Origin: Periconia sp. R9002
Lineage: Eukaryota > Ascomycota > Dothideomycetes > Pleosporales > Periconiaceae
Assembly: GCA_023627715.1 (NCBI GenBank)
Contig: JAMAHW010000015.1
Location: 554,411 to 618,410, forward strand
Reading direction: 5' to 3'
DNA: 64,000 nucleotides
Shown here: positions 1 through 64,000 of the stretch, one piece after another
Layout: each line of letters begins with the position of its first letter
Numbering within the stretch: position 1 is the stretch's first letter
Position numbers and translations under genes: made by a program
Notes under the pieces: model-generated
What the model saw: the letters and a program-made list of their open reading frames with translations, nothing else
The model's database searches: none
What the model was told of the DNA's origin: nothing

Positions 1-516
1 GCACACCACATAAGCTTGTTGAGTGCGTACATACTTACTAGCTACCAAGTACCTACCTCGGCACTTGTATTTGTAGACACCAGCAGCAGCGACCAAACTT
101 GTGAATCGCATGCGCTCAACACGGTGTTGCATGCCAAAGCCGCATTCTCATGTCCATGTCTACAGCTATATTCAAGTACCTACATGTATACCAACATCGC
201 CAGATCCCCGTCATACTACTTATATGCTCCCGACAATATGCTACATACATTCACTTGCACCTTGTATGTGATTCCTAGATTGATCAAGCGGCAGAAAACT
301 GTATTGCTGTTCTACAAAAAGCGTTAGATGTCACGGTTATACCTGCCATGGAACATGCGGCTGCGGGTACCTAGGCATGTAAAGCCTGATTGATGTTGGA
401 CGGGATGACGAGATGACTAAGCATCATCCAGCCAGAGCTCGGGCGCGGCATTCCCAAGGTCATGTTCGAGGCGCGAGGAGTAAACTCATCCTGTCTATGC
501 ATGCCCTCAAAGCTTC
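1..516. other. Intergenic, no gene recognised
   Basis: Short ORFs occur here but none has recognisable protein character. The sequence is rich in CTACC/TACCTA words. It probably holds the promoter and 5' leader of the gene starting at 517. Confidence 0.5.
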
Positions 517-2860
517 ATGCGAACGTCCATTGCCTGCCATCGAGCAGTGCACTCGATCAATGCTGCTCCCTCCCAGCATATCTGGATCTCCGACGACCTT
601 TGCTCCCGCGCCGTAGCACGGTTTTTTCGCGGCGTCTACCCTCACCAGAAAAGACATGGCAGCCATGTCCCGGGGCCATTGGAAGCTCAGAGGAGGGCAG
701 CAAAGAGGAAGATGACTGCTCAGGCCAGTTTTCAAAATTCGGATCCTTCCATACCGCCTCTGTTCAACCTGGGAGCCCTACTTGCTTCTTTCCGCCAACG
801 AGGACAGCCAAAATGGAGATACGAACCACCATCTCTGTCCAATATAGCAATTGACGACGCGCGTATGTATCATTGCGCCTGATATACAAGCGGAAACAAT
901 CTGACAATTTTATGTAGACAATGATTCCGCCGTTTCTACCCTGGAGATCGATGCTGTCGAATCTACAACGACTCTTCCCTCTGCCGAGGCCGTGGAATCC
1001 TCATCACACCTCCAGTCGCAAGCCCCCGACGTCTGTTTCGACAAATTCAAGGAACAATGGATTCGTTTGAAGACATCGCCTGAAAATGCGACTCGCGAAA
1101 CTCTTTTACACATATTTGTTACTCATCGACCCTTGGCACCTGCCGAAGCCGCACAATATAGTATGCTAGTGTTTCGATACCTCTGCGCAGCGCAATGGCG
1201 ACCGGGGCACATTATGGAACTTTTGGCCTGCAAAGATGTCTCGTTACCCGGATTATACACGAGCGATGGGCTGGAGATGTTACAGACTGTCGAGATTTTG
1301 ACCAGCAGCATGCAATCCAACCACACCGCGTCGAAAACTTTCTATCATAAAGTAGCAGGACTGGCTCGGACGGCTCCCGTTTCGAACAGCACTCAGCATG
1401 ACGCAAGCATACGTCTAGTTATCCGTGGATTGTGGGGTGCTGTGCTTGCCAAAGACGGCACGATGGACCCAGCAACATGGGTGTACTTACGCATGATTAG
1501 CTTGCAAATGTACGCGCCGCTGTCTCGCAACTATGTCGATCTATTCTTTGGGGGCTCTCCGGAGGATGCTCTACCCCGGTTTGTCCACCTAATGGCGTGT
1601 TGCTTGAACCCAAACAAACCCGAGTATCATTTTATCGATATCTCCGAAATCCTAGAATTTGTCCCTGCTATCGCCCTTCGTACGTGGGTTGCTTCTTTGC
1701 TACCGAAACTATATTGGAGATCGACCCAAAGATTCCGCCATGACAATGACCGCGCAGTCAAGATGTTTATAGACTTGTTCCACTTGATCGACCGCAAAAC
1801 GAGCCAGGCTTCGACTGATGATTCCCCCTCGCAATTGGCCTTTCAAGTACTGGCTCCTCTGTGGGTGGACTCGAACAATATCCGGTTACCACAACATCTC
1901 ATGCATTATGCTCTCTTGCATAGTCTAAGGAGTTACCACTCATTAGATGATACTCTTACGACCCGTCTGCATGATTTCATAGAGCTGTATATGGGCGATG
2001 CAAATGTGCTCGATGATCAGTCTTTACACGAATCATTATCAAAGCTCACTGCAAAATTGAGCGATTCACTCCTACCCAATCATGGAGTGATTGAGCTAAT
2101 GGTGCCCTGGATCTACAAGAAACAAGGCTTGACTGCTGTGTTGACTCTCCTTCAACACATTGAGCATCAACATACTCCACTTTCCAACACTGCATACTTG
2201 ACAGACTTTGTCGCACAAGCAACAGAACACGTCAAACAGCAATTTAGGTCCCTTCCACTTCTCACCGAACGAGACCGTCAACGTTACGTCTTGATCCTTC
2301 AAACCTGCAAAGAGCTGCGGGAAGTAGCCGCGAGATTAGGGGCGACCGACTTGTCCCGAGACATCTATGGTCTACTAGATCGGCGAGCCTTCTCGTTCAT
2401 TCTAGAGCGGGCTCACGACAGCAAAATTATCCCCTTATCTCTTCACGGCACCGACTTATACGGTTCCATCGATGAGCGAGTCGCTTTCATCGACCAACTC
2501 GCTCTCCAGTACTCTATTGATCGCTCGCGGAACACGAACCAGAACTGGCGATCGATATACACGTTGTATAAATACCTCCGATACAACAGCCAACCTCCAT
2601 CATCTGTGTTTATAGCTGCCGTTGTTCGGGCATGCCTTATGCGACCGCTATCAGAAGGAAATTTTGTCTCTGCAAGGAGATTGCAGTGGGTGTTACGACT
2701 CGCGGAGGAGTCGCGTGGGCAGCAAGCGGCGAGGAAGATCGAACAAGTCTTTTGGGACAGGAGAGGCGCGCTCATCGCGCAGGCTCAACAGAAGTTGAAA
2801 GAGGCAGGTGGCCAGGGAAGGGCCCATGTACGAACTATGAAGCGACTGGGCTTGATGTAG
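517..2860 (+). CDS. Conserved fungal protein, probably mitochondrial (helical-repeat-like)
   Basis: Two exons, 517..862 and 918..2860, give 762 aa. The 55-base intron has donor GTATGT, a CTGACAA branch site and acceptor TATGTAG, and the frame closes exactly. The ATG at 517 is the first in-frame start. The N-terminus is basic and arginine-rich (around RRAAKRK, residue 55), which suggests mitochondrial import. The rest is mostly helical with regularly spaced hydrophobics, in the manner of fungal PPR-like or helical-repeat organellar RNA proteins. No catalytic motif is visible. Function is not recognised; the mitochondrial and RNA-related roles are inference from composition only. It ends 164 bases before the convergent GNAT gene. 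Confidence 0.7.
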
Positions 2861-3024
2861 AATATCTGTATACAAGTGTATATAAACACGAGGTTGATAT
2901 CGTGCTTGACAGGGGCGAAAAACTTGAATATTAGATTCCATGCAAACAATCTACCGGGTATCCTTTTTTCCTCTTCCTCCCCGCAACACTTCTTCCCCTT
3001 CTGCTCTTTCCTCGTCTCAGCTCA

Positions 3025-3830
3025 TCATGCCTCCTTTCTCTTCCCCTCCTCCCACTCCCTCCTCGTCAACCCAAAGAAATGCGCATCATACACCACCCCG
3101 TGCTTCTCCACATGCTCCCTCAACACACCCTCGTGCTTAAACCCCGTCTTCTCAAGGATCCGCACTACGACACAAAAACCACACATTAGCCCTTGCCCCA
3201 AAAACCACCCCCCTCGAACCCAAAAAAGGGGGTTGGGGATAGGAAAGGAGAAAAAAACTCACTACTCGCATCATTCCCCGAAAACACCACGGCGTGCAAC
3301 CGATTCAGACGCTTTCCTCCGCCCTCGACCGCAGGCGGCGGGTGCTCGCGCTCCGCGAAGCACCAATCGACAAACGCCCGCACCGCTTCGCTCATCAGGC
3401 CCTTCCCCGTCCACGCCTCGCCAATCCAGTACCCCAGCTCCGCCGTGTGCGAAGACACGTCGGTGCCTGGTTTGAGTCCGACAGCTAACATACATCAATC
3501 CTGAACTTCCAAGTTTTGCAAACTTCAAATTATGTTTAGGAAATGTTATATATGGATATACGTACCACCGATCAGCACATCCGGTCTCTCGCGCTCGCAT
3601 ACCACAAAGTTGTTGATGGGCGGGGTGAGGTTCATGTTGATCCATGTCTCGGCGTGCTGGAGCGTGTAGGGGTAGGGGAACGCGAAAGACATGTATTTGT
3701 GCACGACCGCGGAATCTGCGGCCGCTTGCGAGGAGGGTGCGTCTTGGGGGTGGTAGGGGCGGATTAGGAGGCGCGGGGTCGTGAGGATGGGGGTGGGGAG
3801 CGGCGAGGGGGAGGAGGAGGGGGTTGTCAT
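3025..3830 (-). CDS. GNAT-family N-acetyltransferase (RimJ/RimL-like)
   Basis: Three exons, complement(3025..3164, 3263..3484, 3566..3830), give 208 aa with closed phases. After a short Ser/Pro-rich start comes the GNAT beginning LTTPRLLIRPYHPQDA. The middle exon carries ELGYWIGEAWTGKGLMSEAV, where the W-x-G-K-G-L-M segment is the acetyl-CoA pyrophosphate-binding motif A. The last exon carries the N-x-A-S-x-R-I-L-E-K-T-G-F-K-H-E-G signature of the RimJ/RimL type. Proteins of this class acetylate protein N-termini or small amines; the substrate here cannot be deduced. The introns are about 98 and 81 bases, the first with donor GTGAGT and the second with GTACGT in transcript orientation read from the 3' side. 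Its promoter faces that of ECO1 across about 1.1 kb. Confidence 0.88.
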
Positions 3831-4905
3831 GGTGAGGGGTGGGTGTGTGTGGTGGAGGACTGTGGATGAGGAAGTTGGAGGATGGATGAGGAGTGGTGAT
3901 GAAGGCTTGAAGGAGGAGGTTGTTATATATGCGTGTATGTACCTATGCGTTGATGTATATAGATAGTACTGGGGCCAAATACATCTTCGTTTTTCTCTTC
4001 CTTGGGGGCGTTAAGTCTCAATTGAGCTCAGTGCATATGTTGACATGTACGGCGGCTCATCTGACTCTTGACTCATAAAGGTAAGTCTGTTTACAAACCA
4101 TCATAGTCTACATTGATACCTACATTTACGAATAACCCTCTATATACATACATATGCAACTCTGGGGGCTTCCATTGTGTTACGTGAGTCATTCGCCAAG
4201 AGCGGGATTCAGAAACGATAAATTCATCCATCGTCTTGGAACATTCATTGAATGCGGCGGAGTGTTTAGACTGGGGGGAACACCGAGTACAGCTGACAGC
4301 GTTTGGTACTCTCGCGCGAGCACCTTCCTTGCTTAGTGGCAGGGCAGGGCGTTATGGGTCGATGTAGGTAGCTGCTGCATGGGAGGGAGGGGTTTTGGAT
4401 ATGGCGTTATTGGTACTTCAATTCGCGACGTGGGTGGTCTTTTTTATGCTCAGTTTGGCTGACAATACATCAATGTTTGTGTATATGTACCTCAAATGTC
4501 ATGAAATGTACAGATCGATATTGGTCTAGGTAGTCTACAGGTACGACGTTTAGATACGCCTAGCCTACCTGCATCGCAAGCCTTAAGCGAGGAAGCTTAT
4601 GTTGTTGGTTGTGTGTTTTGATTTCGTACATGGGATTGATAAAGTCTATGGGAAGGAAGTGTGTTCCCATTATTTTTTAGATTTATCGGGAGAATTGAGG
4701 ACATAGGTACAATTTAATTAACCTCGAATCTGGTTGAGAAAGGATCGATTCAAGGTTTACTGCCCTGAATTGCGCAAGGTTGGTCTGTGCGGCTCAACTT
4801 ATCGATAAGTCTTCAGCCTCCTCGACGCGTCCCGTCGCGTCGACCCATCAATCTTTAAACTGTTGGCTGGCGACTATTCTTCCAGGTTGACGATTTCGAA
4901 CCACC
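3831..4905. promoter_or_regulatory. Divergent intergenic region between GNAT gene and ECO1
   Basis: About 1.07 kb separates the oppositely transcribed GNAT and ECO1 genes and must hold both promoters. The GNAT side is G-rich on the plus strand. Scattered TACCTA words occur. No gene or structured RNA was recognised. Confidence 0.5.
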
Positions 4906-6201
4906 ATGTCTTCGCTGACTGCAAAGTAAGTGTTCTGGTATTGATATTCGATTGCGAATCTAATTGTCTATAGGAAAATCGTCAAGACTTATTCGCGACC
5001 GAAAAAACACTCACTATATGAGGACGAGGAGCCTCCTACCAAACGCGCCCGCGTCGAGGCAACGATAGAAACGGAAAAAACTAGAGATACAGACAATGCG
5101 AGCGAACCTCTGGCTGCGCAAAGTCTGCCCTCTTCACGAGATCCATCCGCGCTTCCTTCCTCAAGCCCCAGACAAAATTCCGCTATATTCTCAGATGAAG
5201 CCCCACAATCATCACCACCATCCTCTCCAACGCCACGAGACTTCTCCCCTCCTGTTCGGAAACGACGACCAGTGTTTGCGTCCCTGAAACGAAAAGCGAA
5301 GCCTGAACTGCCAGTGAAGGAACCGTTGTCGGAACGAAGCCACAATGCCGCAAGCCCACCCCGGCAGCCGGCTCAGAAAAAGAAGAAGCGCTTAGTGCAG
5401 ACGCAATTGGATTTGGTCTCAGAGTTTACAAAGACGTGCAAAGTCTGTGGGATGGATTACGTGCCATCGCACCCTGAGGACGTGGCCCTACACAAGAAAT
5501 TCCACGCCATGAATGTCGGCGGCATAGACATACCGAAAGCGCTGTCCGAGAAGCTCAGGCAGAACCAGGTTTGGTCTGGTGGCGAGGGAAGCTTCATCTC
5601 GGTCGTCAGCAGGAGGGACTTGCCTGCGCTGCGAAACAAGGCCATCCAGGTCCTCGAAGTTGTCAACACGGAGCTCGGCGCTGTTCCCATACCGGACGAG
5701 GTGCTGTGGAGCCAGCTACGTAATCCAATAGCGACAAACACGAATCCTTCGGAAGAAAAGACCCAGCGTTCCGAAAGGGGTACTATAAAGGATTATTTGG
5801 TTAGTGATAGGTTTAAGATGTACGTGTATGTACAGGGACAGAAGTGCGTTGGGGCATGTCTAGCAGAGAGGGTCCAAGAGGGCTTCGCAGTGCTTGACCA
5901 GGATGACGCGTCGGCGCCCGCCAGTCAATCATCATGTGCTGACAGCCCAAGCTCCTGCGTTTCCATTGCCAACACGGCGGATCCGGCCATTTTGGGCATC
6001 TCGAGGATATGGGTTTCCAATCTGCATCGCAAACATGGGATCGCAAGGCAGTTGCTGGACGCTGCACGATCCAGCTTTTTGTATGGCATGACGGTCGACA
6101 AGACCAAGGTTGCCTTTAGCCAGCCTACGGAGAGCGGCGGACAATTGGCCAGGCGGTGGTTCGGCCGACGCGCTGGGTGGCTTGTTTACATGGACCAATA
6201 G
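4906..6201 (+). CDS. ECO1: Sister-chromatid cohesion N-acetyltransferase Eco1
   Basis: A 20-base first exon (4906..4925) is joined to 4974..6201, giving 415 aa. The intron has donor GTAAGT and acceptor TCTATAG, and the frame continues exactly. Order of parts: a basic, disordered Ser/Pro-rich N-terminus carrying a PCNA-interaction-like QTQLDLVSEF (about residue 165), then a C2H2-type zinc finger (C-K-V-C-G-M-x-Y, then H-x3-H in LHKKFH), then the acetyltransferase with ISRIWVSNLHRKHGIARQLL and the family ending AFSQPTESGGQLARRWFGR. In the known family Eco1/Ctf7 acetylates Smc3 during S phase in the nucleus to lock cohesin. All diagnostic blocks are present. The tiny first exon means an ORF-only call would miss the true start. 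Confidence 0.95.
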
Positions 6202-6872
6202 ATATATCCTCATCCCGCTTTGAGAGCTTGTTGGTGATATCAGTGACCCCAGCAGCGTACGGCGTCTAAGGAGGCACCCGTGTGTCAGATAGCCCGCCCG
6301 CGCTCACAAAGTCAACCTACCGCATTACATATACGAAGCTTAAACAATCCTCATTATCATTTAGTCATCACTCAGTTAGGATTACGATGAGATCTGAGTC
6401 GTATATCTTTATATATCAGTATTTTGCTTTTTCCCTACATTTTTGCTGCGTAAGAACATGTTTGAACCAGACACTGCCCCACGGGAAATGTTGTTACTAA
6501 AAAAGGCATCAACGAAGGGAACATGAGGAGCATCGACTCGAGCCACCCCACATGGAGCTCCACAGGTTGAAGGAGAGTGACGAGGCCCACGGTTGTACAA
6601 ACATTTGAAGCTGTGAGACAGATGGTGCCTGGAAACGTTCATTCGGATGGTGGAGAAGTGAGCCGAACGAAAAAGGACCAGGGTACACTGCAGCTCTTCG
6701 CTGTCCCTCCATGCAGGCAGGCAGGCATGGTTGAAAGCGAGGCGATCATCTCTCAGCACCACCAAACTTCCAACACCTGCACCTGCGGTTCGTCTCAGCA
6801 CGCCTCCGCTGCTCCCGCGAGCTCCTTCTCCTGTACATAGAAAAAATAATGCATTGATTCCAATCCCCAATC
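6202..6872. other. Intergenic between ECO1 and proline-rich gene
   Basis: About 670 bases in tandem orientation. It presumably holds the ECO1 3' UTR and the promoter and leader of the gene starting at 6873. No further gene was recognised. Confidence 0.5.
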
Positions 6873-9114
6873 ATGTCTGGCAACCCATTCCGGGCCTCCC
6901 TCGTCCCGCAATACCCCGCCGCGCCGCCCGCCAGCTCCTATGCTACAGACGCCGCAACACAAGACGCTCGCCATGAGCCCGGCAGCGATGCTGGTATACA
7001 CACCCTCTGAGATCCGATCCATTGGGCTATCCAAGAATCACAAATAATGCTTGTACAGTGCCCGACTCGTCTTCCACCTCTTCCGCGAGGACAAAGAAGT
7101 CCGTCCGCATAGAATCCCCCACCGAGACCATTCCTCCGCATCCGGCCCTCTACCACGACGATGCCTCTCCTGTCTGGAATTCACCGCCTGCTGTATATCA
7201 TGACTACCAGCCGGGTCCCTCGGCATATGACACCCACGCCGAGTTATCGAGAACCTCGAAAGATGGCGGAATAGGCGGTGGAGCGAACCCAGGACAGTCG
7301 GATAGTCGCGCTATGAGAGAAGGCCCTCTGGGATATTCTGATCCTTCCGAAAGTACGAGGTCCCCCAGTGGAGCTCCTGCAAACCCGTTCACGAAGACGC
7401 TGGCTCATCTCGAGCCTCGACGCACAGTCGGTGGGGTGGAGCTAGAAGAACAGAGCAAAGGTGCGTACAGCATTGCATGCCTTGAACAGACATGTGCTCT
7501 TTCATTTGCGGAATTCTATACATTTTCTATATGATTGAGCGGGGAGAGAGACGTATTGAAAGTATCTATGTTGGGTAGAACAGCTGAAGCAACAACTTGA
7601 ACTTGCTTTTTCTACGGATACTGACATGGCTTTGTCCAGACCAGATACCTGGGGAACAGGCTTCAGCTGGAACTCCCAAGGCAGCGTTGGATGTAGAAAG
7701 CTTCAAAAACATGCTTATGACCGGTATATCAAGTCCGCGGGGATCCGGTCCACCACCATTACCGCAACAGAACGCACTTGCCGCGAATGCTATCAACAAC
7801 GCCCCGGTTCTGGAAAGTAGCAGCACAGACACTTCCTCCGCATCTCGGCAATCCATATTTGAGTCTGCTCAAGAGACGCAGCCAGAGTCACCACATACAA
7901 TATACGATATGGCGGCTTCGGACGACGAGCAAGCGAGATTCGTTGGGGAGGTCAATAGCAAGAAAGAGAAGAGAAAGTCACTTCCTCCGCCTGCTCCAAA
8001 ACGTCGACATGGAAAACCGGTGAATTCGAGAACTCCGCAGACTGTGTCTTTCGATGAGTTTGCAGTAACGCCTCCTACAGCCAGTCCGGTGTTGGCTACC
8101 AAGAAGAGTGATACAGACTCGAACAAACCCCTTCCTCCTACGCCGCCTACTGTATCGCCATTACCAAACATCACTTCACAGAATATCTCAAATGATTTAC
8201 AGGATAGCAATAGAGCAGAGACGGTTGATCAGTTTGATACGACACCAGTAGCACAGAAGAAAGTACCACCCCCTGTCCCGCTCGCTCGAAGACATTCACA
8301 ACTACGAAACCCGACAACAGGAAATAGATCACGCAGCAATTCATCCTTAACCATCTCATCTCAGCACTCAGTTGAACTTGCCATTACCAGCCCAAGCTTG
8401 AAAGAAGAGCCCACATCCGCATCCTCCCACAAAACACCACCGCCTCCACCTCCTACAAGGCACCGAGGATCAGCACTGCCAGCAATTGGCAACTCCAGCG
8501 CAAGCTCATCCGTCACGGACGTCTCCTCCAGCGGAACAGCGCGCCGCCCCGCCGTCACATCCCCCAACCCGCCTTCCTCTCGCCGCACAACCCTAACATC
8601 CGACCCACCCTCCCCCAAATCGAGTCTCGGCCGTACATCCTCAGTCCATTCCACCCGCAGCAGCCACCGCATAGTTTCCAACGAAAGCACCGGTTCCACT
8701 CTTCCACCGCCCCCTCCCCCACCCCGCAGGCGCCAATCCGGACGCTCGACCAGCGACAAAGACCAACCCTACCAACCAAACAGCAACCCATCCTCCCCCG
8801 TCCTCGAAAACAGACGCCAAAGCACAGAGTACAAGCGCGCCAGCCCGGACAGCAAAAGACGCGCCAGCGCCGCCAGCGAAAGCTCCCTCAAGTACGAATA
8901 CGCACCTCCCCTTCCATCCAACACCACCGCCACCACCATCGACAACGAGCATCCTTTATACTCCCCGCAGGAAGACGAGAATGAGGATGAGAAGGTGCCG
9001 AATTTGGGGAACAGTGTGAATCGTGCGTCGAATCGCGCGAGTATCCTCGATGATATGGATAAGTTGCAGAAGGAGATTGATGAGTTGAAGGAGCGGTATG
9101 AGCATGCGGCTTAG
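6873..9114 (+). CDS. Proline/serine-rich fungal protein with C-terminal coiled coil
   Basis: Three exons, 6873..6993, 7059..7460 and 7640..9114, give 665 aa. Both introns close in phase, and the second has a TACTGAC branch site 13 bases before its acceptor. The protein is largely disordered. It carries many polyproline stretches of the SH3-ligand type (SLPPPAPKRR, PLPPTPP, KVPPPVPLARR, LPPPPPPPRRR), each followed by basic residues, and a short heptad-patterned helix at the extreme C-terminus (DDMDKLQKEIDELKERYEHA). Such layouts suit adaptor or actin/endocytosis scaffolds that bind SH3 or WW domains, but that is inference from composition. No enzyme domain is visible and the family is not recognised. 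Confidence 0.8.
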
Positions 9115-9585
9115 AAGGCTGCTGGTGCTAGGGCTGGGGCGGCGTATGTTTTGATGTGGTTGAGTAGGGGAGGTGGAAAGGGGGAGGAGGAGGAGAGGTA
9201 GAAGGGCGTGCTTTTTGTACGTGTGTGTGTTTAGTTTGCATATTGTTGTTGGTTCTTGCCCGTGGTGTGGTGGTAGTATGCAAAGGGCAGTTTGGTTGGG
9301 GGGTTTCCCCCCCTTTTTTTTTGTCTTAGATGAAGATGATGGTACGAAGTGCTTGACGGAAGGGATATGGCATATATGCATATTATTTCTTCTTCTTCTT
9401 CTTCTTCTTGTTCGCATTCTTCTTCTTCTATCTTCTTTTTGTCGTTGAATGTGTACGCATGTGCACCAACTGCGCTTTTTTTTTGTCTTGGGGTGTTTGG
9501 CTAGGGGTAGGGGTTAGGCGTAGGTGAGTAAATGAGGGATGGAGATGCGTGACATACATATCATACATATATGCATACATCTATA

Positions 9586-9625
<40 letters not shown>

Positions 9626-10177
9626 CGTATCGAAGAGTAAGTTCGTCTCGTAAGTTCCTAGAACAGACGGATCGACGGACGGACAACGGAATAGAATCAG
9701 AAGAATTTTTTAGGCATGAGAAGGGTGATGCGGGGACCGTTTGGAGTGGGGGGTTCTAGGGTGGGTTGGTCTTGGGTTTTAACATCTGTAGATACGTATG
9801 GGATGGTGTTTTATCGGAGACGAGAGAGAGAGTGTGTGTGCGTGAATGGAGTAATGTGTAGATGGGTGATTTGATGAGACCCGGGGGAGATTGGAGAAAG
9901 GGGAAGGGAGTCGATTCATGTTGTGTAGGTGATGGAGACACAGTTTTACGCTCAGATATATAAATCCTTGCTTGGATAGTAAGATATTGAGAGGGGTTAT
10001 TGTTTGATTGATTTGTTGTACGTATGTATTCGTTTGTCTATGTACAGTATAGTACAGTATTTTGAACGTTTATCTTCACATGTACTGGTATATGATACAA
10101 ATAGAAGAACAAAGCTATAAAACAAAATAGATACCAGAAACGTAATTCCCCGGTACATATGTGGCCCTCTTTCATAT
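9115..10177. repeat. Intergenic with several microsatellites
   Basis: The space between two convergent genes has no recognised gene but holds simple repeats: a TTC run at about 9387 to 9409 with a second at about 9418 to 9430, an AC dinucleotide run at about 9590 to 9617 passing into TA, and a GA/GT stretch at about 9823 to 9842. These are expected to vary in length between strains. Confidence 0.8.
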
Positions 10178-11413
10178 TTACGGTCCCGGTTCAGCCAGAT
10201 ACCCCTCCAACTGCATCAATAGCATCTCAACCGGGACATTGTGCCTAGCCCGCTTCACCACCAGACACTTCTCCCCTTCATACGCGGTCCCGGCTACCAA
10301 CTCCTTCACGCCCTCCTCGCCCAGTAAATCAACAAGACTGTACATCGCGACCTTCCTTCCGCGCCACATCGTCGTGTGATACTCCAACGGCGGGTACTGG
10401 AGGCGCGGTTTCATCTTCCACTCCATCCACGGCGTGTACCATCGTGGCGCCGTGTGCGTGACGCCCTTCTTCTTGTGCGGGTCCGTCACGTCGGCGAAGT
10501 GGCGGTAAATGAGGTCTGTGTATTTATCGAGACTTTGCGTGATACGGTCCACGCGCACTTTCAGGTCTTCAAGGTGTTTGAGGGTCCCAAGGTACAAGAC
10601 GCTCGACACGTCGTCGATGCTGTCGATGTGAGAAGAGTGCGGGCTCGTGCAGGGAGTAAGTTGTCCCGGCTGGCTGAAATGCCACTTCAGTTTCTTGATG
10701 AGCTGTTTTTGCAGCAGCGTCTGGATTAGGTCTGCCATGTCCTCGCGCCAGACTATGTCGCGCCCGACTTTCTCGATCAAGCGCAAGGGTAAGGTGCGTT
10801 CCCAGTTGCGCGTGGAGTGGGTGAGGTGGGTGGCGAGAAATTTGGAGGCGAGGAAACGGTACGGGCAGCCTAGGTGGTGTTGGGAGGTGGTGAGGGATAC
10901 GGGAAGGAGCCATGGGGTTTTGGTGACGGGGTGCGGGCGGGGGTGGAGCGTTGTGAGGAGTGCGGAAGGGACGAGGACAAGGGTAGCACGGCAGACGCGG
11001 AGGGGAGATGCTAGTGTGTGTGCTATGGATAGGTTAGCATACCGTGTTCTGTTTAATTATAATGTTGCGTTCTCTTGCTGGTGCAAATTGAAGTTGTAGT
11101 CAGTCGTACCATATGGATTCTCCCACAGCTTCTTTTGGAAGGGTGTGAATTCGGAAACATTAGGCTTTTGCTTTGGTTCCTGCCATCGCGAGCGCGCCGA
11201 GGAGGTTATTGGGTCGAGCGCAGGTGGGAGAGGGAGCGGTGGTCCGTATTGGCGAAGGCGGAAGCTCCTGTGAGGGACTTCATCACGTTGGATGGGTCCG
11301 GCATCGTGGGTGGTGATGGATTTTTCTGTCGAGTACGAATGGCGTTGGGAGCGGCGGTAGGTTTCAATGGGGCGGAGGCATAGTCGCGTACGCTGAGATA
11401 TTCTGCCTGGCAT
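10178..11413 (-). CDS. Conserved fungal protein, probably mitochondrial
   Basis: Two exons, complement(10178..11010, 11110..11413), give 378 aa. The intron joins ...ENPY to ASPLRVCRATLV and the phase closes. The N-terminus (MPGRISQRTRLCLRPIETYRR) is rich in Arg and almost free of acidic residues, a typical mitochondrial presequence. The body is a compact domain with conserved-looking blocks such as FTPFQKKLWENPYAS and WYTPWMEWKMKPRLQYPPLEY. The overall pattern resembles fungal-specific mitochondrial translation or ribosome-associated proteins, but I cannot name the family. Its start faces that of ClpP across only 178 bases, so the two genes probably share a bidirectional promoter, which fits a mitochondrial role. 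Confidence 0.75.
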
Positions 11414-11591
11414 CAGGTAGAATGAGAGCCTCGCGCACTCATGTTTCTGTGGTGGTCGTTCCGAGCTTGCGGAAAGGAAGGAAACGGAGGGTCAATTAAT
11501 TAGTGGCTTACTCATCCTAGATTCGAGCTCTGACAGGGGAGAGCTCCTCCTCCGAGCATCGAACTTCAATTGCCGTCCATACACACACAAT
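11414..11591. promoter_or_regulatory. Compact bidirectional promoter of two mitochondrial-type genes
   Basis: Only 178 bases separate the divergent start codons of the 378-aa probable mitochondrial protein and mitochondrial ClpP. The region must hold both promoters. Confidence 0.55.
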
Positions 11592-12358
11592 ATGGCTTCA
11601 TTATTACGAAGGGCTATAAAGCCGGCGATCAACCTATCTTCGAACCCAAATGGAGCGCGCTTATTTTCCACCACCGTACCGGCGCGTTCGCCTCCGACAT
11701 CATGGATGCCCGTGCCCTACGTAACGGAGACAGTCGTAGGTTTTGAGCGCAACATTTCAAAACGGCATTCGCTGACCGCCAGGCTGGAGGTTGGAAAACC
11801 TCTGACATCTTCTCCCGCCTGCTCGCCGAGCGGATAATCTGCCTCAACGGCGAAGTCAATGATCCAATGTCCGCAACCGTCACAGCCCAGCTTCTCTTCC
11901 TCGAATCGGAAGCGCCTGAAAAACCAATCTCGCTCTACATCAACTCCCCTGGTGGCTCAGTGACGGCTGGCATGGCCATATACGACACCATGAACTACGT
12001 CCGCTGCCCCATCACCACTATATGTATGGGCCAAGCGGCCTCCATGGGCTCATTGCTCCTATGTGGGGGCGCGCCGGGACAACGGTTTATATTACCGCAT
12101 AGCAGAGTCATGATTCACCAACCGTCTGGCGGATACAGCGGGAAAGCCAGCGATATAGCAGATCACGCAAAGGAGATTCTGAGAGTGCGGGATTCTCTTA
12201 ACAAGATCTACCAGAGCCACTTGACGAAGAAGAGAGATCTGTCGGAGATTGAAAGGTATATGGAGAGAGACTACTTTATGGATGCTCAAGAAGCTTTGGA
12301 ATTTGGGATCGTGGATCGGATTCTCGAGAAGAGGGAGGAGGCTGAGAAGAAGGAATAA
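11592..12358 (+). CDS. clpP: Mitochondrial ATP-dependent Clp protease proteolytic subunit
   Basis: Two exons, 11592..11735 and 11783..12358, give 239 aa. The 47-base intron has a GCTGAC branch site, and splicing restores the conserved stretch TVAGGWKTSDIFSRLLAERI. The N-terminus (MASLLRRAIKPAINLSS...) is an import sequence. The serine-protease triad is present: Ser about 135 in MGQAASMGS, His about 160 in RVMIHQPSGG, Asp about 211 in YMERDYF. The SPGGSVTAGMAIYDTM block is also intact. In this family two heptamers form a barrel in the mitochondrial matrix and degrade proteins fed by ClpX. Length is normal for a eukaryotic ClpP. Confidence 0.96.
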
Positions 12359-13151
12359 TTTGTGCAGGAAGACTGATCAGACAGGATGTCTCGAATGTTT
12401 AGTAGGCCCGGTTAAGACTATGACCTGATATACATGATTGAGAGAAAAGAGAAACAAACATTATGTGGCACCAAAGAAGGCATTGTTTCAATTCAGCATA
12501 GCAGAATGAGGCCCATAGCGATGTCTCTAGCTCGATCTGTTGGGTACCAATCTAACTGAAAAGGTATCTACCTACCTGTACGCTGAGATATTGGCCCCAA
12601 GGTTGTACGGTGAGCAATCACGCGGTGCAGCTGGTCAATCAAAGTATTCGATTCTTATACCTACATATGTACATAGTATTCATAGCAAATCATTTCTTGC
12701 CAACGCATGCCTTTCCATTAAACCAGCATATATACTGCCAGGCAGGATTTCTGCTACCATTTGTTATTCATATCCGTTTTACAACCCGTTTCTCTCACTT
12801 GAGCGAGTTCAAGGGGACCTGCACATGTGTTTTCCCTGCACGTGAACACGCGTAGGTGCGTTTCAACGTTTCTTCCCCACCTGCCGTGCACCTCTACTAA
12901 GTCCTCTCGACCTCAACCTCGCCTCGCCTCACCTCAACACAACCACCCACTATACATAACTTTGTGTCAGTGCCGATGAGGAGCGGCCGAGGCGCCGTTG
13001 CTTTACATCCATTAAACTCCGCATAATCATCAGCGATTGACAAAGTAAAGCTCGATTTATCTTGTTTTTGGTTCGCCTTACGGAGCATCTTATTGTCGCC
13101 AGATCACGCCCCCTGGTGTATTCCTCAAGACTAACTCAGGGCTGCTCGACA
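12359..13151. other. Intergenic between ClpP and RdRP genes
   Basis: About 790 bases in tandem orientation with no recognised gene. It must contain the ClpP terminator and the RdRP promoter. An in-frame TTG at 13062 upstream of the RdRP ATG is probably not used. Confidence 0.5.
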
Positions 13152-16100
13152 ATGGACATATACATTGCGAACCTATTGCCGCGGACCAATCATGCAGAGC
13201 TGAGACTCTTTCTCCGCGATACGCTTAATCGATACGACATCTTCGCCTTTGAAATTTATAAACAGATCGGCAAACCTTGGGCTGTCTTGACAGTCGCAGT
13301 TGCGAGCAATGGACGCATGTTTCTTTCCACTCATGGAGGCAAAACTCCCATGGTGCCTTTAGTCTTCAAAAAAGGACGGCTGTGGATGAGGATCAGCGAC
13401 AAGAAACCGGACCCCCTCAAAGTGAAATCGCTGCTGGAGAAAGAAGCGATCATGCGCGCCCAACGAGCAAAAAAAGGTGGACCGGCTGTATCAGTCACGC
13501 AACCATCCAACGAGCCATTTCGTTTCCTTTCCTTCCAAACTGGTATATGGCATTATGATCATTTCAAAACTCCTGCCTTCGATCCAAAATACCGCGACCT
13601 TCGTCAAGGCACCATCACATTTGGCGAACGTGAGCTGGTGGTCTACCTAGCGGCAACTATCGATGAGGGACACCGCTGGCATTGTCGGATCGACATACCC
13701 TATAGCATCGTTGAACACACCATTCCTTCACAGGATAATCGAAGGCGTGCTGCTGTTACGCTGACACTGCGAACACCACCAAAGATCTATAGGATTGTAA
13801 ACACGGATGATTTACACCTCTATTCGGGGGATGATCCAGCTCCGCCAAGTTTGGAGTCAAGTCTAGCCAACTTAAATCTAGGTGGAAAACAAAAAAGCCT
13901 GGAGCGAGTATGTAGGATGTCTGATAATCTCGACAAAAACTCTGCTCTCTGTATGGTATACAATTTTACTTTGCCTTCAGTTGACGCGGCTACGCAAATG
14001 TGGGTTCGTGTCCGTCAACTCTCAGCACTTTCGCAGGATCAGCGTTGGAGAGTCATCACTCCCTTGCAGATGGGCGAGTCCATTGAGATACAATACAACC
14101 GGTTCGATCGTGTGCTTTCGTACGGTATGGATCCGAAAACTTTCACTTTTGCTGTACGCTTTCAATTGCTTGCTCTCGTCCTCGAAGGCATTCTGGCTCC
14201 CGACTTCGCTTCTAGGTTAGTTCTACCAATCCAGAAATTGTGCCATGAACACAGCCCGGACGTCATAGCTGCTGCTATTCGTAGGCTGGCCTATCAAATA
14301 CCCACAAGTGGGCCTGAGACAGATGCAGATGACTTGAGCGTGGAGTCTATGATACTGAAAATCAAAATCAATATCAAGCACAAAGAGGAACTGTTAGGCA
14401 CCAACAGGGATATTGAAGCGAAACAAAGGCAGCATAGCCATCTCATTTCGACGTACAAAGCAACCATCACTCCCACTGGTATGCTTTTAAGAGGGCCAGA
14501 CATGAATGTTTCCAACAGGATACTTCGTAAATATGAGAGTCATAGTGAGTACTTCATGAGAGTCTTCTTTGCGGACGAGGATGGCTTGTCCGTATTATAC
14601 GACGCGGGCGCTTCGCAAGATCATGTGTACGCCCGTTTTCACCAGGTATTAGCCAACGGCATCACTATTACAGGTCGGAAGTATAGTTTCTTAGGATTCT
14701 CAAACTCATCTTTACGCGGCTATACGGTCTGGTTCATGGCGCCGTTCTACCACGAAGGAAAATGGATGAACTCAGAAGAGGTTATCAAAGACCTGGGAGA
14801 CTTCGAGCATATCCATTGCAGCGCGAAGTGCGCAGCACGAATTGGACAGGCATTTACGGATACCCTGTTCTCTGTCCCTTTGGGTCAAGATGTCTTGGTC
14901 ATTGAAGATGAGCCGGATATTGAACGAAACGAACATTGCTTTTCGGACGGTTGTGGTACAATCTCCGCAGAATTGCTGGAGCAAATTTGGAGAACCTTAC
15001 CTCGTGACCGCCGTAGAATCAAACCAACTATTCTGCAGATACGTTGTCGAGGCGCGAAAGGAGTGTTGTCCTTAGATTCAAGGCTTCCTGGAAAGCAGCT
15101 TCGCATGCGAAAGAGTATGACAAAATACACTGCAAAGGATACCTGGCGAGACCTCGAGATTTGCGGGGCCGCATATAAGCCACTTAGATTGTTCCTCAAT
15201 CACCAGTTCATCAAGATATTGGAAGATCTGCGCATCCCACAGTCTAGCTTCATGGCCTGCCAGAAAGATGCGTTGCGACAACTTGAGCTCGCTATCAGGC
15301 ATCCCGTGAATGCAGCGAGCTTTTTGGAATATTCTAATTCAGGTGTTGCTGCAAAAATACCTGCACTTTTCCAACTCATGCACCATATTGGGATCGACTT
15401 TCAATTAGATAGATTCCTTACCGATATTGTGGAAATCGCCGCCATGTCAAACCTGCGAGATATGAAATACCGAGCTCGCATACCTATTGAGAAGGGTTAT
15501 TTACTCTACGGTATTATGGATGAGACCAATGAGTTGAGAGAAAACGAGGTGTACATCGCCACTGGCACAGAAGATGAAAATGGAAATTGGACACGCAAAA
15601 TACTGCTGGCCGGCCGCGCTGTAGTCACACGAGCCCCGGCCCTTCACCCCGGCGATATCCAAGTTGTCTCGGCAGTAAACGTTTCCGAGGGGTCACCATT
15701 ACACCAACTGCACAATTGTATTGTGTTCAGCCAGCAGGGCACTCGCGACCTACCAAGCAAACTTGGCGGCGGTGATTTGGATGGGGACTTGTTTCACATC
15801 ATTTTTGATGAACGGCTCATACCACCCGGGACATATCAACCGTCTGAATATCCACCAACCGAGGCTCAAGATCTCGGGAGACCAGCCAAAGTGGGCGATA
15901 TTGTGGACTTCTTTGTAGAGTACATGAAATCAGACAGACTGGGTCAGTTATCGAACAAACACAAGATTAGAGCCGACATCCATCCGGACGGCACCTTGCA
16001 TCCTGATTGCGTTCTTCTAGCTAAACTCGCTTCTGACGCCGTTGATTTCAGCAAGTCAGGCAAACCCGTCAATATGCTGGACGCTCCCAAGGGCAACGAT

Positions 16101-16894
16101 CGGAATCGCCCAGATTTCATGGCACCCGGAGCTAACTTTATCATCAACCATGAGGGGAAAGCAGAGATCGAGGAAGACGAAGGAGACGATATTGATAACC
16201 CCGATAGTGTTGATGTCCTCAATCCCAACAAATCCGTGATACGATATTACAAAAGCTCAAAGATCCTTGGAATTCTTTATCGTAACATCAACGAGACCAG
16301 TTTCTTTGATAAAATGCACAGAGACTTCGAGTCCGCTCAGTGGGGTGGCGAAAGCCTGATACAGAAACTGGATCGGTATATCGACCGCGAGACCCGCGTG
16401 TTCCAATGGGAGCAACATCGTGGTTTCGCCGAAGGATTACGTCAGGCGTATTGCGATAACATGTTCGAAATCATGGAAACTCTTCGGCCGCACCGTGGCA
16501 AACCTTTGACGGAGCTGGAAGTGTTCAGTGGTAATATCATGGGCAAAAAAAACCGGGCGTCTAGTCGGTACGTACATACACTCACTGATTCTCCCATATA
16601 ACGTGCGCTCATGATTAACATTTACCTTCCAGATCCACACGCGAAGCCAATCTAGAAGTCCGTGAGCGCTTCGACCGCGACGTAGCTGCCATGGTCCGAC
16701 GAATCGTTTCCGGCAACGGAGATGGCGACGACGAAGTTGAAGCGTTGCCTAGAGCAATCGCTTGCTTCAAGATCAGCCTGGACACCAAGGGGTGGGATGA
16801 GTATCTGGAACTTAAGAGTTGGAAGTACGTCGCTGCCGCCGTTTGTCTGGAGCAGTTGTGGAAGTACATGAATTTCCGCCTGAGGCCTTTGTAA
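13152..16894 (+). CDS. Eukaryotic RNA-dependent RNA polymerase (RNA silencing)
   Basis: Two exons, 13152..16567 and 16633..16894, give 1225 aa. The 65-base intron near the 3' end has donor GTACGT and acceptor TTCCAG. The first ~60 residues (MDIYIANLLPRTNHAELRLF...) look like an RRM fold, as in Rdp1/SAD-1-type enzymes. The catalytic core has the family signature GGGDLDGDLF, with the metal-binding D-L-D-G-D at residues 875 to 879. These cellular RdRPs convert single-stranded RNA to dsRNA for Dicer in quelling, meiotic silencing or heterochromatin formation. The RRM-like start and ~1.2 kb-residue length suggest the Rdp1/SAD-1 branch rather than QDE-1; that is inference. The start at 13152 was chosen because it is the first ATG and begins the RRM. 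Confidence 0.93.
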
Positions 16895-17644
16895 AGCTTT
16901 CTTTGAGTGCGTCACTTTGCGATCGGGGCGTTGGTTTGGTTGCATAACGGCCTTCTCTCCCCTTGAGACAAAGGAAACTGGTTTTGAATAAAAAGGATAT
17001 GTAAGATTTTTCGGGATAACGGTTTTGATACTGGCGAGGTTTTTGTTTAATCTCGAATGAATGAATCATCGACGACCACTTCTTTTCTCCCTCTCTCTCT
17101 CTCTCTCTCCCCGTTCAAAGTGGTAAAAGGATGACGTCTGACGTGTATTTCTGGTTCATGAATGTTAATGTCTGCATGTTCCTTACCTTTATCAAATTTG
17201 TGATCTACCTCCTTCTCTGATTGATTGAGATATACAGTTGCAATGAAATAAAAGCAGTATGACATCTACTCCCATACCGATCCTCACGTGTTTCCGTAAC
17301 AGGTTTACTCTCTTCAAAATATCTCCTTCATGTGATCGATCAACGGATCAGTCTGAGTTTTTATGTCAATAGGTCAATATCTCTCTGTGTGAAACTGAAC
17401 CAAATGACCTTCTTGTCAATTTGTTTTACATTTTCATTCCTCTTTCCTGCATACGGCGGTTGATTGACAGCAAAAAAGACCGCAACTGCTGAGAGGTGGG
17501 AAGGGAAAATTAAGTGTTACGCTATGTACGTATACAATCTCATGCGCGTGTGTCTCATGAATTCATCACCGACAGAGAGAAAAAAAGAGTCATTGTAAAC
17601 AACGAGAACAGACTACCCGCCATTTTAGAAGCCAGCGGAAGAGG
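16895..17644. repeat. Intergenic with CT-repeat
   Basis: The space between the convergent RdRP and ureidoglycolate lyase genes carries a CT dinucleotide run at about 17089 to 17109. No gene was recognised. Confidence 0.6.
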
Positions 17645-18598
17645 TCACAATTTCGCCAACACAGCCCCCGGCCCAGCCTTAACAATCACCCTCCCCGACG
17701 GTTCTGAATCCACCATAACCACAACGCCCTCGTCGGCATTCCTCGCCGGCACCAGCTCCACCTCCTGACAATCCTCGATGCCAACGCCATTCGCAAACTG
17801 GCACACAACGAAGTCAATGGGGCGTTCTCCTACCACTACCATCGGTGCATGCCACGTCCCCGCGCCATACGTAACCGCCTGATTCCCTGTCGCCACGAAC
17901 GCACGGATGTTCTTCAGGTCGGGCAACCCGGGGCCCTTCGGTCTCGCTGAGGGGTGGAGGCGCGAGAATTGCGGGGGTGGGGGCGCGGCTTCGTTGGTGA
18001 AGGGCGATGGACGCGCGCGGGCGAAGATATCTTTTATACCGTTTCCCTTTTTCTTGACTTCGGGGGTAGGGTATGGTGGTGGCCGGCCCGTGTGGAGGCG
18101 TGATGCAGAGGCGGGGAGTGTAGGCGCGACAATGACGAGGTACTGTGTGTGTCGTCCGGCGCCGGACAGGCCCATGGGGATGAAGGTTTGCGTAGTGAAG
18201 GGGTGGCGTTCGAGGATGGTGACGTCGAAGAGGGAACGGTCGTTGTTGCCGTAGTCGTCTTCGTCGAAGTCGAGGTCCCCCCAGCTACTCGGCATGCTTT
18301 CTGACGGCTCGTGCGGACGCAGCTGCCGCGGGGAGCATACGAACATGTTCATGACTGCTTTTGCGGGCTTCTTGGACGGCGCGAGAGAGTAGAGATTAGA
18401 GGGGTGGGTGACATCGAGGATTTTGAGCGCCGTGCCTTGGTTCGCGGATATGACTTTTGGGGAGGCGGAGGTGTCTTGTGAGGGGGGTAGTGGGGAGTGT
18501 GCGGGGTTGGAGATTACGGTGCCGAATTGGGAGAAGGAGGACTGGGTGAGGAGTTCGACGGGGATGCGGATCGATGGTGCCGGCATCGAGGGAGGCAT
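17645..18598 (-). CDS. DAL3: Ureidoglycolate lyase
   Basis: A single exon of 317 aa. Family blocks are visible: the N-terminal L-T-Q-S-S-F-S-Q-F-G-T-V-I segment, MNMFVCSPRQL, VTILERHPFTTQTFIPMGL, YLVIVAPT, IRAFVATGNQAVTYGAGTWH and the downstream MVVVGERPIDFVVCQFANGV. The enzyme splits ureidoglycolate to glyoxylate and urea, the last step of allantoin use as a nitrogen source. The protein is longer than bacterial versions because of a Pro/Lys-rich insert around residues 165 to 220, common in fungal homologues. No other allantoin-pathway gene lies in the window. Regulation by nitrogen is expected for the pathway but is not shown by the sequence. Confidence 0.9.
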   Translation of the reverse strand: MPPSMPAPSIRIPVELLTQSSFSQFGTVISNPAHSPLPPSQDTSASPKVISANQGTALKILDVTHPSNLYSLAPSKKPAKAVMNMFVCSPRQLRPHEPSESMPSSWGDLDFDEDDYGNNDRSLFDVTILERHPFTTQTFIPMGLSGAGRHTQYLVIVAPTLPASASRLHTGRPPPYPTPEVKKKGNGIKDIFARARPSPFTNEAAPPPPQFSRLHPSARPKGPGLPDLKNIRAFVATGNQAVTYGAGTWHAPMVVVGERPIDFVVCQFANGVGIEDCQEVELVPARNADEGVVVMVDSEPSGRVIVKAGPGAVLAKL

Positions 18599-19019
18599 TT
18601 TGGTGGTTGGGGGAGGGAATTGGAGAGAAGGTGGTGTGGGTGGAGGGCGAAGGAGGTGATGTTTAAGATGAAGTTGGGCGAGCTTCGAGCTTGTGATAGC
18701 TGGGGATGCAAGCTAGAGCTGGACCGAGGCGTTTCTCATGTATGTAGCAAAGCTTGTTAAAGGACCATTCTGAGGGACGTTGGTTTTAAGTCAATTGGGT
18801 TAATAAAGAGGGAATGTGATTTAGAATACAATTCTTGGAAAAGGAAGGAAATACACACAATCTTCGAGCATGGGCGGTCCATATAAAGGAAGGGCGCCAA
18901 GATTGATACCGATAACGCTTCGCTTCGCGTTACCCCAGCTTGCTGCTAAGAATAAGCTAAGGTTTGATGTTTAACAACCGCACTTGGAGCACTTGGGCAC
19001 AGAACATTGGTACTCCACC
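18599..19019. promoter_or_regulatory. Divergent promoter region between DAL3 and COG5
   Basis: 421 bases separate the divergent start codons of ureidoglycolate lyase and COG5. It must hold both promoters. No other feature was recognised. Confidence 0.5.
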
Positions 19020-20375
19020 ATGTCCGACGGAGGGGAGCCGTCGTATATCGACTATGAAGCCTTCCTTGACCCGGACTTCTCGGCCACGTCCTTTGCGAAC
19101 ACGCTCGTGCTTGCGACCAACAATCCGTCCGATACCCCGCTAGATCTCTCGACACCCCTCTCGCGCGTCCTGTTCGATGTACAGGAGATTGACACACACA
19201 TTGACACCCTCACTACCAAGTCGGCTCTGCCACTGCTGGAGTATACGAAGGATAATGCCGAGTCGAGTGCAAAGATTCTACAGGAAGTTGAAGGACAGGT
19301 GGCTAGTCTGACCGAATCCTACAAGACACTTGAGAAAGAGGTCATTGAGCGATATGAAGTGGCAGAGCAAGTCCGCTTGACTGCGGAAAGACTGGTTCAG
19401 ACGGTCAAAATTGGCAGGGCCGTTGCAAGGTGCTTGGTGCTCGGGAGGCAGTTGGAGGTGCGCATGTCGGAGCTGGGAGGGGTTGGCAGTGCAAAAAAGG
19501 AGGACCATCGGGCCATGGTGCGCTCTGCGGATACTATATTATCGTTGCGCCAGATGTTCATGGCTACAAAACCGGGCGAAGAAGGGGAAGGCTTGGATAA
19601 GGTCAATGTGGTCAACACATTGAAGAACGAGCTGGTGAATCCTGGGGAGCGGAGCATATCTTCCAGAGCACAACAGGTAGTCAAAGAGTTCGCCATGTCC
19701 TCCCTACTTTCATCATCTGGACAATCCTCAGCATCGACATTCGCACAAACCGAAGATACAAAGGCGAGGACGACGTCTGCGCTGCAGACGTTATATCTGT
19801 TGTCACCTACATCTCCCAGCACCACCATGGCCTCTTTCGAGCCTTCCTTGATGTTAAATGCCTTGCAGGACTATCTACAAACTCAATTGAAGTCGTCCAT
19901 TGCGTCGCTGGCACGATCTTTAGCGACCCTTCCCACACTGGAGAGGACGATGCTTGAAATTTCAGCCCGCTGTCAGAATATCGTAGCGCTTGAAACGTTG
20001 CTGGGGACCATCAAACGCCCAGCGCATCCGCTACTGCAAGCAGACGAAGCTGCAGAGGCAAAATCTCCGAATTTCCTGCAGCCTCTTCTGCAGGCACTCG
20101 ATACCTCGTCGCTCCCCTCTTATTTCTGGAGGACTTTTGCTTCTAATATGGCGCCGAGGGTCCAGGAACTCATGCAGCGTGGGGGGGTATCCGCAAGGAC
20201 CCTGCGCTCAAACAAGGATAGGGTCCGTGACCTTATCCGAGAATGCGTCAATCGTGGATCACAGCTGCCGGGTGCATCATCATTGAGCAAGGACAAGGGT
20301 AAGGCAGCCATTGCGGGGAGCTGGGAGCGCGAGGCTGCAGTCATGGTCGGAGCAATTGTTCAACAGATTAGGTGA
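19020..20375 (+). CDS. COG5: Conserved oligomeric Golgi complex subunit 5
   Basis: A single exon of 451 aa from the ATG at 19020; an in-frame TTG at 18984 would add 12 residues but is unlikely to be used. The N-terminus carries the Cog5 signature: YIDYEAFLDPDFSATSFAN, then LATNNPSDTPLDLSTPLSRV, then a helical stretch beginning FDVQEIDTHIDTL. The remainder is helical and rod-like, with coiled-coil character around residues 60 to 130. COG is the tethering complex for retrograde vesicles at the Golgi. Length is close to yeast Cog5 and much shorter than the animal protein. Confidence 0.93.
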   Translation: MSDGGEPSYIDYEAFLDPDFSATSFANTLVLATNNPSDTPLDLSTPLSRVLFDVQEIDTHIDTLTTKSALPLLEYTKDNAESSAKILQEVEGQVASLTESYKTLEKEVIERYEVAEQVRLTAERLVQTVKIGRAVARCLVLGRQLEVRMSELGGVGSAKKEDHRAMVRSADTILSLRQMFMATKPGEEGEGLDKVNVVNTLKNELVNPGERSISSRAQQVVKEFAMSSLLSSSGQSSASTFAQTEDTKARTTSALQTLYLLSPTSPSTTMASFEPSLMLNALQDYLQTQLKSSIASLARSLATLPTLERTMLEISARCQNIVALETLLGTIKRPAHPLLQADEAAEAKSPNFLQPLLQALDTSSLPSYFWRTFASNMAPRVQELMQRGGVSARTLRSNKDRVRDLIRECVNRGSQLPGASSLSKDKGKAAIAGSWEREAAVMVGAIVQQIR

Positions 20376-21807
20376 GATCTGTTGGGTTTCCAAAACCACT
20401 GGATGGGAAGAACAGAAGGAGATTTAGTAGCCGCCGTACTTGGTTGTACGAGTGTAGAGAGCTAGCAGCAATTGAGTTGGAAACTGAAGGCGCATTTGTC
20501 AATCAAGTAGTGACGACGACAATGATGCGCATTGATACCTTCACACACCAACGTCTACTTTTTGCGGAAGTAGATGAAAAGACGGTGCATGTCGATTGGA
20601 GTAGGGGAGGTGGAAACTGGAAAGGGATGCAGAAGTCAAAACAGCGGAGAAACAGCATATGATTGCTCGGGAGTGGTCGTTATGCACTAGACGCACAATG
20701 CGGCGAGGTTTGGAACGGGGCCAGGGTTGCGACATAAATAGCATGAAAAGTACGGTAGACATGTGTTCCTTTTGTGTGCACAGGATCGTATCATAAAGCG
20801 ATGAGCATGTGAGTACATGGTTGTTTTTTTGGCGGTAGAGACTGTGCATGCCTCAATACCCGCTTCATTCGGGATGATACAAGACAGAAAGACACAAGCA
20901 CATGGGGCTTGTAAGATGGTATGATTGCAGGTCCGAGGGGACCGTGAAGCGTGGTGTCGAAACACTGCGGGTCTCAATGGGGATGCCTTGGAAAGGACAG
21001 GCCGTCATAGAGTACTTGCTGTATACGTAGCAGGTTGCTATTAAGGGTATGTAGCTAAGTAATTAGTGGAGCTATTCGGTGCGTACTACAGTAGGTAAGC
21101 TTGTTTGTGGTAAGGTACTGGGTGTGGTTCCTTCGGATGCGGATGATGATGGACATGCTCCGGGGTGAGTCAGCGTGAGTGATGGTGTTGAAGCCTCAGG
21201 AGGAGGAGGAAGTTTGTAGAGTAGAGAGAGGATAGTGGTGGTGGTAATGAGGTAATGAAGTGAATCCAGGCGTACAATTGGGAAGGTGCACCACTCAGTG
21301 CTCCCGTAAGCGGCCTAGTGCGACCCGATTGGCCCCGAGGCGGAAGCGAGCGAATACTCCAGGCACCAATCAAGAAACCACCAACCAACGCTGGCCCTGG
21401 CTGGCTGGCTGGTCCGGTCTTGCTTGTCTTCACTCTTCTCCACCATTACATTACCTTTTGCTGCGAGCCTACTCTCTCTCTTCTCACCACCCCCTCCCCT
21501 TCTTTGCCGCCCCCTGTCTTATCCTCTCCGGCCCTGTCTCTCCCTCTTTATTCTTCCTCGGTCTCTTCTCAGCCTTCTGCTATCCGAATCTCCATTGCCC
21601 TTCTGCCTGCATTCGCCTGCACCGGCCGTAGAGCTCCTTTGAGGTTCAGCAGGACTGCAGGAGTACTCACGCATTCACATCCACATCTTGTTATACACAC
21701 CCACGATCCTCACTCACCACCCCGACTCTTCTAATTTACTACAAAACCCCCTCGCTCCCCGCTCGACTTTCTTCTTCACGCTACATTCGGCACCACCTAC
21801 TTCCGCA
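20376..21807. promoter_or_regulatory. Intergenic and long pyrimidine-rich leader of VTS1
   Basis: About 1.4 kb lies between COG5 and VTS1. The last ~350 bases are strongly C/T-rich, typical of a long fungal promoter and 5' UTR. Several short ORFs lie here and could act as upstream ORFs. No separate gene was recognised. Confidence 0.5.
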
Positions 21808-23751
21808 ATGTCAAACATCGCCGCCAACAGGAACAGCACCCCGGAAGGGTCCAGCTCGTTGCGGCCTCCCAACTCACGCACCATCGGTTCTGGCCATCAC
21901 CTCCGAGCCTCTGCCGATATGGGCGGCTTCTCCTCCCCCCTCACCAACCGTGGCATACGCCCAGCTTCCGAGATCTATTTTGGACGCAACAGTACAAACT
22001 CGGGAAATCCCGATGAAATGGAGAGGGCTGCGCAGCAGTGGCTGGCCGACATCGACCAGTATGAGACTACGCTCGAAGAAATGGCCACCGCGACCCTTGA
22101 TCAGGACTTCAAGGATGAGCTGAGCGCCATTGAGCAGTGGTTCCGCGTCCTAAGTGAGGCCGAACGGACCGCTGCCCTGTATGCGCTGCTCCAGCAGACC
22201 ACCCAGGTCCAGATCAGGTTCTTCATCCAAGTGCTCCAGCAAATGTCCAAAAGTCTCCCCATGTCGAGCGTGCTTTCCCCCGCCAACTTTGGAGAGAAGG
22301 GTAAGATGGAGAAAATCAATACACCCCGCACCTTCCCAGAGGCTTACATATCGCAGATCCAATGACACAGAAATTGAGCGATGCTATGAGCAAGCTGAGC
22401 ACCGGCGAGAACCGTCACTCCCTAGGCCCCACCGGTCGTCCTCCACCATCCCCGGGTGCAAAGCGCAACTCTGGCCTGGATCAGAGCACCATTAGCCGCA
22501 TGTTCCCCGACGCTGCTGCCGCCATTGCCAAGCAAAAGGCAGAGTTCACAGACATTACAGGCCTCGCCCCAGCATCCACCCGCAACAGCATTGTGGGCGA
22601 TCGAAGCTCCTTGGCCGCACCTACAATCTCTGGCCCAGACGAGAAGAAGGAGGGCACGGTTCCTGCTTCTCCGTGGGGTGACGGTGGCGCGCAGTCAGCT
22701 ACCCGCCCCAAATCTTCTGGCCAACACCAGCCCATGGGCCAATTTTCTCAACCACCGCCTTCTGCTGGACTTCGCTCCCCTCGCCTACCTCTCTCTGCAG
22801 ACGGTGGAAATGTACAAACTACGACATTGAACGCCCCAGGTCAGGACGCAGGTAGCATGCCCATGCTTTCTCCCTCTTACGCTCCAGGTGGCAGCTGGGC
22901 GTCGCAGCTGAGCACCCCCATGGTCGGCAATTTCAATCAGAACCAGACGCAGGCCGATATGGTGGCTAATGCGACCGCGATGAAGTTGGCTGCTCTCTCG
23001 ACCGTCAACAACCGGATTCAGCTCGATGATGTGCGCAAATACCGCCGTGCCAGGTCCAGCGAGGGACAGGGTGCTGGAAATGCCCCCCTCTCTCCCGGCC
23101 TCCCACCAGGAATTGGAAACAGCAACTTTGTCATGACGAATGAGTTGGGTCAACTGCTCACCCCGCAACAGGCGGCCGCGCTCCAGGCTCAGCAGCTTGC
23201 AGCCATGCAGGGTCGTCGTTCTCGCCCCAACTCTCCCGGTATCGCTATGCAAGGCCAGGGCATTGGCGCTATGAACTTTGCTTCGCCACAGAGCAATGGA
23301 TTTTTGACCGCTGATTATGGAACCTCGCCGCTTGTCAACAATAGTCTTTCTGGATTGAACTTGGGCCAATTCGGCCTTGGCGGCATGGGCAGCGATGGTG
23401 GACACGGGTTCAGTGCTGATGAGATCAACCGTGGTAGGTCGCCTCGCGGCCGCCGTGGTAGCTCCAAGCCCCCAGAGGATCCCACCGACCCCGGACTGCT
23501 CAGCGATATCCCGAGTTGGTTGCGAAGTCTCCGTCTCCACAAATACACGGACAACCTCAAGGACTTGAACTGGAAGGAGCTGATTGAGCTTGACGATGAA
23601 GGCCTGGAAAAGCGAGGTGTTAATGCGCTGGGCGCGCGTAGAAAGATGCTGAAGGTAAGTCTGCAGCCTGTTCGCTGAGCTGTTCTGTTACTGACACGCA
23701 CAGGTTTTCGAGCAAGTGAAGGAAGCAAAAGACAACGGAAAGCTTCGATAG
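21808..23751 (+). CDS. VTS1: SAM-domain RNA-binding protein Vts1
   Basis: Three exons, 21808..22300, 22357..23654 and 23704..23751, give 612 aa; all phases close. Splicing joins ...NFGEK to [11 protein letters not shown]. An N-terminal helical domain (about residues 65 to 165, [20 protein letters not shown]...) is followed by a long Gln/Ser/Pro-rich disordered region and a C-terminal SAM domain (about residues 545 to 612: [20 protein letters not shown], then [17 protein letters not shown]). Vts1/Smaug SAM domains bind CNGG-type RNA hairpins and recruit deadenylases to degrade mRNAs in the cytoplasm. The 48-base last exon encodes the end of the SAM domain, so ignoring the last intron would truncate it. 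Confidence 0.94.
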
Positions 23752-24819
23752 ATAAGGGTGCACAATAGGCCCCTCGTTATGATGGTTTGCTGCATTTACG
23801 CAGTCAAGATTGTTTACGCGTATAGATTTATGATATATGGACAACGTGTTGGGAGCGCTAGCCGGTCACAGATGTTGTCTACGCGTTATCCTCATCCTAG
23901 GAGCCCATTACACGATAACGGAGAAGGTTCGATAATGGCAGTGTCTCTTCGTTGATAGGGACGCGTTGTGTGGGCACGGTTTCCAATTCACACATATATA
24001 CCATTGGGGTTGGAGATTTGGAAGATTTGTTCTGTTTCTACAAAAAGACGTTGTATGTCGTTTGCGCGCACTTGGAGGGGAAGGGGGCTGGCGAGATATG
24101 TAATGAGAGATGCTTTTTTTGCTTTTCCCAATCATGCACTTTTACATTCTTCTTTAGTCCCATCACACTTTCCCCATCGCATGTTCCTTTCCAGTCCCAC
24201 TGGCTCCACGGATCTGGGGAATTTGATTGTGATTGTTTCAAACAAAGAAGACGTGTGTTTTGAAACATTGTGTGTGGGTCGGGTGAGGGCTAGGCGTCTG
24301 GCTTGCCGCTGCGAAGTCGAACGAGTAACACTAACAACCAATCAGACCCTGTCGACGACCGACGTCTTGAAACACGCGCACGACGTTTCTTCACCACACA
24401 AGACCAGCAACGACTATCACCTTTCACGAGGACCTGCAGGCGAGCATTTGAATCATGGACATAACCGCTTTCACTTTGCTCCATTCAACCTAGGCTCGTG
24501 TGAACCCCCGCCGTCGCGCTGTTCCTATTGTGACTTGGGCGCCACAACCACAATGAATAAAGGAAACCTTTGCTGCTTGTGTTGACACAATGCGTTGTTG
24601 ACCAGCACTTTTTTGCGCCTGGTGCCTATTTCTGTCCCCCCTTCTCTTCTCTTCTCTTCTCATCGCTGCTGTGCAGGTGGATTGTTTATTCTCTTCTTTA
24701 CATTCATTTGCGTCTTAACCCTATACTTCTAACTTTGATATAACTTTCCCTCTCTGCAAACCCAGGCCCAACAACATATATCATACAAACATACATACTA
24801 AACACAAACACATTTAAAA
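23752..24819. other. Intergenic between VTS1 and GH16 gene
   Basis: About 1.07 kb with no recognised gene. A TTCTC microsatellite lies at about 24640 to 24662, followed by an A/C-rich leader immediately before the GH16 start. Confidence 0.5.
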
Positions 24820-25938
24820 ATGCGGCACCCAGCCATATCCTCCATGGTGCTGGTCACCCTCTCGACCCTCTCTTCAGCCCAGCAAAAATACACCCTCAAA
24901 GACGACCTAAGCTACCAAAACTTCTTCTCTAGCTTCGACTTCTTCTCCTCGGCAGACCCAACCAACGGCTTCGTTCAGTATCAAACCCGCGAAGCCGCCG
25001 TCTCCTCCAACCTCGTCGGCTACTTCAATGACACATCCTCCGTCTTCATGGGCGTCGACCACACGACCAAAGATCCAAAGGGTCGCGCCAGCGTGCGTCT
25101 CGAGAGCAAGAAGACATTCAACCAGGGTCTCCTCGTCGCCGACATCCGCCACATGCCCGACAGCATCTGCGGCTCGTGGCCCGCCTTCTGGATGCTCGGC
25201 ATCGGTCCGCAAAACGACTCCGCGTCGTGGCCTCGCTTCGGCGAGATCGATATCCTTGAGGGTACCAACGATTACACCTCCAACGCCGTGACACTCCACA
25301 CCGATGCCGGCTGCGCCATTTCCAACACCACATCCCCCTCTCCCCAAAGCGGAGCTTCTTCCTCCTCACCCGCCGCCGGTGCGGCCGCGGCTGGTGCTTT
25401 CACAGGCACAGTCTCGACCCCAAACTGCGACGTCAAAGCCCCCAACCAACTTCCCAACGTCGGTTGCAGCATAAAAGCGCCTCCCTCGACCCCCTCCCTC
25501 TCCACCTACGGCACAGACTTCAACTCGGCCGGCGGCGGCGTGTACGCCATGGAATGGACCTCGTCCTCCATCACCGTGTGGTTTTTTCCCCGCAACTCCA
25601 CTTCCCTGCCTTCTTCCCTCACCTCCCCCGCCAACACCACATCCCAAACCCTCGATACCAAAACCTTCGGCACCCCCCTCGCCCGCTTTGCAGGCCCCGG
25701 CTGCGACTACGGCAAGAAGTTCCAGGACATGAAGATCATCTTCAACACGGCGCTGTGCGGGGATTGGGCTGGCAAGGAGTGGGATGCAAGTTGTAAGAAG
25801 AAGACTGGTGTAGCGACATGTGAGGCGTATGTTAGGGAGAACCCGGCGGCTTTTGCGGATGCGTATTGGGAGGTTGCGGGGTTGAAGTGGTTTGAGGGGG
25901 ACAAGAAGGGGGCTGTAGGACGCCGATGGGTTGGTTGA
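24820..25938 (+). CDS. Secreted glycoside hydrolase family 16 (beta-1,3(4)-glucanase-like)
   Basis: A single exon of 372 aa. A signal peptide (MRHPAISSMVLVTLSTLSSA) precedes the GH16 fold. The active-site strand is GEIDILEG, with nucleophile Glu142, Asp144 and acid/base Glu147. It is preceded by SWPAFWMLG, also typical of the family, and followed by LHTDAGCAI. The fungal GH16 members with this layout cleave or remodel beta-1,3/1,4 or mixed-link glucans in the cell wall or outside the cell; the exact substrate is not readable. A Ser/Ala/Gly-rich insert sits at about residues 168 to 195. No GPI or carbohydrate-binding module is obvious at the C-terminus. Confidence 0.93.
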   Translation: MRHPAISSMVLVTLSTLSSAQQKYTLKDDLSYQNFFSSFDFFSSADPTNGFVQYQTREAAVSSNLVGYFNDTSSVFMGVDHTTKDPKGRASVRLESKKTFNQGLLVADIRHMPDSICGSWPAFWMLGIGPQNDSASWPRFGEIDILEGTNDYTSNAVTLHTDAGCAISNTTSPSPQSGASSSSPAAGAAAAGAFTGTVSTPNCDVKAPNQLPNVGCSIKAPPSTPSLSTYGTDFNSAGGGVYAMEWTSSSITVWFFPRNSTSLPSSLTSPANTTSQTLDTKTFGTPLARFAGPGCDYGKKFQDMKIIFNTALCGDWAGKEWDASCKKKTGVATCEAYVRENPAAFADAYWEVAGLKWFEGDKKGAVGRRWVG

Positions 25939-26194
25939 ATGAGGGAGCGTATGAAGAGTTTCTTCTGCTTCTTTGCCGGCCTTGTGCCTGCTGTTTGTTT
26001 TGGGAGTTTATTTCCTCCTACTTTTTTTTTCTGCATTGGGACGGCGTTGTGTTGTGTTACACCTTGCGGCGTTTTCATCTTTTTTTTTCGGCTTTCTTCT
26101 TTTATCGTGGTATGCACATACATACGTACATACGCATTTCAAGCATACCTAGCATTGTAGCATCTTACCTGGCATTTCATCAATCAATCAATCA
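25939..26194. repeat. 3' flank of GH16 with ATCA tetranucleotide run
   Basis: This non-coding T-rich stretch ends in a tandem (ATCA) run at about 26178 to 26202 that leads directly into the first copy of the dispersed repeat. Confidence 0.6.
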
Positions 26195-26325
26195 ATCAAT
26201 CATAACATCAATCCAGTCATGAACTCTTTGTCCCCCGTGAAAACTAAAAGAAAAAACCCTCATTACCTTAAAGTCCCCTACAGCGTAGTGAGTAAACTAC
26301 TAAATAGGTAACTACCCTTAACCAA
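26195..26325 (+). repeat. Dispersed non-coding repeat, copy A (left of P450)
   Basis: This ~130-base stretch aligns in the same orientation with 29071..29195. Shared words in order are CATAACATCAATC, AGTCAT, AACTCTTTGTCCCCC, TGAAAAC, GCGTAGTGAGTAAA (GCGTAGCGAGTAAA in copy B), TAAATAGGT and ACCCTTAAC. Identity is interrupted by small indels and substitutions. The two copies bracket the cytochrome P450 gene about 2.9 kb apart. No ORF lies in the repeat. It may be a degenerate MITE or LTR fragment; class unknown. Confidence 0.8.
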
Positions 26326-26646
26326 TTATGAGTATCAAACCTGAAGGTTGTTCTAGCGAATCTATCGAGCTACCATTTTCCTTCTATCACTTTTGTGATT
26401 TACATGTACATCGCCCCCTGACACCATTCAATACACGGACTTGTAACAGTTATATTCGCATCTCGTATAGCGTTTTGTGTAAGACTAGGTTAAAAGTTGA
26501 ATAGGTAAGGCCAGGCACACCCTCATGTACAACCATGCTGACCAGGAGGTGGATCGGGAGGATGATCAAGTATACACATAATCCTACAGGAAATTCGAGG
26601 TTGTCTATGTAATTATGTCGACAAGAATGGGCGCCTATTTCACCCT

Positions 26647-28612
26647 TTATGCCGAACTACCAACTCCCCGTCCCACCCACTTGAGACGTACATCCCTAGG
26701 CCTGTTCATCTGCAACGTCAACACAGGCTGGCTATCCTGCGTCAAATCCAAAAGCTTCCGTCGTGCCTGCTGCATACTCTCGCCGTCCCCAGGGACGGGC
26801 TCCACACGGCACCGACCAAACAACACCGACATGACAGATACAAACTCCACCTGCGACATCTTCTGCCCGGGGCACGTGCGGGGACCGCTAGACCAGGGGA
26901 GAAAGACACCGCGGGGCGGTGTGATCAGTTCTTCTGGCGCGTCGTCGACTTCGCGGCCACCAGATAGAAGCCAGCGTTTGGGATTGAACTCGAGAGCGTC
27001 CACGCCCCAGATCGAGCGGGATGTGTGCAGGGCCATGATGTTTACGTGGACGGCGCAGGGAGCGTCGAGGGTGAATGGGTTGGACGCTGCTGTTCCCGAT
27101 GCGAGGAGTTGCGTGGTCTTGGTGGAGCGCATCACGAGCGTTACTGGTGGGAAGAGGCGGAGGGTTTCGAACTAGAGCCCAGAAATGTTATTAAGGTAGG
27201 TAGTGCTGTCAGGATTCTGGAGCTTACCATGACAGCTAAACAACGAATGAGTTTCGGGAAAGTCGTTGCATAGTCTGGTAGCGGTGGTTCATTTCCACTC
27301 CCCATTGATGATGGACCCAACACCATATCGATCTCTTCTTGAATCCAAGCTTGCCACTCGGGATATGCAGCCAGCAGGGTGACAGCATAACCCATTGTAT
27401 TAGCAGTCGTGTCGAAGCCGGCGGCGGTGAAGATGAAAAGGTTCCCCGCAACCTCCTCCTCCGTGAGATGGGGTCTTTTACCAACATCATTACCTTTCCC
27501 AGTCTGCTCTTCCAGCTGATCCGAGACGCGGACGAACGTCTTCAAGATCGTTTCTGGGGCTTTGTTGGGCTTCACATCCGCAGTATTGCTGAGATTGGTA
27601 CCATTCGCAATGTACTGTCGCTCTCGCTGAAGCAAATCCTTGGCCATGGCAGGGAGCCGCTCCAGTGCGACACCAAGCGTCTGCATCGACCGCGGCATTA
27701 CAGGTAGCCTCAACAACCGCCACGGGGCAAACGCAGCCACCACAAGGAACTCAGTACAGAGACAAATCCCATCGACATAGGAGATTTCGGCCGTTGGATC
27801 ATACGATGCGGACGGAAGCGCGAACGGCTTCTTGTGTCCGTAGGCGATATGCGTCAGGACGTTGATGGCTATAGCGCGAAGCCCAGGAATCGTCTCCCTT
27901 GCCGTCGTCGGCGCGGAAAGTAAGATGTCGACGAGCGACGACGCGTGGCCTGCGCTGATTCCCCAAACATCGGCACTGATGCGCTCGCTGAGGGCTGGAG
28001 CTACGACGCGGCGTTGACGCGACCAGGCTTCGTCATTGTTCTTGCCAGCCAGCCGTCAATACCTTGACCGTCGATTCACTAGGTAGCGAGAAAGAAGTTG
28101 TTTACGCACCGTAATGATGTTCTTCCCTAGGAACCCCATCGCCTGGAGCGTAATATCCGGATGCACAAAATCCCTTCTCCGCGCCAAAATGGCCTGTCCG
28201 ATTCCCGGGTCTGCGCATATCAATCGATTCAGCCCTGGCGATACCAGGATGAAGTTGGGCCCGAGACGCTCGTGGACAGCGGACTTGTCGCGGAACTCCC
28301 AGCCGTGGGTGGTGAGTTCGAAGATTGCGTAGAGCGAGGCGGGGAAGAACAACCGCAAGACCGGACGCAACGGATCGGAGATGATGGTGTGAATCAACTG
28401 TCGTTTATATCGGATGGTGGGTGAGCTACTTCTTTTTCTTTTTGTGTTGATTGTTGATCATCATAGCTACTTACACTGTCAGGATCGTAAGGGCAAAGCA
28501 CGATAGGTAAACCTGTTGCGCAGGCGGCGCGATAGTTTACATGCAGGGCACGTAGTTTAGGTGCGATGTAGAGAAGTGCAAGCAGTACGATTCCACCATA
28601 TAGGACGCTCAT
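26647..28612 (-). CDS. Cytochrome P450 monooxygenase
   Basis: Four exons, complement(26647..27171, 27228..28040, 28110..28397, 28475..28612), give 587 aa; every intron is phase 0. A hydrophobic N-terminal anchor (LYGGIVLLALLYIAPKL) targets the ER membrane. The I-helix oxygen-binding motif is AAGFDTT (about residues 348 to 354), the K-helix E-x-x-R is ETLR at 415 to 418 directly after the last intron, and the haem loop is FLPWSSGPRTCPGQ with Cys513 as haem ligand. All catalytic elements are intact, so the gene looks functional. It stands alone between dispersed repeats and is not next to a visible secondary-metabolite synthase, so its substrate cannot be inferred. An upstream A/T-rich region separates it from the NLR island. 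Confidence 0.93.
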
Positions 28613-29070
28613 AGCAGAGGTGGTGATGACAGATAGGATACGGTCCTACGGAATGCCAATACGAGTGCTTGAGGAGGAAAACCAAAGAACAGCGCAGTAT
28701 AAACCCTTTCACACTTCTAGAAAGAATCTTAAAGTGGGTGCTTTAGTATGAGGAAACACGGTACGAACTCTACAGAGATATTTATATCGAACGATAGTTT
28801 TTTTTCCTTCACTAATCTAACTTGGTGCATTTCTAGTGTTGCTCTCGGATGCATGTTGCAGCTTTCTTATCGTCTGCGAGTCAATGCTGAAGGTAAATTT
28901 TGTTCGATGGCCTGTGGTTTACTATGAAGATGAGGACTTGACTTTGAAGGACTGAACATCGTATCATCCGGAAGCCCATGTTCCGGGTCTAAATGTGGCT
29001 GGGGTTAGCCCTTCACTACCGACTTTCTACTAGCGGTTACTAAAACTAGGCAGTATTTGGCTATTGTCCT
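28613..29070. promoter_or_regulatory. P450 upstream region
   Basis: About 460 A/T-rich bases upstream of the P450 start codon and before repeat copy B. It presumably contains the promoter. No gene was recognised. Confidence 0.5.
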
Positions 29071-29195
29071 CAATCAAGCATAACATCAATCAGTCATAAA
29101 CTCTTTGTCCCCCCTGAAAACCAAGTAAAAAAATAACTTTAACATCCCTTTTGGCGTAGCGAGTAAAGGAGTAAATAGGTACCCTTAACTCTTTA
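29071..29195 (+). repeat. Dispersed non-coding repeat, copy B (right of P450)
   Basis: This is the second copy of the repeat at 26195..26325, in the same orientation. It starts with CAATCAAGCATAACATCAAT and ends with AAATAGGTACCCTTAAC. It runs into a nested imperfect palindrome continuing to about 29275. Confidence 0.8.
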
Positions 29196-29275
29196 GTTTA
29201 CTAACAGTTAGGCTACTACTAAGAGAGAAAAATTTAAGGTAACATTGAAGGGGATGTTATAACTACGATACTACG
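29137..29275. repeat. Imperfect inverted repeat (MITE-like or foldback)
   Basis: The left arm TTAACATCCCTTTT (about 29141) pairs with the reverse complement of AAGGGGATGTTATAA (about 29257 to 29270). An inner pair, CTTAACTCTTTAG against CTAAGAGAGAAAAATTTAAG, nests inside it. The element overlaps repeat copy B. No transposase ORF is present; a decayed miniature element is the simplest reading. Confidence 0.4.
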
Positions 29276-29436
29276 TGACTTCACCTAATCTAAGTCCAAG
29301 AACCTATTTACAAGCCTACGAAACATAGCAAAAAGGCTTCTAAAAAGCCTAGCTATATCAAGACCTCCCCTAACTTTACATTCATGCTAACATCCATCCA
29401 TCAAAAAGAAACCCAAAACCCACCCAACACCCCCCC

Positions 29437-30249
29437 TCACAAATCCTGAAGCTGAAAATACACAGCCGCCATCCCAGCAGTAACAATCGCCAGCAAAAAA
29501 CTCCCCACCCCAAACCCTTGCTCCTGCGTCTTCGCAAACCCGACCACCAACCCCGAAACCACAAACGACACCGCAACGCCAACAGCCAGCAACAAGCCCA
29601 ACACAGCATAATTCGGTCCATGAAGAATGTGAACGCCCCACCCGAACGCCAGGTTCGGGTCCCGCTCGTCCTGCTGCAGCTGGGTCGTTGCGCCGCCGCC
29701 GCCACTACACTCAGCCAGTACGCTCTCGTTTAGTTTTTTAGGGAGACGCTGCAGCCACACGTCCTCGGTGTGCTCGCTCCAGATGTTCCACCGAGCGCGG
29801 TGGAGGTAGTGGAGGAACAAGTTGACCGGCATGCGGATCTTGGGACATAGGTAGTGGTACCGGTTTCTATCGAGCTCCTTCTGCGGCGGGAACGCGTCGG
29901 GTTTCTCGTGGATTCCGGCGCCGTACTGCGTCCGGCGGCTGATGGAGAACTTTTGTCGACGTTCGTGGTTTTAGTAGTTTGTTAAGATGATGATGGGGGG
30001 GGACTGAGGAGGATGTGGTTGGTTGGGTGGTGGGAGCAAACACACTCACCATGACAAAATGAACGTTCCGCGGCCGGAGGAAGAGTCGTCGAAGGCCCAT
30101 GCCGCGACTCGCATTGTACTTGTCCCAGATCAGCTCGAACAGCTCGCTGTCGGACGTCACGCGTGAAATGTTGATTTCGTGGTGGGAGATGGCGTAGTTG
30201 CTAATATTTATGCAGACTTCGAAGTAGCGGGGTGAGAGAGGGATGTTTA
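29437..30249 (-). CDS. Fungal membrane protein with two C-terminal TM helices, 5' exon not found
   Basis: Two exons are clear, complement(29437..29949, 30050..30249), joined in phase 0 (...NVHFVM to FSISRRTQYGAG...). The reading frame is open to an acceptor at about 30250, but no ATG lies within the next ~230 bases, so the first exon is missing or not recognisable and the model is 5' partial. Parts in order: a soluble region (RYFEVCINISNYAISHHEIN, YHYLCPKIRMPVNLFLHYLH, TEDVWLQRLPKKLNES), then two hydrophobic helices (AVLGLLLAVGVAVSFVVSGLVVGF and GSFLLAIVTAGMAAVYFQL). I know this as a recurrent uncharacterised fungal accessory-region protein. Either an intron hides the start or the gene is 5' truncated. 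A role beside the NLR genes is speculation. Confidence 0.65.
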
Positions 30250-31055
30250 CTATATGTGGAGTCGTGTTGGGGTGGTGTGAAGGATTGGAAATGTTTATTG
30301 GTTTTTAGATGTTTGGGTTGGTAGATTGGAGGTTTGTAAGGTCTAAAGGGGGGCCTGTTGATTATGTAGGTCCGAGATGAAGGGCTCCAGAGCTACTTAT
30401 ACCAGAGTGCGTGTTTGGTCGAGATGTTGATGTATTACTTAAAGTGCTCCACCACGATAAATCTCGTTTTAACTAATCCAAGGCATCGTTGTTGTTGGTA
30501 GGGAAGTCTCCCTAAAGGACAGTGTTGCAGGACTTGGGGCAGTCAACGACATTAAGCAACTGAAAATAGAAATATTAGGAAATAGTAAAGACGTACACAA
30601 CGCTACTGGAGTCTTTTATATCTAGGGCGGACGCGAGGGACAAACAGTTCGACAAGATTGTAAAAAAAGAAGGAAACGCCCTAGAAGTCCAACAGCCTAG
30701 AAACTATGTCACTCATACTGCCACGGTTTTGGCGAAATTTGGATCTTAATCTTGGTTCTTGTGTCTTATCCTGTGACTTGAGTTTATTATTGACGCTGGG
30801 CGTACCGCTGTGTTCTGTCTGTCGTTATTCTGACTTAGATGCAGCTAAGTCCGCAGGTATTTCTTTATTCACTTCCACAGTGTCGGCGTGACGAACCGGC
30901 ACGCTTTCAGCTGGCTTCTCCAGAATTTCAGATCTTTTAGGCTTATTATTAAGTTTCTCAGTATCTTTTTCAGGGCTCACATTCGCTTTCAACTAAGTCG
31001 ACATCGCTACAAAATGCGTTTCAAAAGCCTCCAAATGTAAAAGAAAGTCCCTAAC
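30250..31055. other. Unassigned region with two orphan open stretches
   Basis: This is about 800 bases between accessory genes. On the plus strand about 30483 to 30625 is open for ~47 codons (VGREVSLKDSVAGLGAVNDI within it). On the minus strand about 31000 down to 30856 is open for ~50 codons, starts at an acceptor-like CGACTTAG and has a charged, coding-like composition (SPEKDTEKLNNKPKRSEILE within it). Neither has a start codon or a partner exon I can identify. They may be gene relics or unrecognised exons. Confidence 0.4.
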
Positions 31056-32390
31056 TTAGTGGATATTTGGAACAACGAGACCGTCATCGAGCTCTCCGTT
31101 AGAGTCACCGTCTTCAAGCTCATCGTCAACATTTGTTACTACTGCTAAGCCTGGTGATATCAGTTCCTCGTCAACATCAATGTTTAGAAAATGAAGTGAC
31201 GAGACGACCTGGGTTACTATTTTATTAGCTATATGTCCCGCCGACGCGCGTACGAACTCAGCAGCTTGAATTTCAAGACTTGTATTTAACGCCTTCTTGA
31301 CAAGATCCCGACCGTATTCTTTGAGGAAGCCTTGAATATGGGTATGAGCCTTCCGTCCTTTGATGTTCTGGACCGCTATGATGTATAAGACTTTTAAACG
31401 CCCTTGACTCAACAGCACTTGAGAAACCTCATTGATTCCATTTTCTTGGAATAGGGTTAGGCTTGCCCTTGAGGCTGGTGACTTTGGCAACGTTGGCATT
31501 CCTATAACTGACATACCATCAATGTCGGTCCCGGCATCGAATACCGTGTCCGGTATTTCGTTACTTCGAGCCTTGACTTCGTTGGTGGCAGAGATGCGAT
31601 GAATGTCCTCGGGAAAACCTCCTCCATGCTTTTCCCGATCGAACTTCTTGCCTTCTTCGTCATCCCGCGTATTGTCACCGGGTTGCGCCGGCTTGACTTC
31701 GAGTGGTTCAGGCCCAGGCTGAGGCTCGGCATCCCAGATTGAACCGACGCCCCCGTCTCCGGCCTCATTCTTCTCCGGTTCAGGTGCTGGGTTAGCTGGG
31801 GGAAGGGAGGGGGAAGGTGGAGTGATTTCTGTCGCGGGACCTTCCTTGCCCTTCTCCTTCCTCGCTGTTGTCGTGAAAGCCCAACTCGCCCAATCATCAT
31901 CCTGTATTTCATCAGGCAGCGGCTCCCAATCGGTGAGGAGGGCAGAAACGGACGGCTCCTTGGCCTTTTTCCAAACCTCCTTCGATAAGGAATCCCGATC
32001 ATCATCCTGCTTTTCTTCAACCGCCTGCTCCGAATAGACGAAGGGGACAGCACCAGCACCAGCAGCAGCTTTCGCGGTCTTGAGCTTTTTCATCTTCATC
32101 CTCGAAAACTCAAGGGTTTCCCGTTCAACATCCTTCTTTTCCTCAACTACAGGCACGGGCCCGGATTCGAGTTTAGGCTCCAGAGGCGGTGACCGGTGAA
32201 CTTTTCTATCCATCTTACTCAACCTGGGCATTGTAGCTGTGCCCCCATCGTCCCGAGGAGAAGATAATACACCATCTCCTTGTCCTCCCTCCTCCCGCGA
32301 GGCCCCACAAATCGGGCAGAAGCTGTTTGTCAGGCTGGAATTAGCAGCGTAACAATTCACACAGACCCAAGATCCGGGGGCGTAACCCAT
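31056..32390 (-). CDS. RanBP2-type zinc-finger protein with helical C-terminal domain
   Basis: A single exon of 444 aa. Residues 7 to 30 form a RanBP2-type zinc ribbon: W8, C10, C13, an Asn-rich loop, C25 and C28 (WVCVNCYAANS...FCPICG). Residues 35 to about 300 are highly charged and disordered. The last ~130 residues form an amphipathic helical domain (QVLLSQGRLKVLYIIAVQNI, FLKEYGRDLVKKALN, FVRASAGHIANKIV) ending in an acidic tail. In my experience this C-terminal pattern (LY..A, FL..YG.DL, AA.FVR..A..IA) recurs in fungal accessory-region proteins of unknown function. RanBP2 fingers bind ubiquitin or RNA in other proteins. No function can be assigned. It lies between the membrane-protein gene and the NLR, all on the minus strand. 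Confidence 0.75.
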   Translation of the reverse strand: MGYAPGSWVCVNCYAANSSLTNSFCPICGASREEGGQGDGVLSSPRDDGGTATMPRLSKMDRKVHRSPPLEPKLESGPVPVVEEKKDVERETLEFSRMKMKKLKTAKAAAGAGAVPFVYSEQAVEEKQDDDRDSLSKEVWKKAKEPSVSALLTDWEPLPDEIQDDDWASWAFTTTARKEKGKEGPATEITPPSPSLPPANPAPEPEKNEAGDGGVGSIWDAEPQPGPEPLEVKPAQPGDNTRDDEEGKKFDREKHGGGFPEDIHRISATNEVKARSNEIPDTVFDAGTDIDGMSVIGMPTLPKSPASRASLTLFQENGINEVSQVLLSQGRLKVLYIIAVQNIKGRKAHTHIQGFLKEYGRDLVKKALNTSLEIQAAEFVRASAGHIANKIVTQVVSSLHFLNIDVDEELISPGLAVVTNVDDELEDGDSNGELDDGLVVPNIH

Positions 32391-33408
32391 GGTGTAGTGT
32401 GCAAAAATTAAATAAATTCACCCGTTACGAAGTAGGAAAATAGCGCCGCAAATCCAGCGATACCAAAATGTCAACAGCAGATTGATGCGGACACAACAAA
32501 AGGTATTTAATTTGGGTGTAAGCGCGAGGCTGAACCTCATCCTCCACACCCCTCCTGGGTAAAGTAAGCACACAAGGCTGACAATCGTTCTGGTTGGGCT
32601 GGATGGAACCGCTGACCGCGGCGGTGGGAACATACATATAAACTACATCAATCGCAGCACCAAAGTGCCACATGGGACATTTCAGTTTGAAGGGTCACTG
32701 TGCATTCGAATATGGAGAAATTGATAATATTACTTTACAAAGTATTTGATTGGGCGGAATACAGGCGTAGCGATTGGTACATAAGTCTTGTTAACGACCA
32801 GAAAGTTGGAAGGAACGGAAGTCACTACCTAGTAGGCACCCCTACGTAGTAGGCAGGAAAGTTGTTATGTTATGTACTAGGCATCGGGTACTGGTTCGTG
32901 TCGATGCTCATATCGTCGGATGTATCGCTGTACGTACGTACTGGGTGTTGTAGGTGGTGGTGAGATGATCGGGCGTTGGATCGTGTACTTGTTACCCCCT
33001 ACCACACATGACCTTTAATTGTCTTTGTTGGTGAGCGAGGTTTTGTACTGCTGCTTTGGTCCATAGCGTGCGTGACGTGTTCACTGACATCCAGCATAGA
33101 TAGGGGCGTGAGTCCTATTCACGGATACAAAGTTAACTATAGACAACTAGGGTGGTCACAATACATGATCAGTGTCTTAATATGCCACACTACGTAGCGT
33201 CTTGATAAGGAATAACTTTGTACCTACGCTTTAGCGTACATTCTCCTGGATAGGAAGTACTAGCAAGATACCACGTGGTGTGGTGTTTCAAGTCCTTTAT
33301 CGCCCACTGAATCACCCCTTGTTGTGTTGAGCTGACTTTGTACCCGCGGGTTTTAGGCGTGTCTTGTCGTTTGTCGTAATTTGGGAGAATATCAACGACC
33401 GATATTGT
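32391..33408. other. Intergenic upstream of zinc-finger gene and downstream of NLR
   Basis: About 1 kb with no recognised gene. The sequence is rich in TACGTA, TAGTAGG and short palindromic words. It must contain the zinc-finger gene promoter and the NLR 3' end. Confidence 0.5.
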
Positions 33409-35917
33409 TCATGTGGAGGAGTCTTCGGGTGTACGGTTTTTGGAGTTTTTGAAGCTGAGCTTGAATAAGCGTCGTTTCCACCTTGATGTCTTGCCTTCCT
33501 TTGTGTGCGTCCTGTCTTTCGTTGCAAGCGGTTTAGCTTCTGTTGCGTCTACAACGTCTTGCGTTGTGTCCACCTGCTCTTGGGTTGCATCCACCTCGTC
33601 CTCTGTTGCGTCCACCTCGTCTTCCGATAAGTCCACTTCGTAGTCCGAAATCTCCGCCTCGTCTTCCGTTGCCCACATCTTAGCTTCCGCATAATTCTCG
33701 CGACACAAGTGGGAATCTGGATGATCCTCCCCGAGGACAGCATCGAACCCAGCGCATGCTCTTTCGTACAGAGCAAAAGACTCGTTGTAGCGATGTTGCA
33801 TTGCGACTGCGTAGGCGAGGTTGGATACAGTTATCAGCGTGTCTGGATGCTCAAGCCCAAGCACCCTCTCTTGTATCGCCAGAGTCTGCCTGTATAACAA
33901 CTCAGCTTCCTTATACTTGCCCTGGCTGCCAAGTACAAGGCCTAAGTTATTCATAGTTACTAGCGTGTCTGGATGTTCGTGGCCAAGCACCTTTTCTTTT
34001 ATCGCCAGAGTCTGCCTGTGTAACAACTCTGCTTCCTTATACTTGCCCTGGTTGTCAAGTACAAGGCCTAAGTTATTCATAGTTCCTAGCGTGTTTTGAT
34101 CCTCTTGGCCAAGCACCTCTTCTTGTATCGCCATCGTCTGCCTATATAACAACTCAGCTTCCTTATACTTGCCCTGGTTGCAAAGTACAAGGCCTAAGTT
34201 ACTCATAGTTATTAGCGTCTCTGGATGTTCTTGGCTAAGCACCTTCTTTCTTATAGCTAACGTCTGTCTGTGTATCAATTCGGCTTCCTCGTACTTGGCC
34301 CCAGCTATCCACGCCCTCCCTACCATGCTCATGCTCTTCAGCGTTTCCACGTTCTCCTCTCCGGACACCCGTCTGAACACGTCCATCGATACTATCGACA
34401 TGTGCTCTGCTTCGCCTGCTCTTCCTTGTCGCCATGCGTACCACGCCGCCTTATACAGTAGCCGCGCCCATATTATAAGCGTCTCTGCGCTCTTGGGCCG
34501 CTGTGCTAATGCCGCTCTCGCATGGGGGAACAATGTCTGGCACTTCGCCCAGTTCTCGAATTCCCCATTGGGCAGTTCCGCGCAAAGATGAGAGATGAAC
34601 TGCTCCCTCCATCTGTCCACCTGACCGTGGTGCTCTAGCCACTTGCGCGTGGCTAGCTGCACGAGGCTGTGCATCTCGAATGTCTTTTCGTCTCTAGTAA
34701 ATTTGATGAAGGAGTAGTCACGGAGGGTGAGAATATCTTCTTCGAAACTGTCGTCGGCAGTGCTGGTTTGGCTGTGGAGCAGCGACTCCTGTATCCCTTG
34801 CCGCTCGAAGAAGCTCATAAGGGATAAGAGGTCTGCTGCTGACGGTCTCTTGTTCTGGATATGGTCGAACGAGATCTGCCATGTCAGGAGGACAGAGTTG
34901 CTGGCTGATTCGTCGCGGCGAAGGTGGCCAGCTTCGTGATTCAGTAGGCTCGTCTTTCTACTGTCACTCTGCCGGTACTGTTCCAGGTACTGCTGCACCG
35001 AGCATCTCGGCGCTCGTTCTCGGATGTATGCTGCTGCCTGCGCAAGAGCGAGCGGCATGTAATCTAACGCAGCCGCTAGCTCGGCGACGTCCTCGTGTCT
35101 GCCAACATTGTCTCCAAGCTTTTTGTGGAGAAGCGCGTGTGCAGTCGCATCGTGCATTGGCTCAATCAATATGATGTCATTGCCATCTACGAGCTGCGCC
35201 GCTGCGCTCTTTGTCCGGCTTGTCACAAGGACAGATCCATGCCTGCTTTGGGGCAGATATCTTGACAAGTGCTGCTTCAGGCTGGTACTCGAAGATGGAG
35301 AAAGCACGGTCGTATCGTCAGCGTTGTCGAGCACCACGAGCCACGGACCGTTTCTTCCATCGCGGAGCCAGTCATGCACGAGCTTAAATACGTCCGCTTG
35401 GGGGTCATTGCGGCCGTGAACCTTGACCTGCTCCGCTATCTCGCGGAAGCTCTGCTCGAGCCGGGCTGGATCGCCAGCGTGCGCCCAGAGCACCCACGTC
35501 TCTGATGACTTCTCGGCAGTGCGGTAGCAATGCTCGATGGCAAGCTGTGACTTCCTATGTTTTCTATGTTAGGTCGGCCACCAACACAAGAACTCCTACC
35601 ACTGGACGTACCCCACACCGCCGAGGCCTACCAGCGCGACTCGAGATGCTGGCGCAGCGCATCGCTTGCTTATCTGGTTGAGCAACGTTTCACGGGTGAT
35701 GAAGTCGGGATCGCGACGGAAGGGTACTAAGCACGACGGTTGTGGGGCAGTCTCGGAACGCTCTGTAGAAATGTTCATAAGCAGTTAGCGAACGTTAGCT
35801 GACCGCGAACGGGGACTTGCCGGCTGCAGCGAGATAGATGGAGCCAGAGTTGTGTCCGACTTGTAATCCCTGATTTCCGCCACCTGCGAAGGTAGCGGAG
35901 ATGCTGGGTGGTGCCAT
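33409..35917 (-). CDS. NLR receptor: N-terminal amyloid motif, NB-ARC, TPR repeats
   Basis: Three exons, complement(33409..35554, 35612..35762, 35821..35917), give 797 aa. Intron 1 needs a GC-AG donor (GCAAGT), the only choice that keeps phase. Intron 2 splits the P-loop. Residues 1 to 30 hold a pseudo-palindromic RHIM-like motif, core G-N-Q-G-L-Q-V-G-H-N-S-G at 14 to 25. NB-ARC follows: P-loop GLGGVGKS at 78 to 85, Walker B WLVVLDNADD at 154 to 163, and MPLALAQAAAYI. Kinesin-light-chain-type TPRs of 42 residues occupy about 460 to 700, then an acidic tail with repeats of the E-D-E-V-D-A-T type. In known fungal systems such NLRs sense a ligand through the repeats, oligomerise and template amyloid folding of a partner effector. 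The start at 35917 directly precedes the motif; an ATG at 35986 would add 23 residues. The HeLo partner lies 368 bases upstream on the same strand. Confidence 0.92.
33560..33660 (-). repeat. 21-base repeats encoding acidic heptads in the NLR tail
   Basis: A tandem array of roughly 21-base units (plus-strand word TGCGTCCACCTCGTC and variants) encodes SEDEVDATEDEVDAT-like heptads at the NLR C-terminus. The array is likely to be length-variable. Its role is unknown. Confidence 0.8.
33830..34335 (-). repeat. Near-identical 126-base tandem TPR-coding repeats
   Basis: Within the NLR, four successive 126-base units (about 33830 to 33956, to 34082, to 34208 and to 34335) encode repeats of the form GKYKEAELLxRQTLAIxEKV. 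The first three are highly similar at DNA level, for example the shared words TTATACTTGCCCTGG and AAGTACAAGGCCTAAGTTA. The older flanking TPRs are clearly more diverged. This pattern indicates recent amplification or concerted evolution. Confidence 0.9.
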
Positions 35918-36285
35918 TGTACGCAGCGTGACCTGATGTGCGGAGTGGTGAGGGTTTCGTGCAGACACGCAGCTGCTCTCGCTCATAAGGCTGAGCCGTT
36001 GGGGCTGGGCTGTCGGAGAGGCATAAGATAATCAGCCAGGTACGTACCCGTACACATCGTATAAGATACCAAGGATGTGAAGCCCTGCTAATAACATATT
36101 TTTTAAGGGGTTTGTTTTCAAGTTAACATATAGAGGCATTAGACCCGAACAGAAACAACAAAATACCTAAAAGAGACTGATAAGAAAGGCGGGCTTAGTG
36201 TACCTGGTATTTTCGCAATACCTAGGTACTAGTAGGTAACATACACAAGCAGCATCAGGCTGACCCTTACATATTGATACCAGCT
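35918..36285. promoter_or_regulatory. Spacer between HeLo effector and NLR
   Basis: 368 bases separate the HeLo stop codon from the NLR start, both on the minus strand. It must hold the HeLo terminator and the NLR promoter. No other gene was recognised. Confidence 0.55.
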
Positions 36286-37086
36286 TCACGTCCCCTTTCC
36301 AAAAGAGAACCCTGTCATTGTACCAGAGTTGTGACCAACCTGAAGGCCAGTGTTGCCACTGCCTGAAAATATGATGTGGTGAGACCTGGCGCCATCGTCC
36401 GTCGCCTTGGAAATTGCCTGCTCCAACAGTTTGTCCTGGGCTGTGGCAATCTCTCTCAACATAGAAATGCTTTCACCCTCGTTTGTTCCAATGGCAGAAA
36501 CCTCCGCGTCGCAGAGCTCACGCTGAGGCTGCTGGGCGGCTGGGAAAAGCTCGACCAAACTATCGACCAGCTCAGTAATATCTTCGATAAGTCGCCGGAA
36601 CTGTTTTTCTTGGTACAATGCCCATTTCGCCTTTTGCCGCATGCCAGAACGATGCTGGCGCTGGATAGCTAGCTGGCGCATCTTCTCGTGTAGTTTCGCC
36701 GTGGTCGGATCCAGGTCCGTCCGCGGGTCGTATACGACGAGGCTGTCGTCCTGCGGCGCCGTTCGACTCTTGTATCCGTTGGATACACCTTCTGCTTCCA
36801 CGAACAGCTCTACAACCTGGCCAAGCAAGGCTTCTGCATGTTTGATAGTTGCTTCTGAGCCAAAGCGCCCTCGGAGTGACACTTCATCGCGAACGTCCTC
36901 ATTTAGACCCAAAGATTTGCCCCATCTAGATAAGCGAAGTCTTGCGTTGTCAAGCTTGAGCTGGCTGGTTTGGAAGCTCCTTCCGAAAGCGCGGCCTAGC
37001 TGGACGAACTCGAAACACTCGATTGCATTGTTGAACAGGCCGGCGAGGGCGACCACACCAACGGCAAGACCAGCTGCCTCTGCCAT
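36286..37086 (-). CDS. HeLo-domain cell-death effector with C-terminal RHIM-like amyloid motif
   Basis: A single exon of 266 aa. The ATG at 37086 is preferred over an upstream in-frame GTG. Residues 1 to about 225 are a HeLo domain as in HET-S/LopB: a glycine/alanine-rich hydrophobic N-terminal helix (GLAVGVVALAGLFNNAIECF), then FVQLGRAFGRSF and LDNARLRLSRWGKSLGL. Residues 237 to 266 form a separate tail whose core G-N-T-G-L-Q-V-G-H-N-S-G (244 to 255) nearly repeats the N-terminal motif of the adjacent NLR. In characterised systems the tail converts to amyloid on contact with the activated NLR motif; the HeLo domain then inserts its N-terminal helix in the plasma membrane and kills the cell. 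Length is close to HET-S. The motif is of the pseudo-palindromic type, not the HET-s beta-solenoid type. Confidence 0.93.
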   Translation of the reverse strand: MAEAAGLAVGVVALAGLFNNAIECFEFVQLGRAFGRSFQTSQLKLDNARLRLSRWGKSLGLNEDVRDEVSLRGRFGSEATIKHAEALLGQVVELFVEAEGVSNGYKSRTAPQDDSLVVYDPRTDLDPTTAKLHEKMRQLAIQRQHRSGMRQKAKWALYQEKQFRRLIEDITELVDSLVELFPAAQQPQRELCDAEVSAIGTNEGESISMLREIATAQDKLLEQAISKATDDGARSHHIIFSGSGNTGLQVGHNSGTMTGFSFGKGT

Positions 37087-37851
37087 TGCGGTTCGTGAAA
37101 GGGGAAACACAAACGACCGTCAAAATGAAAAAGAAGGAATAGCCACGAGGAAGATATCAGGAAATGCGTGCTTGCGCCTGGCCTGGATAACAGCGGTGCA
37201 GGCGAGGGGTAAATAAGTTCCCTGCTTCCTTGTACATGCGCGTTATGACACCGGTCAACAGACTTTCAGCTGAAGCGCCTGCGGCAGCCTCGTACGGAGA
37301 AATTCGGAGTGTATCATTGCATCTGCCAAGTACCTTTTAATCTTGCGAGTTTTTTTTTTCTCTTTGTGTTGCCTTTTGAATTTGATGCTCCGGAATCTGA
37401 AGGGGTTACAATATCTGTAGTGAGGAGATATATGGACTTGCTGTTTTCGTTCCCGTGAAAGAGGTTAATCCTCATGTTCAGCCAGTTGTCCAAGTGAGTA
37501 AGTCCACATCACGCCTGGACTAGAAGATCGCCTTGAAAGTGTATCTCTTGACAGTGAACACAGGGTTCAGTGCACACTCGATGCTTGTCTAGTGGTATCC
37601 AACGCTTGTGGATGGTGTATATGAAGTCCACAGTCATATTGACTGAGCTCACTATCATCTGACCTGAGTCTTTATAGCAAATGCAAACCTTGAGCCGTCG
37701 TTTGAGTCAAATCGACGGAGAATGGTTATGTATTTGTCAGTGGAGTCCGTAGATCAGGTGCAGATTCACCCGGTTGGAGTCCATCCATATCTAGCAAGAT
37801 AGGTGGGGGGGTTCCTTGTTACTGGGCTCGTCCTTTACTTTTTACGTCAAT
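37087..37851. other. Intergenic upstream of HeLo gene
   Basis: About 765 bases between the HeLo gene start and the MED11 3' end, with no recognised gene. It should contain the HeLo promoter. Many CAGTC/GACTG and GAGTCC words occur without clear periodicity. Confidence 0.5.
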
Positions 37852-38490
37852 TCAACCATCTTTCATTTCCTGGTCGCGATTGCGATCGCCAGCGTTACCC
37901 TGTTGCCCCTCAACTCTCTCCGCTAATCCATCCACGACGCGCTTCATCCGCGCAAGAACCTCCTCACCATCCCGCTGCCTGACTCCAGCCCTCGCGTTCA
38001 ACACCCCAACGTCAAACGAGCCCAGACCGTTATTCGTCACGCTGGCCTGCGGATCGCTCTTCTTGTCCTTCGCTGCCGTTCCTCCGTCCGCGCCGTCGCT
38101 AGCTCCAGCTGACGCTCCTCCTCCCGCCGCAGCTCCAGTTCCCGGCTGTTGCACCACGCCTTTGAAGCGAACTTCGTCGGCGGGAATCACGCCGTGCTTT
38201 TCCAGCTCGTCGATTTGCGCATGTAGCGCGGTGCGAAGATCAAGTACTGACGTGTAGAATGCATTTGCGCTAGAGGAGAGGACGGTGCGACGGGCAGCGG
38301 GTGTGTCGGGGGCTCCACTGTTGCCTTCGGGCTGGATCGGCGCGTTGGTGAGTTGCGAGAAGGTGGTTGCGGCGGTGGTGAGGATGCCAGGGATGCGGTG
38401 GGAGAGGGTGGAGAGATGGCGGATCTGGGTTGCGGCGGTTTCGCGGTAGGACTGCACGGCCGGTGGCTCTGGTTGTGGTTGGGGTGCCAT
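37852..38490 (-). CDS. MED11: Mediator complex subunit 11
   Basis: A single exon of 212 aa. The N-terminal four-helix region matches fungal Med11: QIRHLSTLSHRIPGILTTAA followed by TFSQLTNAPI, then the helix NAFYTSVLDLRTALHAQIDELEKHGVIP. A glycine/alanine-rich insert and a C-terminal helix with GLGSFDVGVLNAR follow. Med11 pairs with Med22 in the Mediator head and links to TFIIH. It is transcribed away from TAF5, another RNA polymerase II factor, across about 610 bases. The Gly/Ala insert makes it longer than yeast Med11. Confidence 0.85.
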   Translation of the reverse strand: MAPQPQPEPPAVQSYRETAATQIRHLSTLSHRIPGILTTAATTFSQLTNAPIQPEGNSGAPDTPAARRTVLSSSANAFYTSVLDLRTALHAQIDELEKHGVIPADEVRFKGVVQQPGTGAAAGGGASAGASDGADGGTAAKDKKSDPQASVTNNGLGSFDVGVLNARAGVRQRDGEEVLARMKRVVDGLAERVEGQQGNAGDRNRDQEMKDG

Positions 38491-39101
38491 TGTGCGTGAG
38501 GATATATGGCTAGGTTGCGAGGAAGGTGAGGGTGGAGTGAAGCTCTTTCGATGTCGGTAGTGGGACGTGTTTGTATTGTACTAAGAAAGAAGGTAGCTAT
38601 GAAAAGCCAATGCTTGTATATTTCTGGTGTGTTTGTTGGAATGTAACGAATGGAATGACCGTCTGGCGGTGAAGTAGTAATGCGGTGTGAGGATGGGAAG
38701 ATGTAAAGGTGGAGAGGATGGCGGAGCTCAAAGCTTCCCCGCGTCAACGTTGATTGTTTGGTGTGGTGGATCGGCTTATATCAGCTTGGCAGATGGAACA
38801 TCCATGCATGTGCAGTTGCGGCTCCCATCTCTTGCACTTGCGCCTAAACTTCGCGATCCCCAACCACCACCTTGACCGTAATACAACGTCCACCAAACAT
38901 CCCACCCACCCTCCACGCGCCATTCATCGCCTCTCCGAACCCGCTGCAACTGACGGTATACCGACCCGCGAACCGACCAACCCTCCGCCCTTCCAGTCCC
39001 ACGCGACTATACCTATTTGCACCCCAAAGAGCCAAAGTTACAGAAAGACACTCGCGTGTCGCAAAGAACACTGTATAGAAAGAGTAGGAAAATAAGGAAT
39101 C
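38491..39101. promoter_or_regulatory. Divergent promoter region between MED11 and TAF5
   Basis: 611 bases separate the divergent starts of two RNA polymerase II general-factor genes. The sequence must drive both. No TATA box could be assigned with confidence. Confidence 0.5.
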
Positions 39102-41950
39102 ATGTCCGGGCCCCCTCCAGGGCCGGGCCCTGGCCGCGCCATGAGCGTAGGGAATGGTCCCCCCAGCGCTGGACTTCCGCCTCAACATGCAATGCCGCCG
39201 CAACAGAACTCAGTACCTCCGCCCGCCGGAGGTTCTTCAGTACCGCCTGCGCAGAATCTCAATCAGACTCAGAACCTCAATCAAATTGTAAGTGCGGTGG
39301 ACATTTCGTCTAGGCTCTCCTTTGTCGAACCTACCGTTTTACGTTTCTCTTGACTCACTTTCACTTTCACGTTCACTTTCGCATTCACCGCGCTGCATCC
39401 GCCTCACCCTACTCAACCCAGCCCTTGTGAGACGCTTGATCTGTATACGTCTTTTGTAGAGGGAACTTGAGAAGGAACAACAATTCTATGCGAATTTCCT
39501 TTGCTGGTTTCTGCGGCACATAACGCCCATTTCCATCCTCTTACATTGCTCTACCATTCACCCTCTACCACCTCCACCACCACCACCCATCCACAATCAA
39601 TCATGTCTTCCAATCAGCCACACTCCACATGGCGATTGGCACTACAATACAGTATCGCTGCACCGAGGTCGCCATATCTTGTATCTCCATCTTCACCGTA
39701 TTTTGTACCTGGTTCGCCGTACGCCCACCGATCCGTGTCGCCGTTGGATCAAATGTCCCCTGCCCTGGTTCGTGACAGGAACGCTTTTGATTTTATTGTT
39801 GATTTATAACAATTAGATGTGGAACAGACATAAACTGACTATCTTTAGGTTATAGAATATCTCAATAAGAAGGGCTACGTGCGCACGGAGGCTGTGCTTC
39901 GCAAGGAGTCAGAGTTGGCCGGCGCAAATGGAAACTCGCTCGTTTCTCAGAGTCTCGAGCAGGGCAGAGCTAAATACAAGAAAGCCTTCGACATGCTGCG
40001 GACATACACGGACGATGTTCTGGACGTGTACAAGCCCGAGCTCCGCAAACTCCTCTGGCCCATCTTTGTCTACTCCTTCTTGGATCTGGTCAAAGAGTAC
40101 TATATGAAAGATGCCGAAAAGTTCTTTGCCGATTACCGGAACATGTTCGAGCGCGACCATAGCGATGATGTCAAGACCCTTAGTGCACTGAAGTCTCCAC
40201 CGCATCTGACGGATAGTCGAGTAGCAAAGCTGTACCTGGAAAACAAGTATCGCATTACTATGACCATGATGCCATTCTATAACCTGGTACAATTCTTGGA
40301 ATCTAAGCAATTTGATGGTGGTCAGGTCATCACAGACTTAATAAGAGCACATATACAAATGGTGACCGTGGATCGGACAACCACAGCGGAAAAAAGCATA
40401 GCGGCCATTCTTGCAAGGGGACAGGGAGAGGACGAATTGCCTGCGGAGGATGAAGGTATCCCCGGCCACGCGCCTGGCCACCCACTCACACAACGTCATG
40501 ATCCTGATGCAGATGCATCGAGAATACGTCTTACACTTGGACCGTACCCGCAAGACCAGGATCTGCAAGATGATGTGCGTGCAGCTTTACAGGATGAAGA
40601 CGCCAAGAACGCGCCAAGACCAGGACAAACATCTTTGGTAGACGAATATGAACAGCGCATTAAACGCGAGCCCACCGACGATGTACCTTCGAGGGACATC
40701 ATTCCGATACCACCATCTTTGGCCAGAGACGTCGCGATGGAGGTCCAAAAAGTTGTTGAACACCGTGATCGGTATCGCTTGGAGAAGACAAGAACTGGCG
40801 GGGTTGGACCTGGTGTGAGCGTGACCATGTACACGTTCCATAACACGTTTGATAGGTAAATTTGGGTCAGCAGTCTCTGTGGTAGTATTTCGCTGACATA
40901 AATTGTAGTATCAACTGCATCGATTTCTCTGGCGACAACAAACTTATCGCAGCCGGCATGGCTGAGTCCTACATCCGCGTTTGGTCAATGGATGGCAGCG
41001 AGCTTACCTCAACTGTCGCTGAGAACACTCAACCGTCTTCCTCTCGTCGCTTGGTTGGACACTCGGGCCCCATCTATGCCGTCGCCTTTTCCCCGTCGAC
41101 GGTGAATCCTGATCCCAATGGGCCCCCAACGAACTCACAATGTCTACTTTCAGCATCAGAGGACAAGACTGTTCGCCTTTGGTCGCTGGACATGTGGCAG
41201 TGTCTAGTCGCGTATCGTGGCCATGACAACCCGGTATGGGATCTACAGTGGGGACCTTTTGGGCATTACTTCTTGACAGGTTCGAATGACCGCACCGCCC
41301 GACTGTGGTCGACAGATCATATCGAGCCGCTTCGTATTTATGTCGGCCATGACAACGATGTAGATTGTGTGACCTTCCATCCCAACAACCTCTACGTTTT
41401 CACTGGTTCCTGCGACAGAACGGTGCGGATGTGGCACATCTCGGGTGGAAACTGTCTGCGACTCTTTACCGGACATCCGGGTAATGTCACAGCAATTGCA
41501 TGCTCACCAGACGGCAAGACCCTCGCTAGCGGAGACGATGCCGGCAACATCATTCTGTGGACACTGGAGACGGGACGGAGGAAGAAACGTATGCGCGGTC
41601 ACGGCAAGGGAGGCATCTATTCACTCTCATGGAGTGTCGAATCGACCGTCTTGGTCTCAGCCGGTGCCGATCAGACTGTCCGTGTCTGGGACGCTATACA
41701 AGAAACGAACGAATCGGCCTCGAAAGTTGGAGACGCAGCGGCGGCTGCCAAAGCAGATGGCGCGCTCAGCACCAAGGGGGCTTCAGGCGCACCGGTTAGC
41801 GGCGTCAAGAAGTCGACAAAGGAAACGGGTGTCTCTGCGGATCAGATCAGTGCGTTCCAGACCAAGGATAGTCCGGTGTACAAGGTCACCTTCACGAGAA
41901 TGAACTTGGTGCTTGCGGGTGGTGCCTATCTGCCTAAACCTACTCGATAG
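39102..41950 (+). CDS. TAF5: TFIID/SAGA subunit TAF5
   Basis: Three exons, 39102..39287, 39849..40855 and 40909..41950, give 744 aa; phases close. The join QNLNQI to VIEYLNKKGYVRTEAVLRKE rebuilds the LisH motif (residues 57 to 90). The TAF5 NTD2 domain follows (about 96 to 234, KYKKAFDMLRTYTDDVLDVY to FDGGQVITDLIRAHIQM). From about residue 398 come six WD40 repeats with clear G-H...W-D/S-T ends (for example TGSNDRTARLWSTD, TGSCDRTVRMWHIS). TAF5 is a scaffold of TFIID and SAGA in the nucleus. The first intron is 561 bases, about ten times the local norm. Confidence 0.95.
39288..39848 (+). other. Unusually long first intron of TAF5
   Basis: The 561-base intron has donor GTAAGT and acceptor ATCTTTAG. 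It contains a C/A/T-rich stretch like a fungal promoter or leader (about 39510 to 39600) and a short ATG-initiated open stretch from 39603 (SSNQPHSTWRLALQYSIAAP within it). It may hold an alternative promoter or cassette exon; this is inference. Confidence 0.55.
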
Positions 41951-42251
41951 GATTAGGCCGCGAATGAAATGGGTCTAGCGAAACGAGAATGGCGTTGTGA
42001 ATTGGTCATTGTTTTTTGATACTCTCATATGGAGGGGAAAATTTGGAAAAACCCGAGAAGGAGCCCGCCCAGCGTGTGTGGTTTTGCTCTTCTTCTGCTT
42101 CTTAACATGTCTTCTCTCTTTTTGCAGAGCGGACATGGCAAAACACTCTTGAAAAGCCTTATTTATCCCATAGCGCAGAATTACTGGACCAATCAATCCA
42201 ATCAATTGTACAATTGCCTCTCCCATCTCCTCTAACACCTCTCCCCACATC

Positions 42252-43326
42252 TCACTCCCCCCGCAACGTCTCAGCAACAACCCTAATATCCTCAGGCGAA
42301 CACCTACAACACCCGCCCACAATCCTCGCCCCAGCCCCCCTCAACCTCCTCGTCCTCTCCACAACCCCACTCCCCGCCTTCCTCTCCCCCTCCCACTTCC
42401 TCCCCTCCGCATCCCACACCTCCCCCGAATTCGGATACACCACCAGCGGCTTCCCCGTCCTCCCCCTCATCACCTCCAACGCCTGCACCGCGACATCCTC
42501 ACCCACGCAATTCACGCCCACAGAAACCACCCCCTTACAACCTTCCAGCACCGCAAGGACGTCAGATATCTCCGTACCATCCGCAATCCGCGTCCCCGTT
42601 TCGTCCGCGCCGGTGGAAACCGTGAAACTAAACCACGCTTCCGCATCCGGGAACTCTTCGTCCAACAACGACACGAGCGCCTTCGTCTCCGTAAACGACG
42701 GGATCGTTTCAATAGCGAGCACGTCGACACCGGCACTCAACAGCGCATCGATACGTCCCCGATGGAAATCTTTAAACTGAGCCATGCTCAGTTTGTCAGA
42801 GTACGACCCTGTGTACTCGCTCCCATCGGCTAGGTACGCACCGTACGGACCTACGCTACCTGCGATTAACAAGTTTCGCTCCTCTCCCTCTTCATCTTTA
42901 TTAGAAGTGGGAAGCGTGGAGAGATACTCATCCCGCGCCTCCTTAGCAAGCTCCACGCTTTTGGCGATGAGCGCGCGGGCTTGCGATGGAGTGATGGAGA
43001 GGTGCTGAGTGAGTCCCGGCACAGAGGCTTGGTAGGATGAGGTTATGGCTATTGTTGCGCCCGCGTGGAAGTAGTCGAGGTGCGTGCGTTTGATGAGGGA
43101 GGGGGTGGTGGTGAGGAGGTGTGCGGACCAGAGGGCGCTGGAGATGTCTGGTAGGGGGTTAGTTGGGAATTAGGGAAGGGGGGGGGAGGGGGGCAGGAAC
43201 GGGCTTACCAGCGCCCAAAGTCTCGAGGTAAGTCGCTAGAGCACCGTCTAGGACTATGGGGGTGTTGGTTGATGATAGGATTGTTGAGAGTTTGGGGTTT
43301 GGCTTTGAAGGAGGTGGTGGTGCCAT
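42252..43326 (-). CDS. Homocysteine S-methyltransferase
   Basis: Two exons, complement(42252..43147, 43209..43326), give 337 aa with a 61-base intron. The ATG at 43326 is chosen; an in-frame ATG at 43437 would add 37 residues that look like leader. The fold begins IVLDGALATYLETLGA. Zinc-binding cysteines are Cys253 in GVNCVG and Cys319/Cys320 in IVGGCCRCSP. The GSVGPYGAYLADGSEYTG block is also characteristic. This family (yeast Mht1/Sam4) transfers methyl groups from S-methylmethionine or S-adenosylmethionine to homocysteine, making methionine. All metal ligands are present. It is convergent with TAF5 at about 300 bases. Confidence 0.94.
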
Positions 43327-44180
43327 GTTGGTTTTCTTTCCCCTCAAGTGCTCGTCGTTGAGGTTGCTTTCTCGCCGATTGTGGTACTCCTTGTCGTAGT
43401 TTTGGTAATTTATGTTTGTATACAAATAAGGTATCAATTATCCCCCTCTTTCAAGCATACGATTAAACTATCTTCACGTCAGCATCGAGTCGAATGAAGT
43501 CTTGTGAGGCATTGCGCCGCTGGTTTTTGTTCACTTACGTATGTACGGACCAGTGGGGATGTTTGTCTTTATACCATTTGATACTCGTATTTTTACTTAA
43601 TCCGTATAGATGGATCTAGTGACTCAATTCGGACCCGATCAGTGAAGTACATCAATCTCATGGATGATGTGCGATCGTGAATAGTAAGTAGTTGTGTAGT
43701 TTAAGCGCGAGGGATAATATATGGATGCCGTATGTCTCGGCGTAGTTGCCCCTGTTTTTTAATTGAGCTTAAGGTGGTGGGGAATTGGGAGGTTACCCCT
43801 CCTTATTTCTTCGTAAGACTACGTACTAACTAGCTGCTGGGAATTGCGAAAACTCGCGTGATGTGATGTTACACTCGTGTGTATGTGAGGGTGGATTTAG
43901 CAATGTGAAGAATATTTGGATGATGATGATGTTGTAAGGATGGGTAAGGATTTATGCTGTTGCTCAGAGGTGGATTGTTGCAGGATTTTGTTTCTATTCA
44001 AGGAGCTTTGAGCGATGCGGGGCTTGGTTCTCACAGTTAGTACACACTGGCGTGAGGTACAATATGAGATTACACTTGAGCTGTCTGCAGGTGGGGGGAT
44101 TTTGTTATTATTTTTGCTGTCAACTTCGAAAACTCGAGCAACCATTGCTTTCCTAAACCCAAGGCAAAGTTCAAGTTTCC
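43327..44180. other. Intergenic upstream of homocysteine methyltransferase gene
   Basis: About 850 bases in tandem orientation between the methyltransferase start and the prefoldin stop codon, with no recognised gene. Confidence 0.5.
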
Positions 44181-45028
44181 TTAGCCGTTGGGCGAAGTGC
44201 CCTTTTTGTTCTCTATTGACTCGCCTGCCTCGCGATCCTTCCTGCGCTGCGCTACATCCCAATTGTACACGCGAGCAAAAGCTACCTCCAGCGTCTAAAT
44301 GGACAGTTAGAAACCCCCTCTTACCATAGCACCAAGATACCCAACTCACCGTGATCTGTTCTCTCAAGAACTCCATGTCCTCCTCGCACGTCGCCAAACT
44401 CTTTTGCGCGGTATCGAGTTTCGACGTGAGCAATTCTTCGGCCTCGGCGATAGGGTAGGCGAGCATCACGTTTGCACCCAGCCATAGATATACTTCGTCC
44501 GTTTGCGGTATCTCGGCTTTTGCGTACAGAGTCTCGTTCAACTCGAACGTGGTTTCGATGGGTTCGGCGTCTTCCTGGAAAAACGAGACAGTCAGTCTCG
44601 GTCTCAATCTTTTCTCCCCCTCCCGTCGCTTCACGTAAGATCTTGAGGTAATGTATGTACCTTCCTGCTCTTCAAGAATCGAACTGTGTCCAGCGTCTTC
44701 TTGATATCGGGGATTTTGTCCTGTAGCCCCGCCGCGCGCCGTTGTGTGTTTGCCTCCATGAACTGGTACTTCCTGGGTGGGATTATAAGTTGCATGTTCG
44801 ATTGTCTGTCCGTGCCGCTGTTTACATACGAGATCATTTCTTTAAAGCTGTTCATGGTGCTCTCCACTTCCGACCTATCGGTGACATAGTCTTCCACTCG
44901 GTCGACGAAGGGCGCAACGGGGATGCCCCGCGGGTTGGTGGGCGCATCTTTGCTGAGTTTTGTCAGTAAGGCCTTGGAGAAGCTGTTAGGAAAACTCCAT
45001 ACCTTGCAGGCTTCAGTGCGGAGGCCAT
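44181..45028 (-). CDS. PAC10: Prefoldin subunit 3
   Basis: Five exons, complement(44181..44294, 44350..44574, 44661..44772, 44830..44952, 45003..45028), give 199 aa; all phases close. The first exon is only 26 bases (MASALKPA plus part of a codon). The protein follows the eukaryotic alpha-type prefoldin pattern: RGIPVAPFVDRVEDYV, a coiled-coil helix (QFMEANTQRRAAGLQDKIPD), the beta-hairpin segment TTFELNETLYAKAEIP and EVYLWLGANVMLAYPIAEA, then the second helix, ending LEVAFARVYNWDVAQRR. Prefoldin captures nascent actin and tubulin for the CCT chaperonin in the cytosol. Length matches the yeast protein. Confidence 0.95.
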
Positions 45029-45983
45029 CGCAAAGCTTGATGTTTTGCACAAAACAATTGCTCGCAGGCGAGATCCATATTGAAAGTTTGCAGCGTTTGC
45101 ATGGTTGTAGGATAGCTACTTAGTCATCAACCACCTCGTGGTATGCGGGGTCAGAAGGATTCCCGCCCCGCCCCGCTCCGCTCCGCCATCACTCCTCTCA
45201 AGGCTGTTATCACATTGATCCATATGTAATTCACGTTGTAGTATAGCATATGTTGAACCATGTTTCGTGCAAAGTGCTAGAATAGCGCAGTTTTCTTCTT
45301 TCTCTGAATTTCCCAAATTATACCACGAGCACAACTCACTGTGATGGAGATGTTCTGTTCTGTATCTCTACGTGACTGAACGATAAAACATACACAGGAA
45401 TACGTAGAAGATCGGCATTTGAGAATTTGGATGATCATCGGTCATCGCAAAATTTATAGCCTCAGGATACTTGACAATATCGACGCGGAAAATGAACCAG
45501 GTGCTCGACATTATGTACCCTTGGCCATCCACACATAGCACAGAAACATATCATCGCATAGTAATAAAATCATTTGTGTTACGACACAGAAAACACTCTC
45601 AAAATTTCCCTCAACGGGGAGGAAAATAAGAGGAGAAGATCCATTCCCACATAAAAGTATAAAGCAACCAGATCAAAGACGAAACACCAATATAAAAGAC
45701 TAGACGAGAAGCGATTGTAAAGCGGCCCTCAGGTATATACAAGTGTATTTGTGTTTATGTATTAAAAGAACCGTTTTAAGAAGAAGAAGAGGCCATCAAT
45801 TATCAATCTGTTCCCTCTTTATACAAACATCTGCAACCATCTACACAAGCAAACAAATTAAGACGCTCTGCGCCTCACTGGTCCCCCCCTGACCACGCCA
45901 TCGCCATGTACCCAGTGAATTACGCAAACCTCCTGACCCTTCATTTCTTCTTTAGAGTTCAGATTACATTCCTAGCGAGTTCT
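45029..45983. other. Intergenic between prefoldin gene and secreted repeat protein
   Basis: About 950 A/T-rich bases with no recognised gene. It must hold the prefoldin promoter and the 3' UTR of the secreted protein. Confidence 0.5.
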
Positions 45984-48064
45984 TCAAGCTCTGGTCGCGT
46001 TATTCGTGGCCTGGACGAACTCATTCATCATCTTTGAGATCGGCGCCTGTCCACCCCATTTCATAAGCTCGGTCATGCGGTTCACTTCTCTCATGGTAAG
46101 GTACACATAACCAGCAGGGGCATTTTCAGCATCAGCTGAAGGAGCAGGAGCCTGGCGACGTGCAGGACGTCTCTCGGCCTCAGCAGCAGGTGCGGTACCA
46201 TTGCGGCCAGCTTCGATGCCGGCAGCGGCTGCCTTTGGAGGAGCGGGTTCGCCAGCTTTAGCAGCGGGCTCGGCAGCTTTGGGAGCGGGCTCACCAGCCT
46301 TAGGAGCGGCTGTAGGTTCGGCTGCGGGAGGGGTCTGAGCTTGAGGAGCTGGCGGGGCTTGACCTTGTTGCTGAGGAGCCTGGCCCTGGGGCTGGGGGGT
46401 GCCGGTTTGCATCGTCAGGATGAATTCGCCATCGACGGCGGAGACGGGGAACGCGACGCGCATGTTGACTGTGTCAAGAACAACCTGTGCTTGAATCGGG
46501 GTGAAGGTCGGGGAGAGGAGAAGGGTCTGCGCAACGGGTTGGTTGTTGGTCGGTGAGCCGCCTCCAGTGCCTACATTGGCTCCGGTCCCTGTTGTGCCCG
46601 TTGTGCCCGTTGTGCCTTGCTGGGTTTGTCCTGTGGTTTGGCCGGTCGTTGTCTGTCCTGTTCCTGCAGTTCCTGCAGTTCCTGCAGTTCCTGCGGTTCC
46701 TGCGGTTCCTGCGGTCCCAGCAGTACCAGCGGTACCAGCGGTACCAGCGGTGCCAGCAGTGCCAGCAGTGCCAGTAGTGTCAGCAGTGCCAGCAATACCT
46801 GCGGTTCCTGCGGTGCCAGCGGTGCCAGCGGTGCCAGCGGTTCCAGCGGCAGCAATCTGGCGTCTAAACAAGTCACGAGCACGTCGTCCCGTAACTCCAC
46901 CAGCACCGCCGAGAGAGGCAGTGGCACCGCCAGGGTTCTGGAGAACACTACGCTGAGCGACACCGAGAGCAACCTGACCACCGGGTTGAACGCCGGCGGC
47001 CTGCATCATAGATTGGAGACGTTGGGGGTTAACTACACTCGTCAGTTACTTCTTCAATCACTGATGAACTGCTTGACTCACTGGGCATCTGAACAACAGT
47101 GACTTGGCGGTTGAGGTTGGGCTGAACACTGGCAAGATTGGTGGTAACAGAGTACCTGAAATCGTCTAAATCTCTGTTAGTAAACGAAAAACGCTTTGTT
47201 CGAAGGACAATGAATTGGTGTAAACTTACTGACGGACATCTGGCCCTGGAGAGCAGTCAACATGCCACTATCGACACCTTTCTTGACATTGACGTTCATC
47301 GTCATGGGCTGCGTTGCTCGCACGGACATCCTGAAGCCATCTTGGAACTCGTTCTCCTGAAGGCCAGTGCCATTGATTTGTACAGCAGAAACTGGGGAGT
47401 TGCTAAAAGGCGTGACCAAGGTCTCCGTCTCGATGGTTTGACGACCGATAGCCATGTACTCTCCGTCCAATTGTTGGCGCTTCACCATGCGAACTGTGGC
47501 GTCCGTGCTGTTTCTATGTCAGATAGGATGCACAATGATGCTCCGCAAATAGACTCACCCGTTGACGCTCCTCATCGTTTCCTGAATCATCCATGTTTGC
47601 CTATCAGGGGAAAGCATGGCAACGTATGTGTTGTCCATATTGATACCAGACTGTGCCAGCATATTGGGGTTCATGGCGAGTTCAATCTGACCACCCACGA
47701 GGTTCTGCGCACCGTTGGTGTTGATGGACATGGATTGCTGCATGAGAGCTACGAATGGTGAACCCGTAGTTCCTGTGACCTGGTTTGCGGGCACGGCAGG
47801 AGTATTTTGATTAACAATTAGCTGCTGCTGCTTTTGCGAAAACGTTTCTATTTTCGATCCATCCGGGAACTGGAATGAATTGAGTTGCATCTGAGAAATA
47901 CAAGTTAGTTTGATCGACATATGTGCGTACAACGCAAGAACCTTGAGACTTACATCGCCGTTCAGATTAAGTACTTGATTAAACTGTGATTGTTGTGTCT
48001 GAGCCATTGCTGGCGTCAAGCTCAACAGCAAGACAAAGAACGAAGAGACTGTGCCAGACGTCAT
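45984..48064 (-). CDS. Secreted protein with Ala-Gly-Thr repeats, function unknown
   Basis: Five exons, complement(45984..47032, 47082..47165, 47230..47513, 47559..47890, 47954..48064), give 619 aa; all phases close. The start at 48064 precedes a clear signal peptide (TSGTVSSFFVLLLSLTPAMA). The N-terminal ~280 residues look beta-rich and globular, with Met/Asn/Gln-rich strands. Next come about 20 Ala-Gly-Thr triplets, a Gln/Thr/Gly-rich linker, a Pro/Ala/Glu-rich region, and a final conserved-looking segment (YVYLTMREVNRMTELMKWGG). No Cys-rich motif or GPI site is obvious. Extracellular or wall location is inferred from the signal peptide. The first intron is 63 bases and free of stops, so its retention would be in frame. 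I do not recognise the family. Confidence 0.8.
46655..46852 (-). repeat. 9-base minisatellite encoding Ala-Gly-Thr triplets
   Basis: About 20 copies of a 9-base unit (plus-strand forms GTTCCTGCA, GTACCAGCG, GTGCCAGCA) lie inside the last exon of the secreted protein gene. Sub-blocks of identical units (for example consecutive GTTCCTGCA or GTACCAGCG) show recent slippage or unequal exchange. The array stays in frame in either case. Confidence 0.92.
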
Positions 48065-49598
48065 ATTGTTGGTGATAAATAAAAGAGCCGCCGGGGCTAT
48101 GATCAAATGAAAAGTATTAGTAGAAGAGAATATACACAATAACAAAAAAGGAAGATCAAGAATGAATGGCGGCTGCGAACCAGGCTTGCTGTGCAGAACT
48201 GTTCAATACATCAGGACGTGGGTCCTGTATAAATACACAGAAAACTTCAAGCCAATCCACTATGAGCCAGCGGCGCCATAAGGTTCCGTCAGATGCAGAC
48301 CGTATCATGACTGCTTCATAGTCTAAGGAATCAACTCCTGCATCCGGGCGACTCAAGCTTCCGAGATGTTGATTCCTGAAAGCTTCGCGAAGCCTTACCG
48401 CTCCGTTGGTCTGTTTGAGGAGCAGCCAGAGTCAATGTCAACTTGTCGTGCTCGCCCAGAGAGCGAGCGGCCAAAGATCAAGCCGCCTTGGCATAGTCCG
48501 CTTGGTGTGTAATCATCGTTTCATGCGAAGGTAGAATGTTTTGTTCTGCTGTGTTCGGTTGACAAGCATGGGTTCGAAATGCGGCCCGCGACGAGTTCAT
48601 TGATGGTGAAACTGTGTTCCTACATCATCTGTGGCTTGTTCTGCCCAGACATCCAAAAATACGCTCTATAGCTATAAGCCCATGCTAAACAAGTGAAAGA
48701 AACATGAAGCAGCTAAAATCATGCATCGGTGACCAAACTTTGATTCATACGATGCATGCTTCCTTTTTTCCATAAGGCGTGAACGGCGTGCATTGAGTGA
48801 ACCTTGAAGAAGTTGACAGATGCCAGGCGTTGACAACACCATATCCATCATTTATTGTCCATTTGCTAGATAGATGTGAACGAATAATTCGCAGAAACTC
48901 GTATAAAGAGGATGCGGGTATCTGAATTTCTCAATAGACAAAGTAGAGCGAACGTAATGTCGGAGTGGTGTTTCGTTCGTGATTTGGAAAGTCGGAAGTC
49001 GGCAGGCTAGACTAGATGGGGCTTAGCGTTCTCGGACCCACCGTCTCACGGCCTATCCCTCAACCCCTCTATATCCAAAAGCAAACATACTTGGAGATGG
49101 AAACATCAGAGCACATTTAGAGCCTTTGCTCTTCTCTTCCATAAGGGTATCGCAGCCCGATCCGTTAGCGATTCCGAAGGAACTACAGTATTCGTTCGTG
49201 TCCCTATACAAGCCATATAATTGCAAAAAACATTAGACGCGGGTGACCGATTGTACTTGAAGAGTAGTATGTCTCGCGCCTACAATTGACAGGACCGGTA
49301 TGGAGGCTAGTATGAACCCAAGAGGTCTCGGGAACTTGTGCGAGGATCACGGTGCTTCGTCAGGTGAACAGAAGCATATGGTGGCTCGTTTGGGGTCGGA
49401 AAGAGGATCATGAATCGATAGTTTGTTTCATGTGGAGAAAATTCATGGCTTGTGGTTGGCGACCTACCTACCTCTGATCATGCAAGAATGATTCAAGCAT
49501 ACAATAATGCACGGAGTTCGAAGATGGGCACTGGAATCAAGGAGGTGTCCGTAAAGAATTGATATTATGAAACTGGAAAGTAATGCCACAGTATTCAT
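48065..49598. other. Intergenic, no gene recognised
   Basis: About 1.5 kb between two minus-strand genes. It holds the promoter of the secreted repeat protein and the 3' flank of the SDR gene. Only short ORFs occur and none has protein-like character. Confidence 0.5.
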
Positions 49599-50517
49599 TT
49601 ACATGCATGCGGCTCCATCAATGCCAATGACTTTGCCGTTCACCCAGTCGCCGTCACCAGATGCAAGGAAGCACACCACACGGGCAATATCTATGGGCTG
49701 ACCGACACGGTTGTGTGGTGACCAGGTGCAAGCGTACTCGTCAACCTGCTCGTCGCTGAGCTTGTCACCTCCGGGAATGTACTCACGGCACACGGCGTGG
49801 TACATATCCGTCTTGATGCCACCAGGGGCAACAACGTTCACGGTGACCTTCTTCTCACCAGCATCTATACCGTGTTAGTGGGTGCGTCCTGTAGAGATAA
49901 TCAGAGGTATACATACCGACAGCCATGCACCTGGCGAAAGTCTCAATGGCACCCTTGGAGCCAGAGTAGACGGCGTGCTTGGGAACACCCTTAGCTTGGC
50001 CGGTGATCGAACCCATGAGGATGATCCTTCCCCCAACTTCCATTCTTTTGTATGCCTCCTTGGCAACGAAAAACTGACCACGGGTGTTGATTTGCATGAC
50101 ACGGTCGTACTCTGCCTCATCAACATCCTTGAAGTGACCGAAGGACACAACACCAGAGTTTGAGGCACAGATATCGAGTTTGCCGAAGTGCTTGGTGACC
50201 TCATCCATCAGCTTCTGTGTTTCCTTAACAACTGCAACATTGGCCTTGATGGCAACAGCATCGGAGCCGTTCTTGAGTCCCTTGATCTGTTTGACAACCT
50301 CCTCAGCAGCATCAGAGCTGTTTGCGTAGTTGACAACAACCTTTGCTCCACGACGGGCGAGCTCGAGAGCTACCTCCCTTCCGATACCGCGACCTTTTTG
50401 ATAGTCAGCATGTCTGTAGAGTCAATCAGTTATGATGATTGCGGATGCCTTACCGGAGCCGGTGACGACGGCGACCTTCCCCTCCAAGCTCCAAGTGGGA
50501 ATCTGACTGGATGCCAT
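49599..50517 (-). CDS. BRN1: Trihydroxynaphthalene reductase-like SDR (DHN-melanin pathway)
   Basis: Three exons, complement(49599..49864, 49917..50393, 50454..50517), give 268 aa; phases close. Intron 1 must end at ATCAAAAAG, not the nearer CTACAG, to restore the NADPH motif [17 protein letters not shown]. The NAD(P) fold, the catalytic Ser150 (GSITG), Tyr164 and Lys168 (YSGSK) and the family ending ([20 protein letters not shown] to [10 protein letters not shown]) are present. The closest known enzymes are the tetra/trihydroxynaphthalene reductases of melanin synthesis (Brn1/Thr1) and versicolorin reductase. Linkage to a Cmr1-like regulator 5 kb away supports the melanin role. Confidence 0.9.
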
Positions 50518-53500
50518 TGCGAATGGTCCGTAAGTTTCTGGATGTGAGAGGTTGTTGGATGGAATTGTTTGAATGATGGGGGAAAGTTGGCAACTTGATA
50601 CTGAATGGTGAAATTTCAATCCAATGCTGGTGAACAACAGCAGCTATATACACTGATACACCTCGGTATCGGTAGAGGAGCGGAGAATTGGAACCCTTCC
50701 ATGGGATGTGTCCATGGGATGTGGAGCTTCAATTCCTTGCCATGCAATTGCTTCTCGTTCAGTCGACGAACCGTGATTCTCCGTGACGGCAAGAGGTTCG
50801 GGTCAGTCGAAAGCTGCTGTAGACCCTAAGGCTTGCTGTACCTGTACCGCCTCTTGTTCCGAATGATTAGTGTCCGTAGGAGAGCCAGATCAATATTGGC
50901 CGCCATTTGCTGGAAAACGTGGAGGGTGTTTCGGACAAGGGCGGGGCCGAGATCTGTTTTGCACGCACGTATACTGATGAAAACACCTCGTAATAATTTG
51001 CTGTCAAGAGCCAAACATCGATTGTTCATGATACATGAGCACTGAACTTAGACATTTCGTTCTCAACGACTCGGGGAAGCAGACTTCCATACAGGAAGAT
51101 GGGTGAGTAGGCGCGAAGCGTGAGGGTGATTGACGTTCGGAACGTTCGGGATCGGAACGCCATGAGCTACACAGCGGAATGATCGGGTTGAAATTGTGGA
51201 AATTTAATATGAGATTGAATCAGTTGCTCGCGAGACCAAGACCACCAAGAGCTGAATACCAAAAGTTAGATGCCACAGAGCCATTTCATGCTGTTCCTGA
51301 TGCTCATGTGTCTCCCTCAACACCAACGCTACTTTGCATCTCAACATGAATGGGTCTCCAATTCGTTTTCACGGCGAGGCAATTGACGTGTCTCGAGAAT
51401 TCGGGAAAAGGGGCCATGGCCGCCAGAGACATTCGTTTCCGCAAGCGTCGGCTCCGCAATTCCACCACTTCCGGGTGCGCCCTGGTCCGTGCGTGAACCC
51501 GAAAACATCGTCTGCTTGGAGAACTGATGGGGGACGAAATGAAATGGAGATTCTTGCCGTAGAAAAAGAATTTTACACGATGAGTTAAAATTCTTCAAGA
51601 AAAACGCATGAGTAGAGTGAACTTCAAAATGTTGTCCGCTCAAGCTGTCTCAAGTGCTTGGACTGATGGATCTGGTCTGTGTTAGTGTTGCTTTCGATCA
51701 GTAAACATGTATGGGCCGAATATTATCCTCTGGAAATCTCATTGATATGGCATTTGCTCCTTGCCCCATAAAAAATATCTTGACGCTTCATTTTGAGGCT
51801 GTACAGCTCGAAATTGCACTGACCTTGTGTTGAGGATAGCCGCGAGTCATGGTTACGGCGTCATGGAAGCAAATATTGTTGACATACACACAGGAAAGCT
51901 CATATGTGAGTGGTATCCAGGCGGCAATTCTCATTTTTTGGTCTTTTATAAAGTATTAAATGGAAACCGTGAAGAGCATTTGTCTCTGAGGTGTTGCATG
52001 ACAGTGCATTAATACGTCGATGCCATCTTACACGACTTCTTTTGGGGGAGGTGATCGAAACTTGAGTTGAAAACACAGGGAAACTCACTATGTTTTAGTT
52101 AAATTCTTTGATAAGTGTTTTGAGAAGAAACAACTATGAAGAAGCCGTCCAACTTCTCGTGATTTGGCACTCATTTTCGACATGTGGCCTGAATGTCCAT
52201 TCAACAGGTGATAAACAGAAATCACCCAAAGACTCTGTTAATTTGCTTCCGTCTATGGCATAATGAAACGACGTGTTCTGGATGATACAATTACTATGAA
52301 GGCAATGAGAAACCTACATATATACGGATTTCAGCACACATCTCCATGCTCTCTTCCGTATGACTTCAAGTTGCCACGTGCAGTGAACCCATGCCAACCT
52401 AAGGCCTAGCGTACATGCTGCTCCCCTCAATCTCCGTACTTGTGTCGATCTGACTATATTATCCAACTAAGAATGATACCAGTAAGAAACTTGTGGGCCA
52501 CGGTGCCCAAATGCATGTACTTGATTCGACGGCCATTCGTGGAAAGTGTAAGTCCTTCACAGTTTTTATGCAGAAAAGAGTCTTTGATATCTGATCAGAC
52601 ATACCATGCATGGATATGAATAAGAGTATACGGGTTTCATGTTATAGGTTACGGAGAGGCACAAAGAGCTGACAAGAGACCTAAAGGCGCCAACTCCCTT
52701 GGGATCCCGCCGATTGTAACATTATATCATTTCCACTACAGATTTACAGACCAGATCATCGGTTATACGGTAATCTAATCCGTCTGAGTAGCCAGATCAA
52801 TTGCTTGTCGATCCCCGGCAAGAGCAATCACCGATATACCGACCATATGTGTAAACATGCATCTGCATTGACGACGTCTCTTCATCGCTGAATCTAGCAG
52901 GAATAAGCACATATACATGGCGAAAACTGTCCGATGGCACGGGTTTTCTCACGCGTAGTGCGGGCAGCCGTTGATAGCTTCGAAAGTGTCCCGACTATGC
53001 GGGTGCCTTTTGTGTGGGGATATGCAAGTCAGTATCGGGACAGCTAATGAACATTTGGAAAACAGGGATTTCTTCAAAAGTATCCGGGAAATGGTTCCTT
53101 CAGTAAGATGGATGGTTTTGTTTTGTAAATTTGGCCTTTAGTTCTTTGCGGTGTTGACGGACCAATTCTTTGCCCTCTACATGAATATTGCGATGATCCC
53201 GAATATCCCAGGCGCAAACCAAGACACAGATCTTCTATGCTCCTTATTCGTCAGACTCAAATTGTTCGAGCACAGATATAAGTGACACGCGTTTTCTCCG
53301 TTACTGACGTGCATCGTGCATATGTTCCACTTCTTGTCGTGCAGGATTTGACCGCTCTCTAATGACGGTCGACCAGCTGAAAAGCACATCGGTGATTCAA
53401 ACAGTAAATGCTAGTATCTTTAAATCAGTTTTTGGAATTAGTGCTGCAGAAGTGTGTCTATTTGGCTGGAACTCCGTAGGGTATTCTATTTTAGTGAGTA

Positions 53501-55419
53501 GCAGCCCAGTCGGCACTGTATGTGGGGAGGCAGACGAAGCCACATACGGTATGTATGTTAGTACGTACCGCCATAGAGATTTCGTGCTATGAAATAGCCC
53601 CGGAAAATACCTTTCTGAAACTACTTCTCTGCTTCGGGCATGATTTTTCAGTGAGGTATGACGAGTTTTGACATAAGTGCACACGAGGTGTATGGTCACT
53701 TATCCGCGCGTTGATATACTAAGGGTACGGTGAATGGAGCGAAACAAAACCCAGATTACGATGTACGTTAAGCCTATTTGATCCTATCTTTTCATGCCTG
53801 CCAAGTTATGGGACTCCTTCCTTTAACCCCCTCCCCTCTCCACTAACCTCCCGGGATACAGTGAAACGGGACTCGTCTTCGTCAAATCTCCGGAGTTCGT
53901 ATTAACTTGACGTTTCACCGTTTTATTTGCATAATTCGAGCTTCACACAAATTCTTCGAAAGTGGTCTGATCCAACCCCCCTCTTCCCATTATAGGGATA
54001 GTCCTGTGGTGTCACTCAATTTGCATTTGTTCATCTCCAACTGGTAAACCGGCGATTCAATAACGAGCGGAAAAACGTATCGGAACTTAAGTATCAAGAC
54101 ATAATGACGAGCTTCACCACGATATAGCCTCTTTCCTCCCCTTTATTAACGCCTCGGCTGCATTACCACAAGATTATGGTACTAAATGACCAGAAACCAA
54201 AACTTGGCCCCGAAAGAACGACATCGACGGCTCGATCTCTCAATACGTCCATCTAGAAAGAGAGGAGATCAGCATCATTTCTCTTTCCATGATTTCTGGC
54301 GTTAGCACGGTTGCTATACGACGATCCAGCGAAGCCGAATATTGATAGACGATAAATTTGTCACCTCCATAACAGACCGAATACAACCTCGTACGTGCCT
54401 CTGCGTCAAAATTTGATTTCATTCATACGAAATACGGAAGAAGTGCTATCTTTGTAAAGGCACACTTCGCCGCCTTGGTTTAAGTCGACTCCGATCCGGT
54501 CGCTCCAACAGAACATATGCCAGATATATGACTACGCTCGACAGTCAAGGATCTCGTTGATACTTTCTTACCAGGAATATCAATAAACGATCACGCCAAA
54601 CATATAGAAAGACAGGTCGAAGAAGACACTGAGACAATGTCAGTTCTAAACTTCCAAGTGCTACACTTTTATGGCAACAATAGGGCATGCTTGAAAAGAA
54701 AGTTTTTAGTAGTACTAAAGTAGGTTACTAACTGACACGCTACCGGGGCACTCCCCCAAGTAGAAGGTATCACACGAAGGGAATGAGGAGTTTAACTAAA
54801 TCTCCGACCGGACGGCACCCCTCCTCCTTTCCCAACCGTCGACCCCTCAGGGATTACCGTCCGGACCGTTGGGGAAAAGGAAGGGGACTGAAAGATAAAG
54901 TAGGTGAGCAAACAAATTTACATCTCACAGGGGTCTATACCCGACGGCAAATGGATTATATGGACATTTATTACGTGGCTAACAAGAGTAAAGAAGTGTC
55001 GAAAAATATACATTATCCCAGTGTCTCAAATTTGCTCCGAAAAATGGACAGAAAAGGAATGTTGCTGACGGCATGCGCTCCATACGAGCCCGATGAGAAA
55101 GAAATGACCACTAATTGACGGGAGCATAATCAGACTATAATTTCGTATGCATGCAACCATTGCCCGTTTTTGGTACATAACGCCCGGCCTCGTCTTTTTC
55201 CGTTGTGTCCACCGCATCTACCAACCCAATTGAAAAGAGAAATGTTACGATACTATGCAAAGGAAAGAATCGACAAAAGACCACCCATGACAAAAGATCC
55301 AAGAGCACTTCTGGATCTGGCGACGTGAAAAAGTTCCGAAGAACGATCAAGGAAAGACGGAAGGATGAACATGCCCTTGGAAATTGGCGAATACGAAATA
55401 TGGAGAAGCGAGCACGGCC
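50518..55419. other. 4.9-kb gene-free stretch between melanin reductase and regulator
   Basis: No convincing CDS was found on either strand; the longest ORFs are about 110 codons and lack protein-like composition. Base composition is mixed and not strongly A/T-biased, so wholesale RIP decay is not evident. It contains the upstream region of the THN reductase gene and the 3' flank of the regulator. Fungal promoters are usually shorter, so a long regulatory region, a non-coding transcript or an old insertion are all possible. Confidence 0.5.
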
Positions 55420-58400
55420 TCAACCTCGCGCCAGCTTTTCCAGCTTGCCTCGAATACCGTCCGAAAATCTCGTTGCGACGCCCTCATCAATTACATCGAT
55501 GCAGTGAGAAATGACGCTGAAGGAATTATCGATTGTTATCGATGTACCGTCGGTCTTGCTGAGTGTTGGCACACCATCTCTCCGCGTCACATAACGGACC
55601 AGGACCGGATCACTTGCCTGAAGGCGATCAATGGGGAATGTTGGACCCGTGTTAGAATATGGAGATTGTTGATTGGGACTCAGAGACTCATTGTGTCTCA
55701 ACGAGTCTGTCCAGAGAACAAGTGCAGCACGGTATATCGCGCCTGGCCACCAAGGAGGACGAATGCCCTTGGGCATCTCGCGGATGATCTTAAGGATCTG
55801 TCCTGCGTGAAAGATGGCTTCATGGACATCGGAAATACACTTCTTATGGATCCAGAGCATTTGTTGGTAAGTGCCATCAACCCCCTCACGGCGTGCAAGC
55901 CGCTCAATCTCTGGGAAATTAGTGACTGCATTGAGGCTGATAAGATGAAACATGACAAGATTTGCTTGCATCAAGGGGCAAACGACGTTGATTTTCATGT
56001 ACCTTTCGGCCAGCTCGAACCACCGTTGCAGCAATGATTGTACCTCTTCTAGCCGAACACGAGTTGATGCCGCAGTAACAGCTCTTGACCGTTGTCGCGA
56101 TGCCACACTATCAGAGAAACAACTGAGAAGTTGGCAGTATTGGCATACCATTGTTTGCAGGGGATGCAAGAGCAGGCGAAGGTGCATGGGAGTCAATGGT
56201 ATCTCCGAGGCTATGATTTCGTCGTCCAAGAAGTGACGAAACAAGTCTCGCAAACTCAAAGGCCTTGCACCTGAGTTGATCGAGGGGTATCCATTGCTGA
56301 ACTCATGAACCTGGCTGAACATCTCAGACCATTCGGTTGCATTCTTAGCTTGCCAAAGCGAATCTGCATCTGGCATGGGGGCTTCGAATTCGGTAACGGA
56401 AAACGAGGGAGCAGAGTCGAGGAACAACGAGATATCTTGGTCGGCCATAACCCACGAGTAGATGAGGCTAATCAAATAAGTTAGAATATATCACGTGTCG
56501 CAGCTCGGAAAACACCGCCTTCCGGCGGAACAATGTTTTTGACTTACCGACTACGACCTTCTTGCTGGATCCAATCCCTCCACAACAAATCCACCGGGAT
56601 GTTCCCGCTTGTATTAGGTGTTGACATTTGCCGTGGTTCGAGAATGCCAGAGTGCCGCAGCATCGAGAAATACATGCCCCGCTGGCCCATGGCAATGTCC
56701 ATTTGCCATTTATCGCCACTCCACGCAGCCTGGACGGTGAAGAGAAGTGCTGCTCTCAACACTATGGGATCACCAGCCATGATGATGTTCGTTTCGACGA
56801 GATCAAAAAGCGATATTCGGCAAGCCTCAGTGAAGCCACCCGTCAGCCACCGAGCCTCTATGGAAGGAATCGTCATGGCCCCCTGAGCGATCATCATCAA
56901 GATAAGCAAACTCGAAGCCTTGTCGTTATAGTTTTGCATCAACTCGTTGGCGTCTAAGAGCCCACGCGCGGTTGTCGGGTAGAAACGCTCAAAAGAGTTG
57001 GCGTAAGAGCGAAGAAAAAAATCCAAAACATGAGCAGGAGGGAGGATGACGAAGTTGGAAGACGCGGACCCCGGGGAATCGCCACTGCTTGGAGAACTGC
57101 TTGAATCATCTTTGTGAATGTCAAGAGCTTTGTGTAGGAAGCTCTGTGTGATGGCGAACAGTTTTTCCCGCGTGGCTTCATGGATCTTCGCGACATCGAC
57201 ACGCCCATCCTGGTTATAGTCTGCATCATCTACAGGGGGTCTCCAGTTACTCCAACCTTCGTGGTTTTTAAGACTTTGCTCTAACCGTTCGAGATTCAGT
57301 TTAGCAGTACGCGGACAGGAGCCGGTGGGGATCGAGGGTGTGCATCGAAATACCGTCCAACCATCTTGTGCAGCTATGATAGCCCCGATATCTGGAATCC
57401 CAGCATCGGCAATTGATGTTGGTCGGGTTGAAGGGTAGAACATGGACGCAGAACTACCGATCTGGAGATCTGAGAAGGATTCGTCCATCCTAGGTGTCTG
57501 CAGAGGTGTTTGAACTGGACCAAATGCATGGGGTGACATCTCTGGAATCATTCCGAGGAGACCCTCTGCAGAAGAGCCCATGTTGATGTCCATATTCATG
57601 GACATCATGAGTGAAGGGTCGATTCTCATAGGGTCAAATTCCTGGCTCATGGATGTTGTGTTCCAGGGATCCATCATGAATCGTGGACTCGCCCGATCCG
57701 AGTTGTCTCGGACAGTCGTGACAAACTCATCATAGCCGGACATGGGAGTTTGCGACACAAAGCCGTTGACCGGCGTCGCAAGTGGAGACAAGACTGAAGG
57801 CAATGCGGGCAGTCCATGCTGGGGATTTTGCTCGAAGAAAGGTGGCGTGGTGGTCGTGACCGGCACGTTAATGGTTTTCTCATCTGGGGTGATGGTATGG
57901 ATCTGCTGGACTGGTTGCGAGACGGACGGATTGCGGGAGTGTGGTGCCGAGGGGAGTTGGTGAGGGGGGTGATGCGGAGGCTGTGGCTGCGCCTGTACGT
58001 TTGAAGGTTGTGGAGAAAGCTGAGGTTGCTGGTTGGCCTGAGACGTGCCATTTTCTTCTCGAACAGGAGAATTTCCACTGGAAGTATTCTGAGATTCGTT
58101 GTTGTTTCCACCCTCACTGGAATTGCCACTCCCTGTTATCTCAGCCGAAGGGGCCACCCGGTTCACGTTTTTGGATGCTCGACGAGTAGGACGTAAGGTG
58201 CATTTGAGGTTTCGCTGAGCGCATCGACTGCAGGGGAACTTCTTGTCGCATTTGGTCTTGGTCTTCGCGCAATTGCTACATGCGATTGGCGTCCTACCCG
58301 CGGATTTGGGAATTATGCCAGCACTAGGAGGGAGTCCTTCCTGGTTGTTTGCGTCTCGGCCGTGGACTGTGTAATGTCTCTGGAGTAGATCACTGTGGGG

Positions 58401-58673
58401 TATCGTCAATTTTGTACGTATTGGTTTGGGAGTGATGTTCGAAGATCCCGCGTAAGAGTTGGGAAACACGTTATGGTGGGGCGGCTTACCGGCGAGCAAA
58501 ACTCATGTGGCAAGTGAAGCACTTGAAAGGCTTGACATTGGTATCTACACGAAAAGAAAGGTTAGTGACCTGCACTGGCCAAGACAAGAGATAGAAGCCT
58601 TACGTGTAAGAATATGTCTCTCCAAGTGTTCATCTCGGGTAAAAGACTGGCCGCAATAGGTACAGAAAACCAT
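55420..58673 (-). CDS. CMR1: Cmr1-like melanin transcription factor (two C2H2 fingers plus Zn2Cys6)
   Basis: Four exons, complement(55420..56467, 56548..58392, 58490..58544, 58604..58673), give 1005 aa; all phases close. The first two short exons encode C2H2 finger 1 (CTYCGQSFTRDEHLERHIL...H) and most of finger 2 (CFTCHMSFAR, then RDLLQRHYTVH). A Zn2Cys6 cluster follows with cysteines at 80, 83, 90, 96, 99 and 106 (spacing 2-6-5-2-6). Next are a Gln/Pro/Asn-rich disordered region and a fungal transcription-factor regulatory domain. This rare combination defines Cmr1/Pig1, nuclear activators of DHN-melanin genes. Length matches known Cmr1 proteins (about 1000 aa). A model without the first two exons would lose both C2H2 fingers. 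Confidence 0.94.
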
Positions 58674-60432
58674 GTTGGAGAGCCGGTTTGTGGACGGATG
58701 TTTGGGGTACAACGATCGAAAGAAGAAGTATTGAGATTATCGTGAAGCACGGAGTTGCGGTACGTGCAAATGAGGGGATGCGAGAAAAATCAGATGCTCT
58801 TCAAGAAATGTTTGGTTGTGGGCCGATAGTGTCAGAGGGGTACCAAAGACATCGAATTCCGTGAAGATAATCAACGCAGATGCAATCGCCAACAACAACC
58901 CCGTTGGTACAACGGACCGGAGATCTTGGATAAAAGAACAACCTCGAACTCTTGTGATTCTATGTCAGAAGAGGGGGATGGGATTAAAGATTGGGGCTGC
59001 GCGGTTGCTTTGATTCGAGACCAGGATGGCCGTACTGCTTCGTGGTTGCAGGCGAGCTAGCGATGCAAGCACTACGATGTCATAAGAATAGAAAAGATCG
59101 AGTGTAAGTCTCAGATCTGGCGTCTTCAGAGGTTCAAGTGAAAAGACAAGGAGACAGACAGGCAGTCAATCGGAATGGTGATGGTTGGGCAGGGTGTGGT
59201 CTTTGCTGACGAGAAGATCAAGGGGGGACAAGATGTATATCATGCAACGAATATAGAACAGCAGCAGCAACAACCAACTAGTAGCGAGAGTTATGGCAAC
59301 TATGAGCAGTAGGACAGTCGGAACAGAATTCAAAGCCAAGATCGGAGGCACTACTGTGCTCGACAACAGGGGGGAGCGGTATAGGTTTTGGTGCAATGGG
59401 GTTGCAAACGAACCAGACACGGAAGCTGTAGTGCTGCCAGGCCTGCTTGTCCCAACGAGGGTTGTCTTTGCATAATGGAGACTCGTGGGAGCTCATCATC
59501 AGTTGATGGCTCCAGCTCCGAGAATGATGGGCAGCTAGGGCCTTCACGGGATTGAAAGGCTTGGGCTGGCACCCGGCTAGCACTACATGTAATGTACATG
59601 CATCAGGGGCTTGGATGAGCATCCTAGCACGAGCATTGATAAGGGCAATGAACCATGTCCAGCATGGTGATGAGAGGCTTGGATGATCGTCCGGGTGGAC
59701 CGGGGGGGTGAATTTCACTACGCGTACTAGCTTCGCGTAGTCGTAGCTAGGTACTGTATGTGGTACGGTAGGTGCGGGTTTCGGGATGCTGTCACACACA
59801 GAGACACGGACACTACTCAGCGGAAGACAGGGGCGAGGGTGAGGATGGACAAATGGGAGAGAATGATGTGGTTATGGAGAGGGCACTTGGCAGCTAGAGA
59901 GAGGCGAATCGTGGCATGAACACGAACGAACCCCACCAACCAACATTATTAAAATCTCATCATCATCAACCGCGAACAGCAATAGTTAGTCCTTGCGTAC
60001 ATGCATACATGCACACACACATGTATGCTGTAACTAAATTTATTACACTAGGTGGCACGAGAATAGGCAAGTTTTGCAACGGTAATATATATTTGCTTTA
60101 GTATGCGGGCGGATAGGAACACCGGTCAGACTCCAGATGTGCCTAATTGGGACACAAACCTCTCACCACTCCTTCCCTCTCTAACCTATGATGGTCAACG
60201 GCATCGCCTCCATCAACACCCATCATAGTTTTGTCCAAAACCATCTCAAGTCACTTCGCTTTTGAGATGCTGCAGCTGCCAAAACACTGGGCGGGTACCG
60301 GTCACATTCGCTTTCTTCCCATGTGGGCGTTGCTGGTTGGCTCGCATCACTTGTCTGCCAGCACTTCGGATTCCTCTAGAATACTCTCCCTTCTTCCCTT
60401 CCATCACCTTTACTTCTATATCAATACCCAAC
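58674..60432. promoter_or_regulatory. Long upstream region of the Cmr1-like gene
   Basis: About 1.7 kb upstream of the regulator start with no convincing gene. A 173-codon minus-strand ORF (59278 to 59799) lacks clear protein character and may only be part of a long leader. GATA and ATGAT-rich words are common. Confidence 0.45.
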
Positions 60433-60627
60433 ATGTTTGAAAAAATGGATTTGGAATTCCCTCATCCTCCTCGAATCGATACCATTTCTCGCCCCAACAG
60501 CGTGAGCTCGCACCTGGACCACTTCCTATCGCACGCCGTTACGCCGTTGACCTACCAGTTCAAGCCCCTCATCGAGGCCCTTCCGTTCATACATGTCTTT
60601 CATCGACGAGCGTCTCAAGATTCCTAA
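60433..60627 (+). CDS. Possible short or broken gene, unrecognised
   Basis: From the ATG at 60433 the frame encodes about 64 residues with coding-like character (MFEKMDLEFPHPPRIDTISR, then HLDHFLSHAVTPLTYQFKPL), then stops. It is preceded by an ACTTCTATATCAATACCCAAC leader typical of fungal genes. A second frame (60593 to 60859) overlaps it and is open for 88 codons, which hints at a frameshifted or intron-split remnant. I do not recognise the product. Confidence 0.35.
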   Translation: MFEKMDLEFPHPPRIDTISRPNSVSSHLDHFLSHAVTPLTYQFKPLIEALPFIHVFHRRASQDS

Positions 60628-60859
60628 TAATACTGCTGTCAGCCACTTCCGCGGGCCAGCCCCGGCCTTGGTCTTTGGCCTGAATAGTAATCGCTCTGAG
60701 TTTATTACTCTTATTTTGCAACTTGCACGATGGCTATTGATTCATAAGATTAGCCAAAGCTTCCAGCAGTGTTCACTCTTCGCCGCAGTGCTTATAAACT
60801 ATTCTGGCCCCAAAGTCACCTGGCGCTATTCAATCGATAGCAAACGCTCTTTTTTCTAG

Positions 60860-63800
60860 GGGGTTTTCAATTTTAGAAATCTCACCGAGTACACGCGACC
60901 TAGGTACATCGAATACAAATCCTAAAGAGCAGTTGCATGCAAGACTCAAAATCGCAGACGTGAGCGCTACGCACATTGAGCCACGCTCCAGCGGCTAGCT
61001 CTTACTGTGGGATGAGATATCTTTATCCCCACTGACAGGGATCGCACCGCGGGCCACGCCAGGGATGTCCCACTCACTCAAGCTTTGTGATTACCATGTT
61101 CGTATCTCGGAATCGACTCCCAACCTCCCTGCAGTCTCATCTACCCATCATAGCGTTTCCCCCCTTCACACTACCAAGCGAAATAGGGACCTTGATCTTT
61201 TTTATTGATATGATGCTAAGAATGTTATAAGGAAATAACAATTCACGATGCGTCTCCATTCATCACTCTTGACCAAGGGGTTGTTGGTGAGGGGAAAATG
61301 AGTCAACAGTGATGATTCAAGTGCCTTGCCCTCTTTCTAGTTTTTGCAATTCTTGCGTCGCTATGATGTTGAAAATGCATAGAAACTAGACTGACTCGAA
61401 CAATTCTGGTGTCGTTTTTGCGCGTGGATTCAGTGTCCAACAATTTGTCGTCTCAACAGTGTCGATAGACTGTACATCACTTTTCTCTTGTTATGGCATG
61501 GCCAGATCATTGGATCATTTAGATATGTCGGCTTGTGGTTTAGTGTGCGCCGTGCGGGACGGCTGCACGGCTGCAACAAACGCGTACTTGGATTACAATT
61601 ACAATACTGATGCCCTGCGACCGTGGATGCCATGTATCATCATCGTTCCCGCTCTAGCAGGTGTCACTAGCCTGGACGTCTGCATCTGAGTACCGCTTTT
61701 GACTGCAACACGACCTTTCACCCTCGAGAACTACAGCAGCCACCCATCTCATCATCCATAAAATCCGACACGCCAAGCAAGTGCCAGTGCACTTCTCATA
61801 GAAATCGAGTTGAAGTCTCCACCCAAAACCTCTCGGAGGTATATCTCGAACACTTTTTTGCGCTATCATTACAATTTCACCGATCGACCAACAATACAAT
61901 TTGCACACTACGTTGAGACGTCCAATAGATCTCAAACCACCCGTACAGCCCTAGTTTTGTTTTCAGAATTGGTTTCTCGCTTACTGATCCTTAGCCGCTG
62001 AGTACTAGCCAGGGGCTCCGAAAGCGGAAGTGGCTGTCGTTCTTTGCAACGGACTTGTCCTATCTTGTTCAAAAAACGAGCCTGGATCTCGACGAACTAT
62101 TTGTTTTGTTAATAAGAAAAACATCATCATGATATTCAAATACTTGCTCGCCTGTGGTGTGCGGTCCAAAAAAGCAAAAGGAAATGGAAAAACGAAACAT
62201 GCACGCCATTGGTAACGTTGGGGTCGATCAAAAAGTTAACCCAAAAGGATAAACAAAGTTTACTTTGCTTGTTTGAGGCCCAACTGCTAATTTCTACCGA
62301 TTTCCTTCCAGAAAGAATTTCATGTTTCAACCGCCGTGGGAAGAAGGAGAGGCTCAGTTTTTGGATCCGGTTTTCTCTCTGTCTAGAGTGAGGAACTATC
62401 GTTTCATCGCCCCTTCATCACAAATACATTATTCTCATTCTTCTTAGACACTATAGACAGGTCAAACACGTAGCAACACCTCGCACCGTATTGCGCGTAC
62501 GCATGTAAGGGCGGTGATAGATACATGAGTCGTGTCGGCTTGATGCCCCTCGGAGACAGCCACCGACGTGTAAGTACCGACGGTAAGGGTGGACCGCTAC
62601 GTTTGCGCTAACATTCTTCCACGCTGAACAACCATATTGAATGAGGAATAAACTCAAAACATTCAACTCGAGGGGCGGGTTTGAAATGCACACGTTCTGT
62701 TTTGTATGATGCGTCCCCATATTACCCTTCAAATAATCAATCTCACAATATCTGCAGATATTTCAAGGGAAGAAACAGGGAGTATTTCCACATACATCCC
62801 TTATGGAGCATCATATCCACCTCTTCGCCACAACAGTGTTGTTTTAAGAAGCAATAGCTAGTAGTTCAGTGGCTGAGCTGAGATGATCTTTGACCCTTAT
62901 CGAGCGCCCAACTGGGTAGACAAACAAAAATGGTAACGCCTTTAATAGTTGGAACGATAGGCAATGAGAGAGAATTGCACGCCTCTGATGCCGCCTTTCC
63001 ACGCGTCCTTCAATAAACTAAAGGGTGGACGTTGTTTTTGCTACCTTCAGGGTTGTTGTGCTCATATACCACAAGAGTTTGCACTGATTGATGCTGTACC
63101 GAACGCTATCAAATCAAAGCTAATCGTATTATCACTGGACTTGATTTCAAATCTGTTCCGTGGGGAGCCCATTGACACATGCAAGATCAGTGGCCGAAAC
63201 CCCCAGCCTCGAGGGGGTGGTAAACTAGGGCCAGATTAGCGACGACGGGACGTTACGTACGTAGAGGGGTTCAGGATTGAAGATGGTTTTCACCTGAAAT
63301 TTGATTGATAGACGTTTCATCTTGGGACGCGACATATCATAAGTGAGTTTTTGATATAGAATGATTATCAGACGCACACAATCAGGCTTGGTCTCCATAA
63401 CAAAAAAAGTGGAAAATGAAAAAGAAGGCTCGAATTGATTGCAAAACGCCGAAACTCGCAGAGTGATTGCTGTCTGCCCCCCGGGGCTTCCTTGCATCTG
63501 CGTGCAAACGCCTCTGATGTGTCGTGACCTTGGTTATGTTACGTGTAAATAGTACATAGCTTACAAAAAAGTTCGAAGAAGTGTTGTGTCATATCACATG
63601 TACATGCATATTAAGTCACACCGTCTCCACGGCTCCATGGGGCGAAATTGGCGTCTTTGCTTTTTATTTTTCTTTTTGCCGCTCGCAGTGCGACTTCGAG
63701 GGAGATTGGTCATGTAACAAGTACCATGGATACCCACAACTACCTATTGACGACCCTAACCTTTCTGTGGTTGTTCAATAACCATCAATGACATAATTGC

Positions 63801-63933
63801 GTATGTAGCGTTCCAGAAAACAAAATAAGGTCTACGGATTCGATCTTTCTTCACTAACAATTACAGATATTTTTCAGCCAACCAGCGTCCTCAACTAAAA
63901 AGTACGCACTTACAACCAATCACGGTCCCGCGC
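60860..63933. other. Terminal gene-poor stretch
   Basis: About 3 kb with only short, composition-poor ORFs on both strands. A tRNA box-A-like word at about 62872 has no matching box B and was not called. No transposon ORF or terminal repeat was recognised. Confidence 0.5.
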
Positions 63934-63956
63934 GGGGGGGGGGGGGGGGGGGGGGG
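63934..63956 (+). repeat. Homopolymer run of 23 G
   Basis: An uninterrupted G23 tract follows CCCGCGC near the window end. Such runs are rare in fungal chromosomes. It may be real, G-quadruplex capable, or an assembly artefact. Confidence 0.95.
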
Positions 63957-64000
63957 CAAAATAAAGAGAAGAGCGTGGGCAAAACCAAAAACCGAGCCAA

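Follow-up and report, generated by a model that had tools for sequence, protein, structure and literature searches.

A probable PP-motif NLR signalosome encoded by two genes of Periconia sp. R9002, with an executioner of the HeLo type

An NLR gene that adjoins a gene for a HeLo-domain protein, with a short motif common to both products, raises the question of whether the two proteins act as one sensor-executioner unit. Such a pair was found in Periconia sp. R9002 in a stretch of 64,000 nucleotides, hereafter the window, which forms the right-hand end of a 618-kb contig in a genome of 42.9 Mb. The pair lies at window positions 33409-37086 on the minus strand and encodes a HeLo-domain protein (266 aa; the effector) and an NB-ARC/TPR NLR (797 aa), the NLR gene being located 368 bases downstream of the effector gene on the same strand. 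The initial annotation had described these as adjacent minus-strand genes sharing a 12-residue motif with 11 identical positions; this description was confirmed, and its coordinates and residue numbers for both genes proved exact when the open frames were re-read (Table 1). The exon/intron structure of the NLR is a reading from the DNA. The neighbours of the pair look like housekeeping genes, one encoding Med11, a Mediator subunit (37852-38580, minus strand), and another encoding a protein with TFIID_NTD2 and WD40 domains (39849-41950, plus strand). A large open frame elsewhere in the window (13041-16601, plus strand) encodes an RNA-dependent RNA polymerase, as in RNA silencing (PF05183, E 1.5e-182), together with a fungal PH-like domain; an Rfam search of the window gave no match.

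Table 1 Positions of the paired genes and their features within the window
Feature	Position	Strand	Details
HeLo-PP executioner gene	36286..37086	-	one exon, 266 aa; ATG 37086, stop 36286; open frame
HeLo domain	36487..37071	-	effector residues 6-200
C-terminal PP motif of executioner, FSGSGNTGLQVGHNSGTM	36316..36369	-	PF17046 31.6 bits vs cut-off 23.2; pattern match
NLR gene	33409..35917	-	ATG 35917, stop 33409; 797 aa: PP, NB-ARC, DUF7779, TPR
NLR exons (three, predicted)	35917-35821, 35762-35612, 35554-33409	-	
N-terminal PP motif of NLR, exon 1, FAGGGNQGLQVGHNSGSI	35837..35890	-	PF17046 34.0 bits vs cut-off 23.2; pattern match
NLR intron 1	35763..35820	-	GC-AG, 58 nt; in-frame donor GCAAGT
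NLR intron 2	35555..35611	-	GT-AG, 57 nt, inside P-loop; GLGGVGKS restored by splicing
TPR array of NLR	33829..34297	-	3.7 copies of 126-nt unit, 84% matches (Tandem Repeats Finder)

The common motif reads GNTGLQVGHNSG in the effector tail (residues 244-255) and GNQGLQVGHNSG in exon 1 of the NLR (residues 14-25), 11 of the 12 residues being identical. The pseudo-palindrome N-x-G-x-Q-x-G-x-N, seen earlier in both proteins, was borne out by the profile PF17046, which both match above its cut-off (Table 1) and which a 2025 paper names "PP (misnamed SesB)" (PMC12261475). Both motifs were also compared with the profiles of two further fungal amyloid motif families, HRAM (the HET-s motif) and sigma, and matched neither. 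An HRAM identity was rejected because neither protein matched PF11558 up to E 1; a genome search with the same profile found nothing either, a result that does not imply genome-wide absence since the control sequence also went unmatched. A sigma identity was likewise rejected, since PF17106 matched neither protein and, at E up to 0.1, no place in the genome. Judged by these profiles, the exact motif family is PP rather than HRAM or sigma. Both motifs fit the 2012 PP consensus, applied as a pattern in which I, V or M was accepted for L at two positions and one residue was optional, and they are the sole two matches to this pattern in the six frames of the window.

So short a motif, rich in glycine, raises the possibility that two glycine-rich ends resemble each other by chance. 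When NLR residues 1-60 and effector residues 201-266 were shuffled 2000 times, the closest agreement between 12-residue stretches was 7/12; moreover, both motifs lie above a curated cut-off that no other place in the genome exceeds, and the pattern is kept in 106 of the 120 listed effector relatives and 31 of the 120 listed NLR relatives. Chance likeness is refuted by these observations and was rejected, its probability being negligible. At the DNA level, the two motifs are identical at 24 of 36 bases, with three identical codons, eight synonymous differences and one replacement, which argues for a conserved peptide rather than a fresh DNA copy. Across 121 aligned sequences, the motif block is also more conserved than the preceding linker (mean share of the commonest residue 0.86 vs 0.61).

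A whole-genome PF17046 search, which ignores introns and scores the best candidates only, gave two matches above 23.2 bits (39.5 and 34.9), both in this pair and 395 bases apart; two further weak matches of about 15 bits appeared at E up to 10. No third PP partner, for example a counterpart of the lipase SBP, turned up in the six frames of the window or, with this profile, in the genome. The same genome has 11 HeLo matches, 18 DUF7779 matches (17 above cut-off) and 19 PF17111 matches (15 above cut-off), so the PP motif does not simply accompany these domains. When 36 loci, each spanning about 1.5 kb either side of the match, were checked for the PP-core pattern, the four overlapping this pair had it and the remaining 32 (7 HeLo, 17 DUF7779 and 8 PF17111) did not.

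The effector domain matches PF14479 (E 9.7e-55) and, by sequence as well as by predicted fold, the HET-s/HET-S structures 2wvn, 2wvo and 2wvq, and is thus clearly related to the HeLo domain of HET-s/HET-S. By its profile, the executioner belongs to the HeLo type, like HET-S, and not to the HeLo-like type of HELLP; a HELLP identity was rejected, as its matches up to E 1 do not include PF17111. MLKL or RHIM chains were not among the matches listed in the structural alignment, which excludes nothing. The tail (residues 231-266) was modelled with low confidence and short strands, which fits the expectation for a tail that would stay disordered until templated. At HeLo position 33, which separates HET-s from HET-S, the effector has alanine, and neither H nor P occurs there in any of the 121 sequences; activity is therefore not readable from this position. 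A further protein, P0246 of Alternaria burnsii, is listed with both a HeLo domain and a domain of the DDE-1 transposase type (PF03184).

On the sensor side, the TPR region of the NLR matches TPR_10 (E 1.8e-62), and its P-loop is whole once intron 2 is removed. For intron 1, a GC donor, the rarer kind, has to be assumed; the sole other in-frame donor found, GCTCCA, would remove the end of the motif. NLR relatives continue over the same exon 1/exon 2 junction, most of them being gene models too. Two open genes, the intact P-loop, a motif peptide kept over synonymous DNA differences and this continuity over the junction speak against the pair being a relic, in which the sequence is kept while function has been lost or the NLR is mis-modelled and no signal passes between the proteins; such a relic is very improbable, even with an intron 1 that requires a GC donor and an NLR exon structure read from DNA alone. 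As regards homology to solved RHIM amyloid cores, a comparison of the NLR N-terminus (36 residues) with the PDB matched no solved chain up to E 10, the motif being too short for such a test. Internally conserved repeats are known in some fungal NLRs (PMC4986451); diversifying selection was not shown for the TPR repeats here, the dN/dS values among three near-identical repeats being 0.37, 0.64 and 0.98. Near the NLR C-terminus, acidic seven-residue repeats followed by a basic tail stem from a pair of overlapping tandem repeats of 21 nt (33542-33668, minus strand).

The relatives of both proteins indicate how widely the arrangement recurs. For the effector, a search at E up to 0.001 gave 378 relatives, of which 120 were listed (62-81% identical). 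The closest among the matches listed comes from Paraphaeosphaeria (Pleosporales; 81%), and others come from Alternaria, Pyrenophora, Didymella, Cenococcum (Gloniales) and Puttea (Lecanoromycetes). The 14 listed effectors that miss the PP pattern, which was scored with one regular expression, include several that deviate at one position, one that is cut short (P0077) and one with a different end (P0103). For the NLR, 2816 relatives were found among 7995 candidates scored, with 120 listed; the 31 with the pattern carry it within their first 80 residues, and the other 89 include open frames that start after intron 2, partial records and other N-termini. Some NLR relatives (P0142, P0172, P0175, P0224, P0234 and others) join closely related cores to different short N-termini, one type resembling F-G-D-x-N-x-G-F-Q-A-G-x-x-N-G and another G-V-V-x-G-D-x-S-G; from their sequences, these may be further amyloid-type motifs.

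In 24 groups, a listed effector and a listed NLR are located on contigs of equal size, down to 5,733 bases. Equal size is only a proxy for the same contig; when the sizes were offset by 1 to 13 bases, each offset produced at most one match. In two effector/NLR pairs, the locus tags directly follow one another (Kalmusia N0V90_000048/49 and Puttea MMC21_002716/17). In all 17 groups whose NLR N-terminus is available, the listed NLR bears a PP-like motif, altered at an otherwise fixed position in P0153 and P0240; the remaining 7 of the 24 groups are without that N-terminus. In Alternaria burnsii (P0077, P0133 and P0144) and A. alternata (P0103, P0127 and P0152), two related PP-bearing NLRs and one HeLo protein are found on equal-size contigs, possibly two sensors for one executioner. 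A genuine PP pair whose HeLo protein also answers other inputs, either a second NLR or a HET-s/HET-S-like allorecognition role, would be in line with these Alternaria sets, as well as with the branched pathways predicted in other species (PMC7889193). For the present genome we consider this unlikely, because no other place exceeds the PP cut-off in a search that ignores introns and takes the best candidates only.

Pair-specific co-evolution of the motifs was not detected. The mean identity within pairs was 10.75/19 vs 10.51/19 in shuffled pairs (p 0.12) for 16 pairs, comprising the window and 15 of the 24 groups (nine were dropped: seven whose NLR lacked its N-terminus and two whose effector lacked its end); the window's own pair, with 13/19 identical residues, is the most alike of the 16. 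The motifs being not significantly more alike within than between pairs, the uninformative HeLo position 33, the GC donor of intron 1 and the use of a proxy for shared contigs are the points that count against a signalosome. The profile matches, predicted fold, genome uniqueness, recurring pairing and fused relatives (see below) all agree with the sensor-executioner unit that the initial annotation had proposed. Taken together, the two genes very probably encode a fungal NLR signalosome built on the PP motif, which would kill the cell by amyloid templating.

The steps from ligand binding through oligomerisation and templating to membrane damage are drawn from studied relatives. The TPR domain of the NLR would sense a ligand, upon which the NB-ARC domain would oligomerise and bring the N-terminal PP motifs together; the gathered motifs would fold into an amyloid nucleus, this nucleus would template the PP tail of the HeLo protein, and the N-terminal helix bundle of the latter would then attack the membrane, leading to cell death. 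Since only two places in the genome exceed the PP cut-off, the locus would be a clean test system for amyloid signalling with one sensor and one executioner.

The most interesting by-product of the relatives census, and its best lead, is a set of fused forms. In P0188 (889 aa) and P0066 (421 aa), TPR repeats run directly into a HeLo domain and a PP motif above cut-off within one open frame, and in P0244 (866 aa) they run into a HeLo domain with no recognised PP. Arthroderma belongs to a fungal class other than that of the host of this locus. Its protein P0249 has the order HeLo-PP-PP-NB-ARC-TPR, P0247 has a HeLo domain and a PP-like stretch short of Pfam's list followed by NB-ARC-TPR, and P0252 has a HeLo domain and an NB-ARC-TPR part in which no PP pattern was found. 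P0249 resembles two gene models run together, so an artefact is possible, and the three Arthroderma proteins may be real fusions or merged gene models. In P0241-P0243, a HeLo domain and a PP motif, or a worn form of it, are linked to WD repeats; the best 25 of their 49-56 matches include no nucleotide-binding family. By precomputed domains, 14 of the 26 proteins in the set to which these and the Arthroderma proteins belong have the Goodbye-HeLo-PP architecture, a type described in 2012, P0253 having been checked individually. We tentatively suggest, as a possibility that we hold doubtful, that sensor and executioner exist both as separate neighbours and fused in both orders, with HeLo-PP also joined to WD repeats. 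If true, the fusions would put to a natural test whether two separate molecules are required for amyloid templating, and the window, with the sole PP pair seen in this genome, would serve as a clean unfused reference. The fused relatives would also allow one to ask whether templating has to act in trans at all. The fused architectures were not found in the literature passages at hand, which came from searches not aimed at Arthroderma uncinatum, and we do not claim that they are unpublished.

The arrangement itself is not new, because it was published in 2012 for Arthroderma otae and A. gypseum, where a HeLo-PP gene adjoins a PP-bearing NB-ARC/TPR STAND gene (Daskalov et al. 2012; PMC3321046). 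As at the present locus, which is not described in the passages of section 8 of that paper, the PP motif is C-terminal on the HeLo protein and N-terminal on the adjacent NB-ARC/TPR protein. The PNT1/HELLP pair of Podospora anserina and the PNT1/HELLP/SBP cluster of Chaetomium globosum likewise place a PP-NB-ARC-TPR sensor beside a PP-tailed membrane-attacking protein, and experiments on HELLP/PNT1 reported fibrils, prion behaviour, cell-death activation and PP templating (PMC7885112), a mechanism also described in three reviews (PMC5485727, PMC7889193 and PMC12881547). The executioner of PNT1/HELLP, however, has a HeLo-like (HELL) domain instead of the HeLo domain found here; the C. globosum cluster has a third gene, the lipase SBP, for which no counterpart was found here; and the PP regions within those clusters are 32-48% identical (PMC7885112), compared with 13/19 residues in the present pair.

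In NWD2/HET-S of P. anserina, a HeLo executioner also adjoins an NLR and the two have a common terminal amyloid motif, but this motif is the 21-residue HET-s repeat, present in two copies in the effector, and the NLR is of the NACHT-WD40 type (PMC5485727, PMC10197012). The Goodbye-HeLo-PP proteins of Aspergillus and Penicillium have the HeLo domain followed by PP, as here, plus an extra N-terminal Goodbye domain (PMC3321046). According to a 2015 survey of 579 HeLo-domain proteins, PP occurs there in a single copy (PMC4518210), and a 2022 survey counted the main PP motif in 296 NLRs, with 37 neighbours carrying the same motif (PMC9815663); the NLRs of Sordariales are the subject of a 2025 study (PMC12258605). 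The P. anserina PP motif showed partial cross-seeding with human RHIMs (PMC7885112), and the animal RHIM of RIPK1 and RIPK3 has a core of the form hydrophobic-Q-hydrophobic-G, which is LQVG here. To these systems, the present work adds the locus itself, its genome uniqueness and the relatives census. The locus is a well-supported PP signalosome whose executioner is, by profile, a HeLo protein of the HET-S type, and its relatives show that pairs of this kind recur both within and outside Dothideomycetes.
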